Positions 1-64,000 of a stretch of 64,000 nucleotides of DNA are shown here, one piece after another. Position 1 is the first letter of the stretch. Every line of letters starts with the position of its first letter. Made by a program: the position numbers and the translations under genes. The notes beneath the pieces are model-generated. The model did no database searches. It was given only the letters and a program-made list of their open reading frames with translations, and had not been told where the DNA came from. This DNA is from Cheiracanthium punctorium (lineage: Eukaryota; Arthropoda; Arachnida; Araneae; Cheiracanthiidae). The DNA is taken from assembly GCA_038373885.1 (NCBI GenBank), contig JAWZYV010013186.1, positions 248,001 through 312,000 of the forward strand, written 5' to 3'.

Positions 1-106
1 GGAAATGTGACAATTAATTAAAGTACTTTTCATTGTTAAAAAAGTAAAAATAAAACTATCGAATTTTAACAATGAAAGTCAGTCTATAAAAGACCCTTAT
101 CAAAGA

Positions 107-886
107 ATGGCGGTGCTACTCTTTGGTGTTGCTATTACTATTTTCGTTTACTTTATAGTAAAGTTATTGGAGCATTTTGATGCTTTTGATCCTCCTGCTT
201 ACATCCCGGGGGGATCTTCGGTGGTGAAGAAGAATACAGTTAGTTCCATAGTTCCAAACTCCATCCAAGAATTCTCACAAGACAATAGTGACTCTGCATC
301 TATCTCATCAGCTTCAAGTTCTCTCTGTTCATACCATTCAATAGACAATAGATATTTTCAGCTGGAAGAAATCACGATTCAACAGTTCAATAACTATTTT
401 TCAATCAACCCTGGGCCAAGCTACTATCAGCAACACATTAATACAATAACCTGGCAACTTTTCTCAACCCTTGACGATTCAATAGATATAAATAGTCACT
501 TGATCGTCTTTGAAATAAATAGATATTTACTAAACCATTTTGGACTTGAAGAATTGCCTCCAGAAATCACAGAAGAAGCAGAAAATCAGCAACAGAACCA
601 GCCATCAATAGAAGAAGAAGAAGAACCTCCACTAGTCTTCGAACATTTCCAAACAATAGACGAATCCACAAACACTCAATTCACAGTTACAGACGAAATA
701 ATAGATGAGCAATACGAAATCGAACCACAAATAACAGATTCCGCCCAACCTCCAGTCACAGAATCTCTTCCAGCTACACAAGTCTTTCCAAATGCAATAG
801 TCATGATTATTCCAAAGAAAAAGAAATTCAGACGAATCCGCAAATTTTTCTCCAGACTTTCCTGTATCAGACCAGTTCGAAATTAA
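107..886 (+). CDS. Unrecognised single-pass membrane protein, 259 aa
   Basis: Open frame of 259 codons from ATG to TAA. I do not recognise the family. Residues about 3-20 form one hydrophobic helix (LLFGVAITIFVYFIVKLL), so the protein is probably anchored or secreted. A Ser-rich stretch follows (about 45-75). Residues about 150-175 are Glu/Gln-rich and acidic, including EEEEEPP. The last 25 residues are strongly basic (KKKKFRRIRKFF). The length and the ordered composition argue against a chance frame, and the sequence does not recur in the window. A TATAAAAG at 85-92 lies only 15 nt before the ATG, too close to be the core promoter of this start, so an upstream exon or another start is possible. 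Downstream are a tandem tract and an AATAAA at 1879. It could also be a captured viral or transposon gene; nothing seen decides this. Confidence 0.55.
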   Translation: MAVLLFGVAITIFVYFIVKLLEHFDAFDPPAYIPGGSSVVKKNTVSSIVPNSIQEFSQDNSDSASISSASSSLCSYHSIDNRYFQLEEITIQQFNNYFSINPGPSYYQQHINTITWQLFSTLDDSIDINSHLIVFEINRYLLNHFGLEELPPEITEEAENQQQNQPSIEEEEEPPLVFEHFQTIDESTNTQFTVTDEIIDEQYEIEPQITDSAQPPVTESLPATQVFPNAIVMIIPKKKKFRRIRKFFSRLSCIRPVRN

Positions 887-898
887 AACAATAGCCTT

Positions 899-1310
899 CT
901 TCTTCAATAGTCGCCATAGCCTCTTCATCACCTAATTACAATAGCTGATAAAACAACAACATTTACAATATCATGAAAACAGCCTATTTCTTCAACCAAG
1001 AACGGATTGCTGCAGATAAAAGCAATAGACTTCTTCAATAGTTGCCACTTCTTCACCACCTAATTACAATAGCAGATAAAACAACAACGACAGCCACAAT
1101 ATTATGACCAGCATATTTATTCAAGCAAGAACAGACTGCTAGCGATAAAAAGAATAAGAATGGATCTTCAATAGTCGCCGTTACCTCTTCACTACTCAAC
1201 TGCAATAGCTTATGAAGCAGCAACAACAGGTGGGATAGCATGAAGAAAACGTATATTTCTTCAACCAAGAAGGGACTCGATCTACAGATCTCAATTTCAA
1301 CATATTCGCC
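899..1310 (+). repeat. Three degenerate tandem units of about 132 bp downstream of the first ORF
   Basis: The phrase CTTCAATAGTYGCC recurs at about 902, 1033 and 1167. Each time it is followed by a shared series: CTCTTCA, CAATAG, a CAACAAC run, ATG-rich sequence and TTCWWSMAAGAA. Spacing is about 131-134 bp. No long frame crosses it on the + strand, so it looks like 3' UTR or intergenic sequence rather than coding repeats. Confidence 0.5.
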
Positions 1311-2148
1311 CATCTTCTACTAATATAACACATTATTGATGAACAGTTTCTTCTACTTATACGCCGAACAAATGTGAAGATTTCCGCCAAGTTTCATCAC
1401 AAATAACCAATACGTACATCGAATTTTCAACAGTACCAATAGTCAAGAACTGCACCATCTCAATCTCGCCGTTCTGATTCAATCGCCTTCCATTCTTGCA
1501 TCATACATTGCTCCAGGAATACAGCTTTACCGTTTCTCTTGCAAGCTTATCTCCACAGCTTTTGCGCCAAGAATTTTTACGAGCACTTTCATCTGTGATG
1601 ATGTCGAATTATCATAATTCAGTGGACTCGTCTGCATACTGACAATGGAAAAGAACTTTATCAGCCAGCATCAAGTCTCTTTGTCACCAATGCTGGAGTG
1701 AGGAAACCTATCAACAATTTTATTCTCTTGAACAGTTGCTCATACCATAACTTGTTTCAAATTCACCAGTCGTTCATGCCATCTTCGAACCTTCCTATGA
1801 TAGTACCTCAGAGTCAGATGTAGATGCCTAACACTACCAAAGTTGTATTTATCATTAAAGACAGAAAAACTGTAAATTAATAAATACTTTTATATTTACA
1901 TTTACAGTTGTGTCCGTGTTTTTCTCACAAGTGTTTCAACTTCCTTACGTTTCCCTCCTGTTAAAACATATTTGAGATTGAAATACGAGTAAACATTTCT
2001 TTAATTTATTTGGTATTTTAAAACTAATGAACTAAAAACTAATGAAGCACTCATGTTTACGTCTAGCTGTTGCTAGTTATTATATAAGTAGATTTCGTCA
2101 GATATCGTTACAGTGAATAGATGTAGTCCAATTTCTGTTCAATGAAAT
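1311..2148. other. Intergenic sequence, no gene seen
   Basis: AT-rich sequence with no long frame. It includes the probable 3' end of the upstream ORF transcript (poly(A) signal at 1879) and otherwise nothing I can name. Confidence 0.4.
1879..1884 (+). terminator. Candidate poly(A) signal AATAAA
   Basis: Canonical AATAAA about 1 kb after the stop of the 259-aa ORF, followed within 40 nt by a GT/T-rich stretch (TTGTGTCCGTGTTTTT). Such a hexamer is common in AT-rich DNA, so the assignment is positional. Confidence 0.35.
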
Positions 2149-2239
2149 AAGATCAGTATTGGAAAAAACACTCAAAATACTGGTGTTAAAGAATAAAGTA
2201 AATAAAAAACTTTGTAAAAAACACACATAAGATTTTATA

Positions 2240-2300
2240 GGTAAGAGGATACGCACGTTTCAACCAAAAATTGTTTTGGCCTTCATCAGTCCAAGCCCTT
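2240..2300 (-). ncRNA. Hammerhead-like ribozyme motif (left arm)
   Basis: On the minus strand: GGA, then CTGATGA (2283-2289), a hairpin with CCAAAA/TTTTGG as stem II, GAAAC (2257-2261), a tiny stem III ACG/CGT with a 2-nt loop, and cleavage triplet GTA (2250-2252) followed by TCC, which pairs with the initial GGA as stem I. All conserved core bases are present. One extra A sits between CTGATGA and stem II compared with the canonical core, which could weaken or abolish cleavage. Confidence 0.45.
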
Positions 2301-2349
2301 CGTCACAAGCAACACAGGGAACTGACCGTTCCCTGTGTTGCTTGCGACG

Positions 2350-2412
2350 AAGGGCTTAGACTGATGAAGGCCAAAACAATTTTTGGTTGAAACGTGCGTA
2401 TCCTCTTACCTA
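2350..2412 (+). ncRNA. Hammerhead-like ribozyme motif (right arm)
   Basis: Same motif as the left arm, on the plus strand: CTGATGA at 2361-2367, stem II from CCAAAA/TTTTGG, GAAAC at 2389-2393, ACG-TG-CGT mini stem III and GTA at 2398-2400. Stem I is weaker because the strand before the core reads AGA instead of GGA against TCC. It has the same extra A after the CTGATGA box. Confidence 0.42.
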
Positions 2413-2886
2413 TAACAACTTATGTGTGTTTTTTACAAAGTTTTTTATTTACTTTAAGATCAGTATTCCCCAGAAATCTGCGATTTTAGGGTGCGCCAGA
2501 GAACACAGTCTGGTACGCAAGGGGTTAGGTGTGTTCTAACACGAAGGGCGATCGTAGTCACGGGAGTTTTGAACAACTTTAAAAAAGAAACCCATCATGT
2601 TAATAACCCGAAAAAATTAGTAATACTTCTTCATTCCATGTCCCGTGGAATGATTTTTACAGTAAAGCCGTACGTCTCGTGGTACTCTCAGAAAAAAAAA
2701 AAAAAAAAAATCGAATTGTCATGACTTTAATAGAACTTTATTTTAAAAAGTTTAAAAGCAACATCTCTTAAGTGAGTCACAATCGAGGTAACTTGTAGCA
2801 ACAGAAGAAAGAGAACGGGGACGCATGGGAACTGCGCCAGACACTCTTCAGCGTGGTTTATTGATAAACGTGCCGCCCCCGACTCT

Positions 2887-3080
2887 TTAACCCTTTGAGG
2901 CGCAACCCTTTCCCAATGCTGAAAAAAGGGCAGCCGTTGCCATCGCTCGACTGAACGACCAGCAAGAGGGCGGACGATCGGAACGTTCATCGCGTGTCAC
3001 AGACCTAGAGACCCATTTTTGACGACAGCTGGCTGTGCTGCACAGCCAGCTGCATCAAAAAAGGGTCTCTAGACCTGTTT
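2887..3080 (+). mobile_element. Palindromic TTAA-type MITE, truncated copy
   Basis: Begins TTAACCCTTTGAGGCGCA and runs through the first arm and central hairpin (GCTGGCTGTGC / GCACAGCCAGC). It breaks off shortly after the second arm begins (AAAAAAGGGTCTCTAGA). GC content is clearly higher than in the flanks. Full copies are at 30832, 37168 and 58006. Confidence 0.75.
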
Positions 3081-3241
3081 GAGTGTAAATGAACTATTCT
3101 TTGTTAGGCATTTTAATGCCATTTCTTACTTTCTGTGATAAAAAAATACTTTGGAAGTTCGTTGAACGCATCAATATTTTTGAAAAAAAGAAAATCATCA
3201 GTTCTGAAAAACTTGAAATGCAACGTTTTTTAGACTAGATT

Positions 3242-3740
3242 TTAACCCTTTGAGGCGCAACCCTTTCCCATTGCTGGAAAAAGGACATCCATTGCAATCG
3301 TTCGACTGAACGACCCGCAAGAGGGCGGACGATCGAAACATTCATTAGCGTGCCACAGACCTAGAGACCCTTTTTTGACGCAGCTGGCTGTGCCGCACAG
3401 CCAGCTGTCGTCAAAAAACGGTCTCTAGATCTGTGGCACGCGATGAACGTTTCGATCGTCCGCCCTCTTGCGGGTCGTTCAGTCGAGCGATGGCAACGGC
3501 TGCCCTTTTTTCAGCAGTGGGCAATCGGTCCAGCTGTTCTCGCTTTCTTCCATTTTTCAGCAGATGCCAGTGCTGTTAAAAAGAATCGTGGCCATTCTTT
3601 AACGGGAAATGATGTGCTCAAAAGTAAAGGATTCTCGGGGAGCTATGGCACCCACCACTATTTTTATAGAAATCCAATCTATTCTTCGTGACTGGCAACA
3701 GTCGAAACGTCAGAGTTCGGTGTCCTCACGGCGAGGACAG
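3242..3740 (+). mobile_element. Palindromic TTAA-type MITE, copy lacking the right end
   Basis: Starts TTAACCCTTTGAGGCGCA, has both inverted arms and most of the single-copy tail (GACTGGCAACAGTC, then AAACGTCAGAGTT). It diverges at about 3725-3740, before the terminal TTAA that full copies keep. Confidence 0.75.
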
Positions 3741-4454
3741 ACCAGTTTTGGCACTGGCTTTCTCTGAATACATCTTCTCCATGCACATCGGATCATTGCC
3801 CTTCTTTCTTAAATAATAATTTTACCTTTTCGATAGAGAAAAAGCAAAACAGGTCGAAAATGCTGCTTTTCAGTTTCCATATTTGAAAGGGGTATCCACC
3901 AAAAACGACTACTCAGAATTTTTTGCAAGCAAGCTTGCTAAATAAGCTGTCAAAATGTACATATAATGTTTATGCGCTTAAGTGTGAAGTTGGCTGGGGT
4001 AAAATACAATTAAATCCTCTGTTGGGGGAAAAGGGGGGGGAAATTACTTTTCGTACAACCCAATATATTTTGGGCGCAAAACCGTATGACAGCATGGGCC
4101 ACGTAGGCTACGGCCTAGCCCCCCTACATTTTATGGGAAGGATGATTTAGACAGAAATTAAAATATAAGTGTAGAGAGCTTACCTTTACAGTCATTCAAT
4201 TAAAAACCTTTTCTAGTAAATATGCATTTTGTATGGCAACAAAATCCTCATTGGGGGGCAGCATGTAAGCCCCCTATCCCTCCCCCTTGGCTACGCCATT
4301 GACTGTGGGACATAAATCAATTAAAAACATGGTAATAAAGGGGTCTGGAAGGGCTACCACACCCCATAGCTTCCACTAGTTCTAGTGGGTTGCTCTGGTT
4401 GAAGTTTAGAGATACATATTGGGAAACCACACGTTTCTTTTATAATTGATTTTT
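3741..4454. other. Intergenic sequence with remnants of G/C-tract MITEs
   Basis: No gene seen. G-tracts and a TTGGCTACGCCATTG at about 4292-4306 look like the decayed right end of the CAGTGGCGTAGCC hAT family found intact at 12125. The rest is unassigned. Confidence 0.4.
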
Positions 4455-4879
4455 ACTTTCCGAACATGCATCATTTAAGGAAAGTATTGTCATCATGAAA
4501 AAATTCGAATTCGAGATTTTGGTGTAGTGACACGTTTTGAGGTCTTCTGAATTCGTTCATGCTATTTTTACCAGATGTATGTATGTATGTATGTATGTAT
4601 GTATGTATCCCCCATCGTAAGACCGGTATTGATTTTGATGTGTATTGGACTTACAGTTTTTCTACAGGGCTACGACCAAGATTTCTTTTACATTATGGCC
4701 TATGGGAGGAACTTCTTGAAAGTGCGCTAGCGTTTAAACGGTACATTCGGTACATATGTTTGGTATATGAGCTTCAATTGGGTATATATGTTTGAATGAT
4801 TCATCGATTAAAATTTATTGAAATGGTTGGTCATGATCTTAATCGTAATTATTCGGAAAGTCGAGTGGAGTCACTCCAG
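4455..4879 (+). mobile_element. Helentron-like interspersed element (ACTTTCCGAACA family), one internal unit
   Basis: Starts ACTTTCCGAACA. It contains the CTCGTAAAAATAGCAT-equivalent block, a (TATG)n microsatellite, one copy of the internal unit (ACCGGTATTGATTTTGATGTG) and ends in the hairpin TGGAGTCACTCCA (4866-4878) followed by a T-run. The inner inverted repeat near the hairpin end reads CGGAAAGTCGAG. Confidence 0.65.
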
Positions 4880-5422
4880 ATTTTTTTTTTTTTTTTTTGT
4901 TAGATTGATTCGCGAAGATTTTTTTATTTTATAAAGGAGGCAGTTCATCCCCCAACTCCACCCAAAACTCTTATTAATGAATTTTTAATGATTTTAATGT
5001 TTCACTTCGTGTAGTGTTTGTTTTCTGTAATTCAATGATGCAAGAAGCTTTCACGAAATTTGTTTTCCAGACGAAAAGGACTGAATGAAGGAATAATGTT
5101 TACATTGTGCTTTTTAACCAGGTTTTAGTGACAGAAGTATTGATCTTCCTCCTTACAGTCTTCACTCAAAAAAATGTGAAAAAAAAATATGGAATGTATA
5201 ATATGTGGTTTTATTGTTTACTACTTTTTGAAGTCTTGCGTGTGTTAAAAAAAAAAAAAAAAAAATACATGTATTGCGTGTTTGAAAATATAGGTTTACG
5301 ACTAACGCGAAATAAAACATTTGTCTGTTTGACTTTGTTTTGGAAAAATATACTAATACAGGTGTAGAAATTAGAACATTTAGTTAGAGGTTGGAAGGAC
5401 CGTGATCAGTCTACATGTTTTT
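4880..5422. other. Intergenic sequence, no gene seen
   Basis: AT-rich, with T and A homopolymers at 4880 and 5250. No feature I can support. Confidence 0.4.
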
Positions 5423-5710
5423 ACTTTCCGAACATGTACCATGTAAGGAAAGTATTGTAATCATGAAAAAATTCGACGTTGAGATTTCGGTGCATTGAAG
5501 CGCTTTGGGGTGTTCTGAACTCCTTTATGCTATTTTTACGAGATGTGTATGTGAGTGAACACGATAGCTCCTAAACGGTGCATTCGGTATAGCTCAAATT
5601 TGGTATATATGTTATAGACCAGCGTCGGAAGACCGGTGTTGATTTGGGTGTGTATAGGACTTATAGTTTTTCTACAGGGCTACGAAAAAGATTGCTTTTA
5701 CATTACGCCC
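5423..5710 (+). mobile_element. Helentron-like interspersed element, 3'-truncated copy
   Basis: Begins ACTTTCCGAACATGTACCAT and continues through GAACACGATAGCTCCTAAAC and part of one internal unit (AGACCGGTGTTGATTTGGGT). It stops in the middle of the unit near 5710 with no hairpin end. Confidence 0.6.
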
Positions 5711-5944
5711 GGCGGAGCTTCCATTCCACATTGTAGCGGTCTTGGACCATCGTTAATTTCGAGGCCCTGTACTCTAAAATCGTAAACAACGGAACAAAGC
5801 AAAACGAACGTTTGTTTTGAGAACTGCATCCATTGGATTCTCATGAAGATCGTATAATTTAGAACAAAGCAGAATTCATTTGGTTTAATTTTCTTGTATA
5901 ACTTTTCCGAAATTCTCGATGACTTTCTTTTAATATATCAAATT

Positions 5945-6330
5945 CTTACGTATATCCACAAATATATATTTCTATACAGTCTTATCTTACCAACCATCTA
6001 CCTTAACTCCTAAACCAGATCTCCCAGTTTACTTTGTGTCCCATGTTTGCGTTCCTTTTGTTCTCACTTAACCGTTGCCATGGCAACAGACTCTTTGAAT
6101 TAGATTTCCCCTTTCCAACTGTGTGGAGTAGAGAATTTCAGAGCCTTTCTTTCGTTTTTATATTTCTTTCTTTTCATGTGAAACTGCTTTGAGTTGACGG
6201 TTGTCCATTTTTAGTTAATTTTTTTTTTCTAAGGCCTTATTTTTTCCTTCTGTGTTTGGTTTAAAAATAAGGTATAAGATGGATACTGTTGCGTGCTTTT
6301 AGAATGTCGTGAAAGTTAATTTTGCTTCCC
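5945..6330 (+). repeat. Dispersed repeat carrying an RFX-type X-box
   Basis: Related to segments near 8360-8500, 11000-11230, 13590-13860 and 14800-15200. Shared blocks are AGTTTACTTTGTGTCCCATG, TTGCGTTCCTTTTGTTC, then an X-box, TTGAATTAGATTTCCCCTTT and a later AAAATAAGGTATAAGATGGAT block. No TIR or target duplication was found, so the element boundaries are unknown. Confidence 0.45.
6074..6087. promoter_or_regulatory. Perfect palindromic X-box (RFX-type site)
   Basis: GTTGCCATGGCAAC matches the full RFX-family consensus as two half sites around AT. It lies inside a dispersed repeat, not next to a recognised gene. Confidence 0.45.
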
Positions 6331-6555
6331 TGTTTCAAGTTTCCTGATGCATTTCAAAGTTTTTCCCTCTACACGAATTTTCTTTTGCATGATAATAATA
6401 ATAATCTGCATCTTTTAAAATGGCTAATGTATTCGTTCTAAAAATTTTTTAAAGGCTGTAAGTATGATTAAGGGGCTACCGTTTTTCAATTTCCAAAAAT
6501 AGGATAATAGTTATGTACCCCCTCCCCCCCCCCCACACACGCACGTACCTCTACC

Positions 6556-6720
6556 TTAACCCTTTGAGGCGCAACCCTTTCCCAATGCTGAAAAAAGGGC
6601 AGTCGTTGCCATCGCTCGACTGAACGACCAGCAAGAGGGCGGACGATCGAAACGTTCATCGCGTGCCACAGATCTAGACCCCTTTTTTTGACGCAGCTGG
6701 CTGTGCCGGCACAGTCCAGG
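6556..6720 (+). mobile_element. Half copy of the palindromic TTAA-type MITE
   Basis: TTAACCCTTTGAGGCGCA plus a single arm ending at GGCTGTGCCGGCACAG, at the centre of the hairpin. The second arm and tail are missing, as if the palindrome had been resolved by deletion. Confidence 0.7.
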
Positions 6721-6756
6721 GGAATTAGCATAAAAAAAGATAGTAAGTTAAAATAT

Positions 6757-7220
6757 CTGGAGTGACTCCACTCGACTTTCCGAAGACTTACGATTAAGAT
6801 CAAGCATTTAAATAAATTTTAATAGATGAATAATTCAAACGTATATACCAAATTGAAGCACAATCGAATGCACCGTTTAAACGCTTGCGCACTTTCAAGA
6901 ATTTCTACTCATATGCCATAATGTAAAAGAAATCTTGGTCGTAGCCCTGTAGAAAAAATATACGTCCTATACACACCCAAATCAATACCGGTCTTGCGAC
7001 GGTGGTTTATAACCTATATTCCCAATTTGAGCTCAATCGAATGCGCCGTTTAGGAGCTATCGTGTTCACTCACATACACACTCACACACATAAATACATA
7101 CACCTCGTAAAAATAGCATGCATGAATTCAGAAGACCTCAATATCAATACAACCCAAATCTCGAAGTCAAATTTTTTCATGATGACAATACTTTCCTTAC
7201 ATGGTATATGTTCGGAAAGT
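6757..7220 (-). mobile_element. Helentron-like interspersed element, complete, one internal unit (464 bp)
   Basis: From hairpin TGGAGTGACTCCA (6758-6770) and CGACTTTCCGAA to TGTTCGGAAAGT (7209-7220). One internal unit (GTAAAAGAAATCTTGGTCGT) and a short CA-rich microsatellite. Shortest member of the length ladder. Confidence 0.7.
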
Positions 7221-7337
7221 AAAAATAGTTTTTTGATACATAGGATTATGGTTTAATATTTTCTATCTTTTTCTATGTAGAATTTTTTGAGGCGCAATGT
7301 ACATAGTTATTTTCAGTTTTGAAATTTTCAATGCCAT

Positions 7338-7338
7338 C

Positions 7339-7377
<39 letters not shown>
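7338..7377. repeat. (ATT)n microsatellite
   Basis: About 13 uninterrupted ATT units. Confidence 0.9.
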
Positions 7378-7379
<2 letters not shown>

Positions 7380-7407
7380 TGGATCGTTTTATTTATTGAG
7401 CCCCGGG

Positions 7408-7654
7408 TAATAGCAGATGCAAGAAACTTTTTAAGGAGTGGCTAAATTTTGAAAAAGTGCTTATTTCACCCAAACAAAATGAACAGTAAAGTAAAATTTT
7501 AGTCTAAACCAATGTAAAAATTTTTGGGAGGGGCAGAGTTATATAAAAAATATCATTTCACCTACTTAAAATGTATAATAAAGCAGAATGTTACCCTCTT
7601 TAGTAATATGGGGAGGTATGAAGCCCCGTAGCTCCTCCCCTAGATCTGCTACTG
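7408..7654. mobile_element. Decayed hAT-type MITE of the CAGTGGCGGATCC family
   Basis: Internal sequence matches the copies at 48925 and 62391 (TTTAGTCTAAACCAATGTA, ATGTATAATAAAGCAGAATG). The right end reads TAGATCTGCTACTG. The left end is mutated and no target duplication is clear. Confidence 0.55.
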
Positions 7655-7726
7655 GCCCTCTGGTATACCCCTGAAAAATGCATTGCTTTACGGGAAGAAT
7701 TGAGTGAGTTCTAAACTGAAAACTGT

Positions 7727-8100
7727 CTTAACCCTTTGAAGTGCATATATTTTCATATCAATATATAAAACCAACTGAATAGCCTGCCCAACGCTGAAAG
7801 AGTGCAGCTGTTGCCATCAATCCAATTTAACAACCAACAACTGTTGGTAGTTAAGTAGATAGGTCGCATCGACTCTACTTTTTCAGGGTTATGGCCATTT
7901 AACCCTATTTTAATGCGACTAGCAGTGAAACCGATGAAATAGCGTCGATCGAACCGACCGGAACGTTATTGGTAGTTAAATGGGTCTGTGACATAGGCTG
8001 CACTTTTTCAGCGCTGGGCCTATTTAACCCTATTTTTTATCGACTAGCAGTAAAAGAGTGGTGGTTTCACAGCGTAACCACCGCGCGTCTAAGGAGGCCT
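7727..8100. mobile_element. Diverged relative of the palindromic TTAA-type MITE
   Basis: Starts TTAACCCTTTGAAGTGCA, keeps GCTGTTGCCATC and several TTTAACCCTATTTT blocks, and ends near CCACCGCGCGTCTAAGG, which resembles the right end of full copies (CCACTGCGCGTTAAAGG). It looks like an older subfamily. Confidence 0.5.
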
Positions 8101-8709
8101 AATTAAACTTCTTTCTAGGAAATTGGGAAAACTAGCACCACCTCGTAGAATTCGCCAGATTTAGCTCTGAAACCGTCCCCAAATTTGCTGAGTTTTGTGC
8201 TACGTATTAAAAATTTTACGTAAGAAAAAAAAAATCTCCTATTAAAAAAATCATAAATTTGATTAATTTTCCAGTCTCCTCTACAGAATCATTCATAAGT
8301 ACTCGAGTTTTTCTACTACATTCATGCATGAACTTAAAAAAAAAAAAAAAATCCTAATTTTATTGCTTAAAGTTAACGGTTTATATTGAATTTTGGATTC
8401 CTTTGCTCTAGCTCAGCCGTTGCCATAGCAACGTGTTCCATTTGAATTAAATTGCTCTTTCTCCGGGATGGGCTGCGTTTTCCCTTTTGATATTTCCCTA
8501 ATCTAAGGGTACGAGTCAGGACAAGCTAGCTACGTGCCTGTACGAGCTACGCAAGCCGCCATTGTTGTGCCCAGTTGTCGTGGACGTCGGCAGAATATTT
8601 TCGAGGAGCAGGGGTGGGCCAAAGATTATATACTTAAACACATTTAAAGTAATCATCTTTCTTAAGTTCAAATACGGGATTCTCACGTAAACGGGTGGTG
8701 GATTAAAAT
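8101..8709. other. Intergenic sequence with an X-box repeat
   Basis: A second copy of the X-box dispersed repeat covers about 8360-8500. No gene seen in the remainder. Confidence 0.4.
8419..8432. promoter_or_regulatory. Near-perfect X-box in a dispersed repeat
   Basis: GTTGCCATAGCAAC, one base from the palindromic RFX consensus, followed by TTTGAATTAAATTGCTC as in the 6074 copy. Confidence 0.4.
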
Positions 8710-8880
8710 TAGGGAGTTTGTGCATGCCAGTTTCACTCACGGTAACGCTAACGTTAAATGCCATTGGACAATACCGCGCATGCGTACGTATGAAATCCGA
8801 AAGGTGGTTGGTCAAAATACATCGGGTTGCGGGTAGCGTTAGCGTTAACGTATGAAGAAAGGGTATGCACAAACTCCCTA
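8710..8880. mobile_element. 171-bp MITE with 18-bp terminal inverted repeats
   Basis: Ends are TAGGGAGTTTGTGCATGCC and GGTATGCACAAACTCCCTA. Subterminal GGTAACGCTAACG and CGTTAGCGTTAACG add a second inverted block. TAG ends suggest hAT, but the 8-bp flanks do not match clearly. Confidence 0.65.
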
Positions 8881-9205
8881 TTAATGAGAACTACAGTGTT
8901 TAAATTTCGAACATTTTTTTTCATGCAAATCTATGTAGATATAACATTGCCAAACACGCAGACATATTTAAGTGCACAAATTTAATTTTTCGCTACTTAT
9001 AAATTTAAAAAATAAAATAAATAAAAACTCGGGTGTTTGAGCCTCGTCAGGGGGAGACCCCCCTGAACCCCCCTCATTTTTTAGTTTCACGATTGCCATA
9101 TTAAAACGATATTAATTGACTGTGTTATTTTATCTCTCCTCTTTCGTGTATTTCGACTGGTAACCCTATGTTGAAATTTTTAGGATTGTAACCTGTTTAT
9201 AGAAA

Positions 9206-9756
9206 AATACATGGGATGCCTATTCCACAGCTTACGAAATAGTGTAACAATAGATTAAAGCTGCTGTGAACTAATAGTATTTAAATATATGTAAAAAATA
9301 CATGGGATGCTTATTCTACAGCTTACGAAATAGTGTAACAATAGATTAAAGCTGCTGTGAACTAATAGTATTTAAATATATGTAAAAAATACATGGGATG
9401 CTTATTCTACAGCTTACGAAATAGTGTAACAATAGATTAAAGCTGCTGTGAACTAATAGTATTTAAATATATGTAAAAAATACATGGGATGCCTATTCTA
9501 CAGCTTACGAAATAGTGTAACAATAGATTAAAGCTGCTGTGAACTAATAGTATTTAAATATATGTAAAAAATACATGGGATGCTTATTCTACAGCTTACG
9601 AAATAGTGTAACAATAGATTAAAGCTGCTGTGAACTAATAGTATTTAAATATATGTAAAAAATACATGGGATGCTTATTCTACAGCTTACGAAATAGTGT
9701 AACAATAGATTAAAGCTGCTGTGAACTAATAGTATTTAAATATATGTAAAATTACG
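9206..9756. repeat. Six-copy tandem array, 91-bp unit
   Basis: ATGGGATGCYTATTC starts units at 9211, 9302, 9393, 9484, 9575 and 9666, an exact 91-bp period. Units differ at only a few positions (C/T after GATGC; CCACAG in the first unit against CTACAG in the rest). There are no spacers. It resembles a young satellite or minisatellite. Confidence 0.95.
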
Positions 9757-10334
9757 TCGCATTACTTCTATGTCGCAATTTTGGGACACATTTTTCGGAC
9801 AATTTTCAATAAAGGGGGTGAGAGAAAATGACAGTCATTAATATATGGGTGTCCGAAAAATCGTGATTTTTAACTAAAAATGATTTTTTTCTGGCTGTTA
9901 ATACAGGGATTAAAACACAGGACAATACAGGACTGCTTTTAAATATGGGACAAGTTCCGTTTAATACGGACCGGTTGCTCCTTTTAACATGGTGAATATG
10001 TTAGGGGGGGGGGGAACAAGGCAAGAAACTGAATACAAAAATCCTGGTTTGCTACAAGTCAGCTGTTGGGACATGTGCCTCAAGCTAGGGTTGCCAAGCC
10101 GCTCTCTATCCCCCTATATTTAACTTTGTGTGGTAACTGATCACTAACGGAAGAACGACCAACTAAAGTTGTACCCGTACATGTTCCTGTATTGCAAAAA
10201 TACAAAGAGCTGAATTAAAAAAAACTAAAAGGAAAGAAATAAACAAAGCAGTTTTCTCCCTGAAAACATCTCTAACTTTTCTTTGAAAACCTCAAAACAG
10301 GCGCCTGAGTAGAGATTTCGTCAAAATCTCTATG
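9757..10334. other. Intergenic sequence, no gene seen
   Basis: Contains a short inverted pair GACACATTTTTCGGAC / GTGTCCGAAAAATC (9786 and 9849) and a G-run at 10010. No other feature. Confidence 0.4.
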
Positions 10335-10336
10335 TA

Positions 10337-10523
10337 CAGTGGCCATCGCTTAATTGGATCACTGGTTAATTGGATCAGCCGCTTTATCGAATCAAATCAC
10401 AGAAAGCGGAACGGAATCGCTCTTTTCGAAACCTCAATCAAAGCCGCCGCTTTTTCGAATCAGCCGCTTTATTGGATCAAAAATAGATGGCACGAACGTG
10501 ATCGAATTAAGAGGCTCCCACTG
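10337..10523. mobile_element. pogo/Tigger-like MITE, 187 bp
   Basis: Ends CAGTGG and CCACTG, flanked by TA on both sides (10335-6 and 10524-5). Subterminal CTTAATTGGATC and GATCGAATTAAG are inverted. An internal direct repeat of AATCAGCCGCTTTATYG-type sequence explains the open frames read through it. Confidence 0.65.
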
Positions 10524-10525
10524 TA

Positions 10526-12116
10526 TAATGGACGTGATCTGTCTTACGCGACGGATATTACACGTTTTCCACGAGTAACGTTTCTCAGAGGTAACGTCAA
10601 CTCCCCGCCAGAAACGCGGGGTTTTTCGACAACAGTCAGAAAAGCGAACCAGAAGTGCTGGATGTGAGATGTTCAGTATCGTCTTCGTGATTGACTAATG
10701 AAGAAGAAAGCCCATCGTCGAACTGTATTTCGTCCCTCGCAGCATCACTGAAGGCGCATGCACCCAAACCAAATGCATAAAAAGTTTATTCATTATGGTT
10801 TGAGGGGTGTTTATAAGTGTCTAAAGTAACTGTGTGTGTTTCAAAAAGTTATATGTACCCTGTTTCGAAATCCTGTTATATACCCTGTTACCACGAAATT
10901 TTAACTTACGCGAGGGTTTCGTTCCCCCAGCATAAGTAAAGACTGCACCGTACTGAAAAATGGAGGCTTGCACCGCCCGTGCAGTTAAGAGACACTATAC
11001 CTTAACCAAGTAAACCCCGAAATGGAGGTTTTCTGCTTTAGTTAATTTTTGCTACTTTCTTTTTTCCCGTTTCCGTTAAAAATAAAGTAAGATTAATATA
11101 GTGGCCCATTTTTCTTTAAAATCTTGAAAGAAATAATCGTATTTCTCTGTTTCACTGTATTAAACTTAAGAAACTTTTTAACTTCGGATTCGATTTGCGA
11201 AACCGTTTCATTTTATTGAAGGCAAAACTTTTTCCACACCCGGCCGAAATTTTAACCATATAGAAATGTTTTGTTTTAAAGTGGTTTATTTCTTTTAAAA
11301 AAATATGAAAGGCGTCCCGGATGGTTAAGAGGATAGTTTATTACTTTAAACTATTTGAAATACTTCATGATAAATCAGTAATAAAGCCTATTTGTCCATT
11401 TGAAGTGTTGTGAGCCGTGTGGAATAAACAGCATTGAAAAATGTTGGCGATTGAAACTGTTTTTTATTAGAAGAAATTTACTAAGTGCAATAACCAATAG
11501 TGCTGCTGCTGGCGGTGGCTAGACATTCTAGCCACCTGCTTATGGTGTACTTGACAAATTTCAGAAGAATTAGTCAATTTTCCTATCATAGGCGTAGAGT
11601 TATATGGGCCCGTGGGGCTCGAGCCCCCCCCCAATAAATTGTGAATAGGGGCTGAGCCCACCCAATAATTTACCACTCAATACAGAAAACTAATTTATAC
11701 TAACATAAAAAAAAGTATTTCCCGCCATTTACAAACGTTTAAAAAAACCTTTACTTGTAGGTACTTTTAAAAATTTCCTTCTTTTGCTTTCAATCATGAT
11801 TTAGTATTCATTGTGACGCCACGTAACACACAATGTTACTATAAGTTGCCCTCGCCAGGCTCTGGTTCATTAAAATCAGATTATGCTATGTAAAGTATGA
11901 AATGAAGAAAAGTTCAGATGTGTCTAAAATGCACTATCTCATCGAAAATGTTTTCTTTTCCTCCTTTGGATTTTTTACTTTGCTTCTATTTTTAACTTAT
12001 AACATGGTAGGAAAATACTAACATGGATACTTATCTTACATAGGTGTAGAATTCTATGGGCCCATAGAGCTGGAGCGCCTCCAATAATTTACACTTATAT
12101 AGAGTAAGTTACATGT
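10526..12116. other. Intergenic sequence with transposon remnants
   Basis: About 11000-11230 matches the 3' part of the X-box dispersed repeat. 11590-11680 and 12045-12090 are two related pieces (CATAGGYGTAGA, GGGCTCGAGCC, CCCAATAATTTAC) of an unplaced element. No gene seen. Confidence 0.4.
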
Positions 12117-12124
12117 ACGTGAAT

Positions 12125-12290
12125 CAGTGGCGTAGCCAGAAATTTTTCATGGGGGGGGTACGACTTCTGCAACTCATATATATGTATACGGGTGTATAAT
12201 AAGGGAGTGAAGAATATACATTTTTTATTGCAAAAATTCCTCATGGGGGTTATGACCCCCCTAATTCCCCGTCCCTTGGCTACGCCACTG
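12125..12290. mobile_element. hAT-type MITE, CAGTGGCGTAGCCAG family (166 bp)
   Basis: Ends CAGTGGCGTAGCCAG and TTGGCTACGCCACTG. Perfect 8-bp target duplication ACGTGAAT (12117-12124, 12291-12298). Interior holds G and C tracts and a CATATATATGTATAC block. Confidence 0.9.
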
Positions 12291-12447
12291 ACGTGAATAT
12301 ATGTGGTTGTGGGGCCCAGCCCCCCCCAATAATTTTGAAAACTTTACGCTTATGTTTCCTATGTCTATTTACCAGATAATAATGAAATTTGCACAAAATG
12401 ATATTAGGATGTAAAGTGTTATGCACATTTATAAAAATGTTATAGAT

Positions 12448-12920
12448 CAGAGGTTCCCAAACTGAGTGCTGCGGCACCCTAGGGTGCCATGAGTGTATGT
12501 CAGGGGTGCCGTGGAGATAATCAAGAAAAGTGTTTTGGTGGAGTATAATCAAATAATTTCCTCTGAACCGGTATCCCCAAGAAAGTGAGCCAAGCCGGAT
12601 CACTAAGTGGGCTCAAACAAAAATATTTCAGTCAAGTTCAAGACTGTCCTGTAGCCTCTCTTTGGTAGGAACTCCCTGACATGGGGGTATTGTCGAAATT
12701 CTATATCCCTTTCCCAGGAGAGTACTTACTTGATAGTTAGCCCTGTAAACAAACAAACAAAAAATAACTTAAAATGCATCCAAACTGCTTCATTCTAACC
12801 TTTATATTCATATTGCTTTAAAGGAAATCTGCCGCGAAAGTTTTTAGCCTGAAAAGGGTGCCGCGAAATGCTTTTAGCCTGACAAGGGTGCCGCGGGTAA
12901 AAAAAGTTTGGGAACCACTG
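12448..12920. mobile_element. hAT-type element, CAGTGGTTCCCAAACT family (473 bp)
   Basis: Ends CAGAGGTTCCCAAACT and AGTTTGGGAACCACTG, with perfect target duplication TTATAGAT (12440-12447, 12921-12928). No transposase frame. Confidence 0.9.
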
Positions 12921-12928
12921 TTATAGAT

Positions 12929-14226
12929 GTTTTACAGAAAAATTATCTATGCTTCATTAAATTGACATCAGAAATTTAACTATTACTCCAGGCATCTGCA
13001 AAAACGAGAAAATACAACTAAAGTTCTTGCGCCGGAAAGGGTTAAATATCACACAAATTTCAGAATTTTTTAAAATATTTGTTTTATGCAGGGGTCGATG
13101 CAGACGAAAATGGGGTCTGTTTTGCGGCCGCTTCAGAAAATTACAATCGATTAAAACGGTTCCTTCATAAAAGTATAATCTATTAAAACGGCCCTTCATT
13201 GACATTTTTACTTGCTTTTTAATCTGTTTTATAAATTATTTTAACAAAAAAAAGTGACTTTAATTAAAGATTGGTATGAAATTTCACAAAAGTAAGTGTT
13301 GAAATTCACAAAATTAAGTATTGAAGTTCCCCCAAAAATTGGCAGTTTTCACAAAAATGGAACCCTTGATAATTTATACAGCTAATTGGTATGTTGCAGA
13401 TTGGCAACACGGTGTGATAAATAGTTTCATTATTCAACACTGTTGGCGAATCAAGCACGTTTAATTTCCACTGATTTCGAACATTAACCAAAAATCGGTA
13501 TGTCCTTCAACTGATTAAGAGTTTAAAAGTTTCCATCCCCAATCGAGTGATTTGTATGTAATCTCATTATTCTACCTTTTCATTTTTTTTTACTTTACCC
13601 TATTAAATTGCTTGACTACCGCGTTTTCCAGTTTATCTTTGTGTACCATGTTTGCGTTCCTCTTTTCTGGTTCGCTGTTGCTATGGAGACAGACTCCGTT
13701 CCAATCGTATTTCTCTTTCAGTGGGAAGCTGGAATCTTTCTAGACAAAGCTGTGTGCTTTTTCGCTATTGTTTTATTTTTATATTCCCCAGGTCAAGTCT
13801 GATTGCATTTTCAGATGTTCACTTAAGTGAATTGGTATTTTATTTTATTTATTATTTTTCAAATATAGACTGATGTAGTTGTTTATTATTTTGCAATCTC
13901 GAGAAATAGTTTTTCTGTTTAATGGTATTAAATTTCTCTTAATGTAGAATTACGTTCTTCCATAATGGTCCTATGCAAAGAAAAAACATTTTTTTTTCGG
14001 ATGCCGGCCTGCATTAATACCCCCGTAGAGAATTAATTGCGTAAACTAAGCGATATAACACTACGTTTTCTTTTATGACAGTCGAAAACGCGACTTCATA
14101 AATTAAAAATGGTATGAGTTTGATAAACTCCGACACAGAATTTATGTCACATTCACTATTTGTGCAATTGTTAATGGCTTTTTTTGAGATCACACATTTT
14201 GACATTTTTAACGAGTTTAAACTATT
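12929..14226. other. Intergenic sequence with an X-box repeat
   Basis: 13590-13860 is a copy of the X-box dispersed repeat (TTTGTGTACCATGTTTGCG). The rest is AT-rich without a supported feature. Confidence 0.4.
13677..13690. promoter_or_regulatory. Degenerate X-box in a dispersed repeat
   Basis: GTTGCTATGGAGAC keeps one good half site. The flanks (GTTTGCGTTCC, AGACTCCGTTCC) match the 6074 copy. Confidence 0.3.
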
Positions 14227-14235
14227 CTCCTGTTG

Positions 14236-14479
14236 GCCTCACCATGCCACAGTGGTTATATCAATATAAATTGGTAGACGGCCGAAGTGTGATGGTCCCG
14301 GTTCGGGTCCCATAGCGCGGTCGTCGATCTAACGGTCTGGAGTTTTGGTAGGTTTTCTCCAGATGTAACGTGAATACGCGTTAGAACCCTTTAGAAAGTC
14401 CTCCTACCAAGGCATCCCTCATTTTAGGCGGATACCCCTCGCGCAGGTTTGCCTTAATCGCACACAATCACAATCTATG
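14236..14479 (+). mobile_element. tRNA-derived SINE, 244 bp
   Basis: tRNA-like head with a degenerate A box near CACAGTGGTTATATC and a B box GGTTCGGGTCCC, followed by the family body (TCTAACGGTCTGGAGTTTTG, AATACGCGTTAGAACCC). Flanked by a 9-bp duplication CTCCTGTTG (14227-14235, 14480-14488). Same family as 27177 and 53021. Confidence 0.7.
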
Positions 14480-14488
14480 CTCCTGTTG

Positions 14489-16057
14489 AACCATGAGGGA
14501 TTTAAATATTTAAATTGAGTAATTCAGGAGGAGGAATAACGATAGGTAGTATTACTTTAAGTAATAAGTAGTATTTGTATATTTGTTACGATAATATATA
14601 TTAAAGCACAATATAACCAGTTAATAAATATTTAATTTAGTAAGTGTTTGTTATATTCCTTATTTTTTCAACGGGCGCCTTGCATCTCGCTGAGCGATAA
14701 GTAATCCTACGTCAATATTCATATATCCCGTGGTAGTTTCAACAGAAGATACTACATGAACTTTTTTTAAACATAAAATTTTGCTAAGCCTGCTTTGTAC
14801 TTTCATGAAAACTAAATTGTTATTTTGCATTTCCACTTTAATAATGCTATACATCACTTGCGTGAGTACTTTGTCCTCCAAAGCAACCGTTGCTATGACA
14901 ACGGATTCCATTTCAATTACTTTTCCACCCTCTCAGCGCAGCAGAGCTAGAGCTTCTCACAAGATTTGCCATGTTCTTAAATTTCCGATATTTCTGAGTT
15001 CCAAGTCTATCCACTTTGGTTAATTTATAATACTTTTTTTTTCCCCACCTTTGTTTTTAAGTAAGATTAATGGAGTAGTGTGCGCTCTTTTAAAGATCCT
15101 AAGAAATAAATCAATATTATAAAGAAAGAAATTTAAAAATCTTGTTTTACTCCTCGGGATAATCTTTTCTCCTGGCGAGAAATTTTTCTTTGCTTCAGTT
15201 TTCAGTTGTGAACGTTTAAGAAAGATAAAGATAGAATCGCCAGTTACGATTCTCTTAAAATGTCATCTTAATTCTTTTTTTTTTTTTAAACTTCGAACTT
15301 TTCCCTACTAGGTTAAGTATAAACTGCACTAAAGTGTATCTGTTTTCCTTAAAGACCATCTCGAAGAAATATTGAACGTTAAATGCGTTTTCATCGAACT
15401 AGCTTTATGTACCGCTTATCCATAGAATAGTATAGCTTGGCGAGTGTTGGACGTTACATGAAACATTCTCGGAAATAAGAAAAAAAAAATCTTTTTTCTG
15501 TCCTTATATTATTCATGTAATGATCTCGAATGTCTTAAGAAGTCACGTCATGTCTCCAAATATCTGTCCGTAATTCTCACCATGCAGTAAAGCTAACTAC
15601 AGGAGTGGTGCCCGAAAGAACTTCAAATGTTCGAAAAGCTAAACTTTTACAGGCATGTGAGAGAAAGATAACGTTACAGGAGCCATGTCCCTTAAAAGCG
15701 TCTAACGATCCCCCCAAGCTGCATTTTTCAATGATGCTCTAGAAAAGCTGACTTTACTGCATACCTTCCATCTCCAAATTACATTATTTTATGGATGTTC
15801 GAGAAAGCTAACTTTTTCTCTACGGAGTCATGTCCCAAATAACTGTTTCGAAGCTGTGTATTTTAAACATCCGCGATAGCTTTACATCGCTCATATCCCA
15901 ACTAGCATCGAACAGTCGCTAAGCTAACGCATGTATACTGCACTAATTTTAGTGAGAAAAGAAACTATCTCTAGGTAAAAAAAAAAATATTTTTTTCTCT
16001 GTTCTTCCTTGAAAGTTTCCCATAAAAAATATCCAAAACGCTTACGTAGTCAAATCC
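14489..16057. other. Intergenic sequence with an X-box repeat
   Basis: 14800-15200 is a further copy of the X-box dispersed repeat. 15400-15960 repeats short motifs (GTCATGTCCC, CGAAAAGCTAACTTT) irregularly at about 60-80 bp, perhaps an old tandem array. No gene seen. Confidence 0.4.
14889..14902. promoter_or_regulatory. X-box in a dispersed repeat
   Basis: GTTGCTATGACAAC, two RFX-like half sites with two mismatches, followed by GGATTCCATTTCAATTAC as in the other copies. Confidence 0.35.
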
Positions 16058-16134
16058 AGGCGCGTAGCCAGATAATTTTTTGGGCTTGGGGGGGGGGGGG
16101 GGGGGGATATGAACTTATCTATAATAATAAAAAT

Positions 16135-16989
16135 CTGGAGTGACTCCACTCGACTTTCCGAACACTTACGATTAAGATCGTTACCAAGCATTTAAATAAA
16201 TTTTAATCGATGAATAATTCAAACATATATACCAAATTGAAACTCAATCGAATGCACCATTTAAACGCTTGCGCACTTTCAAGAATTTCTCCCCATATGC
16301 CATTATGCCATAACATAAAAGAAATTTTTGTCGTAGTCCTGTAGAAAAACTATAAGTCTTATACACACCAAAATCAATACCGGTCTTAAGATGGTGATTT
16401 ATAACATATATACCCAATTTCAGCTCAATCGAAGGTACCGTTTAAACGCTAGCGCACTTTCAAGAATTTCCCCCATAGGCCAGAATGTAAAAGAAATCTT
16501 TGTCGTAGCCCAGTAGAAAAACTATAAGTGCTATACACACCAAAATCAATACCGGTCTTGCAACGGTGGTTTATAACATATATACCCAATTTGAGCTCAA
16601 TCGAATCTACCGTTTAAACGCTGGCGCACTTTCAAGAAATTCCCCCATAGGCCATAATGTAAAAGAAATCTTTGTCGTAGCCCTGTAGAAAAACTATAAG
16701 TCCTATACACATCCAAATTAATATGGGTCTTAAGATAGTGGTTTATAACATATATACCCAATTTGAGCTCAATCGAATCTACCGTTTAAACGCTAGCGCA
16801 CTTTCAAGAATTTCCCCCCATAGGCCATAATGTAAAAGAAATCTTTGTCGTAGCCCTGTAGAAAAACTATAAGTCCTATACACACCAAAATCAATACCGG
16901 TCTTGCGACGGTGGTTTATGACATATATATCCAATTTGAGCTCAATCGAATGCTCCGTTCAGGAGCTATCGTGTTCACTCACATACACA

Positions 16990-17035
<46 letters not shown>

Positions 17036-17164
17036 TACATACATCTCGTAAAAATAGCATAAATGGATTCAGAAGCCCTCAAAACGTGTAAAAACACCAA
17101 AATCTCGAAGTCGAATTTTTTCATGATTACAATACTTTCCTTACATGGTACATGTTCGGAAAGT
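16135..17164 (-). mobile_element. Helentron-like interspersed element, four internal units (1030 bp)
   Basis: Hairpin TGGAGTGACTCCA then CGACTTTCCGAACA at the left. Four units of about 172-180 bp (TTTAAACG anchors near 16262, 16442, 16613, 16785). Then a (CA)n microsatellite and the right end TGTTCGGAAAGT. It sits directly next to a truncated hAT left end (CGCGTAGCCAG at 16062) and a long G-run. Confidence 0.75.
16992..17031. repeat. (CA)n microsatellite inside the Helentron-like element
   Basis: About 19-20 CA units followed by (CATA)n. The same position is CA-rich in other copies. Confidence 0.9.
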
Positions 17165-18003
17165 AATGAATGTTTGTAAATCTGTCTGTCTGTATGTGTG
17201 CGGTCTCCAGACAAACCTACTGCACGCAGAACTCTGAAAATTTGAATATATAAGCCCATGAGTCCGATAATGTGCACCTGAGAATCAGAATTTTAAAATT
17301 TTAGTTACTTTTTAATTATTAATTAAAAACCGTTTTCAGGATGCCATGCTCGGCGAGTTTCGCCAGCATGATACTGTGAAACAAAATCGCATGCATTGGA
17401 AAACATGAAATGGCACGGAAATTTAGTCAGTTTTGCGCCAATCTATATCAATAAAAATGAATGTCTGAAAATCTGCATGCGTGCGATGTCCAGAAAAAAC
17501 TACTGGACGCAGAACTCTGAAAATTCGAACATATGAGCCCATTCCTTCGGTAATGTACACCTGAGGCTCAGAATTTTGAAATTTTAATTACTTTTTAAAT
17601 TATTAATTAAAAACCGATTTTAGATCGTCATGTTTGGCGAACTTTGGCCTCATGAAAAGATTTATGCTTGAAGTGAGTGGTAACCGCAAAAGTAAAAAAC
17701 CGTTTTTTACGTTGCCATGCTTGGCGAGTTTCGCCCGAATGCTACTATAAAACAAATCGTTTGCATTTGAGAAGCATGAAATGGCACGAAAATTTCATCA
17801 GGTTTACGCCAAATCTATCTATCTCTATAATAATAAAAATGAATGTTTGTAAATCTGTCTGTGTGCGGTCTCCAGACAAATCTACTGCACACAGAACTCT
17901 GAAAATTTGAATATATAAGCCCATGAATGCCGATAATGTGCACCTGAGAATCAGAATTTTAAAATTTTAATTACTTTTTTTAATTATTAATTAAAAACCG
18001 TTC
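17165..18003 (+). mobile_element. Three direct copies of an ATGAATGTTTGTAAATCTG unit (Helitron-like)
   Basis: Units start near 17165, 17456 and 17836 and share TGCACRCAGAACTCTGAAAA, GATAATGTGCACCTGAG and TTAATTATTAATTAAAAACC. The first two also share CATGCTYGGCGAGTTTCGCC. An AATAAAAATGAATGT lead is typical of Helitron-type ends in arthropods, from family knowledge. No helicase frame is present. Confidence 0.45.
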
Positions 18004-18027
18004 TAAAACGGAAATTTTCTTACCCTG

Positions 18028-18330
18028 TGTTACGAATTTTGGGAGCAACCCGCTGTTCTGGGGTTTAAAACAGTTTAAAATTCGTATTCTACGCGTTAAA
18101 TAGTTAAATTTTGCTTTTTGTTGCATCAATATGGAATGTTCTGGAAATCTCGGGTTCTATGGGTCGTAGGTCTTCGAAAACCTAATTTTTTAAGGACTTA
18201 TTTTTGGCGCCAATTTTGGCGATATTTTGCCAAAACTCGCCAAGTTTGACGATTTTTCTGTCATTTGGCGCGTTTTTCCTAATGGGACCTTTTCATGAAA
18301 TTTTTTATGGTACTTTTTATGGTATTTAAT
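18028..18330 (+). mobile_element. 5' fragment of an LTR (same family as the solo LTR at 39916)
   Basis: Starts TGTGTTACGAATTTT, then CAACCCGCTGTTCTGGGG, TTTGCTTTTTGTTGC and the GGCGCCAATTTTGGCG palindrome series. This matches the inverted sequence at about 40530-40836. It diverges after about 18330. Confidence 0.6.
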
Positions 18331-18810
18331 ACGTTTAATGACCTAACATTTCCTAATTTTAAGAAATTTAAATCGAAAATTGTGGATTTTACAAGATAAT
18401 TTGCTTAATTGGATGAAATATTTAATAACTCCAGCAATTTTAATGCAAATTACACGATATTTCTGAGGGAAATATGTGACTGCCACGGCAGTGAGTTGTC
18501 TTTAGTGGTGCGTTTGTAAGTACGTACCTGAAACTCTGGAACCATTATTTGCACATTCTGTTATACAATTGCGGCCTGGAGTACAAATCTGGAGTTGCAG
18601 TTTACATGTCAGATTTTGTAAATCGCATAATTTAAGGGGTTCACGGGCAACGCCGTGCGGGACTGGTAGTATGTGTATAAATAGATGTAATTTCTGCACG
18701 GCATAAATCTTGTGATCAATAATCCAAAAATTTCGGGGCGGGGGGATGTATCCCGATATCCGACCGCCCCTGATCAAACCAATGTGCTACCCATGCATGA
18801 ACGACTCTAC
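18331..18810. other. Intergenic sequence, no gene seen
   Basis: No supported feature. Confidence 0.4.
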
Positions 18811-19039
18811 CAGGTATGGGCAACCTTTTGAAAAGTTGCGGGCCAAACTTTAGGATATTAGCAAAGTCGTGGACCAAAATTCAAGATGTTAGCGAAGTCG
18901 CGGGTCGTATAATTGGGATTTATATGGAATTTTGAATGTTTATATGGGTTTTATACGGGGTTATGGTATGTTCCGCTGGCCAGATCAAAAGCCGTGGCGG
19001 TCCACATCCGGCCCGCGGGTCAGGGGTTGCCCATATGTG
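18811..19039. mobile_element. hAT-type MITE, CAGGTATGGGCAACC ends (229 bp)
   Basis: Ends CAGGTATGGGCAACC and GGTTGCCCATATGTG. Flanks GACTCTAC and GCCTCTAT match at 6 of 8 positions, so an old target duplication. Interior has repeated GCGGGYC-type blocks. Confidence 0.7.
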
Positions 19040-19159
19040 GCCTCTATGATTGTTTGTAGGTGGGTTGTTAAATCTAAGGTTTGCTCCTGGGAGATCTACA
19101 AGGGGCATCCAAAAAGTAAGTTACACTCGAACAATGTAAGTCAAAAAACACTTTATTGA

Positions 19160-19660
19160 GGAGTGCGCTACAATACAATATGACACACATACAGCACACA
19201 ATTTCTCTACATAATCTCCCAGTCGCTGCAGACATTTGTCGGAACGTTCCACCAATCGTTAGATGCCTTGGTGATAGAATATCGCTCCTTGGTCCCAGAG
19301 CCAGCTTAGAACATCTCTCTGAAACAGGCCATCGTTGGAAAATTGTCTTCCACCCAAATGCCCTTTGAGTTTCCCGAACACGTGAAAGTTGCAGGGCGCC
19401 AGGTCGGGACTGTACGGTGGATGCTGCCAGACCTCCCATTCAAAGCTCGCTCTTCAAGCACGCACGACACCAAATCCTGTGTTGTGCGTGCCTTGTGAGG
19501 TCTTGCATTGTCATGCGAGAGGACAATGCCTTTGCTTGAAGCGTTTTGCCCACAAAAATCGTACTGTCCCACGTACTTCAACGTTGGAGTAAGCTTCCAG
19601 TTTACGCGCCATTTCCTTCTCGTACTACGCACCAACGGTTGTCACTATCCGAATGAAATG
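19160..19660 (-). pseudogene. mariner (DD34D-type) transposase remnant
   Basis: C-terminal part of a mariner transposase. One frame reads SHDNARPHKARTTQ (about 19478-19525), with the second catalytic Asp. After a frameshift the next frame reads HPPYSPDLAPCNFHVFGKL (about 19377-19425). In active mariners the residue after APS is the third catalytic Asp; here it is Asn, so the enzyme would be dead even without the frameshift. Extra residues between the motifs suggest further indels. The N-terminal half is missing. Confidence 0.8.
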
Positions 19661-19688
19661 GCTACCGTTGGAAGCCGTGGAACTGAAC

Positions 19689-20733
19689 CAGTGGCGGCTC
19701 GTGGGATACAGCAAGTACAGCCGGGCTGCACTTGAAATTATCAGCACATACTTTAAAATAATTTATTCTACTAATTTTCCTAAATTCAGATTAGAATTGT
19801 GGAATTCCTACGGTAAATTAAAAAAATCTTCGAAAAAAACCAAACCAAAAAAAAAAAAAAAAAAACGTATTGTGGCCGGATCGCTCATTCAAAAGAAAAG
19901 CACTTTAATCTTCCCGCAATTCAATTGGGAAAATCTTTGGTTCAGCCCAGAGCGGTGAAAAGAAAATTGGCAGCACCGTTGCCATGACAACGACAACGTA
20001 AGCAGCCTCTCCGGCATAGGGAGTATGCAGCTGATACAGCCGATGAACGATTTTTTAACGGCGGCTGAACTTGAGAACTCGACTAACTGATTGGCTCGAA
20101 CGAGAAGTGAGGGAGGGGGGGTAAGGAGAATATATGTTTGGAAAACTCTCGACTTTATATTGCTAAATTTATCAAGAAAGGTAAGCCTGAATAGACGCTT
20201 ATGAATGGACAATGACCCATCCAAGCAGTATTGTTTTTAAGTAAGCAAGAACTGGCATTTAGGCGAGCGAGAAAGTTCTTTAAACATGGGAAATTTTAAA
20301 GAGCTTTTAAAATGATGGATATCTGAATTAAAACAACGCCTTTTTATGGGGACATCACTGACCGATTCGCATGTTTAAAAGAAAGGAGGATTGATTTGAC
20401 TTATAAAAAATATGTAAGTTTTCTTTTTTTTTTCTTTTCTTCTCGAGTTATCGTTACAAAAGAAAATTCTAAGGAAACTTCGAATCAGACGCGGATGAAT
20501 GCAATTTTGAGGATAAGAGCGGCTGGTTGAAATTTATGTCCATTTTATGGAAGTAAAATAGGATCTCTTACATTTTTTATGTAATTTCTATTTTTTTTTT
20601 CCTCTGTGAGGGCTTAATCCGCGAGCTTTCGAATTCAGTAACAAAGATTTTCCAATCCAGTCCGGAGGGAAGGGGGGGGGGTGGCTCATATGCTTCCGGC
20701 TGCACTAACAGTTTTGACCACGGGCCTCCACTG
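19689..20733. mobile_element. hAT-type element nested in the mariner (1045 bp)
   Basis: Ends CAGTGGCGGCTCGTGG and CCACGGGCCTCCACTG. Perfect target duplication AACTGAAC (19681-19688, 20734-20741). No complete transposase frame. It carries an X-box at 19978. Confidence 0.9.
19978..19991. promoter_or_regulatory. X-box inside a hAT element
   Basis: GTTGCCATGACAAC, one mismatch from the palindromic RFX consensus. The flanks differ from the X-box dispersed repeat. Confidence 0.35.
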
Positions 20734-20826
20734 AACTGAACTATCGTCTGCGCATGCTTCGGTCTTGTTTCGCAATGTTGCCATCCGTGGAGGAACAAGT
20801 GTAACTTACTTTTTGAATACCCCTTG

Positions 20827-20999
20827 CAGGGGCGTAGCCACGGGGAGGGGTTAGGGGGGTCATAACCCCCCCCCAAGGGAAATTTTTTGCCATGCAAAAT
20901 GTATATTCTTCACTACATTATCACACACACGTATACATATATATGAGTTGTAGTAGTCGTAACCCCCCCGCCCATGAAAAATTTCTGGCTACGCCACTG
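20827..20999. mobile_element. hAT-type MITE, CAGTGGCGTAGCC family, inserted in the mariner terminus (173 bp)
   Basis: Ends CAGGGGCGTAGCCACGG and TTTCTGGCTACGCCACTG. Target duplication ACCCCTTG (20819-20826, 21000-21007), which is the last 8 bp of the mariner. Confidence 0.9.
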
Positions 21000-21097
21000 A
21001 CCCCTTGTATATTTTAGTGTTGAGCAGCTTCTACGTTATACTAAAAGGCGAATCAAAACGGTAATATAGGAGCTAGGGGTAACATGGCTGTCCCTGC

Positions 21098-21268
21098 CAG
21101 AGGCGTAGCCAAGGGGGGGGGGGTTAGGGGGGTCATAACCCCCCCATGAGGAATTTTTTGCCATATAAAATGTATATTCTTCACTCCCTCATCACACACA
21201 TGTATGCATATATGTGAGTTGCAGTAGTCGTAACCCCCCCCCATGAAAATTTTCTGGCTACGCCCCTG
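21098..21268. mobile_element. hAT-type MITE, CAGTGGCGTAGCC family (171 bp)
   Basis: Ends CAGAGGCGTAGCCAAGG and TTTCTGGCTACGCCCCTG. Perfect duplication GTCCCTGC (21090-21097, 21269-21276). It lies about 100 bp upstream of the first GOGAT exon, in the preceding intron or the promoter region. Confidence 0.9.
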
Positions 21269-21368
21269 GTCCCTGCCCATAGGTATGGGCGTCCATGTAT
21301 CCAATAGCAACTGTTTGTAATGAGTGTGTGTATGCGCATATCTTAACCATGTTCTTTTTCTTCCATAG

Positions 21369-21560
21369 GTTGTAGTGCTCCATCCGTTGCTGGGTCCGTG
21401 TAGCAGAAGTCGCCCCCTTCCCCGGTCCAAAATGTCAGGTCCGAGTACGCTGGAGTACCAGGGACTGCCGCCCCCCAGAGGTCTCTACCACCCTCAGTAC
21501 GAGAAGGAGGCTTGCGGGGTGGGGTTCATAGTCAACATCAACGGGAAAGCTTCACACAAA
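21369..21560 (+). CDS. GOGAT: Glutamate synthase (GOGAT), first recognised coding exon
   Basis: Acceptor CCATAG before 21369 and donor GTGAGT at 21561. From the ATG at 21432 the exon gives 43 residues ending in phase 0, including YEKEACGVGFIVNINGK. ACGVGF is the hallmark start of the class II glutamine amidotransferase domain of glutamate synthase. Cys 28 is the predicted N-terminal nucleophile, exposed after removal of a short propeptide. The enzyme makes two glutamates from glutamine and 2-oxoglutarate, using NAD(P)H in animals. The frame stays open from the ATG back to the acceptor, so a longer N-terminus from an upstream exon, or a start inside this exon after a non-coding first exon, are both possible. 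Confidence 0.9.
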
Positions 21561-22760
21561 GTGAGTATAGATGAACCTCTGCTGGATTCTCTTTTTTTTT
21601 TTCTCGATTAAATGCATTGTATTTTTAATGACCTCATGGTTTTGGTACACAAATTGAAATAAACTAATTCCTCCAGTGATTCGAAAAAATTCAGAATGAT
21701 TCTTTATGAGTTGCACTACACACTGAAGTAAATGAGAAATTGGTAGCTGTTATGAAAAATAAAAAAAAAATGTGATCATGGAATTAATTGCACAGCAGTG
21801 ACTCATTCGGAAAAATTTTCGGTTTTTAAGAATTTTTCTAAAAGTTTCACGGCCAGTCTTGAATCGAGTTTAAAGTCACCTGACTCTATATTGAGTGTCC
21901 AGACTGGCCATGAGCAAACTCATCTTGGCACTTTCCTAAACCTACCAAGTCATGAATTTCCCAAATAGTAAGATATATCAGGTTGTAACGAAAGTTTTCC
22001 GCCAAATCTGCTTGAAAAACTCACTTCTAACTCCTTAGATAACTCTTTTTGAACTTTTGGTACCAAACCTGCACAGTATCACGTGATGCAACAATAGTAT
22101 TTAAAGCTGTACTCATTATTCGTTGATATTCTGTAGCTGACTTTTTGCAACAGAACTGGAAGTCAATGATGGTTCTAATCCTCTAGAGTGATAGTTCCAT
22201 TTGACACACCTTGTACTCAATGATAACTATATTTTTTTACAGATTTCATAGCACAGTGTTATAAAGTAAGTCTCTTTCTTTCAAATGCCAAAAATCGTTT
22301 GACAAAATAGGAGCCAATACGCCAACGCAAACTGTTTACTGACGATGTTTATGGTGGCGGGAAACTTTCGTTACAACCTAATAGTTTTATTATTATGTAT
22401 TTATATATGAATGTTAGTGAAATAAAAGCATATCAATATTAATAAGATATAAAGATGATGTACTTTGAATCTTAATATCCAATGAACTCGAACAGTCCTG
22501 GAAAAATCACGTACTTGTGTGCTGCACAGTTTTATATTAATTCCTGAAACGATGTGACTTAATGGTTTTTTTTAAATAATCGATTCAATTATTCGACTGA
22601 AAGTACACACCTTCATTAAATAAGAATGTTAAGCCAGGATTTACCCCCGTTCACATGCCGGAAGGTACCAGCCCCTTCGGCTTATTTAGAAAACAATTCA
22701 TTTAAACTCCACCCCCTTATTTATTTTTTTCTCAAAACCTGAAAAAAACTTCTATTCTTA

Positions 22761-22898
22761 CAGCCTTATTCACCAAACATTTGACAGGGGGATTAATCCC
22801 AACTTCAATGTTGAAGTCATTGGTAAAACATCTTATCCATGAATTTAACACGTGTGTTCGGATGAATTTGCGTGTCAATTGTTTGGTGAATAAGGCCG
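22761..22898. mobile_element. PIF/Harbinger-like MITE, 138 bp, in GOGAT intron 1
   Basis: Ends CAGCCTTATTCACCAAACA and TGTTTGGTGAATAAGGCCG, flanked by TTA on each side (22758-22760, 22899-22901), a typical 3-bp PIF/Harbinger duplication. No transposase. Confidence 0.7.
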
Positions 22899-23019
22899 TT
22901 AGACTTGATTATGTTATTCATTCTCCCCTATTCTTCTCCCTGAAAGTCTTCGGTCACACTACGCTTTTATCTCCGTTTAAGATCAGTTTCCTTTTAATAA
23001 AAGGTCGATTTCCTACAGT

Positions 23020-23290
23020 CGATTCTATAGCCAATTGGCTACACTCGTTTTTCCGTAATAAAAAGAAAATTTTGTACTTTTTGCTAAAATAGGCATTTAA
23101 AATAAATATGACACTATGGAAATCAATTTTTAGTTTTTAAAAATGTATGGCAACATTATTTTTTGAGCAAACAAGCATGAATTCGTAGCGTGTTCGTACA
23201 GTTTACTACTGAACAGCATTTTGCCTGAATATGCGATTCCTTCTAATTTTTATTGCTGAATGAAAATAAATACAAAATTATTTGTATGTA
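23020..23290 (+). repeat. Left arm of a 270-bp inverted repeat pair
   Basis: Complementary to 25030-25290 along its length, e.g. TTTTTAGTTTTTAAAAATGT, CAAACAAGCATGAATTC, AATAAAAAGAAAATTTT. Moderately diverged. About 1.7 kb separates the arms. Confidence 0.65.
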
Positions 23291-24909
23291 TGTAGTATAT
23301 ATTTTTCTGGGAAACCACACGTTGAATGTTTTTTTAAATATTTTTCCTAGCATAAGTAAACCTAAATGAAATTTTAGTTTTATTTTCAGTTATTAAAAAA
23401 AAAAAAAAATATTGCATTTTAGGGTTAAGGCAGGTTCTGTTTGCATTGTCAATTAACTACTCTGTTCAAAACTTTAATAAATATTTGCTTCTTTATTTAT
23501 TTATTTATTTTTTCTTTGTAATTTTATACGATACATACTTTTTTATACTTAAAATTAATTCATAATAGTCCCAACCATACAATCATAATAACAGTTCATT
23601 CGCAATGATTTCCATTTCGAAAACCAGTATTTAAGTTAAGTATGTTTATAAATTAGAATGCATATATGTGTAATAGCATAGGTAAAATAAACTAATGACT
23701 AAAACAACCATCTTAAGTCCATGAGAGAGCAATACAGAGGGCTGATCACATGGCTGAAAAAAAGAAACGCAAGAAAAAAGATTGTTTTAAATGAATATTA
23801 GAAATATTTACAATAATTGCGACTCTCATCAGGGGCCACACACAGCAGATTGTAAGTATAAAGGCAAGAATTGCGGGATTTCGGCAAGTGGCTGAGCAAA
23901 AGGCTAAAAAATCTGCTTGGGGCCCTATAGTAGACATATTTAAATTCGGATCATGATCATTATTAACCCATTTGTGCTTAGCGTTAGCATTCCGTTTTTG
24001 GCCTGTTAAGATTTTAGCATTTTCGCTGTCAGTCGCAAAAATTTGCAAAGGTTATTTAATTTTCCTTGCCTTAATTCACGATCAATTCTACTATATACTT
24101 TAAGATGACCAAGAGAAATGTTAAATTTTCCCTTTTCATACGTTCTTTTGTAAAAGAAATTATCACATGTGGTCCCCGAAATTTATCTTTTGTAGCTGGC
24201 ATCAGCTAAGTCATGAGAAAAGTTTCGTCACATATGGTTCGAACTAAAAGTTGCTTCAATTAAAGGTGCTGTGGCTTCAGCAAATGCATTTCCATTACTC
24301 ATTTCGAACATAAATTTGCTCGTATCGTATCAAAATTTGATGGCTTTTTCTTCCGTAATTCAGGAGTTCAGAGATTATTATAATAAATGTTTGGTGTTGC
24401 ATGATGCAAATATTAATGCGGGGTAAAAAACCCATTATAGAAGCTTTGGAATTTCTTCTTGAAGAAAAATTATGTTCATTTTAAAGGTCAGACCTCTTTA
24501 TAAGAGATGAATCATTAAATGGCATAAGTTAAATGCTGAGTTGTTTGGATAGTTATCAGAATATCTCATTTTAGTTTGATAGATTCGCGTAACTCATATC
24601 TTAATGACGTGTCAAAACTTTTCGTGCAATGATGTAACATAGGTTGATGTATTTTAGGTTAATCCGAAAAGAAGTGATTTTATTTTATGATGCTGAAACA
24701 TATTTTACCTTACCTGCCACCTCATGAAATCCCCTCCCCATTTCAAAGAAATGAGCGCCTATTGGGTGAACCTCTGTTCAGATTAACCCTAAAATGCATG
24801 ACTTTTTAAAATGGACTGAAAATAAAATGGTAACTTCGTTTAGGCGTACTTATGTTGGGGAAACATATTCCCCAACCCTTCTATGAGATCTAAAGTGATC
24901 TACCTTTTT

Positions 24910-24981
24910 ATGAGATCTACAGGGTGGACATTCCAATTCTTTTTTTTTTTTAATTAGGATGTCCACCCTGTAGATCTCATG
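24910..24981. repeat. Perfect-arm hairpin, about 24-bp arms
   Basis: ATGAGATCTACAGGGTGGAC and its complement flank a T-rich loop. A stem of this length would be stable in RNA. ACAGGGTGGAC resembles mariner-type termini, so it may be two fused transposon ends. Confidence 0.6.
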
Positions 24982-25029
24982 AAACAAAAGAAAGATTTCT
25001 ATTTTATTGAGTCCTAATAATATTATTTC

Positions 25030-25290
25030 AATAGTTTTGTATTAATTTTCATTTAGCAATAAACATTAGAAGCAATCAAACTTCGGGCCAAAATGTGTTC
25101 AGCAAACGCTATGAATTTATGCTTGTTTTCTTAAAAAATAATGGTCCCATACATTTTTAAAAACTAAAAATTATTTCTATAAGTGTATTTATTTTAAATA
25201 CATATTTTAGACAAAAACTATTCTTTTTGCAATAAAATTTTCTTTTTATTGCGGAAAAATGAGTGTTGCCAATTCTCTTCAGTACATGCA
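25030..25290 (-). repeat. Right arm of the 270-bp inverted repeat pair
   Basis: Complement of 23020-23290. The pair could be the long terminal inverted repeats of one decayed element or two opposite copies of a repeat. Confidence 0.65.
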
Positions 25291-25383
25291 CTGTAGGATT
25301 AAGTTATTCCATGATTTGAAAAAAAAAAAAATGAGAGTATTTATTCTACTATCAACAAATTACTGAGGAAATTATTTGAGAAA

Positions 25384-25458
25384 GGCGTATATAGACGCCG
25401 GGGGAAGCAGTTAACGCATCGATTGCACAAAGCGTATATATACGCCGCCGGCAGTTAA
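25384..25458. repeat. Two adjacent palindromes (GGCGTATATA type)
   Basis: GGCGTATATAGACGCC (25384-25399) and GCGTATATATACGC (25432-25445), separated by a TTAA-containing spacer and followed by GCCGGCAGTTAAGGGG. TTAA on each side of the second palindrome suggests a TTAA-type transposon end. Confidence 0.5.
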
Positions 25459-26699
25459 GGGGCTGATTCTTCTGAACTATCATATTATTAGCATATAGGC
25501 CATTGCTGACATTGATCCTTTGGCTTAAATTGAAGGGTTCAACGAAATTTAGAGAGGAGACGTTGGCCCACCTGTTTGCAGGACCGTCTCCAAGGTAGCT
25601 GGCGCCCCGGGCAAGCTAATTTTCTGCCCCCTTTTTTAAGGAAGTCTAACTCGTTTACGACGAGCTCTTATTTAAGAACTCTGAAGTAACGAGGAAAGTG
25701 GAAATTCCTGGTTGGTACAAATTAAGTCCATGGGACTATAACTCGCTTTTAACGAGTAAAACCCGGTTATGTCGAGGAATGTTTTCGTGTTTTATAAAAT
25801 TTCTATTGACTTTCTCTCTTGACTCTTTTTTTCCAGATCAGTTAAACCTTTAGAAATTTTTTTAGACATTCTAAAGTCAATAAAAACGACGATGATAAAG
25901 AAGAATATGAAGAAGTTATACAAAAGGGATCACCTGACCATGGGCAGCTGAAACAGTACGACCTTCGATAAACCTTAAAAAGAAAGAAAAAAAAATCAGT
26001 TCCCTCCCCTTAGGATTGTGCTTTGATGGCTGCCCGAGTTGCCGATATTTTGAGCCGGCACTGTATGTTGGATGACCCCCTAATAAAAAGGCCAACACTT
26101 GCGATCTTTGTAGTGGCCGATCCCCTACACGCCAAGTGTATACCAAGACCCCATAAACTATGTGAGTGGAACAACACGCCAAATTAATGTTTTAGTCATA
26201 ACTTTTCTTTGCCTGTGGAACAAGCATTAAATTTGGGAGTGCTTTACGAATCATAGCCCCGTTAGCAACCAGTGTTGCCAATGTACTAAATTTTGTTGCT
26301 AAATTTAACGGCTTTTCATTGTAAGTGGGGATATATTTTCTGCTGGTATCAATGACATTTTTAATTGCTTGTCTTTCGGATTCAGATACTTTTCAGATGA
26401 ATTTGGGGTTTCCTTATTAAAATTAAAAACCTTAGAAATGAAGGGATCAAATTTTTAAGATTATAATTATGAAAGTTTGTCTGTAGATGGAAAATAGTTT
26501 AATACTGGGTTAATCCACTATTCATTCTATCAGATTTCTAGGTGTAGTTATCTGCCATCAAAGTTTCAGTGTTTAATATGTACAATATAAAGATTCTTCC
26601 TGTGAACATTGTTGAAATCTGAAAAAACACTCAAAATGCTGGTGTTAAACAATAAAGTAATTAAAAAACTTTGTAAAAAACACACATAAGAAGTAAAAG

Positions 26700-26760
26700 G
26701 AAAAAGGATACGCGTTTCGTTCAAAAATTGTTTTGAACTTCTTCAGTCCAAGCTCTTCGA
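26700..26760 (-). ncRNA. Hammerhead-like ribozyme motif, monomer 1
   Basis: Minus strand: GGA, CTGAAGA (26740-26746), 8-bp stem II GTTCAAAA/TTTTGAAC with a CAAT loop, GAAAC, 2-bp stem III with GC loop, GTA (26709-26711), TCC closing stem I. One extra A lies before stem II. Confidence 0.45.
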
Positions 26761-26808
26761 CGTAAAGAACACAGGGACTTTGTAAAAAACACACATAAGA
26801 AGTAAAAG

Positions 26809-26869
26809 GAAAAAGGATACGCGTTTCGTTCAAAAATTGTTTTGAACTTCTTCAGTCCAAGCTCTTCGA
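26809..26869 (-). ncRNA. Hammerhead-like ribozyme motif, monomer 2
   Basis: Essentially identical to monomer 1, 109 bp downstream in direct orientation: CTGAAGA at 26849-26855 and GTA at 26818-26820 on the minus strand. Confidence 0.45.
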
Positions 26870-26954
26870 CGTAAAGAACACAGGGACAGTCCCTGTCCCT
26901 GTGTCCCTCCCATAGGTCCCCCTGGACCCTCCCATAGTCCCTGTGTTCTTTACG

Positions 26955-27015
26955 TCGAAGAGCTTGGACTGAAGAAGTTCAAAACAATTTTTGAACGAAA
27001 CGCGTATCCTTTTTC
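26955..27015 (+). ncRNA. Hammerhead-like ribozyme motif, right arm
   Basis: Plus strand: GGA then CTGAAGA (26969-26975), stem II GTTCAAAA/TTTTGAAC, GAAAC (26997-27001), GTA (27004-27006) and TCC. Same architecture as the other monomers in inverted orientation. Confidence 0.45.
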
Positions 27016-27176
27016 CTTTTACTTCTTATGTGTGTTTTTTACAAAGTTTTTTAATTATTTTATTGTTGAAATCTAGCATGATAACCATACTAACCCATTA
27101 TTATAATTCCAAATCACAATTATTAATTTGGAATATGAACTCAAATTAATCAGTTTTGTTGTAGAGTCAGGATATA

Positions 27177-27385
27177 TAAGCCCCACCACACACAGTGGCA
27201 AAGCGCCAGCGCTTTTGAACTGGGAGACGAAAGGTGCTTGGCTCGAAACCACGTCGCGTCCGCCGACCTCACCGTTCGGAGTTTTCCGTTGTTTCTCCCA
27301 AATTTCGCGTAAATACGGGTTAGGACCCCATAAAGTCCCCCATGGAGGGCAATCCCACTCCCGGCCTAGATCTCTAGAGTAGATA
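27177..27385 (+). mobile_element. tRNA-derived SINE, second family member
   Basis: CCCCACCACACACAGTGGCAAAGC head with a B-box-like GGCTCGAAACC, then body CCGACCTCACCGTTCGGAG, AATACGGGTTAGGACCCC and AAAGTCCCCC, matching the 14236 and 53021 copies. It lies 200 bp upstream of GOGAT exon 2. Target duplication not seen. Confidence 0.55.
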
Positions 27386-27596
27386 ATTGGCCCTAACCCA
27401 CATTTCCAAGATACATAATTCACGTATGGCATTTTGGAATGACCATCATAATAACTGTTGTTAAGACTATCCTATCTTTCTAAATTTGAACATAATTTTG
27501 AATGTTACACAATCGTTAAATGTGTTATAGTATGTACGCGTTTCTTTTAATCAGTGTATATAATTGCGATGAAACAGCTCTTTTCTTTTTTAACAG

Positions 27597-27727
27597 CTGA
27601 TCGCCGATGCCGCCACCATATCCAAACGCATGGAACATCGCGGAGCCTGCGCTTGTGACAACAGTACGGGAGATGGGGCAGGAGTCATGGCTGCCATACC
27701 CCATTCTTTCTACTCACAGGTGCTCAA
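27597..27727 (+). CDS. GOGAT: Glutamate synthase exon 2
   Basis: Acceptor TTTTTTAACAG and donor GTGAGT at 27728. 43 codons plus two bases (AA), which join the G of exon 3 to make Lys. The product includes SKRMEHRGACACDNSTGDGA and then GVMAAIPHSF. The HRGA...TGDGAG pattern is the conserved substrate-binding segment of the glutaminase domain in glutamate synthases. It directly continues exon 1, and the GC-rich codon use contrasts with the AT-rich introns. Confidence 0.93.
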
Positions 27728-27852
27728 GTGAGTGTTGTGTTCTCCTTTCTTCCTTTTGCATTCATGTGCAGGGGACACTAGGATTAGTTGTAACATTTTA
27801 CAAATTTTTATGGATATTTACGTAACTTTGTAAAAACAGCAGAAAAACTACT

Positions 27853-28103
27853 TGTCTGTCGATCACAAGAATAGCTCCTGCCAACAAGTCTGGTTAGTGG
27901 CGTTCGCTGCAGCAACTGGACCTGCCCATTTCAAATAGGGGGTTAAGCGTGAGAGGAATTCGAGGAATGAAAGTAATGACACACCTACCACAGGCCATTT
28001 TTCTTCTCGGATCTCCCCTGTCGAAAATGGGGTGAGACTTGTTTCTACGGCAACAGACAGGCATAGACTCCTTGATGAGAGCTATTCTTGTGATCGACAG
28101 ACA
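27853..28103. mobile_element. 251-bp MITE in GOGAT intron 2
   Basis: Inverted ends TGTCTGTCGATCACAAGAAT and its complement, perfect over about 25 bp. It makes up nearly half of the 533-bp intron. Target duplication not clear, so the superfamily is unassigned. Confidence 0.75.
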
Positions 28104-28260
28104 GAATAGTTTCATCTGCGCGGTCTACTAGTTTCGTTTCGCTGAGAAACAAACAAACATGGCGGAAAAGGCCATCTCGGCTGCTAGTGTCCCGTAGATT
28201 ATCTGTATGTCCTCAAAGTATTAATCCATGATTTTTCTAATGGACGTTCCTTGTTTCCAG

Positions 28261-28387
28261 GGAAGAACAAGGAATCTCTCTTCCCCCCAAAGGCCAATAC
28301 GCGACTGGCATTTTGTTCCTGGATAGACCCACCGCCAGTAAAGCTGAAAAACACTTTGAACTTCTTGCCAAAGAGCTTCACTTGGAG
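28261..28387 (+). CDS. GOGAT: Glutamate synthase exon 3
   Basis: Acceptor TTGTTTCCAG and donor GTGAGT at 28388. One base completes the Lys codon from exon 2, then 42 codons ending in phase 0. The product starts EEQGISLPPKGQYATGILFL and continues DRPTASKAEKHFELLAKEL. The YATGILFL segment corresponds to the Y-A-x-G-x-x-F-L strand of the GOGAT glutaminase domain, followed by the expected helix. Confidence 0.92.
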
Positions 28388-30234
28388 GTGAGTATGTGTA
28401 TCTACGTATGCCCGAGATGTTGCTATAGATCAGGGTTGCCACATCAGTATTAAAATGTTAAATCACTTTATATTCATTTTTTGTGTAACTGTATTTTATT
28501 TTAAAGGTATGTTTACATACAATCAAATTAAAATTATTAAATTAAAACAGTCTAAAATATAAGCAAACAACGTCCCCCACCCCATAATTTTACGGCAGGA
28601 CGCCGTAAAATTATCAAACGTTGACCGGTCCGCTGCAATAAAAAGGTTGGGAAGCACTGAGTAACGACATTTTGAGACGTAGGCGTGGTGGAAAACAGGG
28701 TAGGGCACGTGGCCCTTCAAGTTTGTCAAAAGATCTTTTAATTTATAACACCAGTTTCGAAAATTTAGAAAAAACTTTCTTCTCTTGATTTCGATGTGTG
28801 GTGCCGCCTCCAAAAAAAAAAAAGTGCCGATGTTTTTAAAGGTTTTTTTTAGTAAAATTTATCCAAATCAGCCAACTACAGCTACGACTTAAAAGTTAAC
28901 TAATTTGCGCGAAAAATATCTATTACGTACGATATATCATCTAAAAAAAAATTAAAAGTTAATGCTCGTGTCTCTCTAAAAATAAAAATTCATACGGAAT
29001 CTGAAATTTACACTTTAAATATTTGAATCCTTCTTTGTTCAGCAGGGAAAAAAAAAAAAATCTAAGTTTCTTTATTTTAATCTCGTGAAAAATAACAAAC
29101 CGTGTCATCACGAGGATATAATCTAGAACAGCACAAATGACGAACAGAAGGTAAATTGTTTGACGAGTTCATCAATCTAAAGCAATTTTTTATTTGTCAC
29201 TTTTTGACTGTCATAAAAGAACTCCCAATTAGTTACCCTAGTTCACTGTCGTTTTCTAACGGTGTAACATTATATTTTACCACGACGTTGAATTTTTTTT
29301 TTTCTCCTCTACATAGAACAGTTAAAAGGAACGTATAATCTTGTGTTAGAAAAAGTCAGAGATAACTAAACATCTACACACAAATTCCATCCTGTATAGT
29401 AACTAATTAGTGAGAGATGCTATTAACCTAATAATAATACAATACCCGGCTACTTCTTGTAAACATTCATTGCGTCGTAAAACGCTAGATTTATGGGCAG
29501 TTTCAACAAGGATTCGACGATAGCAATAAGCAAGACGACCTATCCTATTTTTGGCGACCATAAATATTGCCCATTGACTGCCTGACAGACATGGACAGAA
29601 TCTAGCGAATTATTGATTAACCGTCCGTATGTCAACGAAAATATAGGAAATAAAACATTCTCCTTTATGAATACAAATATGCACAGTATAGATTTTGTTT
29701 ATTTCTTCTCTGTTCTGTTAGTGTGTGTTTGGGAAGGAGGGGGGGGGCGCTGAAGTGTTCGAACAAAACTTCTGTTTTTGGAATCTTTTGACAAATGAGT
29801 CTGTGTTTCGTGTGAGATGTCGTTTTGAATTGATTTTTGAGTAATAGTTAAAGCTGTTTGTTCTTTTTTTAAAAAATGAATACTCTGACGAGGGCCAGTT
29901 GCACCCTCGCCAACATCTATCAATCAAATCAAGAGGTGAGTTGCACCGGAAATAATTATCTTGCTCCCCTCTTTAAAATATGCTACCGCTGGCCCTTTAC
30001 GAGACCCGAGAAAGACATCACTGGGCCCGGCTATCGCTGTAAGGGGGCCCCTCGAAAATAGGCTACTGCTGGCCCTTTGTGAGACTGTAGGTTCCCCTAG
30101 GATTGTCCCCCTCCACTCGATTTCGCCGGTGCAACTCGCCCGGGATTAAATTCATCAGCGGTGCAACTCGTCCTTTTTCTCTCTTCGACCGGTGAAACAA
30201 CTAGCCCATTCCCAATAGGTCTGCTCGTCAGCTA

Positions 30235-30436
30235 TAGTCTGTTCGCCGAGTCGAGAGAACGAAACTAAACAATTGCACGTGCAAACTGGCGAAGAGTAAA
30301 GACCTGGCATTTTGCCAAAGCACCAAACACGGTGTAAATTTTGCTTTCTTCCATGTACGCCATTGGTGCCAAAAAAATGTAATTCTTTGGTAACCCGTTT
30401 GTTTACTTTCGTTCTCTCGTTTCCGCGAACAGACTA
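30235..30436. mobile_element. Inverted-repeat MITE with TA flanks (TAGTCTGTTCGC ends)
   Basis: Ends TAGTCTGTTCGC and GCGAACAGACTA with TA on both sides, suggesting the Tc1/mariner group. Subterminal AGAGAACGAAACTAAACAA and its rough complement. A second copy is at 61240. Confidence 0.75.
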
Positions 30437-30831
30437 TAGGTCCTAACCTCCCCGTGGCTTACTACATTATGTACGCTTTAAACCTTGTACATCCTCTTTT
30501 TATGAAATTGGTAGTAAAAACATTGTGCCGGAGGAGCAAATTAAAGAAATCTGAAAAAAAAAACGTATTTAACATTGAAACTATACCGTTTTAAATAATT
30601 AGTTGTTAAATACGTAAGCGCAATTTTATAAATTCCATCTCATCGCAAAGAACATCTAAGACGTATTTTCCGCATTACTCAACTTTTAATTGTAGCAATG
30701 GCTCACTCATTTCGGCTAAATTTTGTGGGGCCTTAGGCTTAAAAATGCGTCTTCATCTGGAAACCTTGATTCAACAAAAACTGACGGTCAATTCCACTTT
30801 CTTCGTGTGATGCGTTTATAGAAAAATAAAC

Positions 30832-30921
30832 TTAACCCTTTAAAGCGCAGTGTTCCCGCTCCGGGAACACTAAACTCTGACGTTTTGACTGTTGCCAGTC
30901 ACGAAGAATAGATTTGATTTC

Positions 30922-30957
<36 letters not shown>

Positions 30958-31348
30958 CCACGAGAATCCTTTACTTTTTAGCAAGTCATTTCCCTTTAAA
31001 AAATTGTCACGATTATTTTTAACAGCACCGACATCTGCTGAAATAGGGAAGAACGCGAGAACAGCTGGATAGATGGCCCCATCCTGAAAAAAAGGCAGCC
31101 GTTGCCATCGCTCGACTTAATGACCAGCAGGAGGGCGGACGATCGGAACGTTCATCGCGTGCCACAGACAGATCTAGAGACCCTTTTTTGACGACAGCAC
31201 AGCCAGCTGTCGTCAAAAAAGGGTCTCTAGATCTGTGGCACGCGATGAACGTTTCGATCGTCCGCCCTCTTGCTGGTCATTAAGTCGAGCGATGGCAACG
31301 GCTGCCCTTTTTTCAGCATTGGGAAAGGGTTGCGCCTCAAAGGGTTAA
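30832..31348 (-). mobile_element. Full-length palindromic TTAA-type MITE (517 bp)
   Basis: TTAA at both ends; termini CCCTTTAAAGCGCA and TGCGCCTCAAAGGG. Here the single-copy tail is on the left, with a 29-nt A-run, and the two inverted arms are on the right. The central hairpin pairs GACCCTTTTTTGACGACAGC with its complement. Confidence 0.88.
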
Positions 31349-31636
31349 GACAACCAGAACATAAAAACTTTTTGTTGTTGCTGTATATTAAGGGGACGGA
31401 GGGAGGTAGGAAGGGAGGACTGAAAACGAATTGTGGAGGAGAAAATCGATTTCTTTCTGTGTTACAGCATGTTAGCAATCTAATATTCTTCGTAGGCAGT
31501 ATGTCGTCTTGTTGCTGCGTCTTTCTTTAAGAATTTTCCAATAAAGTTAGAGAGTGTTTTTATTTTATGGTTTCGATTTGACTGTCTCGACGCTTTCCGA
31601 TTGCCATCAATAAGCATTACAGTAGACCCCCCTCCC

Positions 31637-32160
31637 CAGGGGCGGATCCAGAAATTACTCAAGGAGGGGTCGATTTTGTACCTGAAACGGGGGGGGGGGT
31701 AGAATGCGCAAAATCATTTTATAATTAATTAATATAATCAATTATACCAATTAATGTAATTAATTATTTTATTGGTAAAATCTATATATGAGCTATGATT
31801 AAAAAGGACAGGGAGTAGTACCCGCAATACACCCCTTAGGAAAGGTGTACTTACGTATTATCTCGGCGGTTATTTCCGCCAAACTATTTTTTCGTCAAAT
31901 GTGCAGGCAAATTGTTGCCAATTGCATTCCAAACCATTAATAATTTCACGTGTCCGGCATTTATTTTTGCCAAAGTTGCTCGTCTTGGCGGACCGCCGGG
32001 ATAATACTTAAGTACCGAAAAAGGCTACTTTATTTTCACTATACTTTCATAATATATTTTAACAGATTATAACAGCATTTTGGACTTCGCCCGGCAAGTG
32101 GCGGCCTGGAGGGCGGTGGGGGCGATCGCCCCCACCGCCCTCCCCTTGGATCCGCGCCTG
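31637..32160. mobile_element. hAT-type element, CAGTGGCGGATCCAG family (524 bp)
   Basis: Ends CAGGGGCGGATCCAGAAATT and TTGGATCCGCGCCTG. Perfect duplication CCCCTCCC (31629-31636, 32161-32168). The right part has an internal GGCGGTGGGGGCGATC palindrome. Confidence 0.88.
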
Positions 32161-32193
32161 CCCCTCCCCATAACACGATAGATACGCGTGTCG

Positions 32194-32347
32194 GCACACA
32201 GCCAGCAGTCGTCAAAAAAGGGTCTCTAGATCTGTGCCACGCTACGAACGTTTCGATCGTCCGCCCTCTTGCTGGTCGTTAAGTCGAGCGATGGCAACGG
32301 CTGCCCTTTTTTCAGTATTGGAAAAGGGTTGCGCCTCAAAGGGTTAA
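32194..32347 (-). mobile_element. Half copy of the palindromic TTAA-type MITE
   Basis: Runs from the hairpin centre (CACACAGCCAGC) through one arm to TGCGCCTCAAAGGGTTAA. The mirror image of the half copy at 6556. Confidence 0.7.
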
Positions 32348-32870
32348 GCAGAACACCTTTTTTTGAGAGGGGGGAAAGGGGTGGAATTGAAAATGTGTAT
32401 ACGTTTTTTTCTTTTACTTTTCTATTTTTTGTCTTTAATTTATCTACTTATTTTATGTCTTTAATTTATCTACTTATTTTATGTCTTTAATTTATCTACT
32501 TATTTTATTGGAAAAGGGTTGCGCCTCAAAGGGTTAAGCAGAACACCTTTTTTTGAGAGGGGGGAAAGGGGTGGAATTGAAAATGTGTATGCGTCTTTTT
32601 TTTCTTTTACTTTTCTATTTTTTTGTCTTTAATTTATCTACTTATTTTATGTCTTATTTTATGTCTTTAATTTATCTACTTATTTTATGTCTTATTTTAT
32701 GTCTTTAATTTATCTAATTTTATTGGAAAAGGGTTTCGCCTCAAAGGGTTAAGCAGAACACCTTTTTTTGAGAGGGGGGAAAGGGGTGGAATTGAAAATG
32801 TGTATGCGTTTTTTTTTTTCTTTTACTTTTCTATTTTTTGTCTTTAATTTATCTACTTATTTTATCTTTC
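32319..32870 (+). repeat. Three-copy tandem array grown from the MITE end
   Basis: GGAAAAGGGTTKCGCCTCAA followed by GAGAGGGGGGAAAGGGGTGG starts at about 32320, 32510 and 32724 (190 and 214 bp apart). Within each unit a 24-26 bp block (TTTAATTTATCTACTTATTT) is itself repeated a variable number of times. Confidence 0.85.
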
Positions 32871-32972
32871 TGTATGCTAGTTCTGTTAGATATTCGTAAG
32901 ACGGTGTCGGAATGTGTATTTATGTAATCGGTGCGTTTGGAATGTATCTGTATCTTTGTTTTTGCTTTGCAG

Positions 32973-33101
32973 GTTCTTTGTTGGCGCGATGTCCCCGTCG
33001 ACAGTTCGATCCTGGGCTACGTCGCCAAGGCCAATGAACCCCTTATGAGGCAAGTTTTTGTTGTGGGACCATCCATGGACGCTAGCACATTCCGCAGAGA
33101 A
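32973..33101 (+). CDS. GOGAT: Glutamate synthase exon 4
   Basis: Acceptor GCTTTGCAG and donor GTGAGT at 33102; 43 codons, phase 0 at both ends. The product begins [20 protein letters not shown] and continues [16 protein letters not shown]. The W-R-D-V-P-x-x-S-x-L-G motif and the following P-x-x-x-Q-V-F are typical of the GOGAT glutaminase domain. Many relatives have VLGWR; here Cys replaces that Gly. The next conserved segments (the R-F-S-T-N-T and H-N-G-E-I-N motifs) were not found in the remaining 31 kb. Confidence 0.93.
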
Positions 33102-33256
33102 GTGAGTACTACTATACCCCGTCTCTCTACTACCACTTAACTATTTGTTTTTAAAGAAAGGATGGGGGGTCTGTAATTATGTTCTCTACAAGCTTGTTGG
33201 TGGAAAGTGGTTCGACAAACCTAGGCAAGGCACCCGTTAGTTCTTCTATGGGGAGC

Positions 33257-33434
33257 GTGGCTGACGGAAAAGACAGGCTGCGGTGCTGATATTTTGATCA
33301 CACTCCTTTTGCCCTTGCAGAGTCGGGAGATGTGGCCATCTTACTGGCCGCATCTCCTAAGTCACATGACTCTGCAAGGGCTAAAGGGGTGTGACCAAAT
33401 GTCAGTACCGCTGCCTGTCTTTCTCGTCAGCCAC
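33257..33434. repeat. 178-bp foldback element
   Basis: CGTGGCTGACG...AAAGACAGG pairs with CCTGTCTTTCTCGTCAGCCACG, and TGCCCTTGCAGAGTC pairs with GACTCTGCAAGGGC. Two blocks of inverted sequence around a short centre. Confidence 0.75.
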
Positions 33435-33472
33435 GATGGGGAGAAAATGAAGTAACCGTACGCGCAGCCTTG

Positions 33473-33537
33473 AGGGGCGTGGCTGAATAAATCGTATGAG
33501 CACCAAACGGCTCTTTAACTCTCAGCCACGCCCCCAA
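33473..33537. repeat. Short inverted repeat next to the foldback
   Basis: GGGGCGTGGCTGA and TCAGCCACGCCCC flank 38 bp. The GTGGCTGA end is shared with the 33257 foldback, suggesting a related element. Confidence 0.6.
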
Positions 33538-33845
33538 AACGCTACGTGAAGGGTTACTTCAATTTTCGCAAGAACATAGCGGACGGAGGAAAAACTGGTT
33601 TTAATTTTTCTTGAACTCAATTAGTCGTATTATTTTAACTGTTCGCATTAGTGTAACCTGCCCCCCCCCATTTTTATTTATTGGTACTGAATGCTCTGTA
33701 CATATTTTACCGTTAATAAAATACCTTAAGAACGGAGTGGAGGGAGCAAAGGCTCCCAGGAACTCTGGAAATCAGTCTAGAAGCGAAGCGAAAACCAGTT
33801 ACAGTTGTGGCTTCGCTTTTCCCCGCTCATGCCTATTCCATATTA

Positions 33846-34070
33846 GGCCCGTTTACATGGGAAAATGGAAAGTCCCGGGTAAAAGCAGAGTATAGGGGGA
33901 AAACTCGCAGTGCATCATGGGAAAGCGAGGTCATCTCTGCATTAACCCTCCTTTCGACTAGGAATCTTTCTACTCCGCTTTTTTTTCCCCTACGTAGGGG
34001 AAGTGGGAGTAGAAAGCAGCGAAAGTTCCGGCATTTACTCCGCATTTGTGTGCATGTAAACGGGACCACT
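33846..34070. mobile_element. Inverted-repeat element with GGCCCGTTTACATG ends
   Basis: GGCCCGTTTACATG at the left and CATGTAAACGGGACC at the right. Interior is C/T and G/A rich (CTACTCCGC, CCCTACGTAGGGG). Target duplication not identified. Confidence 0.6.
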
Positions 34071-34612
34071 CCTCCAAGTGGCAAAACAGAGCAGGAGGAG
34101 AAAACCGAAAATACGACAGTTATGACCAAATGACGGATGCCAGGTCGGATGACCGGGGATTGCAAAGGGGCACCGGAAAGGCACCCAAACGTGGCTATAC
34201 TACTTCATAATTAGAATGAATTGATTATTCACTTCCCAGTGATCTTGAGTTTTTGCGTTATGGAGGACCTCAGAAACCACGTGGATCGAGGAGCCCCCAA
34301 GAAGAGTCAGGGCCCCTAAAAGCTCTAAATCAGTTAAATGTGGTTTTTAGGCACGTCAGCCTAATTTACAAGTGTTACATATTCTAGTAATATTTGAAAA
34401 TTAGGCTCAAGTTCCCTCTAATTTCCTTAGCAAGGGGGCCCCTTTACAATCTAGACGAAGGCCCCCAAAAGGAACCAGTCCGGGCCTGCTGGAACCAGTT
34501 GTAAAAGGGTCCCCTTGTTATTTAGAATCAAATGAGAAACGGTGTTAGCAAGAGTGTATGTTAGAAACAGAGCTGCTTGTTTGTCGACGCGGATGTTTTA
34601 AAAGAAAAAAAT

Positions 34613-35458
34613 CTGGAGTGACTCCACTCGAGTTTCCGAACACTTACGATTAAGATCATGGCCAAGCATTTAAATAAATTTTAATCGATGAATCATTCAA
34701 ACATATATACCAAATTGAAACTCAATCGAATGCGCCGTTTAAAGGCTTGCGCACTTTCAAGAATTTCTCCCCATATGCCATTATGCCATAACATAAAAGA
34801 AAGTTTTGTCGTAGCCCTTTAGGAGAACTATAAGTCTTATACACACCAAAATCAATACCGGTCTTAAGATGGTTATTTATAACATATATACCCACTTTCA
34901 GCTCAATCGAATCTACCGTTTAAATGCTAGCGCACTTTCAAGAATTTCCCCCCATAGGCCAGAATGTAAAAGAAATCTTTGTCGTAGCCCTGTAAGAGAA
35001 CTATAACTCCTATACACACCCAAATCAATACCGGGCTTAGGATGGTGGTTTATAACATATATACCCAATTTGAGTTCAATCGAATCTACCGTTTAAACAC
35101 TAGCGCACTTTCAAGAAATTCCTCCCATAGGCCATCCTGTAAAAGAAATCTTTGTCGTAGCCCTGTAGGAAAACTATAAGTCCTATACACACCAAAATCA
35201 ATACCGGTCTTGCGACGGTGGTTTATGACATATATATCCAATTTGAGCTCAATCGAATGCTCCGTTCAGGAGCTATCGTGTTCACTCACATACACACAAA
35301 CACACATACACACACACACATACACACATACATACATACATCTCGTAAAAATAGCATAAATGGATTCAGAAGCCCCCAAAACGTGTAAAAACACAATCTC
35401 GAAGTCGAATTTTTTCTTGATTACAATACTTTCCTTACATGGTACATGTTCGGAAAGT
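34613..35458 (-). mobile_element. Helentron-like interspersed element, three internal units (846 bp)
   Basis: Hairpin TGGAGTGACTCCA at the left, TGTTCGGAAAGT at the right (ends 35458). Three units (anchors near 34738, 34918, 35092) and a (CA/CATA)n microsatellite at about 35290-35340. Confidence 0.72.
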
Positions 35459-35683
35459 AAAAATCAGTACACGTCATCTTGAAGCCACACTTAAAGTCTC
35501 TGCTCACATCATTGGAAAGAAGAACCAGAGAACACTCTTTTCTTTGACCAGTGCCTCCCAATGTGAGCCTTTGAGTGCTCCGCTGAGGTCCTGAGTTGCT
35601 CTTGCTACCAATCACGGAGACGCTGAGAACGTTTAAAGACCCATGTTATAAAACAGTGCTGCATCAGAGAAAAAGATGAAATA

Positions 35684-35844
35684 CAGTTAAACTTTGTTAC
35701 AACGTCATTCAAAAGATCAGATACGTATTTGACTCTATAACGAGTTACGTTAATAGTGGGCTTGTGTTCTGTGGCCAAGTGGGAATATTTTACCGTTAGG
35801 AGAGCAATTACTATAATCGAGGTCACTGTAACCGAGTTCAACAG
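35684..35844. mobile_element. pogo/Tigger-like MITE, decayed
   Basis: Left end TACAGTTAAACTTTGTTACA and right end GGTTCAACAGTA-like sequence (complement TACTGTTGAACTCGGTTACA) match at roughly 70%. TA flanks on both sides. ACGAGTTACG and CCGAGTTCAAC recur inside. Confidence 0.5.
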
Positions 35845-35929
35845 TATTTGTAGTCTCAGTCCCCCTCCCCCCCCAAAACTAAAATTCTGTCTGCGCCACT
35901 GCATATACACACACACATACACATCGCCG

Positions 35930-36469
35930 TTAACCTTCTAATGCCCACTATAAGAAATTCCCAAGCAAAAAAAAAAAAATTATTTTTTCGTTGAAATGAT
36001 ATTCTTTGGAGTCAAATAACGCAATAATTATAGTAAAAAAACTGTGAAAACAGTTATTTTTAATGCGTTTTTTTAATGGTGGTACCATGATTTTAAAACT
36101 CTTCTAAGCATTGTAAATGAAACTTTTTGAGAAGTTATTTTGTATCTAGTGAAAAAGCATCTATTGTCTTTCATAAAAATGATATTTATTACTTTTTTCT
36201 TCATATTAAATAATAGTAAAATAGTAAGTCAAGTTTCCTATTTTATCATTGGAAATTTGTTTTCTTTGTTGACTTTATCCATGTTGTTTCTAAAATGTTT
36301 TTCATCTATTATTTCTGGCATTTGTAGACCCAAACTACTAATGTTATTAATTAAAGGTATAATTAATGGTTTTATGACTTCAAAATTATATTTTTAAGCA
36401 TTTTCTCGTAAAAAAATAGCATTTAAAGGATGGTAGCATATATGCTACTATGGGCATTAGAGGGTTTAA
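35930..36469. mobile_element. Second TTAA-type MITE family (540 bp)
   Basis: TTAA at both ends; termini CCTTCTAATGCCCA and TGGGCATTAGAGGG. An internal GTAGCATATATGCTAC palindrome lies near the right end. Sequence unrelated to the CCCTTTGAGGCGCA family. Confidence 0.7.
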
Positions 36470-37135
36470 TGTAGCATAAAAGAATTCAGAAGACCTCGAA
36501 ACGTGCCAGTACATCAAAATCTAACAGTCGGAGTTATTTATTTTTATTTTTTTTCGAGACTACAAAAGTCAAAATGAACCATCTGTTCAAGTCACTCGTT
36601 TTCAAACATCATCCATTAAGTCTGCTTTCTTCAAAAATCTATCTCAATCATTCCTTCAACACAGGGGGGAGGGAAATATTCATCCTCGTTATAAAAGCTC
36701 GAAAAGCACAACAAAAGAAGCGAAAAGGAGCAATTTCAGCCCCATTAATGCCGCCCCGAAAAGACAATGTCGAGAAATTACGATTTTAAAATCACCTCCT
36801 CCAATGGAGGTAATTCCCCGGTAATCCTCCACCGCAAGGCAGGGTGGGGGTGGGGGTGGATGGGAGATATTTACATCGAAAAGGCTCTCTTCCTGTTCTG
36901 GCAAGATCGATATTTTCCAGGGGAGAAGAAAATCTGCGTGGGTGGAAAAGATATATGCATGGATATATATATATATGTACACGCCCCCTCAGCAGGGCGG
37001 GAAAAGGGATTATGCGGTCGTTACTATCTCGACTTCTTGTACTTAGTCTTTTAAATGACTTTTGATTTTAGCGTAATGTTACGTTTCTTCGCAACGGTCC
37101 TGTGAAATATATTTTAGTTACAATAAATTCATATA

Positions 37136-38393
37136 CAGTGAAACTTCTTGAGAGCGACCACCCTCCGTTAACCCTTTGAGGCGCAACCCGTTCCCAATGC
37201 TGAAAAAAGGGCAGCCGTTGACATCGCTCGACTGAACGACCAGCAAGAGGGCGGACGATCGAAAGGTTCATCGCGTGCCACAGATCTAGCGACCTTTTTT
37301 GACGCAGCTGGCTGTGTGACACAGCCAGCTGCGTCAAAAAAGGGTCGCTAGATCTGTGGCACGCGATGAACGTTTCGATCGTCCGCCCTCTTGCTGGTCG
37401 TTCAGTCCAGAGATGGCGCAACGGCTGCGCTTTTTTCAGCATGGGGCAATCTATCCAGCTGTTCTCGCATTCTTCCATTTTTCAGCCGATGTCAGTGCTG
37501 TTAAAAAGAATCGTGACCATTTTTTTTACGGGAAAGGACGTGCTAAAAAGTAAAGGGTTCTCGTGGAGCTAGGTCACCCGCAACTATTTTTATAGAAATC
37601 CAATCTATTCTTCGTGACTGGCAACAGTCAAAACGTCAGAGTTGGGTGTTCCCAGAGCGGAAACACTGCGCGTTAAAGGGTTAAGAGAAAAATCGGTCGT
37701 TAAGAGAGGTGGTCGCTCAGAGAAGTATAAACATTGGATATCCATGGGGAAAAAAACACTAAAAAATACTGTTCGTTTTGTTATTTATGAAATTGCTTGC
37801 TTATACGTAAGTTACTGTACAAACAATTTTTTAAATTTTAATTTTATTACAAAATTTAGAAATTTCGGATTGTTTCATTCTTTTTTTTGCCGGGAGTAAT
37901 TCTCTCTCTCTCTTTTATTCCTTACATCTGACTAAAGAGCATTTATCCTGGTATTGTTCATGCATTCCGAATTTGGCATAGTAAAATCTATTTGCTTTAA
38001 AATCGGCTCTTTTGGGTTTCCCCACAGCCAAAAGGTACCACTGAATTTCCTTTTCCGTGTGGCTCAATCCCATCCATTCTCTCCTCCAACGATAAAATCA
38101 CTTTCTTATACACGTTCATTCTCTAACCTACACGATTTGTACGCGATGTGCACGTGTACGGGCACCTGCTGTCGATTTTCGGTCGAGCGACTGGTTTGGA
38201 ATGTGCTTGTTTACTTTATTCCCGGAAAAATGCAAGAAAATTATCGGACAGGGAGCCAAGACAGACCGGTCGTTTATAGAGGTTTGTGTGGTCTCTTCTA
38301 GAGGACCTTTTAACATTTAAGTAGATATTGTAAAAAATCGTTGTCTTGAGAAATGGGTCGTTAGAGGAGGGGTCGCTCATAGAAGTTTCACCG
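37136..38393. mobile_element. pogo/Tigger-like element split by a TTAA MITE
   Basis: Ends CAGTGAAACTTCTTGAGAG and CTCATAGAAGTTTCACCG with TA on each side. GAGCGACCACC and GGTCGCTC are inverted subterminal blocks. The TTAA MITE at 37168 lies just inside the left end. Without it the element is about 745 bp. Confidence 0.75.
37168..37684 (+). mobile_element. Full-length palindromic TTAA-type MITE (517 bp), nested
   Basis: TTAA ends, termini CCCTTTGAGGCGCA and TGCGCGTTAAAGGG. Two inverted arms then the single-copy tail. Inserted 32 bp into the Tigger-like element, so it is the younger of the two. Confidence 0.9.
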
Positions 38394-38839
38394 TATTTTA
38401 TCCAGTGGACGCTCTTAAATGGAACTAATATAAAGGCCTCTTATTTGTATTGTAAATGGTAAAAGCGACTTTTGCTCCAAATTTAGATAAGGTGACTTGG
38501 ACGACTTTTTTATGTCTGTGAGGCTACTGATGATACTGTTTTCGCCTCCTGACATCAGTGGCAGGAAATGCAATCCCGCACTGTTTTTCGTTTCGCGGGA
38601 TTTCGGGATTGAGATATATTGATCCCGCGGGATCCCTTAATCCCGTGGGATTGGCCATTCATTCATCCAGCTAAGAATTCATTTCAACAGAGAAGCATTG
38701 GAAAAAGTAAGATTTTAAGCACCACGAAGTTTAATGTTATTTGACAATCAATACAGTAACTTACTGAAATATGAAAATTATAGTTATGATATTCAAAATA
38801 ATATACTTAGTTGCTGAAAAAGAATGTAAAAAAGACAAT

Positions 38840-39607
38840 GGCTGCATTCGTAAACGCCAAACCAGTTACACTCGCGCAATGAGTTTCCATCTCGGGCGTT
38901 CGTAAAGGAAACTGAGTGCATACAGTTTTTAAACTAGAGCGTTCTTATACAAAACTCAGTGCGATTAGTTTCAAACGAAATAAACCGATCTCTGCTAAGG
39001 TTTCGTCAGTTGTTTAGATGATACACTTGCTGCACGTTGTTGTTGTTTTCAAATGGCGTCCGTTGTTATGGAAAAGTATGTTGTTGTGAAAAGTATTTTA
39101 CGTTTTCTAAAGCTGCAAATATTATTTTTTCGAGGAGGAAATTCATGCGTACGTTAAAAAATGCTAGGAAGGTACATAATTTTTCAAAGGTAATCATTTT
39201 CTTGTATTTTTCATTTTAGCAAATTCAAAAATGCATGTTTTAGTGTTGAGATTGAAGCTGATTTAATCCGTTATGAGCGAAATTTGAACTTCTCTTGCTA
39301 AATACTTTTGAAAAAATGAAGTTTAATTTGAAATTTCTAAATTTTGATGTGTGCACTTCAATGATGGCCACGCTTTCTTTTAAAAATCCTGTTGTTTTTA
39401 TATTGAGTATGTACTAAACACTCTCCTCAGCCAAATTAACGCATTGGCGAATTGTAAACAAACACGTCTCCTAGGCGACGAAACTAAATAAACTGAAGTT
39501 GTTCGTAAAGTCAAAGGAAGCTGATAACCGCTGACAGCACTCAACACACGCATTCCAGTTTTCTTACGAAAACTCGTGCAACGAGTTTTTCGTTTACGAA
39601 TGCAGCC
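38840..39607. mobile_element. 768-bp element with perfect 17-bp inverted ends, nested
   Basis: Ends GGCTGCATTCGTAAACG and CGTTTACGAATGCAGCC. Subterminal CTCGTGCAACGAG-type sequences. No transposase frame and no clear target duplication. Confidence 0.75.
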
Positions 39608-40016
39608 AGTGTGTATGTGCTGTGTGTAAAGAGTCGCTCTACCTAATCTTGGTCTAATTCTAGTAAACTAGTTAAAAGCGTGAATTATAAAAAAATAAAA
39701 CCTACAATGAAAACTTTTTAAGATGGAATCGTGATAGTTCGCTAAGAGGAAAATTAGAATGAAATATTTCCGTTCACTTGGAGATTGAGAAGACAGCGAA
39801 AAATTTAGATGACATTGGATGCAGGCTCTCGTTGGAGAATAATTAGAAAAATTAAAACTTTAAATTAACATTTGTAATTATTGATTCGTGTGATGCGAGG
39901 AAGATGCATAAATATTGTTGCGGAATTACTCTGTTACTCCTGGGGTTCGTCGTTCTAAAGTCCAGTTCATGTAAAAAGTTCTAGTAAAAAGTCACTTTTC
40001 AGGATGGAACACAAAC

Positions 40017-40022
40017 TTTATT
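40017..40022 (-). terminator. LTR poly(A) signal
   Basis: AATAAA on the minus strand, about 330 nt downstream of the predicted initiator and before the U5 end. Confidence 0.5.
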
Positions 40023-40351
40023 GCTTCTAGGACTTCGTAGAACAATCAGCTGTACACAATGACAAGCACAATCTAGCAGTAACGTGCTTTTAACAATCCG
40101 CTTAGATCAGAAGCTCTCACAAATGCTGTATTTATCACACAAAAATAAGTCACTTTCACAGGCAAAAATTCAGTGGGAATATTCAAGGGATATCGTACAC
40201 AATCCCTTAAGACACAGCAATGAAGAATTTACTCACAGTACTTTAAAAACAGCTTCATAAAGCAAGCTAAAACACAGCTTCTATAGCACTATCAATTCAC
40301 AAAGCAAGCGTACTCTCACTGAGCTCTTCACACATTGAGCGTTCAACTCGC

Positions 40352-40387
40352 ACTGAACTTTCGGGGCAGTGCGCGGTTCTATATATA
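40352..40387 (-). promoter_or_regulatory. LTR core promoter: TATA box plus TCAGT initiator
   Basis: TATATATA (40380-40387) and TCAGT (40352-40356), with 33 nt from the first T of the TATA box to the initiator A, close to the arthropod optimum. Confidence 0.55.
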
Positions 40388-41100
40388 TCCGAGGCAAAAG
40401 CTGCGAGCAGCTTCCAGAAGTCAATTTCTCGAGGATTCCACTAAAGGCGAGAATTTTGATTACGTCATAGAAGAGAAATGTTAGGTTATTATGCGTTTTT
40501 AATGCAGGAAAACCAACTTCCAGGCCCCATTGGGAAAATCGCGCCAAATGACCAAAATGTCGCCAAGCTTGGCGACTTTTGGCGAAATATCGCCCAATTG
40601 GGCGCCAAAAATAGGTCCTCAAAAGTAAAGAGATCGAAGCCTTAGGACCAATATTTCTCGACATTTCTAGAAACTCGTAGAAAAAACAATAGGGAAACTG
40701 AAACCTCCGTACCTCCGGTTCTAATTGGCCGATTTTGGTGCAACAAAAAGCAAAATTTATCTATTTGAAGCGTAAAATACGAATTTTAAACAATTTTAAG
40801 CCCCAGAGCAGCGGGTTGCCCCGAAAATTCGTAACATTATTAAACTTTTTGGTCAATGGATGATCGGGAAGGTGGCGTGAAATTGCAATAAAAATAATTT
40901 ATTTCTGTGTTTCAGTTCCGCGGGATTACTGTACTAATCCCGCGGGACTAGTCCCGGAAACATGTGTGTGGGATCCCGCTCCCGCGATATTGGGATTGCA
41001 TTCCCTAATCAGGGGACACCCTGCGTATGAAAACGAATGGGATGGCGAAAGGCTCCCTCCTTCCCGCTCCCATAGCAAGTAACACCTCCTAGATAAAGAT

Positions 41101-41478
41101 AGCCTAACAACTCTAGCGTCACCAAACTTTGACGTCATCAGTAGGCCTCCATTTAAAAGGTTTATTTCACAAAATAAAACTATAAAAAAGTTTCTGGTGA
41201 AGTACTCATGAATAACAATATTTTAATAATTTGAGACAAAAATATAATTTTTATGACAAATGGCAGTTTTTACCATGACTAATTATGATAAGGAAATAGA
41301 TGGGAATTAATAATTTTGTATGAGAAAGGTATTTTCATTTTAATTTTTTATTTAAGATATTTTCTTATATTTGTAGCAGTCACCTGAAATGTTATAGTTT
41401 TATTTTGTGAAAGTAAAACTGTGATGACGTCATTATTTGAAGGCCTAGTGATGACGTCAAAGGTTCAGTTGTTAGGCT
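41101..41478. mobile_element. Long-inverted-repeat MITE with CRE palindromes (378 bp)
   Basis: Ends AGCCTAACAACT and AGTTGTTAGGCT. Further paired blocks are TTTGACGTCATCA, TAGGCCT and TTATTTCACAAAATAAAACT, so each arm is about 90 bp. TGACGTCA occurs at 41130, 41425 and 41452. Confidence 0.75.
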
Positions 41479-43238
41479 TTCTATATGTAGGAGTAGAGCC
41501 CCTGGACACCGATGAAAAATGTGGACAGCGATGAAAAATAACATACAGGATAAAAGTAATATTTGAAAAAATGCAATCTTAGCATTTGTTGAAATAAATA
41601 AACTGTCATAAAATAACATTAGTTAAAAATAATTTTTTAAAAGAAATTATTTATGAATCACAGTAATATTTTAAATAAATGAAAAAAAAAACAGTACTTT
41701 ACAATAGAAAAAACTTAAATTCTACATTTTAGACCTTAACTATTGTATGTAAATTGTACACAATAGAAAAAAAAATTGTCTTTTGAAGCAAAAACAATCA
41801 AATCATTAGAATGACTGATACAACTATTACTATATTTCAAAGGGCTAGTATATGGACTGACTTTTTTTAATTATTATTATGTTATGTTATAAAAAGGCAT
41901 TTTGCTACTTAATTGTTAAATTTGAAAAGATCTTGTTTAATACTTTACAAATGTTTATTTAGGCCTTTAGTATATTTATCAAATTCACAAATATTAAATA
42001 CTTTTAAATCTAACTTCTTATTTAATCTATATGGCTGATAGATATAAACAGGTTCCTGAAATCTACTTCTTATACATGAGGTGTTATACGAATTTTTCTT
42101 TTGGAAATTCACCATTCTGAAATATTTTCTACATATGTACATATTTGTTATTATTCTTTTTAAGTAAATAACTAAAAATGTCATGAACTAAATACTTGAT
42201 CTGCATTCTGTACAATATGAAATTTATAATTTATCAAAATGTAAAAGAAAGTAAGGAGGGGGGGGGGGGATTTGCAGAAAATGCTTTTACTTCCAAAATT
42301 TTCACCAATCCATATGAAAAAAACCCCAGAATATTTGATATTTGAAAAAGGAGTCTGAATAATGGGAAAATGATGACTACCAAAACAGAATAACATACAC
42401 AAATGAATAAACATAATGATTTTTTAAAACTTTTATTCATTCAAAACATACAATTACAAAAATTCATCAAATAATAAAAACGATTATATAATATTATAAT
42501 ATATAAGAAAAGAGTAATAAATATAGCAATAAGAAAAACCTCTACTGTAGAACTACTACAAATCAAAATTTAGTTACTTACCTGTGCAAATAAAAATAAG
42601 TTATTTTTAAATCTTTAGGAAAATATTACTTTTTTGATAATGACATATTTTGCAATAATTAATATGTAAGATCTTGACTTTTATGAAATGAAAAACAGCA
42701 CTTTGTTAAACAAAAATGAAAGCAGTATAAAAGTTATATCGTTATCTAATTAATACAATTTGATGATTTACTATCATTCATGATCTATGAGCATAACCTT
42801 TTTAAAAGTTCCGTAGTTTTGTTTACAAACAAACCCCACACCGGAACTCAGTTTGGCGACATTTAGAATATCGCCAATATCCAAACATCGTACTATAAAC
42901 CTATACTTTAAACGTTATTAGAAGCTTCCAAAGACTAAATTAAAACATTATACGATTATTTAGAACCTGAACTTTATACTACATATCACAAATTCAAGCA
43001 AATAAATATTTTAATAGAATTACTTACACTGCAAAGTCGAGCTTCTGGACCCGGGTTCCATTCTTCACGTCTACAGTTCACCATCCACTTTTTTTTCCGT
43101 TCCATATCTCTAGGAAATCTAAACATTTATTTACCACTTCCTGAACGATTGGAACAATTCATAGCTGAACAACCCCCCCATCATCAATTTTATTCAAATT
43201 TATAGCATATAAACATCCGTAGAGAAGTAAAAAAAAAT
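41479..43238. other. AT-rich sequence, no gene seen
   Basis: Very AT-rich with one G-run at 42258. No repeat ends, exon or RNA gene recognised. Presumed intron 4 of GOGAT. Confidence 0.35.
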
Positions 43239-43877
43239 CTGGAGTGACTCCACTCGACTTTCCAAACACTTACGATTAAGATCATGACCAAGCATTTAAA
43301 TAAATTTTAATCGATGAATCATTCAAACATATATACCAAATGGAAGCTCGATCGAATGTACCGTTTAAACGCTAGCGCACTTTCAAGAATTTCTCCCCAT
43401 AGGCCATCATGTAAAAGAAATCTTTGTCGTAGCGCTGTAGAAAAACTATAAGTCCTATAAACATCAAAATCAATACCGGTCTTACAATGGTGGTTTATAA
43501 CATGTATACCCAATTTGAGCTCCATCGAATGTACCGTTTAAACGCTAGCGCACTTTCCAAAATTTTCCTCCATAGGCCATCATGTAAAAGAAATCTTTGC
43601 CGTAGCCCTGTAGAAAAACTGTAAGTCCTATACACACCAAAATCAATACCGGTCTTGCGCCGGTGGTTTATAACATGTATACCCAATTTGAGTTCAATCG
43701 CATGCCCTGTTCAGGAGCTATCGTGTTCACTCACATACACACAAACACACATACACCACGTAAAAATAGCATAAATGAATTCAGAAGACCTCAAAACGTG
43801 TCAATACACCAAAATCTCGAATTCGAATTTTTTCATGATTACAATACTTTCCTTACATGGTACATGTTCGGAAAGTA
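43239..43877 (-). mobile_element. Helentron-like interspersed element, two internal units (639 bp)
   Basis: CTGGAGTGACTCCACTCGAC at the left, TGTTCGGAAAGT at the right (about 43865-43876). Two units (anchors near 43366 and 43538). Confidence 0.72.
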
Positions 43878-44149
43878 ATAATGTCCGTACTGCACGTAGC
43901 ATATACCAGATTGGAACCTCGTGGTAACCCTGTGGAACCACAATGGCGAGTGCGCGAGCTCCCCCTTTTAGGATCCCTATGTAGGAGGTGTTGTAGCAAG
44001 TCGAGACTCCGTTTCCCTTCACTGCAGCGAGATGATCGAGACGGGAGAACGGGTTTTACAGGCGCTGGACGGGAGAGAAAGTTTTTTTTCCCGGTTCGGG
44101 AACTAGAGATGAAGACGGGTTCTCTGTCATTGACGATTGGGTTAGGGCT

Positions 44150-44440
44150 CTTGCAAATTTTCTCCTTCATTGAACAGACTCCTTGTAAACAGATTTTAAA
44201 AAAGGGATTCATGGGGAAAAATAAACTAATTATTATTATTGGATAATCTTGTTTAATAAAAAGAATTGGAAAGCGCATCAAGAGTCTGCTGTTATATGGG
44301 TCTTTAATTTGCACAAACGGAAAAATGTATGATATTTTATCAATGAAGTAACTCTGACTTTTATTGATCTTTTAGCTGAAATTTCGGGCTCGGGCTCCGA
44401 CTTAAATAATATCGCTCAGGATCGAATTGAAAGTCCTCGG
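44150..44440 (-). mobile_element. Fragment of the TAGAGATGAG hAT family
   Basis: Complement of the middle of the 53744 element: AATTTTCTCCTTCATTGAAC, CAGACTCCTTGTAAACAGAT, ATTTCGGGCTCGGGCTCCGA. No intact ends. Confidence 0.55.
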
Positions 44441-45329
44441 GCTTTGAAAAATTGAGACCGAACTGTCTGCCGAACTGTCTGCATAGGGAAAAGGGAATAG
44501 AGATAAACGAGTTTCGAGTTAGAGATTTTAAGCAGTATTAGACTAGGGTGCTTTAACCCGCCCCCCCCCCCCAAAAAAAAAAAAAATCTGGATACGGCAC
44601 TAGTTTTAATGCAGTCAATCAATAAATGTTTTTATTCGCCTTGTGTTGTTTCTATTAAATAAGCGAGGAGGTAAAAGAGGTATCACTTACCTCCTTCAAA
44701 GGCGTAAGTCCGTTTAACTCCTCCGTCATCCCGCTAAATTAGCTGGAACGAAAACTGGAATACACGACATTATTAATTGTATATATTTTAGTTTCGTGCT
44801 CTTGAATGAGTACAATATATTTATTTTCCGTCTAGGTTATACAATATACATTTTAAGAGGAATATCATGTTTACAAAGATTGAATTTTGGCTGGTCGGGA
44901 TGTCGACCGCTTAGCAGCAGCGCATGGAAGAGAGTGACTTGAAAGTACAGCATGCATGCGTTCTTGCCCCCACGGTTGCCAGGGGCCCCATAGCACGTGT
45001 TAAGTAAGGGGCCCTCGTTTGGGTAATTATCACATGCAGATCCATACGTCTACATGTGCGGACCATCGACGCGTGCAGGAGAAACTGGGTCAGGGAAAGA
45101 GTTCGAAAGTTTCATAGTTTTATATTTCCCAACAGTTTCTTTCGTTCGGTGCAGTTTATTTTTTTGCTTGTTTTCCCAACTTATTTTAAGATCTATTGTG
45201 AATTCTGTACTTTTGCGCTATGCTCGACTATTACACTGAGTTTTTGGCCCGTGGCAGAATTTGAGCTTGCGAAATGCAGCATTCGAGAAACGTTTCTGAT
45301 CTACAAAGCCATTCTTATATCAATGCTCC
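44441..45329. other. Intergenic or intronic sequence, remnants only
   Basis: A hAT-like right end (TCTGGATACGGCACTAG) lies near 44587. Otherwise no supported feature. Confidence 0.35.
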
Positions 45330-45692
45330 ATGGAGGCGATATCATTTTATTTGTGAAAACAAACTATGTAATGTTCAAAAGCCATTTTAAACGAATTGGA
45401 ATCGCTGTGTTTCCTTCAAAGCCTGATGTCCGTGACTTCAATAAGACGTCATGTCGATTGCGACAGCTCATTTTGTCACGCAAATGATTCACTTTTTGGA
45501 CTTTCGGAAATAAAATGGAACTAAAAATAGCGAAAAGTCGCTTGAAAATGAGAAAACGGGTGGATTTTCCAGTTTCCTAATGTAGCGCAGATTATTTTCT
45601 TTATACATATTTATGGAAAATTTAAAGCGGATCGCATAAACGGTGTGGATGTTATTGCACCTTTTGTGCTTAGCTTTTTAGAGTCATGGTTG
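45330..45692 (+). repeat. Dispersed repeat D, copy 1 (continues at 47444)
   Basis: Matches 56910-57330: TCAAAGCCTGATGTC, GGAAATAAAATGGAACTAAA, AAAGCGGATCGCATAAACGG. The match resumes at 47444-47525 (AAAAGTTTTTATTTTGCA..., GAGTCAGGGATCAG) after the hAT insertion, so copy 2 is the empty site. Confidence 0.7.
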
Positions 45693-47435
45693 CAGGGTTG
45701 GGGAAAAAAATGGCTTTTTTGGTTCAAACCAGATTTTTGGTTTTTTTTTAAAAATCCTTTTATAATTAGAGGAGAGGAGGTGATTATGGAACACCATTTA
45801 CATTTCTAACTGTAACTTCATAGATTCTTAAATAAAATCCCCCAAAACAGCATGAGTGCATGCTATAATGAATCGTAATGAAATGCCCATTGCAAAGAAA
45901 TACACAATTTATTTTGTAGTTATAGAAAAAAAAATATTTAAAAAAAAAGTTACGAATGGAGTATAATATGGAATAGTCTGGTAATATGGAATAGATGGTT
46001 TAAACCGATGAAAAGCAATTTATATTGCTTCATATAGTTATTGGTTACTATAAAACAAATTTTTATGTTTTGTAGTTTAAATCATTATACTGGAGTCATT
46101 TCTGCTTCGAGTCGATTTAGAAAAGTTGTAGATATAATCTTCTTTCTTTGCTCCGGTACAGTCATGGTCAGCCCACAGAGAACAGATGGATCTTTGAATC
46201 CAAACTTATCGTCGTTGATCTTTAGAGAATTTTTCGTGACAAAATATGCATTCAGCGTCTTTGTTTTCCGGGTCTTTAGTGGATGACATGAAACCCATTA
46301 CAATATTACCCATTATTCCATAATACCCGACACGCCATCTCGGAAAACGAACCTTTAAAACTAATTGGCAAAACACTGTCATCTAAAAAATAACCACAGT
46401 TCAACAAACTGCCATTCTCTTAGTGTACATTATGCGTAACATCCATGTTCAGGTCACGTGTTTACTTAGTAAGTTAAAATGTTTGAAAACTTATCTACAA
46501 AAACTCTTGAAAATCACAGAACACACTTTGTTCTGTAGCGAGTGGTACGGCAACAGAGAGCGGTCAACTCTTACTGCATTGTAAGAAGGGAATCTTTCTT
46601 GAGTTGTTCATGGTATTCCCTTGTGGCAACAGCAACTAACAGAGCCAAAAACTCGGTATAGACTTGTTCCATGTTTACTAACAAATACCTCAGTGACGTC
46701 ACGTAGAGTAACTCTATTGGTTACTTATGCCAACCACTCGTCCCGTAGAACAAGTCCATTGGTCAGTTTTGCCAACCAAGAGGAAGTGTGACGTCACGTG
46801 GAACAAGTCTATTCCATATTTCCCGACTATTCCATAATCACCTCCTCTCCTCTACCTGTTACACACTTAAAATTATTTGTAAAATGTTTAAATAACAATT
46901 AATTTTCCCTCTGAAAGTGATCAAAACAAAGTAAACAAACAATTGTTGCTATACTTATGTGGACACTGAAATCATTCAATTTTAATATTTTATTGAGAGA
47001 TACTATTTTTATATTTAGTATATAATATTATACAATAGTAATTGTTTACTACTTTTTACATGGAATCTTGCACTTAGATTCATCAGTAATAATGGTGATA
47101 AGTTGTTCGAAATGATATTTTTAAGATTTAAAAATAAGTTGTTAAAGCAAAAACTTCTATTTTAGAAACAAATTGAAAAGGCAGCCTATAATTCAAGTAT
47201 AATTAATAATTTTTAATAATGATAAAACAATAAGGTATCTATCAGATTTATTTAAAAACTTATTGTTGGTACTTATAAGGATAATTTTAAAAGATATCGG
47301 AAGGTATTCTATCTGTAGTATTCGGAATTTTAAATTATTCTTTAAAAAAAAAAAATCTTTTTTTTTTTGTTTGTTTTTTTTTGAGAAAGAAAACCATTTG
47401 GTTTAAACCAGTCGGTTTAAACCATGCAAACCATG
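45693..47435. mobile_element. hAT-type element in repeat D (1743 bp), with a nested TA element
   Basis: Ends CAGGGTTGGGGAAAAAAATG and AACCATGCAAACCATG, with GGTTCAAACC / GGTTTAAACC subterminal blocks. Perfect duplication CATGGTTG (45685-45692, 47436-47443). Confidence 0.8.
45769..46852. mobile_element. TA-flanked element with perfect 23-bp inverted ends, nested (1084 bp)
   Basis: Ends GAGGAGAGGAGGTGATTATG and its complement, TA on each side. Interior repeats of TATGGAATAGWYYGGTAATA type near both ends. Carries TGACGTCA at 46694 and 46789. No transposase frame. Confidence 0.8.
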
Positions 47436-47724
47436 CATGGTTGTAAAAGTTTTTATTTTGCAATGGTTGGCCGGGTTTATTACAGAATCAGCGAGTCAGG
47501 GATCAGAGCAACTACATAGTAGATACAGTACGTTCATAGTCTTTCATGTTTCATTTTGTTGGAAAAATATATCATCCTTATCGATACCTCGACTCCTCGT
47601 CTTTCTTAAGAAAGTAATTAAGAAATTTAAAAAAAAATGAACATTTGATGAAAATATATTTTGAAGTCGTTGAAATAAAACTCAAATGTCACAATCCCGG
47701 GGTAGCATTAATGAAAACAAAAAT

Positions 47725-48517
47725 AGAATTGATGAATGCAGAATACATCAAAGCATGTCAATACATCAAAAGCTCAAAGTCTAATTTTTTCATGATTTAC
47801 AACGTTTTCCGTACAAGGTCCATGTACGGAAAGTGAAAATCAGCCCATTACTCTAATATCTTTCTAAGAGCGCAACATCATTTCCAAACACTTGCAGAGA
47901 AAAATCACAGGCGTACAAGACTATCGAGCGATAGAAGTTTTAAAAATACCACCGCCTTTCACGCGCGTGCAATACTATCTAACGAGTGCCGTGTGTCGTA
48001 CTTAATCTCGTAAGAGCTTTGCTGGAACAAAAGGAAACGTCTAAATATAGACCCGTTTTTAATTGAAGAAGCACCTACGCTTACGCCGAAATACAAGAAG
48101 TCACGGGTATCGAATTAAATTCCGTCCTTTTCTTCGACGCCCCCCCCCCGACCCCCAACTCTGCCCCATAAATCAGCGGAGGAGAGAGGGGCGTACACAT
48201 ATTCTCTCCCACACAATTTTTTCTCTGGAACATATTGATCTTTCAGAAAAGAACGCCCGTGCCGACATCAATTAAACGATTGCTTACCTTTTCTCTTACC
48301 TTTTTATAATAAATCGGGATTGATGTTTTCGTGGCTTTCTTCAGAACGGAGCAGTTGGGAAACTCAAGAGTGCCCGTGTCGTTCTTGGGCATTTTTCTAA
48401 GTGGTGCTAAGTACAAAAATGCTCCCTTCCCCCTACTCCTCCCACACACGCAGCTAGTAAAGTTTTCAGAGGGATGAAACGAGGATTTCAATTTCAGTAA
48501 TATATGGACACTCAAAT
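47725..48517 (+). repeat. Segmental duplicate, copy 1 (uninterrupted)
   Basis: Aligns with 49635-50752: ATTACTCTAATATCT, GACTATCGAGCGATAGAAGT, AATCTCGTAAGAGCTTTGC, GAAGAAGCACCTACGC. The left part contains a diverged Helentron-like right end (ATGTACGGAAAGTG). It lacks the insertions present in copy 2. Confidence 0.85.
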
Positions 48518-48733
48518 GTACGATTGGTCAGGGTTATGATTTTGCCCAACCCGAAAAAGCCAATTACATAGTCAATATATTTCTTAATATCAGTACACCA
48601 CTTGTAAATTTTATAAACAACCCCCCACCCCAGAGCCTGATTATCACACGGGCATGCTGGGCAATAGCCCGGGGCCCCGGAAAAATTGCCCCCCAAATCT
48701 CCCGATTTATTGTTATGATTTATTACATATATA

Positions 48734-48890
48734 CAGAGGCGTAGCCAAGGGGGGTCATAACCCCCCCCATGAGGAATTTTTTGCCATACAAAATGTATAT
48801 TCTTCACTACATTATCACACACACGTATACATATATATGAGTTGCAGTAGTCATAACCCCCCCCCCATGAAAAATTTCTGGCTACGCCCC

Positions 48891-48892
<2 letters not shown>
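48734..48892. mobile_element. hAT-type MITE, CAGTGGCGTAGCC family (159 bp)
   Basis: Ends CAGAGGCGTAGCCAAGG and TTTCTGGCTACGCCCCTG. Perfect duplication CATATATA (48726-48733, 48893-48900). Confidence 0.88.

Positions 48893-48894
<2 letters not shown>

Positions 48895-48924
<30 letters not shown>
48895..48924. repeat. (TA)n microsatellite
   Basis: About 15 TA units between two hAT MITEs. The flanking target duplications are made of the same repeat. Confidence 0.9.
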
Positions 48925-48927
<3 letters not shown>

Positions 48928-49173
48928 TGGCGGATCCAGAAATTTTTTTTGGGAGGGGCTAAAATTTTTAAAATGCTTATTTCACCCAATTAAAATGTAC
49001 AATAAATTAAAATTTTAGTCTAAACCAATGTATTAGGCTTTTGGGAGGGGCTAAGTAATAAAATAGGATCATTTTAGCTATTTAAAATGTATAATAAAGC
49101 AGAATGTTACCCTTGAGCAATTTCTTTTGGGGGGGGCTGAAGCCCCCTAGCCCCTCCCCTGGATCCGCTACTG
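48925..49173. mobile_element. hAT-type MITE, CAGTGGCGGATCCAG family (249 bp)
   Basis: Ends CAGTGGCGGATCCAGAAATT and CTGGATCCGCTACTG, duplication TATATATA. Interior TTTTAGTCTAAACCAATGTA as in the copies at 7408 and 62391. Confidence 0.85.
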
Positions 49174-49187
49174 TATATATATATAAC

Positions 49188-49624
49188 AAGCATTTAAATA
49201 AATTTTAATCGATGAATAATTCAGCAAAAATTCTTAGTTTTTTTCAATTTGAGCTCAATCGAATGGACCGTTTAAACGCTAGCGCCCTTTCAAGAATTTC
49301 CCCCATAGGCCATACTGTAAAAGAAATCTTTGTCGTAGGCCTGTAGACGGCCTGTCATAGGCCTGTAAGTCCTATACACATCCAAATCAATACCAGTCTT
49401 GCGACGGCGGTTTATAACCTATAGACCCAATTGGAACTCAATCGAATGTCCTGTTTAGGAGCTATCGTGTTCACTCACATGCACACGAACACACACACAT
49501 ACATCTCGTAAAAGTAGTATCCATGAATTCAGAAGACCTTAAAACGTGTCCATACACCAAAATCCCGAAGTCGAATTTTTTCATGATGACAATACTTTCC
49601 TTACACGTTGCATTTTCGGAAAGT
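49188..49624 (-). mobile_element. Helentron-like interspersed element, hairpin end lost
   Basis: Starts within AAGCATTTAAATAAATTTTA, has one internal unit with an extra GTAGACGGCCTGTCATAGGC piece, and ends TTTTCGGAAAGT at 49624. Confidence 0.65.
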
Positions 49625-49820
49625 AAAAATAGCAATAATGAATGTAAAAGCCTTCAAAGCGTGTCAATACATCAAAATCTCAATCAAGTCGAATTTTTTC
49701 GTGATTACAACGTTTTCCTTGCATGGTCCGCGTTCTGTAAGTGAAAACTAGCCCATTACTCTAATATCTATCTAAGAGCGCAACGTAATTTTCAAACACT
49801 TGCAGAGAAAAATCATAGGC

Positions 49821-49987
49821 CAGGGCCGGCCCAAGGGGGGTGCGAATGTAGGCGATCGCCTAAGGCCCCGCGCTTATGGAGGCCCCGCTCATGGGCCATT
49901 TTATTGCTATCTCATAAGACATGATAGAGAAGAGGCCCCGCTCTTGCACTTCGCCTGGGGCCCCGCACGCCCCTCGGGCCGTCTCTG
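49821..49987. mobile_element. hAT-like MITE with CAGGGCCGGCCC ends (167 bp)
   Basis: Ends CAGGGCCGGCCCAAGG and CTCGGGCCGTCTCTG, flanked by CATAGGC on both sides (49814-49820, 49988-49994). Copy 1 reads ATCACAGGCGTAC across the site with no insertion. Interior GGCCCCGC repeats. Confidence 0.8.
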
Positions 49988-50393
49988 CATAGGCGTACAA
50001 GACTATCGAGCGATAGAAGTTTTAAAAATACCACCGCCTTTCACGTGCGTGCAATACTATCTAACGAGTGCCGTGTGTCGTACTTAATCTCGTAAGAGCT
50101 TTGCTGGAACAAAAGGAAACGTCTAAATATAGACCCCGTTTTTAATTGAAGAAGCACCTACGCTTACGCCGAAATACAAGAAGTCACGGGTACCGAATTA
50201 AATTCCGCCCTTTCCTTCGACGCCCCTCCCCTACCCCCTGCCCTATAAATCAGCGGAGGGAGAGGGGCGTGCACATATTTTCTCCCACACAATTTTTTCT
50301 CTGGAACATATTGATCTTTCTGAAAAGAACGCCCGTGTCCGACATTAATTAAACGATGGCTTGCCTTTTCTCTTACCTTTTATAATAAAACGG

Positions 50394-50546
50394 CAGGGGT
50401 CGCAAATTGCGAAAATAAAATTAATTTGGCGAAAGAAAATACGTTTTGGCGAAAATATTGACAGTTGCTTTTCTTAATGATGTCCAGAAAAATCTAATTT
50501 GGCGAATGAATTGGCGAAATGTTGAAAAGAGCCAGCGCAACCCCTG
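50394..50546. mobile_element. hAT-like MITE with CAGGGGTCGC ends (153 bp)
   Basis: Ends CAGGGGTCGCAAATTGCG and CCAGCGCAACCCCTG. Flanks TAAAACGG and AAACCGGG are an imperfect duplication. Copy 1 of the duplicate has AATAAATCGGGATTG here, without the insertion. TTTGGCGAA is repeated inside. Confidence 0.75.
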
Positions 50547-50752
50547 AAACCGGGATGGGTGTTTTCGCGGTTTCTTCAGAACGGAGCAGTTGGGTATGAA
50601 AAACAAACTAGGGGTGAGTCTTGGGTATGTTTCTAAGTGGTAAAAATATCAATAAAAAGTTCAAAATGCTACCCCACACACACGTAGCTAGAAAAGTTTT
50701 CCGAAATATAAAACGAGGATTTCGACTTCGATACTATAAGGACACTCAAATA

Positions 50753-51588
50753 CAGTGGCGCAGAGAGGAAGGGGGAGCAGGGGAAAAATCCCCTGGGCCT
50801 TAGCTTGTGAAGGGGCCCCCCTTTTGCTGTTTATATGATACTTAATTGTGTGTTGTCAATTTTGTAAAATAAAAAAGTCCAAATTTAGATTATCCGTATG
50901 CTTCAAATTAATTTTCGAGTGAAATTACAAAAAGCCAGCTAGAGCAAAAACCATCCACAATTGGCAAAAACGAGAAGTGTTTCTGATTGAGTTTTTTTTT
51001 TTTTTTTTGCAAGAAAGGTATAGAGATTGACGGTATTATTCAACGGTTTGCCATGACTAAAAGTAGAAAAGATTTATTTAACAAGAAATTGTTTTTTTTT
51101 TTTTTCGAGACACATTGTTAAATAGTGGAAGAAAGGGTTTAGCCAGAGGAGAGACTATGGGGATCAACCAACATCCGAAATTTTGAAATTTCCACTTTTT
51201 TGACCTTATGAAATTTTTTTGCTGCCTGCTTGCATGGAAGTATGAATAAAAATATTATTTGTTTCAATACTGAGGAAACATGCCATGCAAAAATGTTAAC
51301 GTTGCAAATACTGTTTCTCTATGGAGGTGACGAAACCTTCCAAACAAAATGTTGGTATTTTTTAGAGAATGGATGTTTATTAAAGAATAATACTCTTTTA
51401 AATTAATAATTTTAATTCTATTAATTAATTGCCAATTACTATTAATTTAAAGTTTCTTTAAATGATTAATAATTTTAATAAGGAATAAATGATTGATCTA
51501 ATACGACATCAAAGGGATTTCTGGATAGCAAAGGGACCCCAGATAAGATTTTATCCCCGGGGCCCCGACTTGGCTTTCTGCGCCTCTG
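50753..51588. mobile_element. hAT-type element, CAGTGGCGCAGAGAGG ends (836 bp)
   Basis: Ends CAGTGGCGCAGAGAGG and TTTCTGCGCCTCTG. Perfect duplication CTCAAATA (50745-50752, 51589-51596). GGGGCCCC blocks near both ends. No transposase. Confidence 0.88.
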
Positions 51589-51667
51589 CTCAAATAGTAT
51601 ACAGTGTGCTCCGAAACTCGTTAGCGAAAATTGAAGGAGTGGCAGAGGGAACGAATACGGTTATGAA

Positions 51668-52351
51668 TAAGGTGACCATACGTCCCGTTTTTAGGTGGCC
51701 TGTCTCGTTGTCCCCAAGCACAGCTTCGGGACAACGTTATGTCCCGTTTTTAGAAAATTTCCCCTGCAATGTCCCGTTTTTAGAAAGAGAGCAACCCACG
51801 GTAACGATTTCAATAAAGGCCGCTCAAAATCTAAAATCATCTAACCTTCCTCCCTCCTCTCTCGAGACACAAAGAAAATGATGGGGGGGAATGCCTTGTT
51901 TATATGTTTGTTCGTTTAATGTTCTTTTTTGTCAACTATATCAATTTATTTCTTTTTTTAAAGTCATGTTCCTTTTCCCGTTTCACTCTAGTTTTCTAAG
52001 AATTTTTTTCCTTCCGAATGACCACTTCCTTTTTTTCTGTTTGTCCTTTTGTTTAAATTTCTCGTTTTCCTACCTTCCTGCTTTGTGTCGGAGGGTGTTT
52101 TTGAAGCCGAAGAAGGGCCTACCTCTTGTATCACCCGAAACGTAACGTCTTGCACTATTTGTTATAGTATATGTGTGTTTTAGCAAAGTTTTTTTTTAAA
52201 TTTTATTATGATATGAACATGAACACAAGCTTTTATGAGCGTTTTCTTAACCACTAAAAGATACCCAGACCTGTGAATTCAGTCTCCCTACAATACTACC
52301 TTAAAAACAGTAGATGTCCTGTTTTCAAGAAAAAAATAAATGGTCACGTTA
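51668..52351. mobile_element. hAT-type element with TAAGGTGACCATACGTCC end (684 bp)
   Basis: Ends TAAGGTGACCATACGTCC and TAAATGGTCACGTTA. Perfect duplication GTTATGAA (51660-51667, 52352-52359). CGTCCCGTTTTTAG is repeated several times near the left end. It contains a degenerate hammerhead-like piece. Confidence 0.82.
52084..52200 (+). ncRNA. Degenerate hammerhead-like Penelope tail
   Basis: CCGAAGA, a GGG/CCC hairpin, then GAAACGTAACGTC: mini stem III ACG/CGT with a TAA loop and cleavage triplet GTC. It is followed by TATATGTGTGTTTTAGCAAA, echoing the outer arms of the elements at 2161 and 26621. The conserved U of CUGANGA is C, so it is probably inactive. Confidence 0.35.
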
Positions 52352-53020
52352 GTTATGAATCACATAGCAATGTACGGTTGGAAAGGCCGTCCTCGTGTAA
52401 CCGTTCCTGCTAACCCCTTAGGCCCTGACTTCCTAATATTAGAACACATCTTTTCAGGACTCTCTATTCCTCATTTTCGAGAATTTTAACACCAAAACCT
52501 AGAGTCCTACTAATAATACATGCAAGAATAGTACAGAGTTATAACTTTTTGCTCTGTAGATGTTAGAAAATCTCCAGTAGAGAAAATTATGGACGTGTCA
52601 AGCCATTGGAAGCCGAAAGTTGATTTTATCTTTATGAATGACTGTATGCATGCAAACAGCACGAGCTGGCTCCATGCATGGAAACGTATTGTAGATGCCC
52701 CATTTGGTGATAAGTAGCCAAGCTTGTCGACTTCTAACGCGATTTCCAGGGAGGCACACCACCGTCGTCGGACCATTAGCGAATTATATAGTAGGATGAT
52801 ATCTCAGTTATGTAGTGATTAGTACACCCCAAGTGCCGTCTAGTTAAAGCAATGAACATTAAATTTGGTGCAACTAACTAGATGGGCACGGATGCCCATC
52901 TAGTTAAATAATGTTACAATGGAAGTCCATGTAACATCGATTTAATGGTCGTAACAAAGTAAATGCTGTCTGTCTCAAATGTCCAACATGTACTATTGTA
53001 CTGGCCTATTTAATGTCCTA

Positions 53021-53250
53021 CGAGGCCCCGCCATGGCCGAGTGGATAAGACATTGAACATGGTAGACGGCTGAAGTATGAGGAAACCGCGTTCGGGCCCA
53101 CCGCACGGTTGTGCATCTTACGGTCTTGAGTTTGGGTCCTTTATCTCCCAATGTAACGAGAATACACGTTAGAATCTCTTAGAAAGTCCTCCGACCAAGG
53201 CAATCCGCCCGGAGGCAGATACCCTTTGTGTGTAGGTTTGACTTTAAACG
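53021..53250 (+). mobile_element. tRNA-derived SINE (Leu/Ser-type A box)
   Basis: A box TGGCCGAGTGGATAAGAC and B box GTTCGGGCCCACC are good pol III promoter elements, followed by the family body (CTTACGGTCTTGAGTTTGGG, AATACACGTTAGAATCTC). Same family as 14236. Target duplication not seen. Confidence 0.7.
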
Positions 53251-53743
53251 AAAACATATTAACCAAAATCTTCAGAACAAAACTAAATGACTAAGCATAA
53301 ACCTATTTAATTGAAAAGGCTCTATTTTACCTCCTTTTCTCACGAAATGCAAGAATTTTTGGTTTCAAATCCAATTCCCTATTCTTCTCCTCCTGCATAA
53401 ATCAGAAGGGCCTATAAATAAATGTATTTTACTCCCACGTATTCTTCTCCCCCAGCGAGAAAGCATTCCGATGTAAATACGTCTCCAATTTCCAGGAATA
53501 GTTTTTTTTTTTTTGTAAATTCTTTCTTCCACGGTGCCTAAGGGGGGAAAATGAACGATTTTAACCCAGCCAGGATCCATCGATCGCGTATATAAATCCG
53601 CAGGCATTTGAAGCCGATGATACCTTCACACATACAGTTTGACTTGAATGCGTCTGTAAATTTGCTTCCGTAGTGCGAGGACAATTCAGAAAACGGGTGA
53701 TAACGAAATCGAAGGATACAGTTGGATGTTTCCAGCTACATAT

Positions 53744-54135
53744 TAGAGATGAGTTCGGGCTCATTTTTTGAAGGCCGAGCCCGCCCGAGCCCGAAGACTT
53801 TTAATCCGAACCCGCCCGAGCCCGAACAATATTATTAAACTTGGAGCCCGAGCCCGAAATTTCAGCTAAAGACAAATAAAATTAACTACTTCATTAATAG
53901 GATACAATAATTTTTGGAGCTTCACACACCTTCTAGTCCCCCGTGCCGCCATTTTTTGAAATAAGTACGTCTATTTATCCCATGAATGACTTTTAAAAAT
54001 CTGTTTCAAGGAGTATGTTCAACAAAGGAGAAATTTTTCACGAGCCCGAGCCCGCCCGAGCCCGAACGCAATCGTGAATAACAGAGCCCGAGCCCGAGTT
54101 GGGCCCGGGCTCGGGCTGAGCCCGTCTCATCTCTA
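53744..54135. mobile_element. hAT-type MITE with TAGAGATGAG ends (392 bp)
   Basis: Ends TAGAGATGAGTTCGGGCTC and GAGCCCGTCTCATCTCTA. Perfect duplication CTACATAT (53736-53743, 54136-54143). Interior is a degenerate GAGCCCGCCC array. Copy 2 of repeat C has the empty site. Confidence 0.9.
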
Positions 54136-54156
54136 CTACATATCCATCATCTACAT

Positions 54157-55132
54157 CAGGGCCTGATTACTGAAAAGGCTCGTGAAGCTTGAGCTTCCTC
54201 TCAGAACTTGAAGAGAGGCCTGAAAATGACTGAAAAACTGTGATAAAAATTCAAAATTTTATTTTTAAATGATCTTTTAAGTTATTGTAAACATTTTTAA
54301 TGAAGAGAAGTGGTGCTTTTCAGAAGTCTTGATACTTCATGTCGCAACATTTCTAAATGGGTTGTTTGCGATGTCTTTGCCTGGGACATCTACTGTGGTT
54401 GAGAGTTTTTTTCTGTTATGGGGAATATTTGGCCGGTAGAAAGGGGTAGACTTTTAATATGTAATGTTAAACACATGGGCACCGGAAGAATTTTTCCCAG
54501 AGGGGGGCAAAGACTACTCTAGGGGGGCAAAGACTACTCAAGAGGTGGCAAAGACTACTTCAACGTGTGGTTACCATGTTGGAAAGAGCAAAAAAGCAAG
54601 GGAAAACACTGCATACAAAAATCCAGGGGGTCATTGCCCCCCCCCTTGCCCTATGCTGCCGGCGTCCATGGTTAAACATTTTCTAAATGTCAAAATTAAT
54701 TCTCAACTTCTGTCTTGTGATTTTTATGATGCCATCCAAACAAACAAAGAATTTCTGAAAAAAGCCATGCCTCATGAAAAATAGGACTCAATTAATAAAG
54801 TTTAATGTTCCAGTAAGGTAATGAAATGTTTTTAGTTATTTGTTAATGTTTAAAGTAATTTCAAAAATACTGTAAAATCTCGTTACAATGAACTAAACTA
54901 TTATGAAGATGAATGAATAAAATATTTTTATCAAAGGAAATTTTCAAATGAATGAATAAAATGCTTCTTTCAAAGGAAATCATTAGAACTAATTAAATCG
55001 ATGAGATTTCTTTTTTATGAATAAAATATTTTTATGAAAGAAAATCATTAAAACTTTACTTTTCCCAAACAAAAAGGGGATGAGGGGCCCTAAATGAGAC
55101 TGAGCTTCACTTCAGAGGTTAATCGGGCCCTG
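54157..55132. mobile_element. hAT-type element with CAGGGCCTGATTA ends (976 bp)
   Basis: Ends CAGGGCCTGATTA and TAATCGGGCCCTG. Perfect duplication ATCTACAT (54149-54156, 55133-55140). Inside is a GGGGGCAAAGACTACT triplet at about 54505-54560 and three ATGAATAAAAT blocks at 54910-55030. Confidence 0.9.
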
Positions 55133-55198
55133 ATCTACATCCAAAATTGAATGACACCACTCGATAACTAAAAGATCCAAGAATTCGCTACGTTGAGT

Positions 55199-56000
55199 AA
55201 AGGCCTTATTACACGAAGGAATTTTCGTGCGGTTTGGTTGCTGCAACCAGTTGCAGGAACCTCTTTCCTGGAAATTTCCCTCGGTTACCTAGGGAACAGT
55301 CCACTCCAACTTTTTCGTTCAGAGGAGAAAATATTGCAGGTTTGCTGGAATTCCAGCCAATCGTAGTGCTTCCTATTTCGACGTCACAATACAAGATGGC
55401 GGAAGAGTCAGCGTCAGCCATACCGCTCGTAGTGAAAACAAATGTCCGTAAAATGAAATATCGACATGGGAATTGGTTTCATTGACGAAAATAAAAGTAA
55501 ATAACAATCCGATCCGAAGACAGACACGAGGTATAAACAACCAACGATATGCTATTTATAATTACATGCGCTAGCTACCACCCATTCCGCGAATCTCAGG
55601 CGTTTGTGAACGCAGCAGAGTTTGTTTACTATAAGGTGACCAAACGTCCCCATTTTCCGGGGACTGTCCCCATTTTCAGGACGTTTTTCAAATTGTCCCC
55701 AGAATGTAAAAATGAAACTGGGGACAATTTTTAATTATTGCATTGTTTTTCAATTAAATTAGTGTTAATTATTGCATTAATTATAAATATCCCCAGTTTT
55801 GTTGTCAGAATCGGGGACATGTCCCCGATTCTGTTCCGATTCCTTATTCCGATTCCTTATTCCGATTCTGTTCCGATTCCTTAGTTTACTATGGCAACCC
55901 TGCGTTCTCATCTGGGCTCACTGACTTGCGGGGATGAATTGCAGCAACTGGTTGCTGCAACCAAAATTGCTCAAAATTTTGTCCGTGTAATAAGGCCTTT
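55199..56000. mobile_element. Element with AAAGGCCTTATTACACG inverted ends (802 bp)
   Basis: Ends AAAGGCCTTATTACACG and CGTGTAATAAGGCCTTT. A further inverted block is GGTTGCTGCAACCAGTTGC with its complement (CAACTGGTTGCTGCAACC). The target duplication is not clear. It contains the hAT MITE at 55632. Confidence 0.8.
55632..55883. mobile_element. hAT-type MITE, TAAGGTGACC family, nested (252 bp)
   Basis: Left end TAAGGTGACCAAACGTCCCC. The right end is reduced to TTCCTTA by a CCGATTCYTTATT repeat. Perfect duplication GTTTACTA (55624-55631, 55884-55891). Same family as 51668. Confidence 0.75.
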
Positions 56001-56110
56001 AGGACTGTGACGTATCGCTTGCGACGGAGAAGGAAGCGAAGCCATTTTGAGGTTGTTTGGCTGCGGCTTTACGTTTTGGCGGTTAATTGGCCCATAAACT
56101 TAACATTGTA

Positions 56111-56909
56111 CCAGCCAGGTATTTCCTATTTCGGCGTTAAATCCGGTTTCTCCCTAAATAAGAGCTCGTTATAAACGAGTTAGACCGATTTAAAAATGCC
56201 GCCGAAAATTAGGTTAGCCGAGTTGCCAGCTACCTTAAAGCCGGTCCGGCCCAAACTGGATGATATACCCTAAAATAGACATCTCGCCCTTCTTAATTCT
56301 TTAAAAGCCTCTTGAAAGTTCTTAAATTACAGTTTTAAATTTTTGTTCGATAGCTACGAGGCAGTCTGTTTCCAGATCTGAAATGCTTGTCCCTAACTTC
56401 AACCGCGACGTCCAAAGACGGGATACGTTTAACAAACGCTTTATCATAAAAAAGGGTCGGATACGCGGACCGTCGGCATTCTGCCCCCACGGTGTCGTCT
56501 TATTTCGAACAGAGATCAAGATCATCGCTGTTCCTACCTCTTCTATTCAAAATTAGGTGCATCGCAGGATTGGTTGAAGGGGAAAGGGAGGGGGAGAGAC
56601 GGCTTCAGAACCACATGCCCGTACACATAGTCATTAAAAAAAGGTTCTCAAAACTGCATTTATTCAGCAACTAGAAATCAAAGCCCGTTGTGGAAGCAAT
56701 AACAAAGGGCGTTAGGAAAAAGCATTTGGACGAAAAGTTGTCTACTCTCAATATATTTAATCTTCGTCCACTTAAAATAAATAACCTCATATTCATTTTT
56801 ATTTTATACCCAAATCGAATTCCATGCTCTTCTGGGAACGTGCGTAAACTATTCGCATTCGAACGATTTCGTTTCGCTGGGAACATTCCCAAGGAAATTA
56901 TTTTATTTG
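56111..56909. other. Intergenic or intronic sequence with one dispersed piece
   Basis: 56140-56260 is the complement of about 25583-25690 (AAGAGCTCGTTATAAACGAG, GCCAGCTACCTTAAAGCCG). No gene seen elsewhere. Confidence 0.4.
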
Positions 56910-57330
56910 TGAAGAAAAAATAAAATAAAATAAACTTAATCGGGAAAAACTATTAAACGGAGTCGCAATTTTTCCTTCAAAGCCTGATCACTGACATCAA
57001 TATGACGTCATTGTCACTTGCAACAGCTAATTCAGATGAATAACTTTTTTGACTCTCGGAAATAAAATGTAACAGAAAATAGTGAAAATCGCTTACAAAT
57101 GAAGGAACGGGTGCATTTCCAGTTTTTTAAAGTAGCGTGGATTGTTTTCTATGTTTTTATACATAATCATGCAACATTTCAAGCGGATCGTACAAACGGT
57201 CTCGTTGTTATTTGGACTTTTTGAGCTTAAATTTGTAACCTTTTTTCCAGTAATGACGGGAAAAGTTTTATCTTGGAGCAGGTTGCCCATAATTGTAAGA
57301 GTCAGGGATCAGCGTAACTATATACAAGGA
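56910..57330 (+). repeat. Dispersed repeat D, copy 2 (uninterrupted)
   Basis: Matches 45330-45692 and 47444-47525 continuously through the point where copy 1 holds the 1743-bp hAT. Contains TGACGTCA at 57003. Confidence 0.7.
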
Positions 57331-58005
57331 TGAAAGACCCCCAAAACATACAAAAGATAAATCTATTGTACCGTAGATTGTTTTTAGATTTAAAATTAAA
57401 TTTATTAAAATATTTTCAAGTAGCAATAAGCAGTACTTTTTAAATTTGCATGCAACTGCCTTGAAAGAATTCCCAAATAGAAAATTGTGCTGAATGTATT
57501 GATGAGGTGATGTGAAAAAAAAAAAAAAATTATCCTTTCGTACGAAAACGCTTGAGAAATCTTCAAACAACTGTAATTAGGGGCTATACATGAATTCGAA
57601 TGTGAACGTTTAATGCTAGAGTGCAAAAAATAGTTTTCTTGAGTGATTTCTGCACGAATCCTGAAACGCTGTCATCAGACGTGATTTCCCCCTTCGAGAG
57701 CCAGTAAAAAAATGATTTGCCAGTATTTATTTATCTTCATATCTGACATTTTCTAGAATATAACCCTGAAATTTTTTACGTCATTAACGTATGGGGCACA
57801 TTTTACTAGTTGGGTATTTTCTGGTACGAAGGTCGTGTACAAATTAAGAGTGTCACTTTTTGCAAATTTATCAAGAGGATTTTTTTTTCCTTACGGTAGT
57901 CTTTTTTTTTTTTTTTTTCCCTACCTCATTTTGAACATTTTTCTTTCAGTTGACATTGCCTACTTATCTCTAATACATAAAGAATTGAAGGGTGTTAGTA
58001 CCTGT
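57331..58005. other. Intergenic or intronic sequence, no gene seen
   Basis: AT-rich with A and T runs. Nothing supported. Confidence 0.35.
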
Positions 58006-58521
58006 TTAACCCTTTGAGGCGCAACCCTTTCCCAATGCTGAAAAAAGGGCAGCCGTTGCCATCCCTCGACTTAACTACAAGAGGGCGGACGATCGAAACG
58101 TTCATCGCGTGCCACAGATCTAGAGACCCTTTTTTGACGCAGCTGGCTGTGCGCGAGCACAGCCAGCTGCGTCAAAAAAGGGTCTCTAGATCTGTGGCAC
58201 GCGATGAACGCTTCGATCGTCCCTCCATCTTGCTGGTCGTTAAGTCGAGCGATGGCAACGGCTGCCCTTTTTTCAGCATTGGGCAATCTATCCAGCTGTT
58301 CTCGCGTTCTTCCATTTTTCGGCAGATGTCAGTGGTGTTAAAAATAATCGTGACAATTTGTTTACGAGAAATCACGTGTTTAAAAGAAAAGGATTCTCGT
58401 GGAGCTATGTCACCCGCAACTATTTTTATAGAAATCCAATCTATTCTTCGTGACCTTCAACAGTCAAAACGTCAACAGTTTGGTGGTCTCGGAGCGAAAC
58501 CACTGCGCGTTAAAGGGTTAA
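58006..58521 (+). mobile_element. Full-length palindromic TTAA-type MITE (516 bp)
   Basis: TTAA ends, termini CCCTTTGAGGCGCA and TGCGCGTTAAAGGG. Nearly perfect central palindrome through GACGCAGCTGGCTGTGC. The 187-aa open frame across it reads both arms and tail and is not a gene. Confidence 0.92.
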
Positions 58522-58552
58522 GACACCGGTACATTGTTAGTGAATATTTATA

Positions 58553-59022
58553 CAGGGTGATCGGTTTAAAAGAGTAACCCGTTGGTTTTTCTTGTGACCC
58601 TTCAATCTGACGGATGTGGCCACTATTCCAACACTGAAATATCATTGTTTTTTAACCTTGTTTATGTATGGGAGATAATTTTCAACACTGTTGGATTGCT
58701 ACAACTTTATGGGTGAGGCAAAACAGAAATGTGGAGACGCACCATCTCACCGAATACTGTGATCATTTTATTTTTGAAAATCATGATTTGACTCAAGTTT
58801 TTTTGACATTATCGTTCCTTACAGCAAATAGAGATGTAACGAATAGTGATTTGGCCGAATGCCGGATATTCGGCCGATAGCTCAGGCTGAATACCGAATA
58901 TTCGGCTTATATTTCAGACCGAATATTAATTTTATTAAAATTTCATTTTAATTGTAAATAAAATATCACTTTTCAAATTTGATAAGAAAAACCAACGGGT
59001 ACTCTTTTAAACCGATCGCTCT
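58553..59022. mobile_element. TA-flanked inverted-repeat element (about 470 bp)
   Basis: CAGGGTGATCGGTTTAAAAG and its complement at the right (CTTTTAAACCGATCGCTC). The arms extend through ACCCGTTGGTTTTTCTT for about 40 bp, flanked by TA. Inside is a GCCGAATATTCGGC-rich piece from an AATATTCGG-type hAT family, starting near TAGAGATGTAACGAATA (58829). Confidence 0.72.
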
Positions 59023-59134
59023 ATATTATACCTAACTTGTTGTTGTTTCTATCGAAACAATTTAAAAACGACTTTTTTAAAATAAAATATTTTAATTCAG
59101 TCGCACATCTCTAATTAATTTCCGCTTTTATTTC

Positions 59135-59475
59135 TTCACCTCTAGTCCCTTATGCCCCCTCTGACCCTCCCGGGGGCTTCCATCATGGCCACATTACCCA
59201 GCGAGCCATAATTTTCCTTCGGGCCGCCTGTAAAACCCGTTACCCTGCCTGGAATGTTTCGCCGCGGTGAAGAGAACATTTTCCGCCAGCACTTGGAAAA
59301 GCGGAGGAAAAGCTTGTTAACTTTTTCGCCTGCGACCTCTTCAAGGTCAGAGGGAGGACATCGTCGCCGCGCCCCGAAAACAGTATCTTCTGAATCAATC
59401 CTGCGCATGATCGTAACGACATCATCGTAACTCCGTTATTTACGTCACGGCCATGCATTCATTCTTTTCGCGCCG
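59135..59475. other. GC-rich, apparently single-copy block
   Basis: Markedly richer in G+C and CpG than its surroundings, with no match elsewhere in the window and no TIR. Contains TACGTCA and TTTTCGCGCC near its right side. It could be a promoter, a conserved non-coding element or a fragment of foreign DNA; no coding frame is convincing. Confidence 0.35.
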
Positions 59476-60500
59476 GAGTGAGTGGAAGTCGAAGTGCACA
59501 TTTTCTGGTTTCGATTGATTTTTTTAAAGTTCAGTTTCTTTTTTATTCTCTCTCTGTCTCTTTTCGTCTGCAGCGCGCGATTGATTTAGTCGTTTATGCG
59601 TTATTTTTAATGGCTATTAATTTTTCTTACTGCCGTAAAATGGTGTGGTTAACGTTATAATAGGTAGTTAATGGGAGACGGGAAAAAAGAACATTTTGAT
59701 CCGGTTTCCGTGGGTTGCCATTTATGCTTCCGAACATTGTTATATTTATTCTTTACTTTAATGCAGGTTCCCCAAAGTTTTTTATTATTATTATTATTAT
59801 TGAGCGCTTTGAGGGTCCGTGAATTTTCACGTAGCACCTTGCATTAATCCGAGCATAGCTTATTATAGACTACAGTGGGAATTTTTTTTCTTCTTCCGAC
59901 TTCCTCCCAGAAACACTTGCTACCTTTGCATGGAACACTTAAGTCTCTGCGCAACACAGTTCTTGAATCTCTGCTTTAATACATATTTTATGCTTCGTTA
60001 CTAATTAACTTGAATTATAAAGTGCTATTCGAAAAATGTGACATTCGGGGTAAATTAAAATAATTATATCAGAGGCTTGCTTTCACTCTTTCATTTTGCG
60101 TTTCGAACAATTAGTAGATCTGTAAAATATTTAGTGCTTTGACTCAGATTATTCAGCCTGGTGCCGGCCTTGTTTCGATTAACAGAGTCCTTTATAAGAC
60201 AATATATCCGTTCTATTTCTAAGGAAATACGTGTTACGCATGTGTACATTATTATAATATTAACAAAGGAATTGCTAGCAGTATTTAATATCTACTTATA
60301 AGGTCCAAATAGTTCGTTAATTTCCATAACCGCATCATCATAATGAAATTATTAATAACATTTTCTTCATTAAAGTACTTCTTTAAATAGAGGGGAAAAA
60401 ATGGGAGGTGGTACACAGTATCCCCTGTTCATTTTAAATATTGTGTTGTTGTTCATTTTAAATGTTCCAGTGTTACAGCCTCAAGACGGAAAGGAATTCT
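59476..60500. other. Intergenic or intronic sequence, no gene seen
   Basis: AT-rich with an (ATT)n tract near 59780. Nothing supported. Confidence 0.35.
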
Positions 60501-60514
60501 TATAAAGCCAGATT

Positions 60515-60805
60515 TATTTGCCAGGAGACGGCAGCTCGCATCACTGAATGTGTCGCTTAAAGCTACAATTACGTCCTTCCCGGAATTTCCCGCCACAATT
60601 TGGAACCTCATCAGAAGGTGGCGGACTTCTGAATATCGGCACCCCTCGGAAACTGCTAGCGACCGCCGAGAGGACTTTCGGAACCACGGATTTAACGTGC
60701 ACGTACACCGCATGTACACGGTGGTCTTTAGTGGTACGCCGGTATCGAACCCGCAACCTTTTGGTTATTAGTCCAACGCCTTAACCACTGGGCTACCACG
60801 GCCCC
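60515..60805 (-). mobile_element. Intact tRNA-derived SINE (291 bp) with a 14-bp target duplication
   Basis: Minus-strand head GGGGCCGTGGTAGCCCAGTG with A box, an ACTAATAA anticodon-loop region like tRNA-Ile(AAT), and B box GGGTTCGATACC. The body includes GTGCACGTTAAA and ends TGGCAAATA. TATAAAGCCAGATT flanks it perfectly (60501-60514, 60806-60819). Confidence 0.88.
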
Positions 60806-60819
60806 TATAAAGCCAGATT

Positions 60820-61237
60820 ATAATATAACTATGATATAACCCATGATACAGCCTAGAACATGGGAGCGCCACCATCAGCAACGCTGGCTCGAGTAAATTC
60901 GCCCTCGTGGACGAAGAATTTTAACGGCGCACCTTTTAAAAGAATTTTTTTCGAACAATGTAGAAAACAGATGCAGTCAAGTGACGTAGTACCAGGGGCG
61001 GACTGGCTCTTAAATTTTGTTTGCGGAAAACGTTATCGGCCCAGCCCATAAATAGAAAGACGACTTTTTAGGAAAGCGGAATAGTTGGGGGGAGGGGAGG
61101 ATTTTCGAAAATACCTTTCACTGTATAAGAAGGCCGCTGCCCTTTTGGACCAGGGGGAGATAATTGAAAACGACCCAAGTTGCATGTGATCCATGTGAAA
61201 AAAATTTCACCCTCCACCTAGACAGTCCGCTTCTACT
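60820..61237. other. Sequence between SINE and MITE, no gene seen
   Basis: CAGGGGCGGACTGGC at 60992 and GACAGTCCGC at 61221 resemble hAT-like ends. No target duplication found. Confidence 0.35.
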
Positions 61238-61239
61238 TA

Positions 61240-61480
61240 TAGTGTGTTCGCCGAGTCGAGAGAACGAAACTAAACAATTGCACATGCAAACTGGCGAAGA
61301 GTAAACACCTAGCATTTTGCCAAAGCGCCAAACACAGTATGAATTTTTTGCTTTTTTCCATTTATGATGTTAGGCGAATTTTGCCTTTCTTAACTCCAAA
61401 CTAGAGATTGGTGCCAAAAAATGTAATTCTTTGGTAACCCGTTTGTTTACTTTCATTCTCTCGTTTCCACGAACAGACTA
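61240..61480. mobile_element. Inverted-repeat MITE with TA flanks (second copy)
   Basis: Ends TAGTGTGTTCGC and GAACAGACTA, TA on both sides. Matches 30235-30436 through AGAGAACGAAACTAAACAA and AATGTAATTCTTTGGTAACC. About 40 bp longer because of an internal TTAGGCGAATTTTGCC piece. Confidence 0.75.
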
Positions 61481-61772
61481 TAGTATGGAGAGATTGACTG
61501 AAGGATGAGACGGGCAGCGAGAACAAGTTGCTTTTTTTCTTCTCCGAAGGTGGGACTAAAAAAAAAAATTTGCTGCCTGGCTAATACCGTCCTCCTCGGT
61601 TCGGTGCCTTAGGCAGTTGCCTTATTTTAACTCTATAGTCGACCCGGCCCTGACCATGGGTATGTCGGCATTTGAAGCCGATGATACCTTCACTGATACA
61701 TTTTGACGTGAATGCGTTGTTAAATTTGGTTCCATTGCGGGATGCAATTCAGAAAACTGATGATAATGAAAT

Positions 61773-62229
61773 CAGGCCCGGACTGGCCAGGGTGTCCGAC
61801 TGTCTGCAGACGTGTGGGCCTCCACCTTCGGCGGGCCCTCCCCGCTGAGGGCGGGCCCCCAAACAGAAAAAAGAAAGAATAAAAGAAAGTGCTATACTGA
61901 TAGCACTTGAATGAAGTTTGGCTCATACAAAATTTTTTGCAGCTGCAATTGCGCCCAGAAGGCTTCAAAACACTTCATTTTACATGTAGTTCTCAAAACT
62001 TTTTGAGAGAGGTTTCCCGAATGAACAAGGGATTATGAATAACGCCTATTAAAAACTAGATCAATATTTTATTAATGCATTAATTATCAATCATAATTAG
62101 TTAATAATAACACCAAACTTCCCCCCCATAATCCCGAAAGTTAACACATCCTATTATTTATCGGTTACACAATAACCCGCTTCCCTTCTCTTGAGACGGG
62201 CGGGCCCCTACCCTCCCAGTCCGGGCCTG
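61773..62229. mobile_element. hAT-type element with CAGGCCCGGACTGG ends (457 bp)
   Basis: Ends CAGGCCCGGACTGGCCAGGG and CCAGTCCGGGCCTG. Perfect duplication AATGAAAT (61765-61772, 62230-62237). Copy 1 of repeat C reads GATAACGAAATCGAAGG across the site. Confidence 0.92.
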
Positions 62230-62390
62230 AATGAAATCCGGCGGATACAGGTTGATGTTGCAGCTACATATTTATCATCTGCATCCAAAATTTATTTACA
62301 TCACTCGATAGCTAAAAGATCAAAGAATTCGTTACGTTGAGTGAAGACTTGAGGACTGCGATGCATCGCTTGCGGGGGAGGGGGAAGCGC

Positions 62391-62569
62391 CAGTAGCGGA
62401 TACAGGGGAGGGGCTAGGGGGCTTCAGCCCCCCCCAAAAGAGATTGCTCCCAAAAGCCTAATACACTGGTTTAGACTAAAATTTTGATTTATAGTACATT
62501 TTAATTGGGTGAAATAAGCTTTTTAAAAAATTTAGCCCCTCCCAAAAAAAAATTCTGGATCCGCCACTG
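62391..62569. mobile_element. hAT-type MITE, CAGTGGCGGATCCAG family (179 bp)
   Basis: Ends CAGTAGCGGATACAGGGG and TTCTGGATCCGCCACTG. Perfect duplication GGAAGCGC (62383-62390, 62570-62577). Empty site at about 56030 in copy 1. Confidence 0.92.
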
Positions 62570-62852
62570 GGAAGCGCCGCCATTTTGAGGTCGTATCCAT
62601 GCGTCACGTAATGTACGTTGGGCATAAATTTTGACTAGAATCTAGAACGTTCGTTTGCGTTTCAGTCGTCAGCTTTCGTCAAGATCTACCGATCGTAAGT
62701 AAAACATTTGTATGAAATATTTATAGTGAATGTAAATATTGTTAAAATAAAAAAAGTAAAATAAATGCAATGTTGGCTAAAACACCATATGTCAGAGTGA
62801 AGCGATGCTGTGAATGTAAAAAAATGAATGCATCTAAGCGTATCATATCACA

Positions 62853-63157
62853 CAGTGGCGCACACAAGGGGTCAGGGGGTCTGGACCCCTCCCAAGAGAG
62901 GTAATTTTGCTCCGTTAAATCATCACAATATTTTACATTTTAAGATGCTATAAAGCTTTGCAAAATTCTTATTTTTATCAATTAAGATAAGTAAATAAAA
63001 GCATAATTCAAAAACATGCATGTATATTGGAGTGCGAGGAGTTTATTAAAGGTAGTCACGAGAAAAAATTTTGTTCTGCATTTTTTTAGGTAATGTGGTT
63101 ATGTCACAGCTTAATGAGTTGGACCCCCTCCAACAGAAAATCCTGTGTGCGCCACTG
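62853..63157. mobile_element. hAT-type MITE with CAGTGGCGCACACAAGG ends (305 bp)
   Basis: Ends CAGTGGCGCACACAAGG and CCTGTGTGCGCCACTG. Flanks ATATCACA and GTATCACA, 7 of 8 identical. Confidence 0.88.
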
Positions 63158-63467
63158 GTATCACAGACTATAATTAATAAAACTATAACACGATAATTGT
63201 TTGTTTACGTGATTATTCTGCTTTCCTGAACCCGATGAAACTCAAACAGAATATTACTCATTACGTATGCATATTCACGTAAAACACACGGCCGTGGACA
63301 CGACACAGACACACTTTGTTTTTTTTCCGTCGCTGATTATGAAGACACATTTGGCAGCAGCTAGTGCACGTTTCACTACTACGTTTATCAACAATCCGTT
63401 CGGACATAAGTGTGACCTCTGTGGCCTTCTCTATGGTTTCTGCCCTCATTGAAGTCACCATCACTGG

Positions 63468-63657
63468 CATGGGTGCCCATGGAAAATGTTTACAAAAAAC
63501 CTCAAAAAAAATTTTTTAGAGGGTGCAAATATTAACACTTGTAACAATTTGGTTTCGATTTAGCTTTGTGATGCAATTTCGTTTACATGATAACACGATA
63601 CACTAAATCTCTAATGGGGGGGTGCCCTACCTTGTCGACCTTATGTGTGCGCCCATG
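63468..63657. mobile_element. hAT-like MITE with CATGGGCGCACACA ends (190 bp)
   Basis: Left CATGGGTGCCCATGG, right TGTGTGCGCCCATG. Perfect 8-bp duplication ATCACTGG (63460-63467, 63658-63665). Confidence 0.8.
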
Positions 63658-63665
63658 ATCACTGG

Positions 63666-64000
63666 TAAAGTTTTCTCAAAGCATCTTTAACATTATACCC
63701 GAATACGAGCCTGATATCACTACCCCAATCATGATGGTCAAAGACTTAAATGTTAAAAATATCTAGCAGGGGTCTCGTTGCCAGACTTCATATGCTTAGC
63801 GAGTTTAATTTGTTTTAAAGCGAAACTTCTCAGACATCGCTAGGTAATATCTGCATGAATTTAACGTTTACTAGAAATGTAGATTTATCCTGTATGCCAT
63901 TTGTTTCGTACTTTACGTATCACAGACGTATCATTAGTGAAGTCATAAACACAGTAATTATGTGTTTACTTGATTTCTTTTCTGAATCCCATGAAATTGA
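63666..64000. other. Right edge of the window, no gene seen
   Basis: No exon, RNA gene or repeat end recognised. Confidence 0.35.

Follow-up and report, generated by a model that had tools for sequence, protein, structure and literature searches.

What kind of element is the 441-bp insert (A) at positions 26621–27061 of the 64-kb stretch of DNA analysed here (the window)? A sequence-only reading had described it as three units, two in tandem at 109 bp and the third in inverse orientation, all bearing what looked like a type I hammerhead with minimal stem III, and had proposed a minimal ribozyme-bearing retroelement, pointing to Penelope-like elements (PLEs). The three 109-bp units, which are 100% identical, and their motifs were recovered by repeat and pattern searches, no ORF is present, and the insertion is as discrete as had been described, with the same 13 bp on both sides:

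26608–26620, no strand: left target-site duplication, 13 bp, ATTGTTGAAATCT
26621–26668, minus: long tail of the left arm, 48 nt, which terminates in GAGTGTTTTTTC and contains an AACAC/GTGTT inverted repeat
26669–26777, minus: outer tandem unit, 109 bp, minus-strand sense (26668–26776 in the register of the repeat finder)
26706–26749, minus: hammerhead cassette of the outer unit, GGA-CUGAAGA-A-stem II-GAA-ACGCGU-A-UCC, predicted cut 26709/26708
26778–26886, minus: inner tandem unit, 109 bp (26777–26885 in the register of the repeat finder)
26815–26858, minus: hammerhead cassette of the inner unit, predicted cut 26818/26817
26887–26936, no strand: head-to-head junction centre, C-rich, with a snap-back repeat (26878–26889 / 26893–26904)
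26937–27046, plus: inverted unit, plus-strand sense
26966–27009, plus: hammerhead cassette of the inverted unit, predicted cut 27006/27007
27047–27061, plus: short tail of the right arm, 15 nt
27062–27074, no strand: right target-site duplication, 13 bp, ATTGTTGAAATCT

The inverted arms are 100% complementary over 111 nt (26777–26887 / 26937–27047) and end unequally, with a tail of 48 nt on the left versus 15 nt on the right. Exon-like stretches flank the insert, YEKEACGVGFIVNINGKASHK near 21507 and MEHRGACACDNSTGDGAG near 27630 (27597–27715, plus strand). As A lies between these two stretches, which look like glutamate synthase, it probably sits in an intron.

Comparison of the window with itself revealed a second insertion of similar anatomy, element B, also head to head (2148–2467), with 82–86% identity to A in the larger pieces. 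A diverged relative, element C, was found by nhmmer at 52081–52200 (E = 1.1e-4) with a model made from A and B alone.

2148–2160, no strand: left target-site duplication of B, 13 bp, TAAGATCAGTATT, a sequence other than that of A
2161–2319, minus: left arm of B with long tail, hammerhead cassette at 2247–2292
2329–2454, plus: right arm of B with short tail, hammerhead cassette at 2358–2403
2455–2467, no strand: right target-site duplication of B
52081–52255, plus: element C, pLTR (pseudo-LTR) end and tail, decayed hammerhead with an extra A

The stretch of C downstream of the ribozyme outscores 500 of 500 shuffles by itself. In a search of the window with a covariance model C ranks seventh, with a weak score (13.9 bits, E = 0.53). 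A match at 49911 that ranked above it (15.6 bits, E = 0.18) has no core and was rejected, as was a candidate copy at 32401, for which 27 of 500 shuffled queries score equally high.

Each unit of A reads GGA-CUGAAGA-A-GUUCAAAA-CAAU-UUUUGAAC-GAA-ACGCGU-A-UCC, and has the CUGANGA...GAAA core and an NUH cleavage triplet in type I order; the decayed core of C reads CCGAAGA. The pattern CTGANGA-N{12,40}-GAAACNNGTA has three matches in the window, one per unit of A, where shuffles give an expectation of 0.01. The single extra A between CUGANGA and stem II, which the sequence-only reading had entered as a caveat, is real and is present in B and C too, so that stem II does not abut the core; it may harm catalysis. 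In A stem III has 2 bp and stem I 3 bp, and this is not a canonical hammerhead with a stable stem III.

Stem II, with GUUC/GAAC in A and GGCC/GGUU in B, has both partners altered in two of its eight pairs. Pairing is kept in 97.4% of cells, versus 29–59% with slid partners, in a comparison of three distinct sequences for which 55 of 500 shuffles score at least as high. The stem III sequences, ACGCGU in A and ACGUGCGU in B, are both self-complementary, that of B by way of two G–U pairs, with duplex energies of −9.5 (A) and −10.8 (B) kcal/mol. The apparent compensatory changes in stem II and the self-complementary stem III would support a minimal hammerhead, here regarded as a putative ribozyme. 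According to the accessible part of PMC6466107, a double hammerhead depends on tandem units and on a stem III loop that is palindromic; A has both. If active, the minimal hammerhead would most likely function in tandem transcripts, where its self-complementary stem III (ACGCGU) would let it form a double hammerhead. The best double-hammerhead fold of the tandem RNA reaches −46.1 kcal/mol versus −34.5 kcal/mol for two monomeric folds, an advantage of 11.6; the unconstrained fold is a different one, at −62.4 kcal/mol, 16 below the double-hammerhead fold.

A search of Rfam at relaxed thresholds, by which the hammerhead was to be checked, returned no hammerhead family at E ≤ 10, an outcome that goes against the sequence-only reading; the top matches were to miRNA-type models, to which the long palindrome conforms, along with weak ones of other kinds. 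As for the expectation that the core would be better conserved than its flanks, the cassette is identical in 39 of 41 copies of the A type and 29 of 36 of the B type, in a comparison that is a weak test because it draws on the best-scoring copies alone and the flanks are conserved as well. In viral contigs neither the exact hammerhead core nor the pLTR end had a single match. The pattern CTGANGAAG..GAAACGCGTA occurs there at 11 loci, with a stem II of 5 bp in one (L001), 3 bp in another and 0–2 bp in nine. None of the 11 has both stems of A by stem count, and they were rejected as relatives; L001, with a stem I of 2 bp, has its 5-bp stem II and an extra A by chance.

That last locus illustrates how the hammerhead look of A might itself have arisen by chance, the stem II hairpin being kept to bind the PLE protein or to serve in a promoter, with no cleavage of RNA. 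Such a reading would accommodate the missing Rfam match, the extra A, a loop II (CAAAACAAUUUUUG) that is the same in A and B, and the preference of the tandem RNA for another fold. It is nevertheless unlikely, given the order CUGANGA...GAAAC...GUA/UCC at an expectation of 0.01 in the window, the compensatory changes in stem II and a stem III that is self-complementary in both subfamilies; conservation of PLE hammerheads is moreover reported in the available parts of PMC6155905 and PMC7761336.

The origin of the units became apparent in a search of the host genome (2.53 Gb). At least 51 matches were listed for the A unit and at least 51 for the B unit, the best 40 of 609 and the best 40 of 1121 first-look candidates, respectively, being scored. 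At three loci (L042, L043 and L044) two inverted copies of the unit lie 2–3 kb apart, with PLE frames about 0.4–0.5 kb upstream of the unit; the frames comprise reverse transcriptase (RT) and endonuclease (EN) in L042 and L043, and EN alone in L044. In two further loci, L050 and L051, the ORF has a unit on either side; the open frames, with RT and a GIY-YIG-like motif, span 812 and 795 aa, or 767 aa counted from the first Met. In L051, read on the reverse strand, a direct repeat of about 810 bp with 96% identity (308–1115 / 3327–4132) overlaps the end of the ORF with its second copy. The predicted cut is at 1025, the tail end at 1113, the first Met at 1225 and the ORF end at 3525, and in the second pLTR the cut and tail end are at 4042 and 4130. 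A partial pLTR in inverted orientation, with the short tail, also belongs to this insert, which has a 14-bp duplication.

The L043 frame matched the reverse transcriptase family RVT_1 of Pfam with E = 1e-12 (48.7 bits versus a cut-off of 29.6). The GIY-YIG match (E = 0.007, 17.1 bits) is below the Pfam cut-off of 22.6; the motif GVYYIPC...DLGYIGQT lies downstream of the RT, in the expected order, and the relatives P0002 and P0014 carry PF01541. Among the database neighbours, the best-named one belongs to the spider Uloborus diversus, with 53% across 57% of the query. With the C-terminal 308 aa as the query, the best 128 of 10,504 first-look candidates were scored; these are shown as 100% identity (rounded), and many have the 795-aa frame. 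As judged from these matches, the family is both abundant and recent.

Intact-looking PLE copies exist in the host genome, and the 109-bp unit forms the 3′ portion of a pLTR found at both ends of the element's ORF. Because the host copies have the unit at both ends of an ORF with RT and a GIY-YIG-like motif, A is very probably a pLTR-plus-tail insertion of this abundant PLE, that is, a product without the ORF. B is likewise a pLTR-plus-tail product lacking the ORF. The suspected link to PLEs was therefore correct, while the proposal of an independent minimal retroelement did not survive. ORF-less ribozyme-bearing PLE insertions are of a known kind, and the genome copies reveal how such insertions are assembled.

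Head-to-head pairs of arms were measured at A, B, L019, L020, L028, L029, L040, L042–L045, L047–L049, L051 and L052 and at the further B-type loci L057, L059, L061, L070, L078, L080 and L081; a looser tail search added L056, L063 and L068, for which the duplication search was also somewhat looser. In 26 of 26 measurable pairs, which are best-scoring loci and not a random sample, one arm has a long tail (46–48 nt) and the other a short one (12–21 nt as aligned, some short tails including a few bases of the target duplication). The count leaves out the loci with one arm in the stretch examined (L014/L050, L018, L030, L031, L035 and L037–L039 and, of the B type, L054, L055, L060, L064–L067, L069, L071–L077, L079 and L082). 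If each arm received either tail with equal probability and regardless of its partner, p would be 1.2e-7 for 23 mixed pairs and lower still for 26. In L032/L046 (G000:C2775), which was not counted, the 3′ end of one arm is rearranged (TTTTTTCAGTTATTTTATAAACAG); it is the only pair seen outside the tail scheme.

Exact target duplications of 11–16 bp flank 22 of the 26 pairs; that of L068 has 10 bp, and those of L019, L049 and L078 have 7–8 bp. The longest duplication in 2000 random placements was 10 bp, reached three times, with 7 bp or more in 49, and chance can produce lengths such as those of the last three pairs.

Long inverted repeats with target duplications at their flanks are also what a foldback or MITE-type DNA transposon with terminal inverted repeats of 110–150 bp would leave. 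The ends are asymmetric, however, one arm running 27–36 nt past the other in the 26 measured pairs, the length of the duplication varies, and an RT-EN ORF accompanies the unit. The probability of such an origin is negligible, and it was ruled out, together with a SINE origin, by the asymmetry of the ends and the linkage to the ORF. A different account of the head-to-head arms is snap-back self-priming of a single cDNA, which was proposed for Adineta vaga elements (PMC3846280); in the part of that paper available, a tail is optionally present on one of the inverted pLTRs and self-priming is discussed. The short palindromes at several junction centres (L029, L020 and L061) and the centre of A would suit this mechanism. 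Self-priming copies the first arm, and we would expect it to leave the same tail on both arms, whereas all 26 pairs have a long and a short one. As equal tails are what self-priming predicts, the pattern speaks for two separate starts, favouring one start of reverse transcription per target strand, and self-priming is considered quite unlikely. Two RT start sites are described in the accessible portion of PMC11167929, used in vitro without a strand difference.

How far the arms reach bears on the RNA that was copied. Full short arms meet near TCAGTTCCCTG, and longer copies extend upstream, where they have a pyrimidine tract. Short palindromes make up several of the junction centres. The 5′-end motif at the arm junctions presumably resembles an initiator or a splice acceptor, and for that reason a putative RNA 5′ end is placed there. 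Since the predicted cut site is inside the arms, we infer that uncut RNA was the template of those that reach TCCCTG. Strongly truncated arms begin at model positions 73 (L056), 78 (L019), 79 (L021/L051), 85 (L028 and L080) and 94 (L045), and the arm of L049 is shorter still. All begin downstream of the predicted cut (column 72), none at the cut without doubt, and none between positions 14 and 72. Cut RNA may also be used as a template in some events. In vitro, uncut RNA serves as a template and the hammerhead cleaves only when protein is added, according to the available part of PMC11167929.

A plausible sequence of events would begin with staggered cutting of both target strands by the PLE protein. 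Reverse transcription of the 5′ leader RNA would then start internally, once on each target strand, at one of two sites just downstream of the hammerhead. Both cDNAs would extend to the RNA 5′ end, near the Inr-like TCAGTTCCC, and be joined head to head, and the ORF would be left uncopied because the start sites are upstream of it. The additional tandem unit of A would come from a template jump or a tandem template.

At one locus, L045 (G000:C1463:4000-9500), 7.8 tandem copies of an ORF-less 293-bp hammerhead monomer lie within one insertion that has a 15-bp target duplication at its flanks. On its left is a truncated inverted arm with a short tail, and on its right a long tail. Its seven cut-to-cut monomers are at least 99.0% alike pairwise, with a GC content of 0.34, and the monomer matches the pLTR and leader of the PLE, the ORF being absent. 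These features fit a multimer inserted by the PLE machinery; circular RNA may be one route to the multimer, unequal exchange after insertion another.

Such an array brings back the question of whether A is a minimal retrozyme in its own right, a hammerhead RNA circle of 109 nt that is reverse-transcribed, inserted and mobilised in trans. The tandem hammerhead units of A, its target duplication and its lack of an ORF agree with this, and in size and GC the L045 monomer falls within the limits that the accessible part of PMC7229834 gives for animal retrozymes. The exact tandem junction of A, however, is present at A alone among the loci L012–L082, the 109-bp unit is the PLE's own end, and the hammerhead is minimal and not canonical, all of which makes an independent retrozyme very unlikely. 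A broader proposal, possible and to be taken as tentative, is that PLE insertion is an obligate two-start reaction, in which a proximal and a distal site are used on different target strands and complete insertions always carry a short and a long tail, and that the same machinery inserted at L045 a 293-nt ORF-less hammerhead concatemer of itself, a PLE giving rise to a retrozyme. Neither the one-long-one-short rule nor a PLE-derived 293-bp array was found in the literature, in a search whose scope did not include the main PLE-hammerhead papers.

The anatomy was compared with known systems as these are described in the available parts of the papers cited. As in canonical PLEs such as Pen2a_Av (PMC3846280), an ORF for RT and a GIY-YIG-like EN lies between direct pLTRs, with an adjacent inverted pLTR. 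Also shared with Pen2a_Av-type PLEs are a tail of about 31 bp on one inverted arm, the head-to-head order, the target duplication and the palindromes at junctions. The target duplications are mostly 11–16 bp here, against 8 and 9 bp in the cases of PMC3846280; the end of the tail lies 112 nt before the first Met here but inside the ORF in those PLEs; and the many short ORF-less pairs distinguish the present family from them.

Poseidon PAc of Anolis carolinensis (PMC11167929) resembles the present element in its pLTR hammerhead, in two internal RT starts bounding a tail of 30–40 bp, in the cutting and extension of both strands, which here is deduced, and in a stem-loop at the start site. In PAc the hammerhead cut falls within the ORF, at 26 bp, with the main RT start at 111–118 bp, whereas here the cut and the RT starts precede the first Met. 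PAc has no strand difference in vitro, and here each measured pair uses both sites.

The type I order and very short stem III are those of the minimal PLE hammerheads with cleavage in dimeric form (Cervera & de la Pena 2014; Lunse et al. 2017, via PMC7761336, PMC6466107 and PMC6155905), with which the tandem copies and the self-complementary stem III loop are also held in common; the extra A between CUGANGA and stem II may set A, B and C apart from them. ORF-less tandem type I hammerhead repeats, low GC and target duplications recall metazoan non-LTR retrozymes (PMC7229834), within whose size range L045 falls. In contrast to these retrozymes, the hammerhead here is minimal and not canonical, its sequence comes from a co-resident PLE, and it is known from DNA alone.

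The mobilisation of PLEs is poorly understood, and the origin of head-to-head copies is left between self-priming and other routes in the accessible part of PMC3846280. With very many candidate copies (10,504 at first look), fixed ends and clear target duplications, the question is directly testable in one genome. L045, as a PLE-type insertion that carries a retrozyme-like concatemer, bears on the proposal, made in the available part of PMC7229834, that PLEs mobilise retrozymes.

Ten ORFs of the window, one of them in the wrong frame, had no match in Pfam. Elsewhere in the window, 32280–32760 (plus strand) is a repeat region of GAAAAGGGTTGCGCCTCAAAGGGTTAAGCAGAACACC units and T-rich spacers, unrelated to the A family. 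Related open frames of the type GIYVINHHLKTGIDFGVYKTYS, at 16247–16441, 16600–16785, 34725–34919 and 43498–43710 (minus strand), are an interspersed repeat. At 60730–60799 (minus strand) there is a borderline tRNA match, with 29.1 bits versus the Rfam gathering threshold of 29, which is possibly the head of a SINE.
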